Shown: one piece after another, positions 1-34,206 of the stretch
How positions within the stretch are numbered: the stretch's first letter is position 1
How the letters are laid out: each line of letters starts with the position of its first letter
Source: Treponema sp.
Lineage (GTDB): Bacteria > Spirochaetota > Spirochaetia > Treponematales > Breznakiellaceae
Assembly (NCBI GenBank): GCA_031283105.1
Contig: JAITCL010000123.1
Span: forward strand, 1 to 34,206
DNA length: 34,206 nt
Direction of reading: 5' to 3'
Notes under the pieces: model-generated
Database searches by the model: none
What the model was told of the DNA's origin: nothing
What the model saw: only the letters and a program-made list of their open reading frames with translations
Made by a program: the position numbers and the translations under genes

Positions 1-618
1 TGGAAGGGTAACGGTGGCTACTGTTACCTCTCCGGTTACCTCCGTGGCAAGCCGCTGGATGGTGGTCAGGAGTATATCCGTGGCTTTCTTTTCCCCCGCC
101 AGATTTGCTTCCTGCTCTATTTTGTTGATTAGAACCTGGGCGTCATGCTTGGCTTCGTTTTCCAGATTCTGGATGATAAGGCGCTTGGCCTCCTCCGAGC
201 TAAGGCCGGAAACCCGCTCCAGCTCCGCACGGTAGCGTTCCTCCTCCCTGGTCAGAGCCTCTTCCCGTTCCTGGCAGGATTTTTCCTTTTCCGCCAGGGC
301 CTGTTCAATCCGCTCCAAATGAGCGGTTTTTTTATCTATACTCTCTTCTTTCTGAAATACACGGCGCTCATATCGCTGTAATTCAGCCTTACGCTCCCGG
401 GTCTCTCTTTCCTGCTGGTTTCTATCTCGGATTACTTGATCTTTTGCTTCAAGAAGTATTTCCTTCTTCTTAGCTTCAGCTTCTTTTATAGCATCCTGTT
501 TTATACGATCGGCGCGCTGCTCCGATGCCGTAAGTTGAAATCTGGCATACAGCCATCTTATAATCCAGCCTAAGCTCAACCCGGCAAGAGGGAGGATAAT
601 CCAAAACATCCATTCCAT
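1..618 (-). CDS. rny: Ribonuclease Y, N-terminal part (cut by window edge)
   Basis: The visible 206 codons begin with one membrane helix (about residues 4-22, rich in Trp, Ile and Leu), followed by a long Lys/Glu/Gln-rich coiled coil. The frame is open to the window edge, where it reads EVTVATVTLP, matching the stretch just before the KH domain of Bacillus RNase Y. The family is a membrane-anchored endoribonuclease that starts mRNA decay; its KH and HD catalytic domains would lie outside the window. The start at 618 has an AGGGGA ribosome binding site a few bases upstream. It is transcribed divergently from the gene at 824. Identity rests on domain order and the partial match to the known family, so it is fairly secure although incomplete. 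Confidence 0.85.
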   Translation of the reverse strand, partial: MEWMFWIILPLAGLSLGWIIRWLYARFQLTASEQRADRIKQDAIKEAEAKKKEILLEAKDQVIRDRNQQERETRERKAELQRYERRVFQKEESIDKKTAHLERIEQALAEKEKSCQEREEALTREEERYRAELERVSGLSSEEAKRLIIQNLENEAKHDAQVLINKIEQEANLAGEKKATDILLTTIQRLATEVTGEVTVATVTLP

Positions 619-653
619 GATGTATCCCCTTACCGATTATTCAGGCTCCCTTT

Positions 654-669
654 GAAGCCTGCGGGCTTC
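654..669 (-). promoter_or_regulatory. Small hairpin in the rny leader
   Basis: The perfect stem GAAGCC/GGCTTC with a 4-base loop lies about 36 bases upstream of the rny start codon, inside the predicted 5' untranslated region. It might affect stability or translation of the rny message; this is inference. Confidence 0.4.
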
Positions 670-676
670 CTCAGAA

Positions 677-723
677 AGCCCATTTTATATAGTATATGCT
701 TAAGAATATACTAAAATGGGCTT
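677..723. repeat. Imperfect palindrome overlapping the rny promoter
   Basis: The left arm starts AGCCCATTTT and the right arm ends AAAATGGGCT, with further pairing of TATAC/GTATA type toward the centre. A T-run follows on the plus strand, but no plus-strand gene lies upstream to terminate. Because the rny core promoter sits inside it, it is better read as an operator-like site than a terminator. Confidence 0.5.
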
Positions 724-731
724 TTTGTCAA
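703..731 (-). promoter_or_regulatory. Predicted sigma70 promoter of rny
   Basis: On the minus strand there is TTGACA (731-726), a 17-base spacer and TATTCT (708-703), which would start transcription near 696. The -10 and most of the spacer lie in the right arm of a long palindrome (677-723), so a protein bound to the palindrome would compete with polymerase. Inferred from sequence only. Confidence 0.55.
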
Positions 732-759
732 GTAAAAACCACAAAAAAGGCGGTATAAC

Positions 760-788
760 TTGCATATGTAAGCAAAAAATGGTATAAT
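760..788 (+). promoter_or_regulatory. Strong promoter of the exported two-gene operon
   Basis: TTGCAT (760-765), a 17-base spacer and TATAAT (783-788), with a TG extended -10 element at 780-781. The predicted start is near 795, so the in-frame ATG at 788 cannot be used and 824 is the real start of the next gene. Confidence 0.75.
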
Positions 789-823
789 TGAACCATTACG
801 TAGTTTCCATAGGAGAGCGGCCC

Positions 824-1834
824 ATGAAAAAGCTACTTTTTTTTGCCCCTTTCATCGTTGCCATGCTTGTTTTGCCCTGTTTGATATCGGCGCAAACCCC
901 GCAGCCCGACCCGGCGTCAACGGATGCCGCCATAACCAGGGCGGAAGATGCCCGTAAAAAGGCGGTCGATTTTGAAAGTCCCTATTATTTTCCCGGTGAA
1001 TGGGAGGCCGCCGAGGCGCAGTATGCCAATGCCGGCAGGACAAAAACCCCGGCTGATTACCATGCCGCCGCAGACGCATTCGACGCTGTTTTTAAGCTGA
1101 CAATCCCCCTGTACGCCCAGGCGCGGGAAGACGAAATCATGGCGCTGAGAAACAGCCTGGTCGCCGCCGGCGCACGGGTTTCTTTTTCGGAGATTTTTGC
1201 CCTTGCCGACAAGACTGCCCTGTCAGCACTGAATCAGTATGAAGCGCAGGATTACTATACGGCCAAGGCTTCCGCCGCCAAGGCCCTCCTGATGTTCCAG
1301 GCGATGACCAGCGCCCACAATGCCTGGCTGGCGCAAATGGAGGTTAAAGAGAGGAAATTTGAATCCTACGATGCGGATAGTTTTAACCGCGCCGGAGAAA
1401 CCCTCAATGATGCAATGGCCGCATACCAGGCGGAAAACTATTCCCTGGCGCGGGAAAATGCCAATGAAGCCCTGATCAGGTACAACCTGGTCTTGTCTGT
1501 CGGATGGGCAGCTTATGCGGAACAGCGTTTTTTATTGGCGGAAGCCCAACGGCAAACCGCGCTGGAAATTAAAGCCAATATTGCCGTGAGAGACCTTTTC
1601 ACCGAGGCCGACGAGGCTTATAAAACATCCGTAGCTTCTTATGATTCCCAAAAATACGAAGAAGCTGCCAAACAATTTATCAGTTCAGAGGTTCTGTTTG
1701 CCGCAGCCAGCGCGTCAACGTCAGAAAAACGCCGCAATGCCGCGGAAGCAATCAGGGAAGCGCATGAAAAAATCGAAAAAAGCGATGAGGCCGCCCGGCA
1801 GGCGGAAATCCTCATAAAAGGAAGGTCAAGATGA
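824..1834 (+). CDS. Exported helical-repeat (TPR-like) protein
   Basis: 336 residues. An N-terminal Lys-Lys and hydrophobic stretch ending ISA before Gln-Thr form a likely signal peptide (about residues 1-23). The rest is rich in Ala, Glu and Tyr, with recurrent YxxA-type segments such as YHAAADAF, YTAKASAA, YSLARENA and YEEAAKQF spaced roughly 70-75 residues apart, suggesting helical hairpin repeats like TPRs. The start is set by AGGAGA upstream and by the promoter position; an upstream in-frame ATG at 788 lies inside the -10 box. The stop overlaps the next start by 4 bases (ATGA), so both genes should be co-translated. Likely a periplasmic or outer-envelope scaffold; no catalytic motif was seen. 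Confidence 0.75.
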   Translation: MKKLLFFAPFIVAMLVLPCLISAQTPQPDPASTDAAITRAEDARKKAVDFESPYYFPGEWEAAEAQYANAGRTKTPADYHAAADAFDAVFKLTIPLYAQAREDEIMALRNSLVAAGARVSFSEIFALADKTALSALNQYEAQDYYTAKASAAKALLMFQAMTSAHNAWLAQMEVKERKFESYDADSFNRAGETLNDAMAAYQAENYSLARENANEALIRYNLVLSVGWAAYAEQRFLLAEAQRQTALEIKANIAVRDLFTEADEAYKTSVASYDSQKYEEAAKQFISSEVLFAAASASTSEKRRNAAEAIREAHEKIEKSDEAARQAEILIKGRSR

Positions 1835-2577
1835 ACCATAAACTTTATCTGGTATTATCAATAGCCATATTGATGGGAATTCAGCCGGTCTTCGCCCAGC
1901 AGGATGCGTCCGCCAGGGGAAAAACCATCGACATAGAATTGGCATCTGACCGTGAGTTTACCGAAGCGCTGAAAGCATCTTCAGATATAGAGTTGATTAA
2001 TAAAAATGATGAAGGGCTGTCCGGGAAAAAGCCCGCCCCCGCCGAAAAAAAACCGTCTGCTGAAAAGTCAGTCCTTACGAAGACTTCCACAGGTACAGAA
2101 CAAAAAACATCCGGCAGTATTCGTGACAATGAATACCTTTTGGAAAGCCAGCGGCTTACTAAACTTGCCGAAGATGCCTATAACTACGGTGATTATGATG
2201 CCTCCACCGGTTTTGCCGAGGAAGCGATCCGTTCCGCCGAACTTTCAGATGAATATATCGCCCAACAAACGGGAATACCTGTCAGTACGGCCGCCAGTAC
2301 ACCGCCAGCCGCCGATGGCTTCCCTTTACCGGCGAGCTATACCATCAGGGCTTGGAGTGTTTCCCATGACTGTTTCTGGAATATTGCCGGCCGCCCCTGG
2401 GTCTATGGAGATCCTCACCAATGGCGCGTACTGTACAATGCCAATAAAGCAAAACTCCCCAATCCTAACAATCCCAATTTAATTGAACCGGGCATAGTTT
2501 TGGACATTCCCAGCCTGAAAGGAGAAGTCCGTCAAGGCGCATGGGACGGGGACAAAACGTATAAACCGCTACAATAG
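1831..2577 (+). CDS. Exported LysM-domain protein
   Basis: 248 residues with a signal peptide ending VFAQQ (about residue 22). The middle is a polar Lys/Pro/Ser-rich linker. One YAxxGDYDASTGFAEEA repeat resembles those of the preceding gene. The C-terminal 70 residues form a LysM-like domain: YTIRAWSVSHDCFWNIAG, then YGDPHQWRVLYNANK, then an Asn/Pro-rich turn and EPGIVLDIP. LysM domains bind peptidoglycan, so the protein probably anchors an envelope assembly to the wall. The start overlaps the previous stop and has AAGGAAGG upstream. It ends 2 bases before the convergent Nudix gene, and no separate terminator is visible. Confidence 0.8.
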   Translation: MNHKLYLVLSIAILMGIQPVFAQQDASARGKTIDIELASDREFTEALKASSDIELINKNDEGLSGKKPAPAEKKPSAEKSVLTKTSTGTEQKTSGSIRDNEYLLESQRLTKLAEDAYNYGDYDASTGFAEEAIRSAELSDEYIAQQTGIPVSTAASTPPAADGFPLPASYTIRAWSVSHDCFWNIAGRPWVYGDPHQWRVLYNANKAKLPNPNNPNLIEPGIVLDIPSLKGEVRQGAWDGDKTYKPLQ

Positions 2578-2579
2578 TT

Positions 2580-3128
2580 TTACTGCTGTAAATACAGGGC
2601 GAGGGCGCTGCTCATGAGCGCATGAACATAAGGCGGCTTGCCCATGCCCTTAAAAACTGTTTCGGCGCTGACCAATTCCACAGCGACATATTCATCGGCA
2701 TCAAGGTCTTGGCTGCCGGTGTTCACCAAGTCTTCGGCAAGAAAAAAGTGAACCTTGTTTGCCATAATTGCCGGATTGGGGCTGAACTCTCCCAATTTTC
2801 GTATTGATCCCGGCTTATAGCCGGTTTCTTCCTGTAATTCCCTGGCAGCCGCATCCTGCGGATTTTCACCCGGCTCAAAAACACCGCCGGGAAACTCCAG
2901 GCTCATGGTCTGCGAACCATGCCGCCATTGCCATACCATAACAAATTTCTTCCCTTCGGCTGTTTCCAAAACCGGCACCACAATGGCCCAGTCCGCTGCA
3001 TCGAGGATCGTAAATGTACTCAGTTCATCATGGGGGGATTTACAATAACTTTCATAAATTGAAAACATCCGGCAGTCAAAAACCTTTTTTCGGCTTTCTT
3101 CCTTCCAGGCGAGTTCTTCTTTGTTCAT
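2580..3128 (-). CDS. Nudix hydrolase, ADP-ribose pyrophosphatase type
   Basis: 182 residues. The Nudix box is complete at about residues 82-104: Gly82, Glu88, then R96-E97-L98 and E100-E101-x-G103, the Mg-binding signature GX5EX7REUXEEXGU. Upstream sheets and the SLEFPGG motif are typical of the ADP-ribose/NDP-sugar pyrophosphatase group, which hydrolyses ADP-ribose to AMP and ribose phosphate. It is the last gene of the long minus-strand ribosomal array, 34 bases after the zinc-ribbon gene, with only a weak ribosome binding site. The substrate cannot be told from sequence alone. Confidence 0.85.
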   Translation of the reverse strand: MNKEELAWKEESRKKVFDCRMFSIYESYCKSPHDELSTFTILDAADWAIVVPVLETAEGKKFVMVWQWRHGSQTMSLEFPGGVFEPGENPQDAAARELQEETGYKPGSIRKLGEFSPNPAIMANKVHFFLAEDLVNTGSQDLDADEYVAVELVSAETVFKGMGKPPYVHALMSSALALYLQQ

Positions 3129-3162
3129 TTATGCCGCTTTTAAGGGCAGTACAAATTCGGAT

Positions 3163-3372
3163 TTATTCGGCAGCAGGGGCGGCTTCTGTGGCCGGGACGC
3201 TTTTCTTCCCGTGCTTGATGGCCGCTTTACAGGGTTTGCACACCTTTACTTTCTGACCGCCCGCATCCTGTTCGTACAGGAGCTTTATGCCGCCTGCGCC
3301 GCAAACCGGACACGTTCCCCTGCCGTGGGCAAACAATTCCCGAATCCCTTTACCTCTATGTGCCTTCGACAT
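3163..3372 (-). CDS. Small basic zinc-ribbon protein at the end of the ribosomal operon
   Basis: 69 residues. The central part has two CxxC knuckles (CPVCG and CKPC) about 24 residues apart, as in zinc ribbons, flanked by Lys/Arg-rich segments (HRGKGIRELF, KAAIKHGKK) and an Ala/Pro/Glu tail. It starts 8 bases after rplQ and is co-directional, which argues for a real gene with a translation- or transcription-linked role. The ribbon resembles the two CxxC pairs at the C-terminus of L24 in this same window. I do not recognise a named family. Confidence 0.7.
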   Translation of the reverse strand: MSKAHRGKGIRELFAHGRGTCPVCGAGGIKLLYEQDAGGQKVKVCKPCKAAIKHGKKSVPATEAAPAAE

Positions 3373-3380
3373 CTATGCCC

Positions 3381-3821
3381 TTACTCCTTTTCTTCAGCCT
3401 TTTGTTTTTTGGCGGCCTTGTCTTCCTTCTTTTTGGCTTTTTTTTCAGTGCCTTCGATATCCAGTTTGTAGTCCACCAATTCCAGTATCACCACTTGAGC
3501 CGCATCTCCCAGCCGCTCGCCCAATTTCAGAATCCGGGTATAGCCGCCGTTGCGCTCTTTCATTCTCGGCGCAATAGTGGTAAACAGTTTCGCCACGATT
3601 CCTTCATCGTACAGGCGCGCCGAAACAATCCGCCGGTTATGAACCGAATCTGTCTTGGCGCGGGTTATCATTTTTTCCGCGGTGCGGCGGACTTCCAGGG
3701 CTTTTGCCTTGGTAGTTCTGATCCGCTCATGCCGGAACAGGCTGGTTACCATGCTGCGATGCAGCGCCTTGCGGTGCGCCGCCATCCGTTCAAGGGGATT
3801 AAATCCGCTTCTATGTTTCAT
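3381..3821 (-). CDS. rplQ: 50S ribosomal protein L17
   Basis: 146 residues starting [12 protein letters not shown], with the L17 core [22 protein letters not shown] and a Lys/Glu-rich tail after about residue 120 that is longer than in most bacteria. L17 sits near the peptide exit tunnel of the large subunit. Its first 11 bases overlap the end of rpoA, giving tight translational coupling. Confidence 0.97.
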
Positions 3822-4866
3822 CTGCCGTTTCCTTCTGGGGCATCACCCGAACCGCATTTTTCAGGACATTCAAGTCAGTTATCCCCAGGCTCAGATTCCA
3901 CTCTTTCAGTTTTTCCTTGATTTCCTGGAGGGATTTTTTGCCGAAGTTCCGGGTTTTGGCAATATCGTCTTCGGTCTTGCGGGTCAGTTCCCCGATGGTT
4001 TTTATATCAGCATTTTTAAGACAGTTTGAAGAACGAACCGAAAGCTCAAGTTCCTCAACCGGAGTGTTAAGGATTGTCCGTATCCGCTCGTTGTCTTCGT
4101 CATTTTCTTCATCCAGCCCCAGATTGTTTTCATCAAAGTTGATAAATACCGCGAGGTGATCCTTGGTAATTTTGGCGGCTTCGGCAAGAGCGTCGTCGGG
4201 TTTGACGGTTCCGTCGGTCCAAATTTCCATCACCAGTTTGTCATAATCGCTGCGCTGCCCCACACGGGTGGGTTCCACGGCGAATTTTACCTTTCTGACG
4301 GGCGAGAAAATCGCGTCCATAGGTATCGTACCGATTACCTCAACATAACGTTCATTGACTTCGGAAGCTACATAACCCCTGCCCAGATCAATTTGAATCT
4401 CAAGCTCAACATGGGCGTTATCCATCAAAGTCATGATGTGCTGGCCGGTACTGAGTACATCAACCTGCCCTGTCCGCGCAAAATCATCGCTTTTTATTTC
4501 CGCTTTGCCTGACCATTCATACAACAGGGTGTCTTGTTCAATTTCTTCGGGCAGCCTCAAACGCATCTGTTTGAGGTTGTTAATCACCTCCAGGGTGTCT
4601 TCAACAATGTTGGGTATTTCTTCAAACTCGCTTGAAATGTTATGGGCAGTACCTTCCGCATCGTAAGAAGTAATCTTGACCGCGGTAATTGCATATCCCT
4701 GGATTGAAGAAAGAAGGACTCTGCGCAGGGTATTACCTATGGTCATACCAAATCCCGGTTCAAAGGGACTGGCGGTAAACTTGCCATAATTGGAATGAAT
4801 TTCACCGTGTTCAAAAGTAATACCTTTAGGACGCTTAAATCCTTTGATAAGGTTCTTACGGGCCAT
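3811..4866 (-). CDS. rpoA: RNA polymerase alpha subunit
   Basis: 351 residues. The N-terminal domain contains the hallmark [20 protein letters not shown], which drives alpha dimerisation and assembly of beta and beta'. An acidic linker (DEENDEDNE, around residues 250-258) is followed by the alpha-CTD with [18 protein letters not shown] and the helix-hairpin-helix [13 protein letters not shown], which contacts UP elements and activators. It lies 8 bases after rpsD and overlaps rplQ by 11 bases. Length and motifs are normal. Confidence 0.97.
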
Positions 4867-4874
4867 GACTACTC

Positions 4875-5510
4875 CTACTTGGAATAATATTCGATGATCA
4901 TCTGTTCCTTAATATCACCCAAATCGGTAATATCACTGCGCCGCGGCGCAGCCAGGAACTTGCCTTTCATCGCATCGGGATCAAGGGAAAGCCAGGGCAT
5001 AAGCCCGGCCTTGCCAAATTCTTTTAACGCATCTTTAACCAGCGTCATATTGCGGCTCTTCTCGGCAATACTGACTTCGTCCTCTGCCTTTACCAAATAC
5101 GACGGAATGTTGATTCTCCGTCCGTTCACCAGAACATGACCATGCGAAACAACCTGCCGGGCCTGGCTTCGGGACGATGCAAAACGAAGACGGTACACGA
5201 TATTGTCCAGCCGCCGCTCCAGCAATACAAAAAGATTTTCGCCGGTAATGCCGGGCATACGCAAAGCCCGCTCAAAAAACAGATGGAATTGTTTTTCCTG
5301 CATTCCATAAATTTTTCTGAGTTTCTGCTTTTCCCGAAGCTGTACGCCGTAGTCGGAACGTTTCCCCGGCCTTGCCTTGGGGTCTTTACCGGGAGCGGCG
5401 CGTTTGCGGTTAATGGGGCATTTGTCGCTTTTACAGCGATCCCCTTTAAGCATCAATTTTTTCTGTTCGGTTCTGCACATCCGGCACACAGGACCGGTAT
5501 ATCTTGCCAT
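4875..5510 (-). CDS. rpsD: 30S ribosomal protein S4 (zinc-binding form)
   Basis: 211 residues. The start at 5510 ([12 protein letters not shown]) is preceded by AGGAGAAC; a longer in-frame extension to 5564 would overlap rpsK and lacks support. Cys9, Cys12, Cys26 and Cys31 form the zinc site of the C+ type S4. The S4 RNA-binding domain is visible around [19 protein letters not shown]4 nucleates assembly of the 30S body and in many bacteria represses its own operon. It sits between rpsK and rpoA, as is common. Confidence 0.96.
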
Positions 5511-5533
5511 GTTGTTCTCCTCTACGGCCGCCG

Positions 5534-5917
5534 TTATATGCGGCGGGTTTTCCTCGGTCTGCAACCGTTATGCGGAATGGGGGTAACGTCGTTAATTGAT
5601 TTAACTTTTATTCCCATAACCCCCAGTTGTCTGATAGCCGATTCCCGCCCAATGCCGGGGCCCTTGACGTACACATGGACTTCCCTCAAACCGGCCTGCA
5701 TTGCTTTCTGGGCGGCGGTTTCGGTAACGCTCTGCGCCGCAAAGGGGGTTGATTTTTTCGCCCCCCTGAATTGAAGCTGACCGGAACTTGCCCATGAAAC
5801 GGCATTCCCCATCAGGTCTGTAATGGTGACAATCGTATTATTAAAGGTTGCCTGAATATAGACATTCCCCTCATATACCGACTTTTTTTCTTTCCGCTTT
5901 TTAGTGCTCGCAGCCAC
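5534..5917 (-). CDS. rpsK: 30S ribosomal protein S11
   Basis: 127 residues. It has the S11 core [32 protein letters not shown] and the conserved C-terminus [17 protein letters not shown]. It forms part of the platform of the small subunit. It starts 15 bases after rpsM ends. Confidence 0.97.
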
Positions 5918-5932
5918 TCATTCCTCCTGAAT

Positions 5933-6298
5933 CTACTTCTTCTTTCCGGCAACGGTTTTCTTTTTACCCTTGCGGGTGCGGGCATTGGTACGGGTGCGCT
6001 GGCCGCGCAAGGGCAGACCTTTGCGGTGCCTCAAGCCCCGGTAACAGCCAATGTCCATAAGCCGTTTGATGTTTAACGCCACTTCGGTGCGCAGACGGCC
6101 TTCTACCTTGTAATCGCTTTCGATAATCTGCCTCAGTACGTTCAACTCTTCCTGAGACAAATCATTGATAAGCCGCATGGGATCGATCTTTGCCTTTTGG
6201 CAAATTTCATCCGCACTTGACCTGCCTATACCGTAAACGTAGGTCAAAGCGATATTAACGTGTTTATTCGGGAGGTCAACCCCCACCAGACGCGCCAT
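5933..6298 (-). CDS. rpsM: 30S ribosomal protein S13
   Basis: 121 residues. [20 protein letters not shown] at the start and [20 protein letters not shown] near the end are diagnostic. The Lys-rich tail reaches the decoding-site tRNAs, and the head contacts L5 and L31 across the subunit bridge. GGAGAG precedes the start, 10 bases after rpmJ ends. Confidence 0.97.
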
Positions 6299-6308
6299 CT
6301 ACACTCTC

Positions 6309-6422
6309 CTAGCCTTGCTTCTGCTTATGTTTTGGATTTTCGCAAATAATGCGAATAATCCCATTCCGCTTGATTACTTTGCATTTGTCGCAAATCGGCT
6401 TTACACTTGTCCGGACTTTCAT
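6309..6422 (-). CDS. rpmJ: 50S ribosomal protein L36
   Basis: 37 residues, read directly from the DNA: begins [14 protein letters not shown] and ends HKQKQG. Cys11, Cys14, Cys27 and His32 form the zinc site of the classical L36. AGAGGGAG lies about 10 bases upstream of the ATG. It stands between secY and rpsM, the standard place; adk, map and infA, found here in many other bacteria, are absent. Confidence 0.95.
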
Positions 6423-6488
6423 CCTTGTTTACTCCCTCTTACTGCCCCATGCCAAAACAGGGGCGAATTTTTATTATTACAAATTTCA

Positions 6489-6506
6489 CATAATTCGTCA
6501 ATTATG
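6489..6506 (-). other. Hairpin just after secY
   Basis: A perfect 7-base stem CATAATT/AATTATG with a 4-base loop begins 1 base after the secY stop codon. No T-run follows, so it is more likely an mRNA-processing or stabilising hairpin than a terminator. It lies in the 85-base secY-rpmJ spacer. Confidence 0.4.
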
Positions 6507-6507
6507 C

Positions 6508-7836
6508 TCATAAATTCCTGCCCCTCAACCGTCCCCTCTTGGTTAAGCCTTCGTGGTGGTGCATCTTCAACAGCCCCTCGATTTGGCTCATCGTGTCCAG
6601 GTCAACCCCTACCAAAATCAACAAACTCGTGCCGCCCATGAGGTAGGAAATGGACGACGGGAAATTAAACGCCCACTGAATAAAGGTGGGGATTACCGCA
6701 ATCAGCGCCAGATACAACGAGCCGGGAAGCACAATCCGGTTCAATATTTTGGTAAGGTATTCTTCGATACGCTCGGCCCTGATTCCCGGAATGGAGCCGC
6801 CGTTTTCCCGTATCTGTTTTGCAATTTCTATGGGGTTAAGGCTTACCTGAGTGTAAAAATAGGCAAAAAAGATTATTAATAAAACGTACAGTACATTGTA
6901 GAGCGTACCCCGCGGGCTTAAAATCTGGGCAACCCTCGCCAGCCAGGCGACATTGCCGCCGACAGTCGAAGCGATTTGCAGGGGGAAGGTGAGAATTGAC
7001 GATGCGAAAATGACGGGAATAACGCCTGACGGGTTGATCTTAAAGGGAATGTAGGTGTTTTGCGCACCGTACATTTTTCTTCCCACCACCCGCTTGGCAT
7101 AGTTCACCGGAATTTTGCGCTGGCCCTGCTGTTCAAACACGACCAGGGCGACCACCGCCACAAACATCACCAATACTACGATGACAAAAACCAGGTTAAG
7201 TTGGCCGTCACGAACCCTGCCGAAAAGCTCCCACACCGCCTGAGGCAGCCGCGCGACAATACCGGCAAAAATCAACAACGATATGCCGTTGCCGATACCC
7301 CGTTTGGTTATCTGTTCGCCAATCCACATGAGAAACATGGTTCCCGTAGTAACGGTCAGCAAAGCGATAAGGGTAAAGGGGACTATATCAATATTGAGCA
7401 GATTCTCCACGCTGCGGGAAATGCTTTGGGCATACTGGGTAACGGCAAACGCCTGAATAAGGCAGACCACCACCGTTCCGTAGCGCTGCCATTTTTGTAT
7501 TTTTTTACGTCCCCCCTCTTCCTGCGATATTTTTTTAAGGGCGGGAAATACGATGAGGAGCAACTGCATGATAATCGACATGGAGATGTAGGGCATTATT
7601 CCCAGCATGAACACCGAGAAGTTGGAGAATGCGCCGCCGGCAAAGAAGTCCAGGTAGTCAACAATGGGATTTCCCGAATTTGCCTGCGCAAGGAAATAGG
7701 CGGAAAGTTCGCGGACATTTATTCCCGGTATGGGGAACACAGCGCCAACCCTAAACACCACCAGCATGGCGAATGTGAAGAGGATTCGCTCCCGAAGTTC
7801 CTTTACCCTAAAAATGCCGACGATGGGATTAGCCAT
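6508..7836 (-). CDS. secY: SecY, channel subunit of the Sec translocase
   Basis: 442 residues with about ten hydrophobic helices. Family motifs include FPIPGINVRELSAYF near the start (plug region), GIMPYISMSIIMQLL, KRGIGNGISLLIFAGI and YFYTQVSLNPIEIAKQIREN, and the C-terminal tail ends in Arg-rich residues. It moves unfolded proteins across or into the inner membrane together with SecE, SecG and SecA. Its first 8 bases overlap the end of rplO, so the two should be translationally coupled. Confidence 0.97.
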   Translation of the reverse strand: MANPIVGIFRVKELRERILFTFAMLVVFRVGAVFPIPGINVRELSAYFLAQANSGNPIVDYLDFFAGGAFSNFSVFMLGIMPYISMSIIMQLLLIVFPALKKISQEEGGRKKIQKWQRYGTVVVCLIQAFAVTQYAQSISRSVENLLNIDIVPFTLIALLTVTTGTMFLMWIGEQITKRGIGNGISLLIFAGIVARLPQAVWELFGRVRDGQLNLVFVIVVLVMFVAVVALVVFEQQGQRKIPVNYAKRVVGRKMYGAQNTYIPFKINPSGVIPVIFASSILTFPLQIASTVGGNVAWLARVAQILSPRGTLYNVLYVLLIIFFAYFYTQVSLNPIEIAKQIRENGGSIPGIRAERIEEYLTKILNRIVLPGSLYLALIAVIPTFIQWAFNFPSSISYLMGGTSLLILVGVDLDTMSQIEGLLKMHHHEGLTKRGRLRGRNL

Positions 7837-8326
7837 TTATCTTCCTTTTCTTGTTCTTGGGACGCGCTTTTTCAAGCGGCGGATCAACGGTTACATCGCC
7901 CCCGGCCTTTTCGATTTTATCCTTTGCCGAAGCGGAAACCGCTGCAACCTTGAAACTGAGTTTCTTGGTAAAGTCACCGGTAGCGAGAATTTTTACCGGC
8001 GTATTTTTTTTGACCAGCCCTTTTTTATAAAGGGAAGCGGGGTCTACGGTCTCGGAAGCCTCATAGCGTTTTTCAATTTCGCCGAGGTTAACGATTTGCC
8101 ATTCCTTTTTAAAGGGATAATTGGAAAAGCCCCGGTGGGCAAGCCGCCGGTACAGGGGCATCTGCCCGCCTTCAAAGCCAATATAGGTCTTGCCGCCAGA
8201 GCGGGCTTTCTGCCCCTTGTTGCCTTTTCCGGCGGTGGTTCCCCTACCGGAACCCTGGCCGCGGCCTATAATCCGTTTGCGTTTGTTTGCGCCAACGGGA
8301 GCGTGTAAATCAAAATCATGCGCCAT
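7829..8326 (-). CDS. rplO: 50S ribosomal protein L15
   Basis: 165 residues. The Gly/Arg/Lys-rich N-terminus (GRGQGSGRGTTAGKGNKGQK, then RSGG and FEGGQMPLYRRL) is typical of L15, which threads through 23S rRNA. The C-terminal tail after the globular part is extra-basic (ARPKNKKRKING). The start shares one base with the rpmD stop (TAATG) and the end overlaps secY by 8 bases. Confidence 0.96.
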   Translation of the reverse strand: MAHDFDLHAPVGANKRKRIIGRGQGSGRGTTAGKGNKGQKARSGGKTYIGFEGGQMPLYRRLAHRGFSNYPFKKEWQIVNLGEIEKRYEASETVDPASLYKKGLVKKNTPVKILATGDFTKKLSFKVAAVSASAKDKIEKAGGDVTVDPPLEKARPKNKKRKING

Positions 8327-8508
8327 TATGTAACATCCTCCACGGAAACAAGGTGGGACACCACCCGTACCATGCCCCTAATTGCCGGATTATCCTCCAA
8401 CTCATTACTTGAGCCAATTTTCCGCAGCCCCAAAGAACGGACTGTAGCGCGCTGTTTGGGAAGAGACCGAATGGTACTCCGCACCAGGCGGACTCGAATT
8501 TTCGCCAT
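8326..8508 (-). CDS. rpmD: 50S ribosomal protein L30
   Basis: 60 residues: MAKIRVRLVRSTIRSLPKQR followed by the typical TVRSLGLRKIGSS and a C-terminal VRVVSHLVSVED. Length is normal for bacterial L30. It lies between rpsE and rplO and its stop overlaps the rplO start by one base. Confidence 0.95.
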   Translation of the reverse strand: MAKIRVRLVRSTIRSLPKQRATVRSLGLRKIGSSNELEDNPAIRGMVRVVSHLVSVEDVT

Positions 8509-8518
8509 ACTATTACCT

Positions 8519-9187
8519 CTAACCCCACAGTTCGTTCAGGGACTTGCCCCGGTTTTTTGCAATGGCTTTGGCATCCATCATCTTGCTGATGCAATCGAAA
8601 GTTGCCTTGACCACATTGTACTGGCTTGAAGCGCCAATTGACTTGGACAGCACGTCGGTAACGCCGCCGGCTTCCATTATTGCCCGTACCGGCCCGCCGG
8701 CGATAATGCCGGTTCCCGAACAAGCGGGTTTAAGCAGCACCCGCGAGGCTTTGAACAGTCCGGTTACCTCGTGGGGGATAGTGCCGTTTTTCACCGGCAG
8801 TTTCACCATTTTGCGCTTTGCCTTGTCGATACTTTTGCGGATAGCCTCGGAAACATCATTGGCCTTGCCGAAACCGTAACCCACATTGCCTTTCCGGTCG
8901 CCAATGACCGTCAGGGCCGAAAAAGAAAAGCGCCGCCCGCCCTTGACAACTTTGGCGGTACGGTTCAGCTTTACCAGTTTTTCAACAAATTCCTTGTCAG
9001 CCGGATCCCGGTCACGATCGCGTCCGCGATCCCGGCCCCTGCGGCCTCCGGCATCTCTGCCGCCCCTTCCTTCCCCAAAGGAACGCCGGGGGCTCGCAGC
9101 CTCGACTGTGGCTTCTCCGTGATCTTCCGCAACAATGCCGTCGTCGCTGTCGTCAGCTATAACTTCTTTTTCCTCTGCGTCTTCCAT
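8519..9187 (-). CDS. rpsE: 30S ribosomal protein S5 with a long N-terminal extension
   Basis: 222 residues against about 165-175 in most bacteria. Residues from about 62 on are ordinary S5: KVVKGGRRFSFSALTVIGD, GNVGYGFGKANDVSEAIRK and ACSGTGIIAGGPVRAIMEAG. The first about 60 residues are extra: an acidic block (EDAEEKEVIADDSDD) followed by an Arg/Gly/Asp block containing RGRDRGRDRDRD. S5 helps form the mRNA entry channel and affects fidelity. The start is well placed after a Shine-Dalgarno (GAGGGTAAG) that belongs to a two-hairpin spacer element. Confidence 0.95.
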   Translation of the reverse strand: MEDAEEKEVIADDSDDGIVAEDHGEATVEAASPRRSFGEGRGGRDAGGRRGRDRGRDRDRDPADKEFVEKLVKLNRTAKVVKGGRRFSFSALTVIGDRKGNVGYGFGKANDVSEAIRKSIDKAKRKMVKLPVKNGTIPHEVTGLFKASRVLLKPACSGTGIIAGGPVRAIMEAGGVTDVLSKSIGASSQYNVVKATFDCISKMMDAKAIAKNRGKSLNELWG

Positions 9188-9269
9188 TCTTACCCTCTAT
9201 CTGGTGCGGCTGTATAGCCGCACATTAAAATCGAACATGAAACGTAGTTTCATGCTACCCTCTATAATC
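9188..9269 (-). repeat. Two-hairpin intercistronic element 1 (rplR-rpsE spacer)
   Basis: In transcript order: a hairpin CATGAAAC/GTTTCATG (9236-9254) just after the rplR stop, a short linker TTCGATTTTAAT, a second perfect hairpin GTGCGGCT/AGCCGCAC (9204-9223), then a GAGGG ribosome binding site for rpsE. The same design and much of the same sequence occur at 14602-14679, and a diverged version at 10935-11010. Confidence 0.8.
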
Positions 9270-9632
9270 CTAAAACTGAATCCCGGCTTTCCGGGTTCCA
9301 TCGGCCAAAGCCTTGACCACGCCATGATACAGGTATCCGTTGCGGTCAAAGACCACGGACTTAATGTTCTTTTCTACAAGCCGCTTGCCCATTATTTCGC
9401 CAAGTTGGGCGGCGCCGGCAACCGTCGCCTTTACGTTCCGCAACTCTTTTTCCAGCGTAGAAGCGGACACCAAAGTATGACCTTTGGTGTCATCAATAAT
9501 CTGAATCGAGAGCCTGCGGTTGCTTTTCGTAACCGTCATTCGGGGCCGTTCAGTCGTGCCGGATATCTTTTTACGGATATGCACTTTTCGCTTTAGCCGT
9601 TTCCGGTCTTTTTCCAACATCTTTCGCAGCAT
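9270..9632 (-). CDS. rplR: 50S ribosomal protein L18
   Basis: 120 residues from the start chosen at 9632 ([16 protein letters not shown]), giving the normal L18 length. An in-frame extension to 9686 would run into the repeated spacer DNA. The core includes [20 protein letters not shown] and the C-terminal [21 protein letters not shown]18 binds 5S rRNA together with L5. AGGTAGGG lies 12-15 bases upstream, within the neighbouring 77-base repeat unit. Confidence 0.94.
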
Positions 9633-9640
9633 ATAACTAT

Positions 9641-9794
9641 ATTCCCTACCTATTTTAACGTGCCAATCAGCAAAGCTGAATGGCACTTGGCTTTCAGGAA
9701 ATTACTTCGCATTTCCTGTTCCCTACTCATTCTAACAAGCCAATCAGTAACACTGAATGGCACTTGGCTTTCAGGAAATTACTTCGCATTTCCT
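9641..9794. repeat. 77-base tandem duplication filling the rplF-rplR spacer
   Basis: Two head-to-tail units, 9641-9717 and 9718-9794, differ at about 9 of 77 positions, all in the first half; the last 46 bases are identical. Each unit can fold two hairpins: GGAAAT/ATTTCC, and an imperfect stem around GCCAATCAG/CTGAATGGC. Each ends, on the minus strand, with a GTAGGGAA Shine-Dalgarno-like motif. The duplication makes this the longest spacer of the S10-to-rplQ section of the array. Confidence 0.85.
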
Positions 9795-10332
9795 ACTTCA
9801 CACCCGATTTACCGACTTTCCGCCGGATTCTTTCATCCTCATACCGGATTCCTTTGCCCTTGTACGGCTCAGGCGGTCTGAGCTTGCGAATCTGGGCGGC
9901 AATTTCCCCTACCCGCTGTTTGTCAATGCCGCCTATCGTTACTTTGCCGTTGGCATCGGCAGTAATGGTAATGCCGTCGGGGATACCGACAAAAATATCG
10001 TTGGAGTATCCCAGGCTCATCACCAGCAGTTTACCCTGCACTTCAGCGCGGTAGCCAACGCCGGTGATAACCAGCGTTTTGGTAAAACCGTTGGAAACTC
10101 CCGTCACCATATTGTTCAGGAGATTCCGGTACAGGCCGTGGAAAGCCTTGGTCTGCTTTTCCTCGTTTGCCCGGCTGACAATTATTTCTTCACCCTTATC
10201 TTCAAAACTGATAACGGGGTGATACTTTTGGGTTAGTTTTCCCTTGGGGCCTTCAACGGTCATCTGCTCACCGGCAAATGTTACCTTTACCCCTTTGGGA
10301 ACCTTAACCGGTATTTTTCCGATACGCGACAT
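9793..10332 (-). CDS. rplF: 50S ribosomal protein L6
   Basis: 179 residues from [19 protein letters not shown]; the ATG at 10332 is preferred over an upstream one at 10347 because the protein then begins like other L6 sequences. It contains the duplicated L6 fold and the conserved end [21 protein letters not shown]6 lies near the factor-binding site of the large subunit. Its stop codon lies at the edge of the tandem duplication. Confidence 0.96.
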
Positions 10333-10340
10333 AGTCCTAC

Positions 10341-10739
10341 CTACCACACGGTACAGATAATTTCACCGCCGACTTTCTTCTCGGCGGCTTTTCTGCCGGT
10401 TGTTACTCCCTGAGACGTAGAAACGATCAGGGTTCCATAGCCGTTAAAAATTCGCGGCATACTTTTATAGCCCATGTATACACGGCGTCCCGGTTTTGAC
10501 ACCTTTTCAATGCCGTGAATAATCGGGGCGGTCGAATCGTCATATTTAAGGAACACCCGAATCATGTTCGAACCTTCCTGATTTGACTTCTTGAAATTCT
10601 TGATATACCCTTCAGTCTTCAAAATTTTGACGATCTCAAGTTTCAGCCTGGAGGTGGGAATATCAACCTTTTCATGTTTTGCCATTCCGGCATTCCGGAT
10701 TTTGGTCAACATATCAGCAACGGGATCAGATACGCTCAT
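10341..10739 (-). CDS. rpsH: 30S ribosomal protein S8
   Basis: 132 residues: [20 protein letters not shown] at the start and the conserved C-terminal region [20 protein letters not shown]. It binds 16S rRNA helix 21 and in several bacteria represses the spc operon. The neighbours rpsZ and rplF are 9 and 8 bases away. Confidence 0.97.
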
Positions 10740-10748
10740 CCTGTTCTC

Positions 10749-10934
10749 CTACCAACTTGATTTAGTTACGCCGGGAATAAGCCCTTCGCTTGCAAGTTTG
10801 CGAAAGCAAAGGCGGCACATCTCATATTTCCGCAGATAGCCCCTGGCCCGTCCGCAGATCCGGCAACGGTTCACTTTTCTCGTTTTATATTTTGGCGTCC
10901 GCAGCGCCTTGATGATCATTGCTTTTCTTGCCAT
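10749..10934 (-). CDS. rpsZ: 30S ribosomal protein S14, type Z (zinc form)
   Basis: 61 residues, the short zinc-binding type. The four cysteines are in [21 protein letters not shown]14 is needed late in small-subunit head assembly. The AGAGGAG ribosome binding site follows directly after a two-hairpin spacer element. Confidence 0.96.
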
Positions 10935-11010
10935 TATACTCCTCTTTTAAGCCCGCTCTGCGGGCAGTTAAATCGGAATTCCAACCTATAAGGTTTGGAA
11001 ACACCTCACG
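10935..11010 (-). repeat. Two-hairpin intercistronic element 3 (rplE-rpsZ spacer)
   Basis: In transcript order: TAGCGTGA at the rplE stop, an imperfect hairpin built on TTCCAAACC/GGTTGGAA (10979-11000), the linker TTCCGATTTAACT, a perfect hairpin GCCCGC/GCGGGC (10951-10965) and the rpsZ ribosome binding site. The linker and the design match elements 1 and 2, but the stems have different sequences. Confidence 0.65.
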
Positions 11011-11565
11011 CTATTTTCTGAAAGGCATCCCGAATTTACCGAGGAAAGCCTTTGCTTCCGCATCGGTTTTCGCCGTTGTTACAATCACCACGTTCAATCC
11101 GGCTACCTTTTCAATTTTGTCAAAGTCAATTTCAGGAAAAATAATTTGTTCCTGAATCCCCAAGGAATAATTCCCGTGCCCATCAAATGCGTTCTGGCTG
11201 ATGCCCCGGAAGTCCTTAACACGGGGAAGGGCCACATTCACCAGACGGTCAAAGAATTCGTACATCATCGCCCCGCGCAGGGTTACCATTGCGCCAATTT
11301 CCTGCCCGGCCCTGATTTTAAAGTTTGCTATACTTTTGCGGGCTTTCGTCTTGACCGCTTTCTGCCCGGTAATCTGGGTCAGGGTGGTGATTGCCTCATC
11401 AAGGAGTTTTTTGTTCTGCAATGCCTCGCCCACGCCCATGCTGACCACAATTTTGTGCAGTTTGGGTATCTGCATAACGGACTTATAGTTAAACTCTTTG
11501 AACAGTTCCGGGGCTATCTGTTCTTGGTAAATCTTTTTCAGCCGGGGCACATATTTATCAGCCAT
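11011..11565 (-). CDS. rplE: 50S ribosomal protein L5
   Basis: 184 residues starting [14 protein letters not shown]. The ATG at 11565 overlaps the rplX stop by one base (TAATG) with GGGGAGG upstream, which is better than the in-frame ATG 27 bases earlier. Core motifs: [11 protein letters not shown], then AIMGLRG-like region [15 protein letters not shown] and [10 protein letters not shown]5 binds 5S rRNA and contacts P-site tRNA. Confidence 0.96.
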
Positions 11566-11888
11566 TACAGCGCCTCCCCGCATTTTCTGCACACTCTGAT
11601 TTTACTATCACCATCAACTTTATAACCTATCCGCGTAGGCCCGCATTTTTTGCAGACTATCATCACATTGGAGCTGTGAAGCGCCGCTTCTATTTCGATA
11701 ATGCCGCCCCGGTCTTGCTGGCTCCGGCGTTTTTTCGCCTTCTTGACAATGTTCGCCCCTTCTACCACAAGACGGTCTTTGTCACGGAGAATTTTGAGAA
11801 TCTTGCCCCGCTTGCCTTTGTCTTTGCCGGCAATAATCTCGACGGTATCTTCTTTTTTGAGTTTAAACTTATGTACCGCTTCAACCAT
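11565..11888 (-). CDS. rplX: 50S ribosomal protein L24 with C-terminal zinc-ribbon cysteines
   Basis: 107 residues. The KOW motif region [17 protein letters not shown] is near the N-terminus, and [21 protein letters not shown] follows. The C-terminal 30 residues carry two CxxC pairs (CKKC and CRKC), a zinc-ribbon-like addition known in some bacterial L24 proteins. L24 starts large-subunit assembly. It is coupled to rplE by a one-base overlap. Confidence 0.95.
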
Positions 11889-11897
11889 ATATTTCTC

Positions 11898-12269
11898 CTA
11901 CAAAACCTCGGGGGCAAGGGATACAATTTTCATAAAATCGCCCTTTTCCCGCAGCTCACGGGCTACCGGCCCAAAAATCCGCTTCCCTTTGGGATTCAAC
12001 GCGGCGTCAATAATAACGCAGGCATTGTCATCAAAGCGAATATACGTGCCATCCGGGCGGCGGTATTCCTTGTGGGTACGCACTACCACTGCTTTTTCCA
12101 CCGTGCCTTTTTTAATGGCCGAAGTGGGCAGGGCTTCTTTGACCGCCACCACAATTATGTCGCCAATCCCCGCATAGCGGCGTTTGCTGCCGCCCAGAAC
12201 TTTGATGCACTGGACACGCTTGGCCCCTGAATTATCCGCCACATTCAGGAATGTTTCCACTTGTATCAT
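11898..12269 (-). CDS. rplN: 50S ribosomal protein L14
   Basis: 123 residues from [20 protein letters not shown], the usual L14 start; the ORF could extend to 12347 but that overlaps rpsQ. The motif [17 protein letters not shown] and the end [20 protein letters not shown] are typical. AAGGGGA lies upstream. L14 forms an intersubunit bridge. Confidence 0.97.
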
Positions 12270-12283
12270 TTCCGCTATTCCCC

Positions 12284-12571
12284 TTATTTGGCGCGCTCGA
12301 GGATTTCCACAAGCTTCCAGTGCTTTTCCCTGCTGAGGGGACGGCACTCGACCACACGGACCCGGTCGCCGATCTTCGCATCATTTTTCTCGTCATGGGC
12401 TTTTACCTTTTTAGCCCGTTTGACGTATTTTTTGTACAAGGGATGAAGTTTCAGCGTCTCGATGGAGACGACGATTGTCTTGTCCATCTTGTCGCTTTTA
12501 ACAATCCCGACAAATTCCTTTTTGCCGCTTTTGGCAGGGCTTTTTTTAAGTCCCAGTTCCTGTTCCGCCAT
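12284..12571 (-). CDS. rpsQ: 30S ribosomal protein S17
   Basis: 95 residues. After a Lys-rich lead, the S17 core reads [19 protein letters not shown], then [19 protein letters not shown] and [20 protein letters not shown]. It is an early binder of 16S rRNA. Two bases separate it from rpmC. Confidence 0.96.
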
Positions 12572-12573
12572 TA

Positions 12574-12789
12574 TTAAGCCTCCGCCTTTACAACTGCTTT
12601 ATCCGCGATCTCCTGCGCATGGATAAGAGTGTTGAGCCGGGCAATCTGCCGGCGCATGATGCGCTTTTGCAGGGGATTATCTACATGGCCGATAACCATT
12701 TGAAAGCGGAGTTCCATGTACTTCTTTTTCAGTTCATCCCGTTTGGCCTTGAGTTCGGGAAATGAAAGGCTCTTGAATGAATTTTTCAT
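12574..12789 (-). CDS. rpmC: 50S ribosomal protein L29
   Basis: 71 residues from [20 protein letters not shown]; the in-frame extension to 12867 overlaps rplP and is rejected. The two-helix L29 pattern is visible ([20 protein letters not shown], then [15 protein letters not shown]). L29 lies beside the exit tunnel and helps dock trigger factor and SRP. A GGAGCG site precedes the start. Confidence 0.95.
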
Positions 12790-12799
12790 CGCTCCGCTC

Positions 12800-13228
12800 C
12801 TAAGCCCCCAGTTCCATATCGGAACGGGCAACAAATTTGGTTTTAATCGGCAGTTTCGCCCCGGCAAGGGTTATTGCCTCTTCGGCAAGGCTCCGGTTAA
12901 TGCCGCCGCCCAATTCAAACATAACGGTTCCCGGTTTTACCACGGCAACCCAATACTCCGGCCCGCCCTTGCCTTTACCCATGCGGGTTTCCGCCGGTTT
13001 TTTGGAATAGGGCTTGTCGGGGAATATCCGTATCCATATCTTGCCGCCCCGCTTTATGTGGCGGTTTAAGGCAATACGAGCCGCTTCTATCTGCCGGTTG
13101 GTAATCCACATCCGGTCCATCGCAACCAAAGCAAACTCGCCAAATACCACCGTATTGCAGCGGGTGGCATTGCCGGGCATATTGCCCCGTTGTACTTTGC
13201 GGTGCTTTACACGCTTCGGACTTAACAT
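12800..13228 (-). CDS. rplP: 50S ribosomal protein L16
   Basis: 142 residues: [19 protein letters not shown], then [20 protein letters not shown] and [20 protein letters not shown]. All are signatures of L16, which organises the A-site region of 23S rRNA. It sits between rpsC and rpmC as usual. Confidence 0.97.
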
Positions 13229-13232
13229 TTAA

Positions 13233-13943
13233 CTAACCCCTACTCCCCGCCGGAACACGTTCCCGCCGCTTGCGAACCAGAACGCCCGCATCTTCCTTTT
13301 GTTCCTTGCCATACTTCATGCCGTTGTACACCCAAACCTTGACCCCGATAGAGCCAAACGTGGTGTGGGCTTCGGCAAAACCATAATCAATATCCGCCCG
13401 CAGGGTATGCAGGGGTATGCGCCCTTCCTTCGCTTCTTCGGTACGGGACATTTCCGCGCCGCCGAGCCGCCCCGAAAGCCGCACCTTAACGCCCTGAGCG
13501 CTGCCTTTTTTAATGGCGTTGGAAATGGCCTGCTTCATGGTGCGCCGGAAAGACGACCGCGCCAAAAGCTGCCGGGATATATTCTGCGCAATGATTTGGG
13601 CATTGCCATCCGCGTTCCGTATTTCCTTAATTTTTATCTGAATTTTTTTATTAACCTGCTTCTGTAACTCAGCGCCGATTTTTTCGATGTTTGCGCCCTT
13701 AACCCCGATGATAACGCCGGGGCGGGCGGTGTGAATGGTAATGGTTATCCGCTGGGGATGCCTGATAATTTCAAGTTCCGCAATGTCGGCGCCCTTGGTT
13801 TCGGGCATATCCAAAATCAGTTTGCGAAGTTTTAAATCCTCGTGCAGGGTATTGGCGTATTCTTTGGGATCAACATACCAGCGGGAACCCCAGGTTTTGT
13901 TGATGCCAATCCGCAGCCCGATTGGGTTAACTTTTTGTCCCAT
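13233..13943 (-). CDS. rpsC: 30S ribosomal protein S3
   Basis: 236 residues. [20 protein letters not shown] at the start, a KH domain with [19 protein letters not shown], and the S3 C-terminal domain with [19 protein letters not shown]. It lines the mRNA entry tunnel. Its start shares one base with the rplV stop. Confidence 0.97.
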
Positions 13944-14311
13944 TATTTATCCGCCTTTGTACGTACGGTTTCATCGACCACGACCGTTATATGACACATC
14001 CGTTTGAGCAGGGTATCAGCCTTCGCTTTACCACGGAACCAAACCCTTTTAAGGCGGGGGCCGTCATCAATAAAAATCTCCCGCACATACAGCATATCTT
14101 CATCAAGTTGCTTGTTGCCGGCAAGGGCGCAGGAAGCGGCGGACTTTACCGTCTTGCGAATAAGCCGCGCCCCCTTCTGCGGCATATTTTCCAACAGGGA
14201 AAGAGCCTCAGAGTAGGGCCGGCGGCGAACAAGGTCGGCCACGGGCCTGATTTTATAGGGCGAACCCATAAGGTACTTGCTTACCGCCCTGTAACCGGTT
14301 TTTGCTTCCAT
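13943..14311 (-). CDS. rplV: 50S ribosomal protein L22
   Basis: 122 residues. It has the pattern [20 protein letters not shown] at the N-terminus and the hairpin region [20 protein letters not shown] that lines the exit tunnel and is the site of macrolide-resistance changes in other bacteria. Nothing unusual is visible. Confidence 0.95.
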
Positions 14312-14319
14312 ATACCTAC

Positions 14320-14601
14320 CTATTTCGCGGCAGCTTTTTTGTCCGACCCCGCATGGCCCCGGAAAATCCGGGTGGGGGCGAACTCGCCCAGCTTATGACC
14401 AACAAGGTTTTCCGTGACATACACGGGAACCCAGGTTTTGCCGTTATAGACTGAAATCGTTCCGCCTACCATTTCAGGAATTATGGTGGAACACCGGGAA
14501 TAGGTTTTAACCATTTTCCGTTCCCCGGACTTATTCAATTCCAGTACTTTTTTATACAGGCTCTTTTCAATAAAAGGGCCTTTCTTTACCGACCTTGACA
14601 T
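14320..14601 (-). CDS. rpsS: 30S ribosomal protein S19
   Basis: 93 residues: [19 protein letters not shown], then [20 protein letters not shown] and [21 protein letters not shown]19 forms a complex with S13 in the head. A strong ribosome binding site (AGGAAGGAAG) lies upstream after a two-hairpin element. Confidence 0.97.
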
Positions 14602-14679
14602 ACTTCCTTCCTAACCTAACCTCTACCTGGTGCGGCTGCATAGCCGCACTTTTTATCGAACATGAAACTATGTTTCACG
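14602..14679 (-). repeat. Two-hairpin intercistronic element 2 (rplB-rpsS spacer)
   Basis: In transcript order, directly after the rplB stop: CGTGAAAC/GTTTCATG (14661-14679), the linker TTCGATAAAAA, then GTGCGGCT/AGCCGCAC (14630-14649), then CAGGTAGAGG. It is a near copy of element 1; differences fall in loops or keep pairing (one A-T becomes G-T), suggesting that structure is kept. Confidence 0.8.
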
Positions 14680-15510
14680 CTACTTCTTCTTGCCACGGCT
14701 GACAATAAACCGGGAAGAAGGTTTATGCTTGCTGCGGGTCTTGAACCCCTTGGTGGGCTGACCCCAGGGGGTAACCGGATGAATACCCTTGCTCTTGCCT
14801 TCGCCGCCGCCGTGAGGGTGATCCACCGGATTCATTGCCATACCCCGGACACTGGGACGCACTCCCAGCCAGCGTTTGCGGCCAGCCTTGCCCAGAGTTG
14901 TATTCATGTGATCCTCATTGCCCACCGTTCCGATTGTCGCATAACATTTTTTGAACACCATGCGCATTTCGCCGGAAGGCAGTTTGAGGGTAACGTAATC
15001 GCCTTCTTTGGCGGCAATCAACGCGCCGGTTCCGGCGGAACGGGCCATTTGCCCGCCTTTGCCCAAAGTAAGCTCGATATTGTACACGGTAAAGCCCAGC
15101 GGAATATTTTCCAGCGGCAGGGCGTTGCCCGTTTCGATGGGGGCATCGGGGCCGCTCATGATGGCAGCGCCGACAGCCAAAGCCCGCGGGGCAATGATGT
15201 AACGCTTTTCACCGTCTTTGTAATGGATAAGGGCGATATTGGCGCTGCGGTTTGGGTCATATTCAATGGAAGCGACCTTGCCGGGAACGCCTATTTTGTC
15301 CCGCCTAAAGTCAATATCCCGGTAGCGGCGCTTGTGACCGCCGCCCTTGTGGCGTACGCTGATACGGCCAAAACTGTCGCGCCCCGCCCGTTCCTTGCGG
15401 CCTGAAGTGAGGGATTTTTCCGGTTTCTTGCCTTTGGTCAGTTCGGAAAAATCAAGGCTCGTCCACTGCCGCATCCCCGGCGTTATTGGTTTATATGTTT
15501 TAATTCCCAT
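14680..15510 (-). CDS. rplB: 50S ribosomal protein L2
   Basis: 276 residues. The peptidyl-transferase-centre loop [17 protein letters not shown] is complete, including the conserved His. [19 protein letters not shown] near residue 60 is also typical. Needed for subunit joining and peptidyl transfer. Confidence 0.97.
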
Positions 15511-15521
15511 AATTATTACCC

Positions 15522-15809
15522 CTACACGCCCTCAAAGATGCTGATTTTTTCGTCCTTGGGAAGCCGTACAATGGCTTTTTTCCAGGTCGATGTATACCCT
15601 TTGCGGTAGCGCAGCCGTTTGGGCTTGCCGCCTACCACCATCACCGTACAGGAAACCGGATGCACGTTAAACAGGCGGCGCACCGCTTCCTTAATCTGAA
15701 CCTTGTTTGCCGACTGGGCAACCTTAAAAACATATTTACCCTGCTCGCGCAGCATATTTGCCTTTTCGGAAAGTACCGGCTCCAGCAGAATATCTTCGTA
15801 TTGTATCAT
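15522..15809 (-). CDS. rplW: 50S ribosomal protein L23
   Basis: 95 residues with [20 protein letters not shown] and the loop [21 protein letters not shown]23 is the docking site for trigger factor and SRP at the tunnel exit. It overlaps the end of rplD by 4 bases. Confidence 0.95.
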
Positions 15810-16450
15810 TCAGCGGCCTCCTTCACTTTTTGGCCGTAAAAATCGTTGAGGTTTTTCGCCGCGGTTTCCAGCATCAGCACCTGCCGCCCGTAAAACAGTT
15901 CGTGGGCGCAGAGGCGGTTATAGGAAAGGTATTTAAGCCAGGGAATATTGGCGGCAGCCCGCTTAATCATCGGGTCATCGTCTTTCAGGACAAGTACCGT
16001 CCGTGTGCCGGGATTGAAGTTATCCAACAATCCCGCAAGATCTTTGGTTTTTCCTGATTCTATTGAAAAGTCTTCGATTATTTTCAGTGTGTCGCTCTGC
16101 GCTTTTAAACTTAAAATGGTTTTAATTGCCTGCCGTTTTGCTTTTTTGGGCATCGCCCATGAAAAATCACGGGGTTTAGGCCCAAAGATTACGCCGCCGC
16201 CCACTATCAGCGGCGACTTTTTATCGCCCCGCCGCGCGTGGCCGGTTCCTTTCTGCCGGTAAGGTTTCGCGTTGGAACCATGCACCTCGCCGCGGTCTTT
16301 GGTACAGGCATTACCCTGCCGCCGGTTGGCAAGTTCGTTATTGATAGCGTACCAAATCAAATCATCGTTAACCGGAAGGCCAAAAACCGCATCCGCCAGT
16401 TCGATAGTCCGCAGCTCTTTGCCGTCTTTTGAATACACTGTACCGTTCAT
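15806..16450 (-). CDS. rplD: 50S ribosomal protein L4
   Basis: 214 residues. The extended loop RQGNACTKDRGEVHGSNAKP, then YRQKGTGHARRGDKKSPLIV, is the part that reaches the exit tunnel. In enterobacteria L4 also represses the S10 operon; here that is unknown. It overlaps rplW by 4 bases and starts 2 bases after rplC ends. Confidence 0.96.
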   Translation of the reverse strand: MNGTVYSKDGKELRTIELADAVFGLPVNDDLIWYAINNELANRRQGNACTKDRGEVHGSNAKPYRQKGTGHARRGDKKSPLIVGGGVIFGPKPRDFSWAMPKKAKRQAIKTILSLKAQSDTLKIIEDFSIESGKTKDLAGLLDNFNPGTRTVLVLKDDDPMIKRAAANIPWLKYLSYNRLCAHELFYGRQVLMLETAAKNLNDFYGQKVKEAAE

Positions 16451-16452
16451 CG

Positions 16453-17073
16453 CTACCTCTTCACCGCCGCCCGGACAAATACCAGACCCTTGTTAATACC
16501 GGGAACAGCGCCCTTAACCAAAATAAGCTGCTTTTCGGCATCCATTTTTACCACCCGCTGACTTAAGACGGTAACTTTTTCCCGCCCCATGCGTCCCGGC
16601 AATTTCACATTTTTGAAAGTCTTATGCGGATAGGTTGACTGTCCGGTGGAACCGGGTTCACGGTGAAACTTGGAACCGTGGGTCTTGCGGCCGCCGCCAA
16701 AGCCGTAGCGTTTTACCACGCCCTGAAAACCCTTGCCTTTGGAAACGCCGGAAACATCCACATAGCGGATACCTTCCAGCACTTCAACTCCCAGCTTGTC
16801 TCCTACGGCGACTTCTTTTTCAAAATCCCGCAGTTCTTTCAGCCGCTTTTTGGGGGCTATATCCTCAGGAAACTGACCTGCATAAGGTTTGGTTACCCGG
16901 CTTTTCTTGGCATCGTCTATGCCGACAACCACCGCCTGATAACCGTCTTTTTCTTCTGTTTTGCGGGCAATAACTACATTCGGATCAACACGCATGACCG
17001 TTACCGGCACCATGTTACCCGCTTCATCAAAAACCTGCGTCATGCCCACTTTTTTGGCAAATAGCCCTAACAT
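16453..17073 (-). CDS. rplC: 50S ribosomal protein L3
   Basis: 206 residues: MLGLFAKKVGMTQVFDEAGN, then GVSKGKGFQGVVKRYGFGGG and HGSKFHREPGSTGQSTYPHK. L3 starts 23S assembly and reaches the peptidyl-transferase centre. Confidence 0.97.
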   Translation of the reverse strand: MLGLFAKKVGMTQVFDEAGNMVPVTVMRVDPNVVIARKTEEKDGYQAVVVGIDDAKKSRVTKPYAGQFPEDIAPKKRLKELRDFEKEVAVGDKLGVEVLEGIRYVDVSGVSKGKGFQGVVKRYGFGGGRKTHGSKFHREPGSTGQSTYPHKTFKNVKLPGRMGREKVTVLSQRVVKMDAEKQLILVKGAVPGINKGLVFVRAAVKR

Positions 17074-17088
17074 TTTGGTACTCCAACA

Positions 17089-17397
17089 CTACTGCTTGAT
17101 TTCAACATCAACGCCGGCAGGAAGTTCCAGTTTCATCAAAGAATCCATCACTTCTGCCGACGGGTTAATAATATCGATTAACCGTTTATGCGTCCGCATC
17201 TCAAATTGTTCCCGGCTCTTCTTGTTCACATGAGGCGAACGAAGCACCGTTACCTTGTTGATGCGGGTCGGCAGCGGAATCGGCCCGGTCACTTTGGCCC
17301 CGGCCTTTTGCACTGCCACAACAATAGACTTTGCGCTCTGGTCTATCAATTCCACATCGAAACCGCGTAATTTTACGCGAATTCCATCCTTAGCCAT
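17089..17397 (-). CDS. rpsJ: 30S ribosomal protein S10
   Basis: 102 residues from [20 protein letters not shown] with GGAGGAA just upstream; the ORF extension to 17451 would swallow the spacer hairpin. Core: [20 protein letters not shown] and [19 protein letters not shown]10 (NusE) also acts in transcription antitermination with NusB. Confidence 0.97.
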
Positions 17398-17415
17398 CAA
17401 TTCCTCCAACCCAGC

Positions 17416-17442
17416 CCAACGCCTAACACCGTTAGACGTTGG
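17416..17442 (-). other. Hairpin in the tuf-rpsJ spacer
   Basis: CCAACGTCTAAC pairs with GTTAGGCGTTGG around a 3-base loop (one mismatch). It lies 12 bases after the tuf stop and is followed by GGGTTGGAGGAA, the rpsJ ribosome binding site. There is no T-run, so it is probably a processing or stability element between tuf and the S10 genes. Confidence 0.55.
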
Positions 17443-17454
17443 ATTAAGCAAGTC

Positions 17455-18657
17455 TTATTCGATAATATCGGTAACCTGACCGGAAGCGACGGTTTTGCCG
17501 CCCTCGCGGATAGCAAACTTCAACCCCTTTTCCATAGCGATAGGATGAATCAGCTCGCCGATGATTTCGGTGTTGTCGCCGGGCATAACCATTTCTTTGC
17601 CTTCGGGCAGTTTAACCGTGCCGGTGATGTCCGTTGTTCTGAAGTAGAACTGCGGGCGGTATCCGGTAAAGAAGGGGCTGTGCCGCCCGCCTTCTTCCTT
17701 GGAAAGACAGTAAATCTGACCTTTGAATTTGCTGTGAGGCGTAATGGAACCGGGCTTTGCAAGCACCTGACCGCGTTCCACTTCTTTTTTATCAATACCG
17801 CGGAGAAGAGTGCCGACGTTATCGCCCGCCTGCGCATCTTCGAGTAACTTGTTGAACATTTCAATACCGGTAATAACGGTCTTCTTGGTGGGCTTTATAC
17901 CGACAATTTCAACTTCTTCGTTCAACTTGAGCGTACCGCGGTCTACTTTTCCGGTGACAACCGTACCGCGTCCGGAAATGGTGAATACGTCTTCGATAGG
18001 CATCAGGAAGGGTTTGTCGGAGTCGCGCACCGGGTCGGGGAAGTACGAGTCCATCGCAACCAAAAGTTCTTCAACACATTTGGCGGATTCCGGAACATCG
18101 GTGGATTCCAGAATCTCGGACATGGCCTTAAAAGCGGAGCCTTTGATAATGGGAGTCTTATCGCCGGGGAAACCGTTCTGGGTCAGTACGTCCTTGATTT
18201 CTTCTTCGACCAGTTCCAAAAGTTCAGGATCATCGACCAAGTCAACTTTATTAAGGAAAACAATCATGCTGGGAACGCCGACCTGGCGCGCCAGAATGAT
18301 ATGCTCGCGGGTCTGGGGCATAACCGAGTCCGGAGCGGATACAACCAGTACCGCGCCGTCCATCTGGGCCGCGCCGGTAATCATGTTTTTGATGTAGTCG
18401 GCGTGTCCGGGACAGTCAATGTGGGCATAATGCCGCTTGTCTGACTGATACTCCAGGTGCCGGGTATTAATCGTAATACCACGGGCTTTTTCCTCCGGCG
18501 CGTTATCAATATCATCAAATTTCATGACTTTATCACCGTACTTTTTGCTACAGTACATGGTGATAGCGGCGGAAAGCGTAGTTTTACCATGGTCAACGTG
18601 ACCGATGGTTCCGACATTCATGTGAATCTTTGTTCTACTAAATTTGTCCTTTGCCAT
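17455..18657 (-). CDS. tuf: Elongation factor Tu
   Basis: 400 residues. The G motifs are intact: P-loop GHVDHGKT (residues 19-26), DCPGHADY, and NKVD, with the effector-region threonine in ARGITINT. Domains II and III follow normally. EF-Tu carries aminoacyl-tRNA to the ribosome. It heads the S10 gene cluster and is 331 bases downstream of rpsG without fusA between, unlike the classical str operon. A strong AAGGAGG site precedes the ATG. It probably has its own promoter plus read-through from rpsL-rpsG. Confidence 0.98.
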
Positions 18658-18660
18658 TTT

Positions 18661-18715
18661 GTGTCCTCCTTGCTTTAGACACAGTTACTATTCTCGTTCA
18701 ACCCGCATACGCGGG
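18661..18715 (-). promoter_or_regulatory. Structured end of the tuf leader
   Basis: Two hairpins: CCCGC/GCGGG (18702-18715) and GTGTC/GACAC (18661-18682). The second holds the AGGAG ribosome binding site in its loop and right arm, just upstream of the tuf ATG, so opening or closing it could tune translation. The function is inferred. Confidence 0.4.
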
Positions 18716-18885
18716 CTTCATTTATATATTAAAGAGATACATAAGGGGGATACGAACAGAAAGGGAGAACCTATCTTTATCGAACTCCACCTATCCCATC
18801 TCATTCGATGGTCGGTTTGGCCGCCGACAGCTCGCCGGACCATTACCGGCGCCGTTTTGGATACCTTCCGAAAACCTACACAACG

Positions 18886-18914
18886 ATTTTCGTCATTTTG
18901 CGCACTTTTGTCAA
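18886..18914 (-). promoter_or_regulatory. Candidate tuf promoter
   Basis: A perfect -35 TTGACA (18914-18909) with a 17-base spacer to a weak -10 GAAAAT (18891-18886). It lies directly downstream of the terminator-like hairpins, a place that makes sense for independent expression of tuf and the S10 genes. Confidence 0.45.
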
Positions 18915-18924
18915 GCACCCGCGC

Positions 18925-18973
18925 AGTTTTTCAAAAAACTTAAAGGGAAAATCAGTATACTGAATTTTTCCCT
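18925..18973 (-). terminator. Terminator or attenuator after rpsG
   Basis: About 17 bases after the rpsG stop, AGGGAAAA and TTTTCCCT flank a self-complementary TCAGTATACTGA (18944-18973), giving a stem of about 14 pairs. A TTTAAG-TTTTTT tract follows that also folds as AGTTTTT/AAAAACT (18925-18940). It may end or reduce the rpsL-rpsG transcript. Confidence 0.55.
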
Positions 18974-18989
18974 ATCGTGTAAAGTCCCT

Positions 18990-19460
18990 CTACCAGCGAT
19001 AATGGGCAAAAGCCTTGTTTGCCTCCGCCATTTTATGGGTATCTTCCTTCTTTTTGAAGGCAGTACCGGTATTATTGTACGCATCCAGCAGTTCCGCGGC
19101 GAGGCGGTCGCCCATGCCATGACCGGAACGCGCACGCGCCGCATTGATAATCCACCTCATTCCCAGGGCTTCCCGCCGTGTATCCCGAATTTCCACCGGA
19201 ACCTGATACGTTGCCCCGCCAACCCGCCGCGATTTAACTTCGATGACCGGTTTTACGTTCTCCAGCGCCTTGAGAAATACCTCAAGCGGTTCCTTGTCGG
19301 ACTTGGTCTTGAGAATCCCCAAAGCCTCATGAACCAGCCGCAAACTGACGGAACGCTTGCCTTCCCACATCATACGGTTGACAAATTTGGACACCACCAC
19401 GCTGTTATACCGGGGATCCGGGGCTATTTTGCGATCTATAGTCTTTTTCTTTCTTCCCAT
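18990..19460 (-). CDS. rpsG: 30S ribosomal protein S7
   Basis: 156 residues: [20 protein letters not shown], then [20 protein letters not shown] and [21 protein letters not shown]7 starts assembly of the small-subunit head. It starts 11 bases after rpsL ends. Confidence 0.97.
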
Positions 19461-19471
19461 TATATACCTGC

Positions 19472-19846
19472 CTATGCCTTGGGCCGTTTTGCGCCGTATT
19501 TGGAGCGTCCGCGCTTGCGGTCGGTCACTCCCAGGGTGTCTTTTGCCCCGCGAATAATGTGGTAACGCACACCGGGGAGGTCTTTAACACGCCCGCCGCG
19601 CACCAAAACCACTGAATGTTCCTGTAAATTGTGCCCGATTCCCGGAATATAGGCGGTTACCTCGGTTCCGTGGGAAAGCCGCACACGCGCCACCTTCCGC
19701 AACGCCGAATTGGGCTTTTTGGGTGTAACGGTCATAACACGGGTACAAACCCCCCGCTTTTGGGGACATGAATGGAGGGCCGGAGACTTGGTCTTGGAAG
19801 TCACCTGCTGCCGCCCAAAACGAACCAACTGATTAATAGTAGGCAT
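19472..19846 (-). CDS. rpsL: 30S ribosomal protein S12
   Basis: 124 residues: [20 protein letters not shown], then [20 protein letters not shown] and [17 protein letters not shown]. Lysines at positions 43 and 88, the usual streptomycin-resistance sites, are the sensitive-type residues. It is first in the array, with AAGGAG about 10 bases upstream. Confidence 0.97.
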
Positions 19847-19895
19847 CCGCTCAAAACTCCTTACATTTGCCCGCCGCCAGCATACGGCGCATCAG

Positions 19896-19969
19896 AGCAT
19901 AAAAATCCCCCTCTAAAAATCAAGAGGATAGTACATACCAGAAATAGCAAAAAATGAAAAAAGAGTCAA
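19896..19969 (-). promoter_or_regulatory. Tandem candidate promoters of the ribosomal array
   Basis: Upstream: TTGACT (19969-19964), 17 bases, TATTTC (19946-19941). Downstream: TTGATT (19923-19918), 16 bases, TATGCT (19901-19896). A CCTCT/AGAGG stem lies between them. Two spaced promoters before rpsL would fit strong growth-linked expression; prediction only. Confidence 0.5.
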
Positions 19970-19990
19970 GGGGTTTTTGAAAAAAAAGTG

Positions 19991-20090
19991 GTGATTGTCA
20001 CTTTTTATAGGTCACTTCGACAGGCTCAGTGACCGGATTGAAGTCGCTTCGGTCGCTGAGCTTGTCGAAGCGCCGAAGTGACAGTCACCG
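19991..20090. repeat. Palindromic interspersed repeat, copy A
   Basis: CTTCGACAGGCTCAGTGACC (20015-20034) pairs with an inverted copy at 20051-20070 with two mismatches, and GTCACTTC/GAAGTGAC forms an outer stem. Motifs of the type CTTCGACAGGCTCAG recur as interspersed palindromes in many bacterial genomes. Copy B lies at 20750-20835 in the same orientation on the other side of the toxin-antitoxin genes. Confidence 0.75.
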
Positions 20091-20140
20091 ATATGAAAGG
20101 TTTTGGTTTTGGGGAAAAGGCAAGCGAAGATGATGCCAAT

Positions 20141-20323
20141 TTATAATGCGGCGGCGGCATACTCCGTTTTGGGAGGAGGTTCAGCCGCATACGATGCCTG
20201 TGGTTCCTGAACGAGACAATCCTGATCGTATTCCCGCATTCTAGCCTCGGAAATTGCCCCTACTTCAAAGTCTGCCATTGCGTCTTGGTGCATTACTTTG
20301 CATATCTCGCTTTTATATTTCAT
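20141..20323 (-). CDS. Short antitoxin-like protein without a DNA-binding domain
   Basis: 60 residues. The first 41 (MKYKSEICKVMHQDAMADFE, then VGAISEARMREYDQDCL) match the N-terminal region of HigA-like XRE antitoxins that partner RelE/HigB toxins of this type. In those, a helix-turn-helix domain normally follows; here there is only a Pro/Ala/Glu tail. It starts 11 bases after the toxin stop with GGAG at the junction, so toxin-first order and coupling are clear. Either the DNA-binding half was lost or this is a short antitoxin class that works by protein binding alone. Family assignment is from memory of the pattern. Confidence 0.65.
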   Translation of the reverse strand: MKYKSEICKVMHQDAMADFEVGAISEARMREYDQDCLVQEPQASYAAEPPPKTEYAAAAL

Positions 20324-20334
20324 AATCCGGTCTC

Positions 20335-20700
20335 CTAAAGAACCTCAATCAGGGTTCCGTTTCTTATTCGGTCATTAATCTGTTCATCAGTCATTGACAA
20401 AGCATCTTTTGAACGATTCTTAAATATTCTTAACTCTCCCTGGTCTATATTGCCTCTATCGGATTTCGCAAAGCTATAAACAAAAAATGTTCGTTTTTTG
20501 CTCTTGAAAAACACAATTACCCGATACCCTCCCGATTTCCCTTCGCCGTCGCGGGCAACCCGCACTTTGTACACCCCTCCGCCAAGATTGGCATCCGCCT
20601 GTTCCTTTTCAAGTTGGTTTACCGTTTCACGCAATTCGTCATCAGTAATACCCTCTTTTTTTGCAAACCGGTTAAACCACGTATTTTTAAATATCTTCAC
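20335..20700 (-). CDS. RelE/HigB-type toxin of a toxin-antitoxin pair
   Basis: 121 residues from a GTG at 20700 (VKIFKNTWFNRFAKKEGI). The segment LGGGVYKVRVARDGEGKSGG, followed by YRVIVFFK and FFVYSFAKSDRGNID, is characteristic of the RelE-like toxin group that cuts mRNA on the ribosome. The longer frame up to 20760 runs into the palindromic repeat and is rejected. No Shine-Dalgarno is visible; a promoter ends 6 bases before the GTG, so the mRNA may be leaderless. Toxin precedes antitoxin, as in higBA-type modules. Confidence 0.8.
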   Translation of the reverse strand: MKIFKNTWFNRFAKKEGITDDELRETVNQLEKEQADANLGGGVYKVRVARDGEGKSGGYRVIVFFKSKKRTFFVYSFAKSDRGNIDQGELRIFKNRSKDALSMTDEQINDRIRNGTLIEVL

Positions 20701-20706
20701 TATATA

Positions 20707-20735
20707 ACAATACCACAAAATCACGGCGGTTTCAA
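20707..20735 (-). promoter_or_regulatory. Predicted promoter of the toxin-antitoxin pair
   Basis: TTGAAA (20735-20730), a 17-base spacer and TATTGT (20712-20707). Transcription should start about at 20700, the G of the GTG start codon. Confidence 0.5.
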
Positions 20736-20749
20736 GGTCTATTTTATAA

Positions 20750-20835
20750 GTGACCGTCACTTTTTATACTTCGACAGGTGTTCCCTTCGGTCGCTGAGCC
20801 TGTCGAAGCGCCGAAGCGGTCGAAGTGACTATCAA
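20750..20835. repeat. Palindromic interspersed repeat, copy B
   Basis: It shares GTGA(C/T)NGTCACTTTTTATA, CTTCGACAGG and the right arm GGTCGCTGAGCCTGTCGAAG plus CGCCGAAG with copy A. Its left arm is partly replaced (GTGTTCCCTTC). Same orientation as copy A. Confidence 0.75.
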
Positions 20836-20886
20836 TCCCTTGTCCCTATTCGCAAACGGCGGCGGCGGTTTTTTGGGGGGGCGCCC

Positions 20887-23800
20887 TTAAGAACAACCGG
20901 TTGTGCTGCCGCAGGTGTTGCATTTCATACAGGTGCCGCTGCGTATCAGGGTGAAGGAACCGCAGGTGGGGCAGGGGTCGCCTTCGTAGCCTTTGATGCG
21001 GGCCTGGGCAATTTTAACCACTTCGCTTTGTTCGGGCTGGTCTGCCGAACGGGGTTGGTCAAGCACCTGAACCGGCATGGCCTGTACCGAAACTGCCCCA
21101 TCGGGGTTGTGGCCGGGCGTTGATCCCGCCAGCGCTTTAACGGTTCCCTTGCCGTTGTCGCCTGATGATTGTCCCGAAGGCGGCTGCCCTGAAAGGCCGG
21201 TTGATTTTTGCCCGCCTGACGCGGCGTTAGCTGACGAGGAGGATGATGGTTTGAAACCGGCGCTCTGCTTTCCGCCAAAACGCTGTTTGGTTTCGCCGCC
21301 GTCCATTTCACCTTTGGTGCCGGTGGTGATAAGGTCTTCCGGCTTCACCTGTCCCAGATCACTGCGTTTCAGATAACTTATCGCCAAGTCGCGGAAAATA
21401 TAATCAATAACGCTGGTTGCCATTTTCACATAATCGTGTCCCTGAACCATACCGTTAGGTTCAAAGCGGCTGAAGGTGAAAGCGTCAACATATTCTTCCA
21501 GCGGAACGCCGTATTGCAGTCCCAATGAAACGGTAATGGCAAAACTGTTGAGGAGGCTGCGGAAAGCGGCGCCTTCCTTGTGCATGTCAAGAAAAATTTC
21601 GCCGAGGTTGCCGTCTTCGTATTCGCCGGTGCGGATAAAAATTGAGTGGCCGCCGATTTTTGCTTTTTGGGTGTAGCCCATTCTGCGGTTGGGCAGAGGT
21701 TTGCGGATTCCCCGGACGGCGGGCTTGCGGGGATCAGCGGCGAGGGATACCAGGTCAAGGCCCTTCTCAACTTTCAGTATGGTGTCGGCAAGGGGGTCAG
21801 TTCCCGGCGCAATCGACGAAAGCGGCTGGGAAAGTTTTGACCCGTCGCGGTACAGCGCTACCGCTTTCAGGGCGTTCTTCCATGAAAGCATATACGCGCC
21901 TTTGACATCCTCGTAATTCGCCGCGTTGGGCATATTGATTGTTTTGGAAATCGCCCCGGAAATAAAGGGCTGTACCGCCGACATCATGCCGATATGGGCA
22001 GTCCATGAAATGGAACGTCTGCCGTTTTTGCCGGACGGCGTAGCGGTGTCAAACACCGCATAATGTTCCAGGTTAAGGCCCGGCGCTCCTTCAAGGCCCA
22101 TTGTTCCGCAAGCGTAGAGTTCCGCTTCCGCAATGTCTTCGGAACTGAAATCAAGATGCCTGAGCAAACTGAATCCCTGGAGCGACCAGGTTGATTCGGG
22201 GATATGGAGAATCTTTTCAACAAAATCCCTGCCCAGTATCCATGAATTGAAAACTCCTTCCAGGTTGAGGGCTGTTTTAACCGCTTCTTCGGCGGCTGCA
22301 ATTGCCTCCGGGGTAAAGCCTCTCGCTTTTAAGGTTTCGGGATTTATTGCCGGCGCACCGTTCAGCGTTTTACGACCGGTGGCGTAGGCTACAATTTCTT
22401 CGATTGCCTGTGACGTATAACCGAGTGCCTCCAGCGCGGGAGGCACCGATTGATTGATGATTTTGAAGTAACCGCCGCCGGCGAGTTTTTTGAATTTAAC
22501 CAGGGCAAAATCCGGTTCCACGCCGGTTGTGTCGCAGTCCATCAACAGGCCGATGGTGCCGGTGGGGGCAATGGCGCTGACCTGGGCGTTGCGGTAGCCG
22601 TGGGCCTTGCCGAGGTCGAGGGCGCGATCCCATGATGCCTTTGCCGCATCCAAAAGATACGGCGGGCAATAGGCGGGGTCTATTCCGCAGGGGACGGTGT
22701 GCAGCCCCTCATATTCGGACTCACCTTCGTTGTACGCCGCCCGGCGGTGATTGCGTATAACGCGCAGCATATTGTCCGCGTTTTCCTGATAACGGATAAA
22801 GGGCCCCATTGCGGCGGCCATGCGGGCGGATTGGGCATAAGCCTCGCCGGAAAGCAGGGACGAAAGCGCCCCTGCCACCGCCCGGCCTTCACCGGAATCG
22901 TAGGCCAGACCCATCAGCATCAACAGTGTTCCCAAATTGGCATAGCCCAGCCCCAAGGTGCGGTACTGGTAGGAAAGTTCCGCAATACGGGGCGCGGGGA
23001 ATTGCGCCATCACCACTGAAATTTCAAGAATCGTTGTCCAGATTCCAATGGCGTGAAGGTAGCCCTGAACGTCAAATGTTTTTGATTGTTTGTCATATAG
23101 CGCCGCCAAATTTATTGACGCGAGGTTGCAGGCGGTGTCGTCCAGAAACATATATTCGGAACAGGGATTCGACGCGCGAATTTCCCCGCCCGCCGGGCAG
23201 GTATGCCAGTCGTTGATGGTGGTATGGTATTGCAGGCCCGGGTCGGCGCACTGCCAACTGCTGCGGGCGATTTCTGTCCACAGTTTGCGGGCCTTAACCG
23301 TTTTGACCGCTTTGCCGGTGGTGCGATTGGTCAGATTCCAGTCCGCATCGTTCAGCACTGCCCGCATAAATTCATCGCTGACCCGCAGGCTGTTATTGGA
23401 ACTTTGGCCGGAAACGGTATTGTACGCCTCATCGTCCCAGGCGGTGGAAAAAACCTGCGCGTTTATATCATCATCCCCCTGCTCAATCCGCCTGAGATGC
23501 TGGTACAGGTAAGACGCGGGGATTTTATCGCCTAACGCGGCGCGGAGAACCGCGGCAAGCTCGTGATTTTTTTCAACGTTAAATTTGTCGCCTTCCGGCC
23601 CCCGGAAACCGGCCAGCGCTTTTTTGATTCCTTCAAGGTGTTTTCTTACAATCGACGAACCGGTTACCATAGAGGCGACTTTATGCTCCTCGCCGGCTTT
23701 CCATGAAATATATTTTTCCACGTCGGGGTGATCAACGTCCAGCGTTACCATTTTGGCGGCCCGTCGGGTAGTGCCGCCGGATTTTATCGCCGAAGCGGAA

Positions 23801-24594
23801 CGGTCTCCGATTTTCAGAAATGAAATCAGGCCGGAAGAAACGCCGCCGCCGGAAAGCGGTTCGTTTATGCTGCGGATATTGGAAAAATTGGAACCTGTGC
23901 CGGAACCGTATTTGAAGAGCCGCGCCTCCCGCGTCACCAAATCCATGATGCCGCCCTCGTTCACCAGATTGTCTTCGATGGAAAGAATGAAACAGGCGTG
24001 GGGCTGGGGACGCTTGTAGGCGCTGCCTGATTTTACCAACTGATTTTTTTCAGGATCAAAATAATAATGCCCCTGCGCCGGGCCGTCGATGCCGTACACC
24101 GCATACAGTCCCGTGTTGAACCATTGCGGGCTGTTAGGCGCGGCAAGCTGGTGGGCAAGCATATAGCAGGTTTCATCATAAAAAGCCTTCGCGTCTTCCT
24201 CGCTGTCAAAGTACTTGTTCTGTTGCCCCCAGTCCATCCAGGTAAAGGCCAGCCGGTGAAATACCTGCCGGGCGTCATGTTCCGCCCCGTCTTCGGGCAA
24301 AATGCCTATATCTTCCCCGCCTTGCAAAGGTGCGCCCGCCGAAGGCGCGCCTGCCAGAGGCGGTGCCCATTTTTTCCATTCGTACATTTTGTCCGCCGGA
24401 ACCCCGGCTTTCCGGAAATACTTCTGGGCTATAATGTCCGTAGCAATTTGGCTCCAAAAAGAGGGCACAATAACGGTATTTTCAGAAAAAATCGCCTTAC
24501 CATCGGGGTTGCGGATCTCACTTTTCCGTTTTTCCCATACTATGTTGTTATACGGCCCGGTTTGCCGGTCCGTAAAAAACCGCTTGATTTTCAT
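20887..24594 (-). CDS. nrdJ: Adenosylcobalamin-dependent (class II) ribonucleotide reductase
   Basis: 1235 residues. Reduces ribonucleotides to deoxyribonucleotides using a B12-derived radical. Catalytic features: redox Cys201 ([10 protein letters not shown]), Asn476-x-Cys478-x-Glu480 (NPCSE), second redox Cys489 (DDTACNL), substrate-loop [13 protein letters not shown] and phosphate-site [13 protein letters not shown]. After about residue 1085 comes a Ser/Gly/Gln-rich linker and a C-terminal zinc ribbon with CPTC and CMKCNTC plus a final Cys, the usual tail that recycles the active site. Residues about 78-92 are an extra Pro/Ala/Gly-rich insert encoded by a GC-rich palindrome. The start is set by a GGGAGA site and a promoter 33 bases upstream. 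Confidence 0.95.
24321..24365 (-). repeat. GC-rich palindromic in-frame insert in nrdJ
   Basis: GGTGCGCC (24329-24336) and GGCGCGCC (24344-24351) form a stem with one G-T pair, followed by a related GGCGGTGCC. It encodes the short repetitive peptide [15 protein letters not shown] (residues 79-93 region). It sits in a surface-loop part of the protein between the N-terminal region and the conserved [10 protein letters not shown] segment. Confidence 0.5.
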
Positions 24595-24633
24595 TGATTG
24601 TCTCCCACCCCCATATCTAGTGTCGGTCTAAGG

Positions 24634-24662
24634 AGTATACACCATATAGGGGGGAATGGCAA
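24634..24662 (-). promoter_or_regulatory. Predicted nrdJ promoter
   Basis: TTGCCA (24662-24657), a 17-base spacer and TATACT (24639-24634), starting near 24627 and leaving a leader of about 33 bases. No cobalamin riboswitch fits in this short leader. Confidence 0.65.
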
Positions 24663-24717
24663 TAGTTACAGGGCAACAGTATGTGTTTTTCTACCAAATT
24701 ACCAATAATAAGCAAAT

Positions 24718-24951
24718 CGGCACAGGGGACAGCGCGGGGCTGCCAAAACAGATGGGGGAACCCAACTACGCAGCCCCCGCACGGCTTCCGTGCATTATTG
24801 ATAGCTATGAGTAATTCCACTATGAGCGTGTCCTCTTGTCTTCCGTGCCGTGCGGCTGTTACTGTACACTTAGTTTTTGCCTTTATTCCCTGGTCTGCTC
24901 CGTCGGAGCACCCCATAATGTTTTGGCAGCCCCGCGCTGTCCCCTGTGCCG
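24718..24951. repeat. Long nested inverted repeat
   Basis: A 33-base perfect inverted repeat (24718-24750 with 24919-24951), continuing with two mismatches to about 41 bases (to 24758 and from 24911), encloses 152 bases. Inside, CGCACGGC (24778-24785) pairs with GCCGTGCG (24846-24853), GGGGG/CCCCC and GCTCCG/CGGAGC make smaller stems, and CTTCCGTGC occurs twice directly. The whole block could fold as one long branched hairpin in RNA or single-stranded DNA. Confidence 0.8.
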
Positions 24952-24999
24952 CCCTATTCTGTCCTATAATTATACCGTAAATGCTGTTGCCCTATGATA

Positions 25000-25460
25000 G
25001 AGACCAACCGGAGGGGGTGGACGGGTAGCGGAAACATTTGGAAGCCCGCGGCGCGCCCGGCTGGATTAATCCAGCCGGCATCTGTGTATGCGGTAAATAT
25101 TATTGCGCGCCGGAACCGGTTGCATTAGTCCGTAAACGCCCTTTGACAGGGCGCTGGTAGTGTGTTCCCCCGCCGGAGAGACCGGCCCAGAAAAAGTACG
25201 CGAACCGGTGAGCGTGTGGATGAGTAAAGGTAACACGGCCTAAGCCCAGAAATTGCTTTAGATTACGCAATGAATGTAATCAGGCTGGTGGGTAACAGTA
25301 ACGAGGGTAGGGACAATAAAAGCCCAGCACCTACATACCATAATTATTCGTACTATCACGATTCGTATGGTGATGTAGGTGCTGGGAGGCTCCGTAGGCG
25401 GGTTCTACAAGCGTTTCCGTTCACCCGTAGCGCCCCCTTCGGCTGGTTTGTACAAAACTA
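25000..25460 (+). ncRNA. Candidate structured RNA (strand uncertain)
   Basis: Consecutive perfect or near-perfect stems: a 22-base palindrome centred at 25067/25068 (half-site CCGGCTGGATT), CGCCCT/AGGGCG (25137-25153), GCCGG/CCGGC (25172-25186), GATTAC/GTAATC (25261-25281) and a 20-pair stem with a single bulge (25323-25342 with 25366-25386). No start sites, codon pattern or tRNA/tmRNA/RNase P signature was seen. Plus is listed only because a TATAAT (24965-24970) precedes it on that strand. A decayed group II intron or a retron-like RNA are alternatives that I cannot confirm. Confidence 0.4.
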
Positions 25461-25501
25461 AACGCTGTTGCCCTGTGTCTATTTTCATTGGGCGGCTTTT
25501 A

Positions 25502-25510
25502 TGGTATAAT
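25502..25510 (+). promoter_or_regulatory. Extended -10 promoter almost at the start codon
   Basis: TGGTATAAT (25502-25510) with only a weak -35 (TTTTCA, 25482-25487). Transcription should start near 25517, four bases before the ATG at 25521. Confidence 0.55.
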
Positions 25511-25520
25511 AAGTCCCAAT

Positions 25521-25991
25521 ATGGCTTTTCCGCCGCATTTGCCCGATCAAGTATATGAATTTGCCGCCAGCGTTAAGGCCGCCCTGTACCCCTTTTTTCA
25601 CAAGGCGGCGGAACTGGGCAAGCCGCTGATAGAAAAATTGCCGCCGGAAAAGCGGCGGCCGGTTTTGATGGTTTCAGCCGGGGTGTGTGCGGTTCTGGTG
25701 CTGGTTTTTGCCGGAACGCTGTTGACCAGGGATAAACCTGAGGAGCGGAGGCCGACTGCGCCTACGGTGGGGAATGTGCCGGCGCGGCAGGGGATTATTC
25801 CCCCTGACGATTTGTTCCTGCCCGATGAACCGGACTTTATTCCCGGGGTAATGCTGGAACGGGAACGGCGTACCGAGTGGACTGCCGCCGACGCCGCTCC
25901 TTTGTGGCAGGATCCGCTGAAAAATGGCGAAGAACCGTGGCGGAATCGTATTGAAAAGACTATAGATGAAATCATGGAGAGTGTTCCGTGA
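25521..25991 (+). CDS. Single-pass membrane protein of unknown function
   Basis: 156 residues from ATG 25521. One membrane helix at about residues 48-67 (VLMVSAGVCAVLVLVFAG), with a mainly helical N-terminal cytoplasmic part and a C-terminal outer part rich in Pro, Asp and Glu (IIPPDDLFLPDEPDF, WQDPLKNGEEPWRN). No Shine-Dalgarno is visible; the promoter sits right at the start, so it may be translated leaderless. The stop overlaps the next gene by 4 bases (GTGA), so it works with the lipoprotein behind it. I do not recognise a named family. Confidence 0.75.
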   Translation: MAFPPHLPDQVYEFAASVKAALYPFFHKAAELGKPLIEKLPPEKRRPVLMVSAGVCAVLVLVFAGTLLTRDKPEERRPTAPTVGNVPARQGIIPPDDLFLPDEPDFIPGVMLERERRTEWTAADAAPLWQDPLKNGEEPWRNRIEKTIDEIMESVP

Positions 25992-27448
25992 AAAAAGCGT
26001 GTTTTGTCAACATTTTACTGCTTGGTATGATGATAGCTATCGCCTCCTGTTCCAGTGCGCCCAAAAGCCAACAAACGGACAGTGTTGTCCCTGAAGTGTC
26101 CGAAAACGAGGCCCCGCCGCCCATAACCGAAATTCCCGAAGAGATAGTTGAAGCTGATATAGAAGAAGAAATAGAAGAAGTGGCTGTTGAAGCGGCTGCT
26201 ATCGAAGATACGGTTGATGAGGAACCTGTTCTGGCGGAAGAAAAACCACCGGTAGAAATTGTTGAGCCGGAGCCTCCGGTAGTGGCCGTTGTTCCGGAAC
26301 CGGAGCCGTCACTGCCGCAGACAGTCGAACCGCCGCCGCCCGCCACTCCCCCACCGGAACCGCCGCGGGTAACCGCGCCGCCGCAGGCGCTGCCGCAAAC
26401 GCCTCCTCCGGCAGTGGTAAGGCCAACGCCCCCGCCTCCCCCCGTTGTGCCGCCGATTATCGAAGAAGAAAAACCACCTGTAGCAGCAGCAGAACCGCCG
26501 TTACGTGACATACCAGAACTGCCCAATCCCACGCCGGGTATCAGCGGCCGGCAGGATGTGCCCCCGGTGGTTTTCTCCCGTGTGGTACGCGCCACCGTGG
26601 GGCAGTTGGTGGAGGTTCCATTTCGGGGAACCGGCTGGGTGTATCTGGGCGAGACCGGCGCACAGCGGGGTATTGCCTATGATTCCCGCAGACTCGAACC
26701 TGAAGGGCAGAGTTTTATTTTCAGAACCGAAAGGGCGGGAGAATATGCGCTGAAATTTTACCGGCAGGATTTTATCCGTGATTTTATTATCAATGATTAT
26801 GTACAGGTGATTGTCGGCGCACCCGCCGAAACTGCCGGCACAGGCTGGTTCAGCCCGCCCGTTGACCGGGGCCGGGTAATTGCCGAACCGCGCTGGCCGA
26901 GTTCGCTTACGGAGGCTGAGGCCCTCAGAGCGGACAGCCGTCCGGCTCAGCCGGATGTACCGGCAGCAGCCAGCCCTGCCGGAGGCAGTACCGCAAGCGC
27001 TCCGGTAACCACAGCGCCGGTTCAGCCGCCGCCAACTGTGCCGTCAGTTCAACCACAGCCAGCTTTGCCGCCGCCGATTCCGTCAACAACTCCGCCGGTA
27101 ACACCGCCGGCGGCTGTACCGGACACGTCAAAAAATACCGCCCCGGAATTGCCGGCGTACATTGACCCCGCAGTATATCTGGAAAAGGCACAAGAGGAAT
27201 TTGCAGCGGGCCGTATAGCCTCGGCAATTTCCTTCCTCGACCAGTTTTGTGAGCATTACCCTTCGGGGACTGATGAAACATGGTGGCTCTACGGCCAATT
27301 TTACGAAGCAAACAGTCCCAGCCGGAATATCCTTACCGCCCTGAACTGCTACCGCCGCCTGGTACAGGAATATCCCCAGAGCAGCCGCTTTGATGACGCT
27401 CGCAAAAGAATTGCCTATTTGCAACGGTATTACATAAATATTAATTAG
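25988..27448 (+). CDS. Proline-rich TPR lipoprotein
   Basis: 486 residues from a GTG with GGAG 9 bases upstream. A lipoprotein signal ends IAS before Cys21. Residues about 35-180 are an acidic then Pro/Ala/Val-rich spacer that could span the periplasm. A beta-rich domain follows (about 190-275: TVGQLVEVPFRGTGWVYLGE), then another Pro/Ala linker. The C-terminal about 90 residues form two or three TPR-like helical pairs (YLEKAQEEFAAGRIASAISF, CYRRLVQEYPQSSRFDDARK), as in YbgF/BamD-like envelope proteins. It likely links the outer membrane or cell wall to a partner complex. Confidence 0.8.
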   Translation: MKKACFVNILLLGMMIAIASCSSAPKSQQTDSVVPEVSENEAPPPITEIPEEIVEADIEEEIEEVAVEAAAIEDTVDEEPVLAEEKPPVEIVEPEPPVVAVVPEPEPSLPQTVEPPPPATPPPEPPRVTAPPQALPQTPPPAVVRPTPPPPPVVPPIIEEEKPPVAAAEPPLRDIPELPNPTPGISGRQDVPPVVFSRVVRATVGQLVEVPFRGTGWVYLGETGAQRGIAYDSRRLEPEGQSFIFRTERAGEYALKFYRQDFIRDFIINDYVQVIVGAPAETAGTGWFSPPVDRGRVIAEPRWPSSLTEAEALRADSRPAQPDVPAAASPAGGSTASAPVTTAPVQPPPTVPSVQPQPALPPPIPSTTPPVTPPAAVPDTSKNTAPELPAYIDPAVYLEKAQEEFAAGRIASAISFLDQFCEHYPSGTDETWWLYGQFYEANSPSRNILTALNCYRRLVQEYPQSSRFDDARKRIAYLQRYYININ

Positions 27449-27472
27449 GAACTGCTGAAAGAAAATCGACCT

Positions 27473-27868
27473 CTATTTTTTGTTCTGCCGAAGGCCCTTA
27501 AACGCGTTTACTATCATGGGAGAAAAGCTGCCGACGACAACGGCTATTGCCCCGCCGGTGTAGCCGGATCCGGCAAGATACAAACATGCCAATATACCGC
27601 CAGCCCCAAGTATAAGAGTAAATACTTGTCCAATTATCGGGATAATAAGATTGGACAACGAAATCCTGTTTTTGGTATTTACATCAGCCGTATTGTGGGC
27701 TTCAGCCATACGCATTATACGTTCCGGAAAAGAAGAGTCGGCATTTTTATATCTTTCCAGCATTATTGGATCAGGCAACGGCCCCTGGAATGATTCGCTT
27801 ATTTCCTGGCGGGTAAGAATTATGGATTGGCCGCCTGGCTGGGGTGAATTTTGGGACTGTTTAGCCAT
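27473..27868 (-). CDS. DUF2335-type two-helix membrane protein
   Basis: 131 residues. It has the DUF2335 layout: a soluble N-terminal part with FQGPLPDPIMLERYKNADSS and FPERIMRMAEAHNTADV, then two membrane helices (about 75-97 and 100-117) separated by a Gly-rich turn. The function of the family is unknown. It is the last of a small minus-strand cluster and has AAGAGA upstream. The convergent lipoprotein gene ends 24 bases away. Confidence 0.75.
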   Translation of the reverse strand: MAKQSQNSPQPGGQSIILTRQEISESFQGPLPDPIMLERYKNADSSFPERIMRMAEAHNTADVNTKNRISLSNLIIPIIGQVFTLILGAGGILACLYLAGSGYTGGAIAVVVGSFSPMIVNAFKGLRQNKK

Positions 27869-27878
27869 AAGTTCTCTT

Positions 27879-28070
27879 TTAGGGTGTTTGATTGCTTTCC
27901 CGCTGGGTATCTGAACATTCTTTTATGGCGAACTTCAGATCGTTTCCGGCCTGGCGGAATGAATCTGCCACACATTCCCAAGCAGAATTTTCGGGCGGAT
28001 AATCCGAATAAGAAATTGGGGCCGGAAAAAGCTGACCCACTGAATTCATACCTTTCACAAAATCATTCAT
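27879..28070 (-). CDS. Small protein upstream of the DUF2335 gene
   Basis: 63 residues with the pattern NSAWECVADSFRQAGNDLKFAI near the C-terminus. Similar short proteins with a W-x-x-V-x-x-D/S-F-R-x-x-G-N-D-L motif are often found next to DUF2335 genes, as far as I recall. It ends 10 bases before that gene starts. Ribosome binding is weak (TAGGT). No membrane segment. Confidence 0.5.
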   Translation of the reverse strand: MNDFVKGMNSVGQLFPAPISYSDYPPENSAWECVADSFRQAGNDLKFAIKECSDTQRESNQTP

Positions 28071-28072
28071 AC

Positions 28073-28216
28073 CTATACTATCGCCTTTTTTGGTAAGTTA
28101 TTCAAGTCCTCTATTTCGATTTCTATTGTATGCGAAGGATTTAATACCCCGCCGTACCGCAGATACCCGTTTTGTGACAGGATTAGTTGATATATTATAT
28201 TAAATTCGTTTATCAT
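28073..28216 (-). CDS. Possible 47-residue protein, first in the DUF2335 cluster
   Basis: From ATG 28216 it reads MINEFNIIYQLILSQNGYLR and ends NNLPKKAIV, 2 bases before the next start. The composition looks protein-like and the spacing suits an operon, but there is no ribosome binding site and the divergent promoter at 28187-28216 lies within it. A longer version could start at 28255. Confidence 0.35.
   Translation of the reverse strand: MINEFNIIYQLILSQNGYLRYGGVLNPSHTIEIEIEDLNNLPKKAIV
28187..28216 (+). promoter_or_regulatory. Predicted promoter of the Wzi-like gene
   Basis: TTGATA (28187-28192), an 18-base spacer and TATCAT (28211-28216), 8 bases before the GTG start. A start of transcription next to the GTG would make the mRNA leaderless. 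A competing -10 (TATATT) lies slightly upstream. Confidence 0.4.
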
Positions 28217-28224
28217 AACCAGTA

Positions 28225-29760
28225 GTGAAACAAAAACAAATCCGTTGTTTCTCATTACTTCTGTTGATTCTGGCTGCGCGTTCAGGAGCGCAGGAATATA
28301 ATTCAGTTCCTCTGGATCATGCCGCTTACGATATTATTGCAATGGGGATTATGCAGGGAATAATTCTTGCGCCGCCCGCGGCAAAACCCTGGCCGCTCTC
28401 TATGGTTAAAGAAAAACTCTGGGAAATGATTGATGATCCCGCGCAGATACTGTCTTCAGAAGAATCGGAAACGGTATCTCACGTACTTGATTCTTTTGAA
28501 CGGAAGACGGGACTTCAGCTTCAGGATGGGAGATACCGGACAGAAAACTCAGACTCTACTTTTGAAGTAGGGCTGGGCTGGGAGAGCGATTTTTCGATTA
28601 AGAATCCCGGCGCGTCGTTTGCCAATATCAATATGTTGAGGCTGTACTCAGGCGGCGACATGGCGGATTGTGCTTCATGGAACATTAGTCCTCAGGTTTA
28701 TGCCGGCTGGCCGGATGACCCTGTCTTCAGCTACGGGCTGGAAGCCGAATTGAACGGCGCTTTTTTTAATCAGCATATACTGCTTCGCCTGGGACGAATC
28801 CCCCGCGGCTGGGGGCGCGATTCAGGCGAATCTTCGCTGTTTATAAACGCCCATGCCCGTCCCTTTACCGCGCTTGAAGGAACCATTTTACCGCTGTCGT
28901 GGCTGAATATTTCCTTTCTGGGCGGCGCCCTTGAGCGTTTTGACGAAAACAACCAATGGCCCCATGACAGGCCGTTTACCAATATGCTTTCAGCCGCGCA
29001 GGTTGAATTTAATCCGTCAATGTATATTCACCTGAACATCGGCGGCGCCGCCGTCCTGCTTAAGCAGCCCAATACGGCGTTTTTTACCGATCTTGAATTC
29101 CGGGTGCCCGGCCTGTTTACCCTGTGGGGGAGTCTTTTTATTGACCGTTTAAATTCATCTTCCGGAATTTTTTCCCCCATGAATGGCAACAGTTATGCTT
29201 ATCAGGCGGGAATCAAGACCGTTATCCACTGGCTGCCCCTTGCCGCCTTTACCCTTCGCTACACCAGAATTGAACCGTATTGCTATGCCGGTGAATGGGA
29301 TTCCGCTTTTATCAACGGAGGGGAATCGCTTGGTTATTATCTGCCGCCCAACAGCGATGAATTGCTGCTGCGTTTTGAATACATGCTTTTTACCATCATA
29401 AAAACCTATTTCCAGTTTCAGATGATTCGCCACGGCGTTGATTATGGGTACGGGGCTGTTGGCGGTTCTTCCCTGTATGATACATTGGCGGATAACTATT
29501 CCGCAAAATATTTTTTAAGAGATGGCGTATACCAATGGGACAATATAATCAAGTTGGGCGGTTCATGCAATTTAAGGGCCGGCGGCGCTCATGGCGTACC
29601 GCTCTCAATGTATGCGGAAGCAGGGCTGATGGTAACCAATTTTACCATTAACGGTAATGCCGGTGTTGGCAATGAAGCGAATAACGAGCCGTTAAGCGAT
29701 TCAACATACCAGCCCGGCGCTTATTTTATTTTTTCTATCGGGTTCCGGCTGTTTTTGTGA
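28225..29760 (+). CDS. Outer-membrane beta-barrel protein, capsule-assembly Wzi-like
   Basis: 511 residues from a GTG. A signal peptide (LLLLILAARSGAQ) is followed by a helical segment (YDIIAMGIMQGIILAP) and then alternating-pattern barrel strands to the end, which finishes with aromatic residues (FIFSIGFRLFL). The motif RLGRIPRGWGRDSGESSLFI, then NAHARPFTALEG, resembles the GR-x-x-R-x-WG / A-PF pattern of Wzi capsule-assembly barrels. No Shine-Dalgarno is seen. It is likely a surface or porin-like protein; the Wzi link is tentative. Confidence 0.65.
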   Translation: MKQKQIRCFSLLLLILAARSGAQEYNSVPLDHAAYDIIAMGIMQGIILAPPAAKPWPLSMVKEKLWEMIDDPAQILSSEESETVSHVLDSFERKTGLQLQDGRYRTENSDSTFEVGLGWESDFSIKNPGASFANINMLRLYSGGDMADCASWNISPQVYAGWPDDPVFSYGLEAELNGAFFNQHILLRLGRIPRGWGRDSGESSLFINAHARPFTALEGTILPLSWLNISFLGGALERFDENNQWPHDRPFTNMLSAAQVEFNPSMYIHLNIGGAAVLLKQPNTAFFTDLEFRVPGLFTLWGSLFIDRLNSSSGIFSPMNGNSYAYQAGIKTVIHWLPLAAFTLRYTRIEPYCYAGEWDSAFINGGESLGYYLPPNSDELLLRFEYMLFTIIKTYFQFQMIRHGVDYGYGAVGGSSLYDTLADNYSAKYFLRDGVYQWDNIIKLGGSCNLRAGGAHGVPLSMYAEAGLMVTNFTINGNAGVGNEANNEPLSDSTYQPGAYFIFSIGFRLFL

Positions 29761-29805
29761 ATGGAAATTGGTAAAAAATATTATTGACCAAACGCGTTAT
29801 ATTCC

Positions 29806-30396
29806 TTATCCGTAAATATGTTCCAATCCGTGCAGCAGTTCCATTGCCTGATCCTTGCATTTACCGCAGACCGTGCCGATTTTGGTAGCCTGTTGCAAAG
29901 ATTCCCAGTTACGGGCGCCGTTCTGAAAGGCGTTTTCAATGTCCTTGTCGGTGATGCCCAAACAATGGCAAATTTCGACGGCGGTTTCCTTGAGCGTTCC
30001 CGATCTTCCGGTTTGGGCGAGGTAGTCGTCAATGGCGGCGCGGAGAGCCTTGTCGCCTAACACCGAACAGTGGATTTTATACGCGGGCAAACCGCCAAGT
30101 TTTTGAACAAGGTCTTCCGACCGTATTTTATAAGCGTCTTCTATATTCATGCCTTTTATCATTTCGGAAAGCATACTGGTAGAGGCAATGGCGCTGGCGC
30201 AGCCGTAAGTTTTCCAGCGTACATCAGTGATAATATCATTGTCAATTTTGAGGAGCATCAGCATTTGATCGCCGCATTTAATGTTTCCCGTCTGCCCTCT
30301 GGCATTGGCGGCAAAAGCGGACTCGTCTTCCAGAAGGACATTCCGGGGGCTGGTAAAATGTTCTTTAACGGTATCCGAATATAGCCAATCAGACAT
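29806..30396 (-). CDS. nifU: NifU-type Fe-S scaffold with Bfd-like domain
   Basis: 196 residues from ATG 30396 (GGAGAAA site upstream; the ORF extension overlaps nifS). The N-terminal IscU-like scaffold has Cys41 (KCGD), Cys66 (TYGCAS) and Cys110 (KIHCSVLG) for building a cluster. A second domain has Cys143/Cys145 (EICHCLG) and Cys177/Cys180 (TVCGKC), the permanent [2Fe-2S] Bfd-like site. The C-terminal Nfu domain of full NifU is absent. It follows nifS by 10 bases, so the two form the sulphur donor and scaffold for Fe-S assembly. No nitrogenase genes are in the window. Confidence 0.92.
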   Translation of the reverse strand: MSDWLYSDTVKEHFTSPRNVLLEDESAFAANARGQTGNIKCGDQMLMLLKIDNDIITDVRWKTYGCASAIASTSMLSEMIKGMNIEDAYKIRSEDLVQKLGGLPAYKIHCSVLGDKALRAAIDDYLAQTGRSGTLKETAVEICHCLGITDKDIENAFQNGARNWESLQQATKIGTVCGKCKDQAMELLHGLEHIYG

Positions 30397-30406
30397 AATT
30401 TCTCCT

Positions 30407-31633
30407 TCAAATGGTTGACATTGCCCGCAGCCGGGCAATTATCGGCGGCAGGGTTGTAACGATATAATCAATATCATCCTCGCTGATTCCCCATCCCAAA
30501 CTAAAACGGATTGAACCGTGCGCCAGTTCCGGCCCCACCCCTATCGCCATGAGGACATGGGACGGTTCAAGGCTTCCCGACGCGCACGCCGATCCGGTTG
30601 ACGCTTCTATTCCCAGCATATCCATCGAAAGGAGTATCGCCTCGCCTTCCGCGCCGGGAAACGAAACGTTTAGAGTGTTGGGCAGTACGTCCGTTGGGTG
30701 GCCGTTGATTTTAATGTTGGGAATTGCTTCCATTAAACCGTCGCGCAGTTTGTCGCGGAGGGGGGCAATTTCCTCGCCGTATCGCGTAACTTCTTCCGCG
30801 GTAATTGCCGCCGCCCTGCCAAAGCCCATTATGCCCATGTTATTGTAAGTTCCGGCCCGCAAGCCGTTTTCCTGATGTCCGCCGTGAATAAGCGGGGACA
30901 AAGGCGCTCCCTTGCGTACATACAGGGCGCCGATTCCCTTTGGCCCGTAAATTTTATGCGCCGATACGGTAAGGTAATCTACTCCCATATCATCAACATT
31001 CACCGGTATCTTGCCGAGCGCCTGTACCGCGTCGGTGTGCATCCATGCCCCGGCGGATTTTACCAGCGCGGAAATTGCCTTAATATCCTGTATGGTTCCT
31101 ATTTCATTGTTAGCCGTCATTACCGACACCAGGAGTGTTTTGTCGCTTAACGCATTTTTAAGCGCGTCAATATCAACTTTGCCGTATTCATCAACTGGCA
31201 AAAAATTGACCTTAAAACCGAGGCTTTGCAAGTGCTTTGCCGAATTAAACACGCAGGGATGTTCAATGGCGGTGGTGATGAATTCACAACGGCCTTCTTT
31301 CAGCGGACTCACGTCTGGGGCAGTCCGTTCATGAACGGAGGCAAGATGCCGCATGGCCTGGAACACGGTATTGTTGGATTCTGAACCGCCCGATGTAAAA
31401 AAAACAGTCCGCGGCTGCGCCCCTATCAGTTTTTCCACCATGCCCCTGGCCTGTTCTACCTGCGCGTGGGCAAGCCGCCCCGACGCGTGCATACTGGAAG
31501 CGTTGCCGTAAACGTCCGCATCGCGCAGCATTGCCGCTTTTACTTCCTGTCTGAGGGGAGTCGTGGCATTATAATCAACATATATCCGCCGCTCCACGGC
31601 GGCCTGTGGCGTATGTTCAGGCATATCTTTCAT
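30407..31633 (-). CDS. nifS: Cysteine desulfurase, NifS/IscS family
   Basis: 408 residues. PLP-binding Lys227 in SAHKIYGPKG, His125 (IEHP), Asp201 (HTDAVQ) and the active-site Cys350 in STGSACASGSLEPSHVL. It takes sulphur from cysteine and passes it to the NifU partner encoded next. Start uncertainty: ATG 31633 or the third codon after it (31624); a promoter lies just upstream and there is no Shine-Dalgarno, so the mRNA may be leaderless. The symbol iscS would serve equally well. Confidence 0.94.
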   Translation of the reverse strand: MKDMPEHTPQAAVERRIYVDYNATTPLRQEVKAAMLRDADVYGNASSMHASGRLAHAQVEQARGMVEKLIGAQPRTVFFTSGGSESNNTVFQAMRHLASVHERTAPDVSPLKEGRCEFITTAIEHPCVFNSAKHLQSLGFKVNFLPVDEYGKVDIDALKNALSDKTLLVSVMTANNEIGTIQDIKAISALVKSAGAWMHTDAVQALGKIPVNVDDMGVDYLTVSAHKIYGPKGIGALYVRKGAPLSPLIHGGHQENGLRAGTYNNMGIMGFGRAAAITAEEVTRYGEEIAPLRDKLRDGLMEAIPNIKINGHPTDVLPNTLNVSFPGAEGEAILLSMDMLGIEASTGSACASGSLEPSHVLMAIGVGPELAHGSIRFSLGWGISEDDIDYIVTTLPPIIARLRAMSTI

Positions 31634-31636
31634 ATA

Positions 31637-31665
31637 ACTATATTGAAATAGTCAAGATTTTTCAA
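31637..31665 (-). promoter_or_regulatory. Predicted nifS-nifU promoter
   Basis: TTGAAA (31665-31660), a 17-base spacer and TATAGT (31642-31637), only 3 bases before the ATG at 31633. No Rrf2/IscR-type site was recognised. Confidence 0.5.
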
Positions 31666-31669
31666 GTTC

Positions 31670-32248
31670 GTGCCGATAATATTCTGGGGGTTTATCATCA
31701 AAAAATTTCTGTTGATTTTTCTTTTGCCGCTTGCCGTTTTACCCGCCGCGGACAAAGACCATAAAGTTGAAGAACCCGTCAATTACGAAACAAATGTTAC
31801 CTTTCGGAATTTTCCCTGGGGAACCAGCATGGATGAAGTGATCAAAAAAATGGGGAAACCGGTATCGCGGGAAGAAATCAACGGGCTTGTTTCCCTTGTC
31901 TGGGAAAATGTTGAGGTAAACGGGTATATCACCTATATGTTGTGCTACTTTTCCAAATCGGGGCTGCAGGGCGGCACTTACTATTTTTTAACCTACACGA
32001 TGGACGAGCTTATGCGCTGCTACAGCGAGATACGGCAGGAACTGCGGGATCGTTTTGGCCCCACCTATCTTTTTGACGGAATTATAAAAGAGCTGCGTCC
32101 CTACGAAAGCTCGTGGAATCTCCCCGGCGGTTATGTGTACTTAAAGGTAAATACCCGTGAGGGCGATCCGGTTACCCTGTGGTATTCCTCTCCCGAATTG
32201 ACCAAGCAAGTTTTTGGCGATACTCAACCGGTTACCGCGAAAAAGTAA
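31670..32248 (+). CDS. Small exported protein of unknown function
   Basis: 192 residues from GTG 31670. It has a hydrophobic signal (KKFLLIFLLPLAVLPAADK), then FRNFPWGTSMDEVIKKMGKP, a pattern seen in several bacterial periplasmic proteins of unknown role, and a mixed alpha/beta remainder. The start is doubtful: a GGGGG stretch lies 6 bases before an ATC codon (31697) that would put Lys-Lys at the N-terminus of a typical signal peptide. It is divergent from nifS and 19 bases before tatD. Confidence 0.65.
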   Translation: MPIIFWGFIIKKFLLIFLLPLAVLPAADKDHKVEEPVNYETNVTFRNFPWGTSMDEVIKKMGKPVSREEINGLVSLVWENVEVNGYITYMLCYFSKSGLQGGTYYFLTYTMDELMRCYSEIRQELRDRFGPTYLFDGIIKELRPYESSWNLPGGYVYLKVNTREGDPVTLWYSSPELTKQVFGDTQPVTAKK

Positions 32249-32267
32249 ATCGTACCGATAATCTGTT

Positions 32268-33101
32268 ATGTTTGCTAACAATAACCCCCATTCCTTCATA
32301 GACATTGGCGTTAATCTGATGAGTCCCGCATTTGACCATGACCGGGAAGCCGTCCTTGCCGGAGCGGAAACCGCCGGAGTAAAAACGCTGATCATCACCG
32401 GCAGCAGTATCGCAAGCAGCGCTGAGGCGTTGGCTTTTGCTCAAACTCACCCGCAGTGCAAGACAACTGCCGGAGTGCATCCCCACAACGCAAAAGATTG
32501 GGACACGGCGGCCCTGCCGGCGGCGCGGTTACAGGAATTGCTTGCACAGGAATCGCCTGTGTCCGCTCCGATAATTGCGGCCATTGGGGAATGTGGTCTT
32601 GATTACAACCGCAATTTTTCCCCACCGCAAGAACAACGAAAATGTTTTGAGGATCAGTTGATGCTTGCGGCACTGTTGGGAAAGCCGGTATTTCTTCATG
32701 AGCGGGACGCCTTTGACGATTTTTTGTCCATTTTGAAACGACACCGCACGAATTTGCCCGGCGCGGTGGTTCACTGTTTTACCGGCGGGGCGGCGGAACT
32801 GGAAGCCTGGCTTGCCCTGGACTGTTACATCGGCATTACCGGCTGGATATGCGACGAGCGGCGCAACACGCACCTTATCCCCCTGCTGCGGCATATTCCC
32901 GCCGACCGTCTGCTTTTGGAAACCGACGCTCCCTATTTACTGCCCCGTAACCTGCCGCGCTCCCTGCGGGGAAAAAGCGGCCGCAACGAGTCGTGTTTTC
33001 TTCCCCACATCGCCGCTTTTGCCGCCGAAATTCTCGGCAAAACGCCGGAACAACTTGCGGCGGAAACTAGCGCCAATGCCGCCCGTTTGTTTAATTTATA
33101 G
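32268..33101 (+). CDS. tatD: TatD metal-dependent deoxyribonuclease
   Basis: 277 residues. It matches the TatD subtype rather than YcfH/YjjV: FIDIGVNLMSPAF, TTAGVHPHNA, IGECGLDYNRNFSPP, VFLHERDAF, VVHCFTGG, IGITGWICDERR and LLLETDAPYLLPR. Metal-site residues Glu108, His144, His169 and Asp220 are present. The enzyme is a 3'-5' exonuclease active on damaged DNA. No clear ribosome binding site. The last about 20 codons are repeated 492 bases downstream, suggesting that the original C-terminus was exchanged by an insertion. Confidence 0.94.
   Translation: MFANNNPHSFIDIGVNLMSPAFDHDREAVLAGAETAGVKTLIITGSSIASSAEALAFAQTHPQCKTTAGVHPHNAKDWDTAALPAARLQELLAQESPVSAPIIAAIGECGLDYNRNFSPPQEQRKCFEDQLMLAALLGKPVFLHERDAFDDFLSILKRHRTNLPGAVVHCFTGGAAELEAWLALDCYIGITGWICDERRNTHLIPLLRHIPADRLLLETDAPYLLPRNLPRSLRGKSGRNESCFLPHIAAFAAEILGKTPEQLAAETSANAARLFNL
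33035..33092 (+). repeat. tatD 3'-end direct repeat, copy 1 (in the gene)
   Basis: 58 bases, 55 identical to copy 2 at 33527-33584. It encodes GKTPEQLAAETSANAARLF, followed here by Asn-Leu-stop. Confidence 0.9.
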
Positions 33102-33187
33102 AATTTCGGAAACAAATGAGTTATGCGACATTTGTGCAAAAACTTGGATTTAATATAGACAAAACATAAAAACCATTGTTGAATCCC

Positions 33188-33217
33188 TTGACAGTTTATA
33201 TGTATTTTTGATAAAAT
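33188..33217 (+). promoter_or_regulatory. Strong promoter of the 47-codon gene
   Basis: A perfect TTGACA (33188-33193), an 18-base A+T-rich spacer and TAAAAT (33212-33217), about 33 bases before the ATG. Confidence 0.65.
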
Positions 33218-33250
33218 TAAAATTAAGTTAACATATTCATGGAGGTCTTT

Positions 33251-33394
33251 ATGTTAAAAATAACACCAAAACCACAAGGTATTATTCCCTATGGCAAAAA
33301 CAAGATAGGTGGTACACATGATCACCGTGGAAGTAAAGGTGGTGATCGCACTCCTGCTCAAAAGGCTGGAGATAAAAAACGCCGTAAAGGTTAA
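33251..33394 (+). CDS. Small basic protein (47 aa) carried between the tatD repeats
   Basis: Begins MLKITPKPQGIIPYGKNKIG and ends AGDKKRRKG; 13 Lys/Arg and 10 Gly in 47 residues. GGAGG lies 5 bases before the ATG and a near-consensus promoter is upstream, so expression is likely. The His-Asp-His-Arg and GGDRTPAQKAGDKKRR segments look like a nucleic-acid-binding or processed peptide, but no family is recognised. It lies in the 492-base unit bracketed by the duplicated tatD end. Confidence 0.7.
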   Translation: MLKITPKPQGIIPYGKNKIGGTHDHRGSKGGDRTPAQKAGDKKRRKG

Positions 33395-33526
33395 GTATGA
33401 AAAAGAAGGGCGCTACTTAGAACGGTATCGCTTTTCTACTTATATTTTTTGGGCTTTATTAAAACTTAAAAAACATAATCCACTTGTTTGTTGTCATATC
33501 TTTCTCCTTAAAAAAATATTTTAAGG

Positions 33527-33596
33527 CGGCAAAACGCCGGAACAACTCGCGACGGAAACCAGCGCCAATGCCGCCCGTTTGTTTTTTCATCCGTGA
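33527..33596 (+). pseudogene. Displaced 3' end of tatD (copy 2 of the direct repeat)
   Basis: It reads in the same frame as tatD: GKTPEQLATETSANAARLF, then Phe-His-Pro-stop (stop 33594-33596). Three of 58 bases differ from copy 1, one changing Ala to Thr. Similarity begins abruptly at the GGC codon, so this is only the end of the gene. Confidence 0.85.
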
Positions 33597-33623
33597 AACT
33601 TCGTGGTGAAAAATTCTTTCTGG

Positions 33624-33673
33624 ACAACCCCATGCTTGGTTGAAGTTCCCTGGTGCGGGGGGTTGTTGTTTTT
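33624..33673 (+). terminator. Rho-independent terminator, probably the original tatD one
   Basis: ACAACCCC (33624-33631) pairs with GGGGTTGT (33659-33666), followed by TTTTT (33669-33673). It comes 28 bases after the stop codon of the displaced tatD end. Confidence 0.7.
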
Positions 33674-33683
33674 ATGTTTTAAA

Positions 33684-33714
33684 GAAAAAAATGGGTAGGA
33701 CGGCTATGCCGTCC
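33684..33714 (-). terminator. Terminator of the 79-residue gene
   Basis: On the minus strand the stem GGACGGC/GCCGTCC (33698-33714) is followed after six bases by a run of seven T (33690-33684), directly after the stop codon at 33721. Confidence 0.7.
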
Positions 33715-33720
33715 ACCACT

Positions 33721-33960
33721 TTAAAATTGAAGGTCTTCTGGATTTATTTTTTGAATTACTGAATTATCAATTTGATCAATATACTCTTTGTAAAAAGCGT
33801 ACCTCGGGTCTTTTTGAGTAAGTATATTTGGATTGTCTTTTTTTGCATCTTCTAATAGTTTATATAAATCTGGATTGTCTTTTTTAAGACTTTTAAACAG
33901 TTTTTCTGGTAATTCATCGTTTTTCTTTTTATCATCGTTCTTTTTTTCTTCTTCGGTCAT
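33721..33960 (-). CDS. Small highly charged protein (79 aa)
   Basis: Begins MTEEEKKNDDKKKNDELPEK and contains LFKSLKKDNPDLYKLLEDAKKDNPNI, with a DNP repeat. No membrane segment. A textbook AAGGAGG stands 6 bases before the ATG, a near-consensus promoter lies at 34040-34068, and a terminator follows, so this is a complete single-gene unit. The function is unknown. The A+T-rich, Lys/Asn-rich coding differs from the GC-rich housekeeping genes, suggesting transfer. Confidence 0.75.
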   Translation of the reverse strand: MTEEEKKNDDKKKNDELPEKLFKSLKKDNPDLYKLLEDAKKDNPNILTQKDPRYAFYKEYIDQIDNSVIQKINPEDLQF

Positions 33961-34039
33961 TTTTAACCTCCTTCCTAAGATAAATTAGCACATTAATTGG
34001 GAAAAGTAAAGGCGGCGCAATAACACCGCCCTTATGCAC

Positions 34040-34068
34040 ATTATATAGCACCGACCTATTACATTCAA
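34040..34068 (-). promoter_or_regulatory. Promoter of the 79-residue gene
   Basis: TTGAAT (34068-34063), a 17-base spacer and TATAAT (34045-34040). The -35 overlaps the stop codon of the upstream partial gene. The leader of about 70 bases includes a GGCGG/CCGCC stem. Confidence 0.7.
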
Positions 34069-34206
34069 TAGAAACTCGGAGTATAAGCTTTGTAAACAAA
34101 ATCCAAAATATATTGAGTGGTTTCAAAATTTTTGGCATTATAACGCACCTTCAAATTATTAAAACAATTCAAGGTAACTTCCGTATAAAATTCCAACATA
34201 TTGGTA
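34065..34206 (-). CDS. C-terminal end of an unknown protein (cut by window edge)
   Basis: The open frame from the edge gives 46 residues, including MLEFYTEVTLNCFNNLKVRY and TTQYILDFVYKAYTPSFY, then a stop at 34067-34065. Composition is protein-like (aromatic, Asn-rich). No start is in the window, so the family cannot be judged. Confidence 0.55.
   Translation of the reverse strand, partial: TNMLEFYTEVTLNCFNNLKVRYNAKNFETTQYILDFVYKAYTPSFY

Follow-up and report, generated by a model that had tools for sequence, protein, structure and literature searches.

Hairpin pairs in the ribosomal operon

The window analysed here is a 34,206-nt stretch of Treponema sp. contig JAITCL010000123.1 (assembly GCA_031283105.1). 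Three spacers of its ribosomal operon, named after genes confirmed with Pfam, carry hairpin pairs on the minus strand: rplR-rpsE (9188-9269; E1), rplE-rpsZ (10935-11010; E2), and rplB-rpsS (14602-14679; E3). In each, two hairpins flank a TTCGATTTAA-type linker and a ribosome binding site follows. Compared with shuffled sequence, folding as RNA gives z scores of -3.2 (E1), -2.6 (E2), and -3.5 (E3), and folding as DNA gives -6.0, -4.6, and -5.4, respectively. The original prediction of one two-hairpin design in three spacers stands as regards coordinates, layout, linker, and ribosome binding site, but the near copies are E1 and E3 rather than its first two elements. The kept linker with different stems, which it ascribed to the third element, was assigned to the wrong spacer: it is E2 that has other stems, and E3 resembles E1.

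E1: The core of E1 (9204..9254, minus strand), placed with covariance model R1 and the sequence, comprises hairpin 1 (9236-9254), the linker TTCGATTTTAAT (9224-9235), and hairpin 2 (9204-9223). It scores 77.9 bits against R1 (E 1.6e-19), being itself among the 59 training copies of the model. Upstream of hairpin 1 stands AGAGGGT (9257..9263, minus), which is probably the Shine-Dalgarno of the target site; in the sister species G016, where this site is empty, there is just one Shine-Dalgarno. The right end of E1 provides another Shine-Dalgarno, AGAGGGTA (9191..9198, minus), before the rpsE ATG (9185-9187). A reading frame of 18 codons (9197..9253, minus) starts at an ATG within hairpin 1 and stops at a TAG in this next Shine-Dalgarno; it is probably not a conserved peptide, the frame being lost across the linker in many copies. 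The tetranucleotide GTAG happens to precede E1.

E3: The core of E3 (14630..14679, minus strand) was placed with R1 and consists of hairpin 1 (14661-14679), the linker (14650-14660), and hairpin 2 (14630-14649). Its score of 59.1 bits (E 1.8e-14) was obtained outside the training set. Comparison with element-free relatives delimits a right end with TAGAGGTTA, followed by the rpsS Shine-Dalgarno GGAAGG (14602..14629, minus). Both E1 and E3 show the features of R1 membership, namely two hairpins, a TTCGAT linker, and a right-end Shine-Dalgarno, and they are 83% identical over a 46-nt block and 86% over a 29-nt block. Only one stem base differs from E1 to E3 (A-T to G.T) and the remaining differences lie in loops and linker, so this pair alone, which had been taken to show changes that keep pairing, gives little information on the matter.

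E2 and a 77-nt unit: E2 (10951..11000, minus strand) has hairpin 1 at 10979-11000, the linker TTCCGATTTAACT at 10966-10978, and hairpin 2 at 10951-10965, with the Shine-Dalgarno AGAGGAG (10939..10945, minus) between it and rpsZ. Layout and linker match the family, whereas the stems differ and the R1 score is 7.5 bits (E 1.3); hairpin pairs occupy this site in 3 of 29 relatives. By layout and linker, E2 is a probable distant family member. A separate hairpin-bearing unit of 77 nt, overlooked in the original prediction, stands in two tandem copies between rplF and rplR (9642..9794, minus). It is unrelated in sequence to the family and lacks the TTCGAT linker; its best R1 match, on the other strand, reaches 5.3 bits (E 5.2), and among the 26 relatives read at rplF-rplR a relative of it was found in G016 only. 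No other clear copy of E2 or of the 77-nt unit was found in the own genome.

Spread, filled and empty sites, and position

In its own genome, blastn with E1 finds 7 copies and the covariance model 9 clear ones, E1 and E3 being included in both counts. Within the genus, blastn matches occur in 28 of 36 genomes (own included) and model matches with E up to 0.1 in 37 of 39; E1 and E3 belong to a dispersed family. Other genera of the same taxonomic family yield 30 model hits in all, with clear matches in 21 genomes after exclusion of the 9 that are as weak as hits outside that family. The latter are six marginal single hits among 194 genomes (E 4e-4 to 7e-3) and were treated as chance. A pattern scan, whose pattern fixes hairpin 1, found at least 116 stretches; three of the 80 listed (L069, L080, and L103) are not from spirochaetes and were rejected as chance matches. 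Tandem arrays of the element with periods of 62-68 nt also occur. A tie to ribosomal genes was not found: the genes downstream of the 9 own copies have no evident shared theme, and copies also precede fliE, fliN/fliY-type, RND-transporter-like, oxidoreductase-like, and phage portal genes, the last on a viral contig with the copy between large terminase and portal genes. Searches of one open-access library brought up no description of the two-hairpin family.

At rplB-rpsS, compared across 26 relatives, the site is filled in the window and in L192, degenerate in L195, and reduced to a remnant in L189; the spacer is short (3-29 nt) in the other 23 of the 26. Spacers without the element read like TAG-GAAGGGAGT-ATG, and in L180 and L198 AGGTTA is present and the hairpins are absent. 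The E1 site is empty in G016. At rpsE-rpmD, filled sites have the form GGGGTTAG-element-GAGGTTAGT-ATG and empty ones GGGGTTAA-ATG. An automatic search among the fetched loci gave an 'empty' partner for 43 of 103 copies, of which 14 are tandem-array self-matches by hand count, leaving 29; within these 29, the partner of L094, L077, is a truncated copy. Most relatives read have empty sites, and decayed copies and remnants also occur. Since one species can have the element in a spacer whose orthologue in another species lacks it, the element is mobile, and together with the copies across genomes this bears out the earlier suggestion of a small mobile repeat settling in spacers. A comparison of identity (79% for 35 same-site pairs, 73% for 2965 other pairs) does not separate old from repeated insertions.

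The position of the family was counted on 79 copies chosen on hairpin 1 and linker, in which hairpin 2 was then detected. Of 120 anchored copies, 41 are left aside in this way because hairpin 2 was not detected; some of these have an imperfect or longer hairpin 2 and others belong to a different class. A 138-copy set, with 113/138, was not used for position, as it demanded a downstream Shine-Dalgarno. In 63 of the 79 copies, a reading frame of 60 codons or more starts within 40 nt downstream on the same strand, and 58 of these 63 have a Shine-Dalgarno. Random same-strand positions give a start codon in 37% and one with Shine-Dalgarno in 8%, and the opposite strand gives 10/79 and 1/79, respectively. 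No qualifying gene start was found for 16 of the 79 copies. The family has a preferred orientation and position, although the bias in position could in part reflect survivorship instead of targeting. Hairpin 2 is followed by GAGGTTA in 36 of the 79 copies, 27 others have one of the other listed GGTTA or GGTA forms there, and the consensus before hairpin 1 is GGRGTTAT. Among 92 non-tandem copies, the words shared by left and right flanks average 5.10 against 4.37 by chance (z 6.7), and 13 copies share 8 nt or more against 3.2 expected. This likeness hints at target duplication or conversion; at rplB-rpsS, no target duplication beyond TAG was seen.

Proposed element and known repeat families

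E1 and E3 are most probably copies of a short (~60-68 nt) non-autonomous mobile element. Hairpin 1, with 7-8 bp and in most copies an ATG in the left arm, is joined by a linker of TTCGAT and ~6 A/T-rich bases to hairpin 2, which is followed by a right end bearing a Shine-Dalgarno. Insertion would take place in a single orientation, adjoining an existing Shine-Dalgarno and between it and the start codon. The ATG of hairpin 1 would then face the old Shine-Dalgarno and the right end of the element would serve the downstream gene; translation of the operon could continue because the old Shine-Dalgarno faces a start codon and a new one is supplied, and downstream translation would thereby be preserved. 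The new right end may serve as a further target, giving tandem arrays. The mobilising enzyme would recognise the hairpins, and some copies may later have acquired a role that keeps their hairpins. Our guess at this enzyme, which we would sooner expect to fail than to hold, is a single-strand HUH/Y1 transposase of the REP or IS200/IS605 kind. Of 39 genus genomes, 17 have a Y1 transposase match; counted by hand, these carry 10.0 copies on average and the others 7.3, which is no clean split. At eight Y1 loci, there was no adjacent element copy and no perfect hairpin before TTCGAT or TCCGAT.

The element might itself be a member of the REP family moved by host REP-associated tyrosine transposases, which we regard as unlikely. 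According to PMC8266576, REPs are short palindromes found for the most part in spacers, and their movement is believed to occur in trans, with a single-stranded hairpin as the signal recognised. The family likewise consists of short palindromes mostly in spacers, and hairpin 1 in most cases has the shape given for REPSm in that text, a 16-nt palindrome interrupted by a 3-nt gap. REP-type transposases above the NF047646 cut-off occur in the own genome (two) and in G064 (three), and the GTAG before E1 would also fit. In contrast, a conserved GTAG-type tetranucleotide is absent, with GGRGTTAT as the consensus, and two unlike hairpins are fixed in order and orientation around a conserved linker instead of forming a REP and an inverted REP. 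The palindromes beside the six REP-type transposase genes inspected are of other kinds, and many copies occur where no Y1 gene was found, in genomes that are incomplete. REP, BIME, and REPIN units also differ from the family in that the latter sits at translation starts and gives a Shine-Dalgarno with its right end.

Other known repeats resemble the proposed mobile element in part. ERIC and Correia repeats are palindromic and can be transcribed within operons, as can the family, but they are longer and have terminal inverted repeats; we know of no described link between them and the gap between Shine-Dalgarno and start codon. The terminal inverted repeats of classical MITEs were not found in the family, in which the stems are unlike and the ends are not mutual inverted repeats. 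IS200/IS605 elements transpose as single strands and have a hairpin near each end, no terminal inverted repeats, and an orientation fixed by the target. Small derivatives of them would share these end and orientation features with the family, which in contrast carries no cargo, has flank similarity above chance, and gave neither a transposase nor a guide pairing when these were looked for. Guide sequences of IS200/IS605 are described in PMC8266576. Pairing of the linker with the ends, as by a guide, shows no covariation here (z -0.2 and 0.0), although a constant guide would not covary. The pneumococcal BOX, RUP, and SPRITE repeats are small, structured, interspersed, and thought to be mobile, and are over-represented between convergent genes according to PMC3049150, whereas this family mostly precedes start codons in the direction of the gene.

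Hairpin conservation, alternative readings and meaning

Both hairpins covary. In alignment A2, whose 59 copies were filtered for pairing and come mostly from the pattern fixing hairpin 1, 97.4% of cells are paired against 27-43% in slid structures, and 99 cells are doubly changed against 28.5 in shuffles (0 of 500). At fliM-fliY, both bases have changed in 5 pairs among five copies, where shuffles give 1.3 (0 of 500), although the copies are mutually related and the shuffles do not allow for kinship. As these copies are seemingly inherited, their sequences suggest selection on the hairpins after insertion. The earlier claim of selection on structure gains support from both sets, with copies elsewhere having decayed. 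A copying of the downstream gene start by the left arm of hairpin 1 was suggested by fliM-fliY (ATGAT in both) and by L046; the 31 non-consensus copies with a gene do not bear it out as a general rule.

Such pairing conservation and the matched in-place changes at fliM-fliY, along with the usual location just before start codons, would also be expected of a regulatory or processing RNA element acting in cis, such as a leader, a translation attenuator, or an RNase site, that duplication has spread and that is retained because it tunes the downstream gene. This is rather improbable, as the genes behind the nine own copies share no evident theme, the sites are empty in most relatives read with remnants and decayed copies at others, the whole window has no Rfam match at gathering score, and one copy lies inside a phage operon.

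Short coding sequences for MKLRFMFD...-type leader peptides, palindromic by chance, are a far-fetched explanation. The start codon in hairpin 1 does follow a Shine-Dalgarno-like word in 98 of 113 copies (random 14-mers 16%), and where such a start is combined with a downstream gene (101 copies), the frame ends somewhere from hairpin 2 to about the gene start in 84. Yet, of 138 linkers, 73 are 12 nt long and 61 deviate from this length by a number not divisible by three, with the script-placed start of hairpin 2 uncertain by a base or two; in addition, hairpin 1 has no ATG or GTG in 12 of 113. A coding peptide was rejected as the main explanation, since many linkers break the frame and changes in the stems give other residues on both arms. 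Hairpins arisen by chance, together with a single duplication within the operon, would suit the lack of other clear copies of E2 and of the 77-nt unit in the own genome; this reading can practically be discarded and is refuted for E1 and E3 by copies of E1 on several other contigs and by the model matches across the genus.

We take the mobile family to be a new form of the small interspersed palindromic repeats, one that has specialised in translation starts. A more specific version, conceivable though still tentative, is that of a translation-initiation specialist, which would target the Shine-Dalgarno region, remake the Shine-Dalgarno, and give the old one a start codon; ribosomes would read through, so that insertions would be tolerated and offer new landing sites, and some copies would be retained because they lend structure to the mRNA. 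As a rule, small repeats in bacteria are tolerated in the least harmful places, e.g., between convergent genes, as PMC3049150 describes for pneumococcal repeats. This family does the opposite: it goes into essential operons, between a Shine-Dalgarno and its start codon, without obviously breaking them. If this is true, it would provide a natural test of the tolerance of translation starts, with dozens of species in which filled and empty sites can be compared, and a way for structured RNA to arise in the spacers of ribosomal and flagellar operons. The family may also be an entry to finding a new target rule of transposition.

Hairpin elements in the spacers of the ribosomal operon

The S10/spc ribosomal operon lies on the minus strand of the window, which is C84, one of the 167 contigs of this 2.79-Mb genome, and Pfam confirmed S5, L18, L6, S14, L5, S19, and L2 at their named places. 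The spacers rplR-rpsE (E1, 9188-9269), rplE-rpsZ (E2, 10935-11010), and rplB-rpsS (E3, 14602-14679) each contain two hairpins flanking a TTCGATTTAA-type linker, and all three fold more strongly than shuffled sequence, both as RNA and as DNA. The original prediction of one design in three spacers stands in this respect, but the near copies are E1 and E3 and not E1 and E2, as it had proposed. E2 has the same layout with the linker TTCCGATTTAACT, but its stems are different. A fourth spacer, rplF-rplR, also carries hairpins, in a different unit of 77 nt present in two tandem copies (9642-9794), and a relative of this unit occurs at the same site in the sister species G016. Outside the operon elements, a perfect 33-nt inverted repeat is found at 24718-24750 and 24919-24951, with 168 nt between its arms.

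In the usual form, a Shine-Dalgarno sequence precedes hairpin 1 (x-ATGAAAC-NNN-GTTTCAT-x'), which is followed by TTCGAT and about six A/T-rich bases. Next comes hairpin 2, in many copies GTGCGGC-N4-GCCGCAC, and then, after a few bases, GAGGTTA or a similar sequence and a start codon. Copies of a second subfamily combine ATTAACA-N5-TGTTAAT with an unchanged linker, one of them in this genome (contig C158), and genome G064 has a TGCGAAAC form. Tandem arrays of the element have a period of 62-68. A separate class shares hairpin 1, which is followed by TTCGATTCAATTTTTAAG-like sequence (L074, L099, L100, L102, L105, L122, L125, L137, L147, L157, L158, and L163). In these 12 loci hairpin 2 was not detected and mostly no gene start lies directly downstream; the class is perhaps a different element or a truncated form.

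Copies in the genome and in related spirochaetes

Within its own genome, E1 found seven copies by blastn (E < 0.002), and the covariance model R1, built on 59 gap-free copies of the family, found nine clear ones (E < 1e-4), both counts including E1 and E3. The genome holds further copies of the kind that a covariance-model search had been proposed to reveal. Of eleven more R1 rows up to E 1, two are weak and most either match in part or fall on the strand opposite a known copy; a partial row on contig C139 (L263), with hairpin 2, GAGGTTA, and a start codon and without hairpin 1, is possibly a remnant. The R1 score of E2 in the window was no higher than 7.5 bits (E 1.3), and neither E2 nor the 77-nt unit has another clear copy in this genome. 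By sequence, E2 was found within the genus only here and in G016, the other four matches being 17-22 nt long. The nine copies sit before rpsE, rpsS, fliE, a lipoyl-domain gene, and five others. These five are a pyridine nucleotide-disulphide oxidoreductase-like gene, an RND-transporter-like gene, a gene with a LapA match below cut-off, and two small genes, one of them with VapB and DUF2281 matches below cut-off.

Blastn detected the element in 28 of 36 genomes of the genus (its own included) and, at E 0.005, in one of 23 others. The R1 search of the genus gave between 1 and 28 matches in each of 37 of 39 genus genomes (E <= 0.1), the weakest being G029 with one match at E 0.02; these counts are partly by construction, because R1 E-values are rough and the training copies came from these same genomes. 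Across 194 genomes of the order, in a search covering more genomes of the family than are listed, 46 had a match (E <= 0.01): 10 of the genus, 30 of other genera in the same family (best E < 1e-4 in 21), and six beyond the family, each with a single marginal match. A pattern scan of the collection returned at least 116 stretches, with 77 spirochaetes among the 80 listed; almost all named loci among those listed belong to Treponema or other spirochaete assemblies, presumably from termite guts, going by the isolate codes.

Gene starts and filled or empty sites

The position of the element was assessed in 120 distinct copies with flanks, anchored on hairpin 1 and the linker, with hairpin 2 detectable in 79. 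Of these 79 copies, 63 are followed, no more than 40 nt downstream and on their own strand, by a start codon that opens a frame of 60 codons or more, and 58 of the 63 also have a Shine-Dalgarno sequence. Random same-strand positions gave 37% and 8%, respectively, and the opposite strand 10/79 and 1/79. The left flank consensus is GGRGTTAT, and the right end is GAGGTTA in 36 copies, a related form in 27, and no listed form in 16.

The fetched operon stretches contain 10 strong R1 matches (E < 1e-5) in 8 of 29. That a small mobile repeat settles in spacers, as originally suggested, is supported by filled and empty orthologous sites. At rplB-rpsS, two of 26 relatives have the element (one degenerate), one has a remnant, and 23 have a spacer of 3-29 nt. 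G016 lacks E1 but shares E2 and the tandem-like unit. At rpsE-rpmD, an unoccupied site typically reads GGGGTTAA-ATG, and a filled one reads GGGGTTAG-element-GAGGTTAGT-ATG. Among 29 relatives, rplE-rpsZ has a hairpin pair in three, an unrelated-looking 82-nt insert in one, and 8-19 nt in 25. Viral contigs L166, L171, and L175 carry the element at one junction (large terminase/portal in L166), which is without it in L167, L168, and L172. Short spacers with two Shine-Dalgarno sequences, such as those in G024 and the window's own genome, resemble what a lost copy would leave behind, though they could be native. At rplR-rpsE, the site of E1 in the window, the spacers of L183 and L191, from the related genomes G028 and G022, are dissimilar and longer, with measured lengths of 173 and 150 nt.

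Pairing, fate after insertion, and possible mechanism

In the 59 copies, 97.4% of cells are paired, both sides have changed in 11 of 16 pairs, and doubly changed cells number 99 against 28.5 in shuffles, none of 500 shuffles reaching 99; pairing falls to 27-43% when partners are slid. Hairpin 2 gives the cleaner covariation signal, since this set was filtered for pairing and most copies were found through a pattern fixing hairpin 1. Matched changes in hairpin 1 (e.g., GAAGC/GCTTC and GATAC/GTATC) come from a looser set of 138 copies, in which pairing was also demanded.

At one flagellar junction, fliM is confirmed upstream and the downstream gene, labelled fliY here, has a FliN C-terminal domain. 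Among 30 loci, six have a copy, one (G009) a remnant, three a possible leftover Shine-Dalgarno sequence, and 20 none; in 17 of these 20 the stop codon of fliM overlaps the start codon of the gene that follows. All five ATGATAC/ATGAGAC copies of the 138-copy set lie here, and the copies at this junction are therefore taken as inherited from one insertion. In five of these copies, a small set of related sequences, 5 pairs have both partners changed, compared with 1.3 in shuffles, which favors selection for pairing after insertion at this site. On the other side, in G003 and G023 the rplB-rpsS copies are degenerate or reduced and the rpsE-rpmD copies have an imperfect hairpin 2. The selection on structure originally proposed is thus favored by the matched stem changes, here and in the 59 copies, but not by these decayed copies. 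Extra short palindromes of GGCATCCATGCC type lie just upstream of the element or remnant in fliM-fliY loci L302, L307, and L308.

REP-associated tyrosine transposases (NF047646, over cut-off) number two in this genome (REP-type loci L298 and L299) and three in G064 (loci including L294 and L296). The palindromes adjoining six inspected REP-type transposase genes are of other kinds than the element; those of GGTGCCWGGCACC or GGTGACTGTCACC type beside L294 and L296 are possibly the transposases' own REPs. The left and right flanks of copies share words above chance, so partial target duplication or conversion is possible. Pairing of the linker with the element's ends revealed no covariation among copies. 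In searches of one open-access library, no description of the two-hairpin element was found.

After insertion, the old Shine-Dalgarno sequence would face the ATG of hairpin 1. The short frame from this ATG closes near the new Shine-Dalgarno sequence in 84 of 101 copies, and the downstream gene would start from the element's own Shine-Dalgarno sequence.
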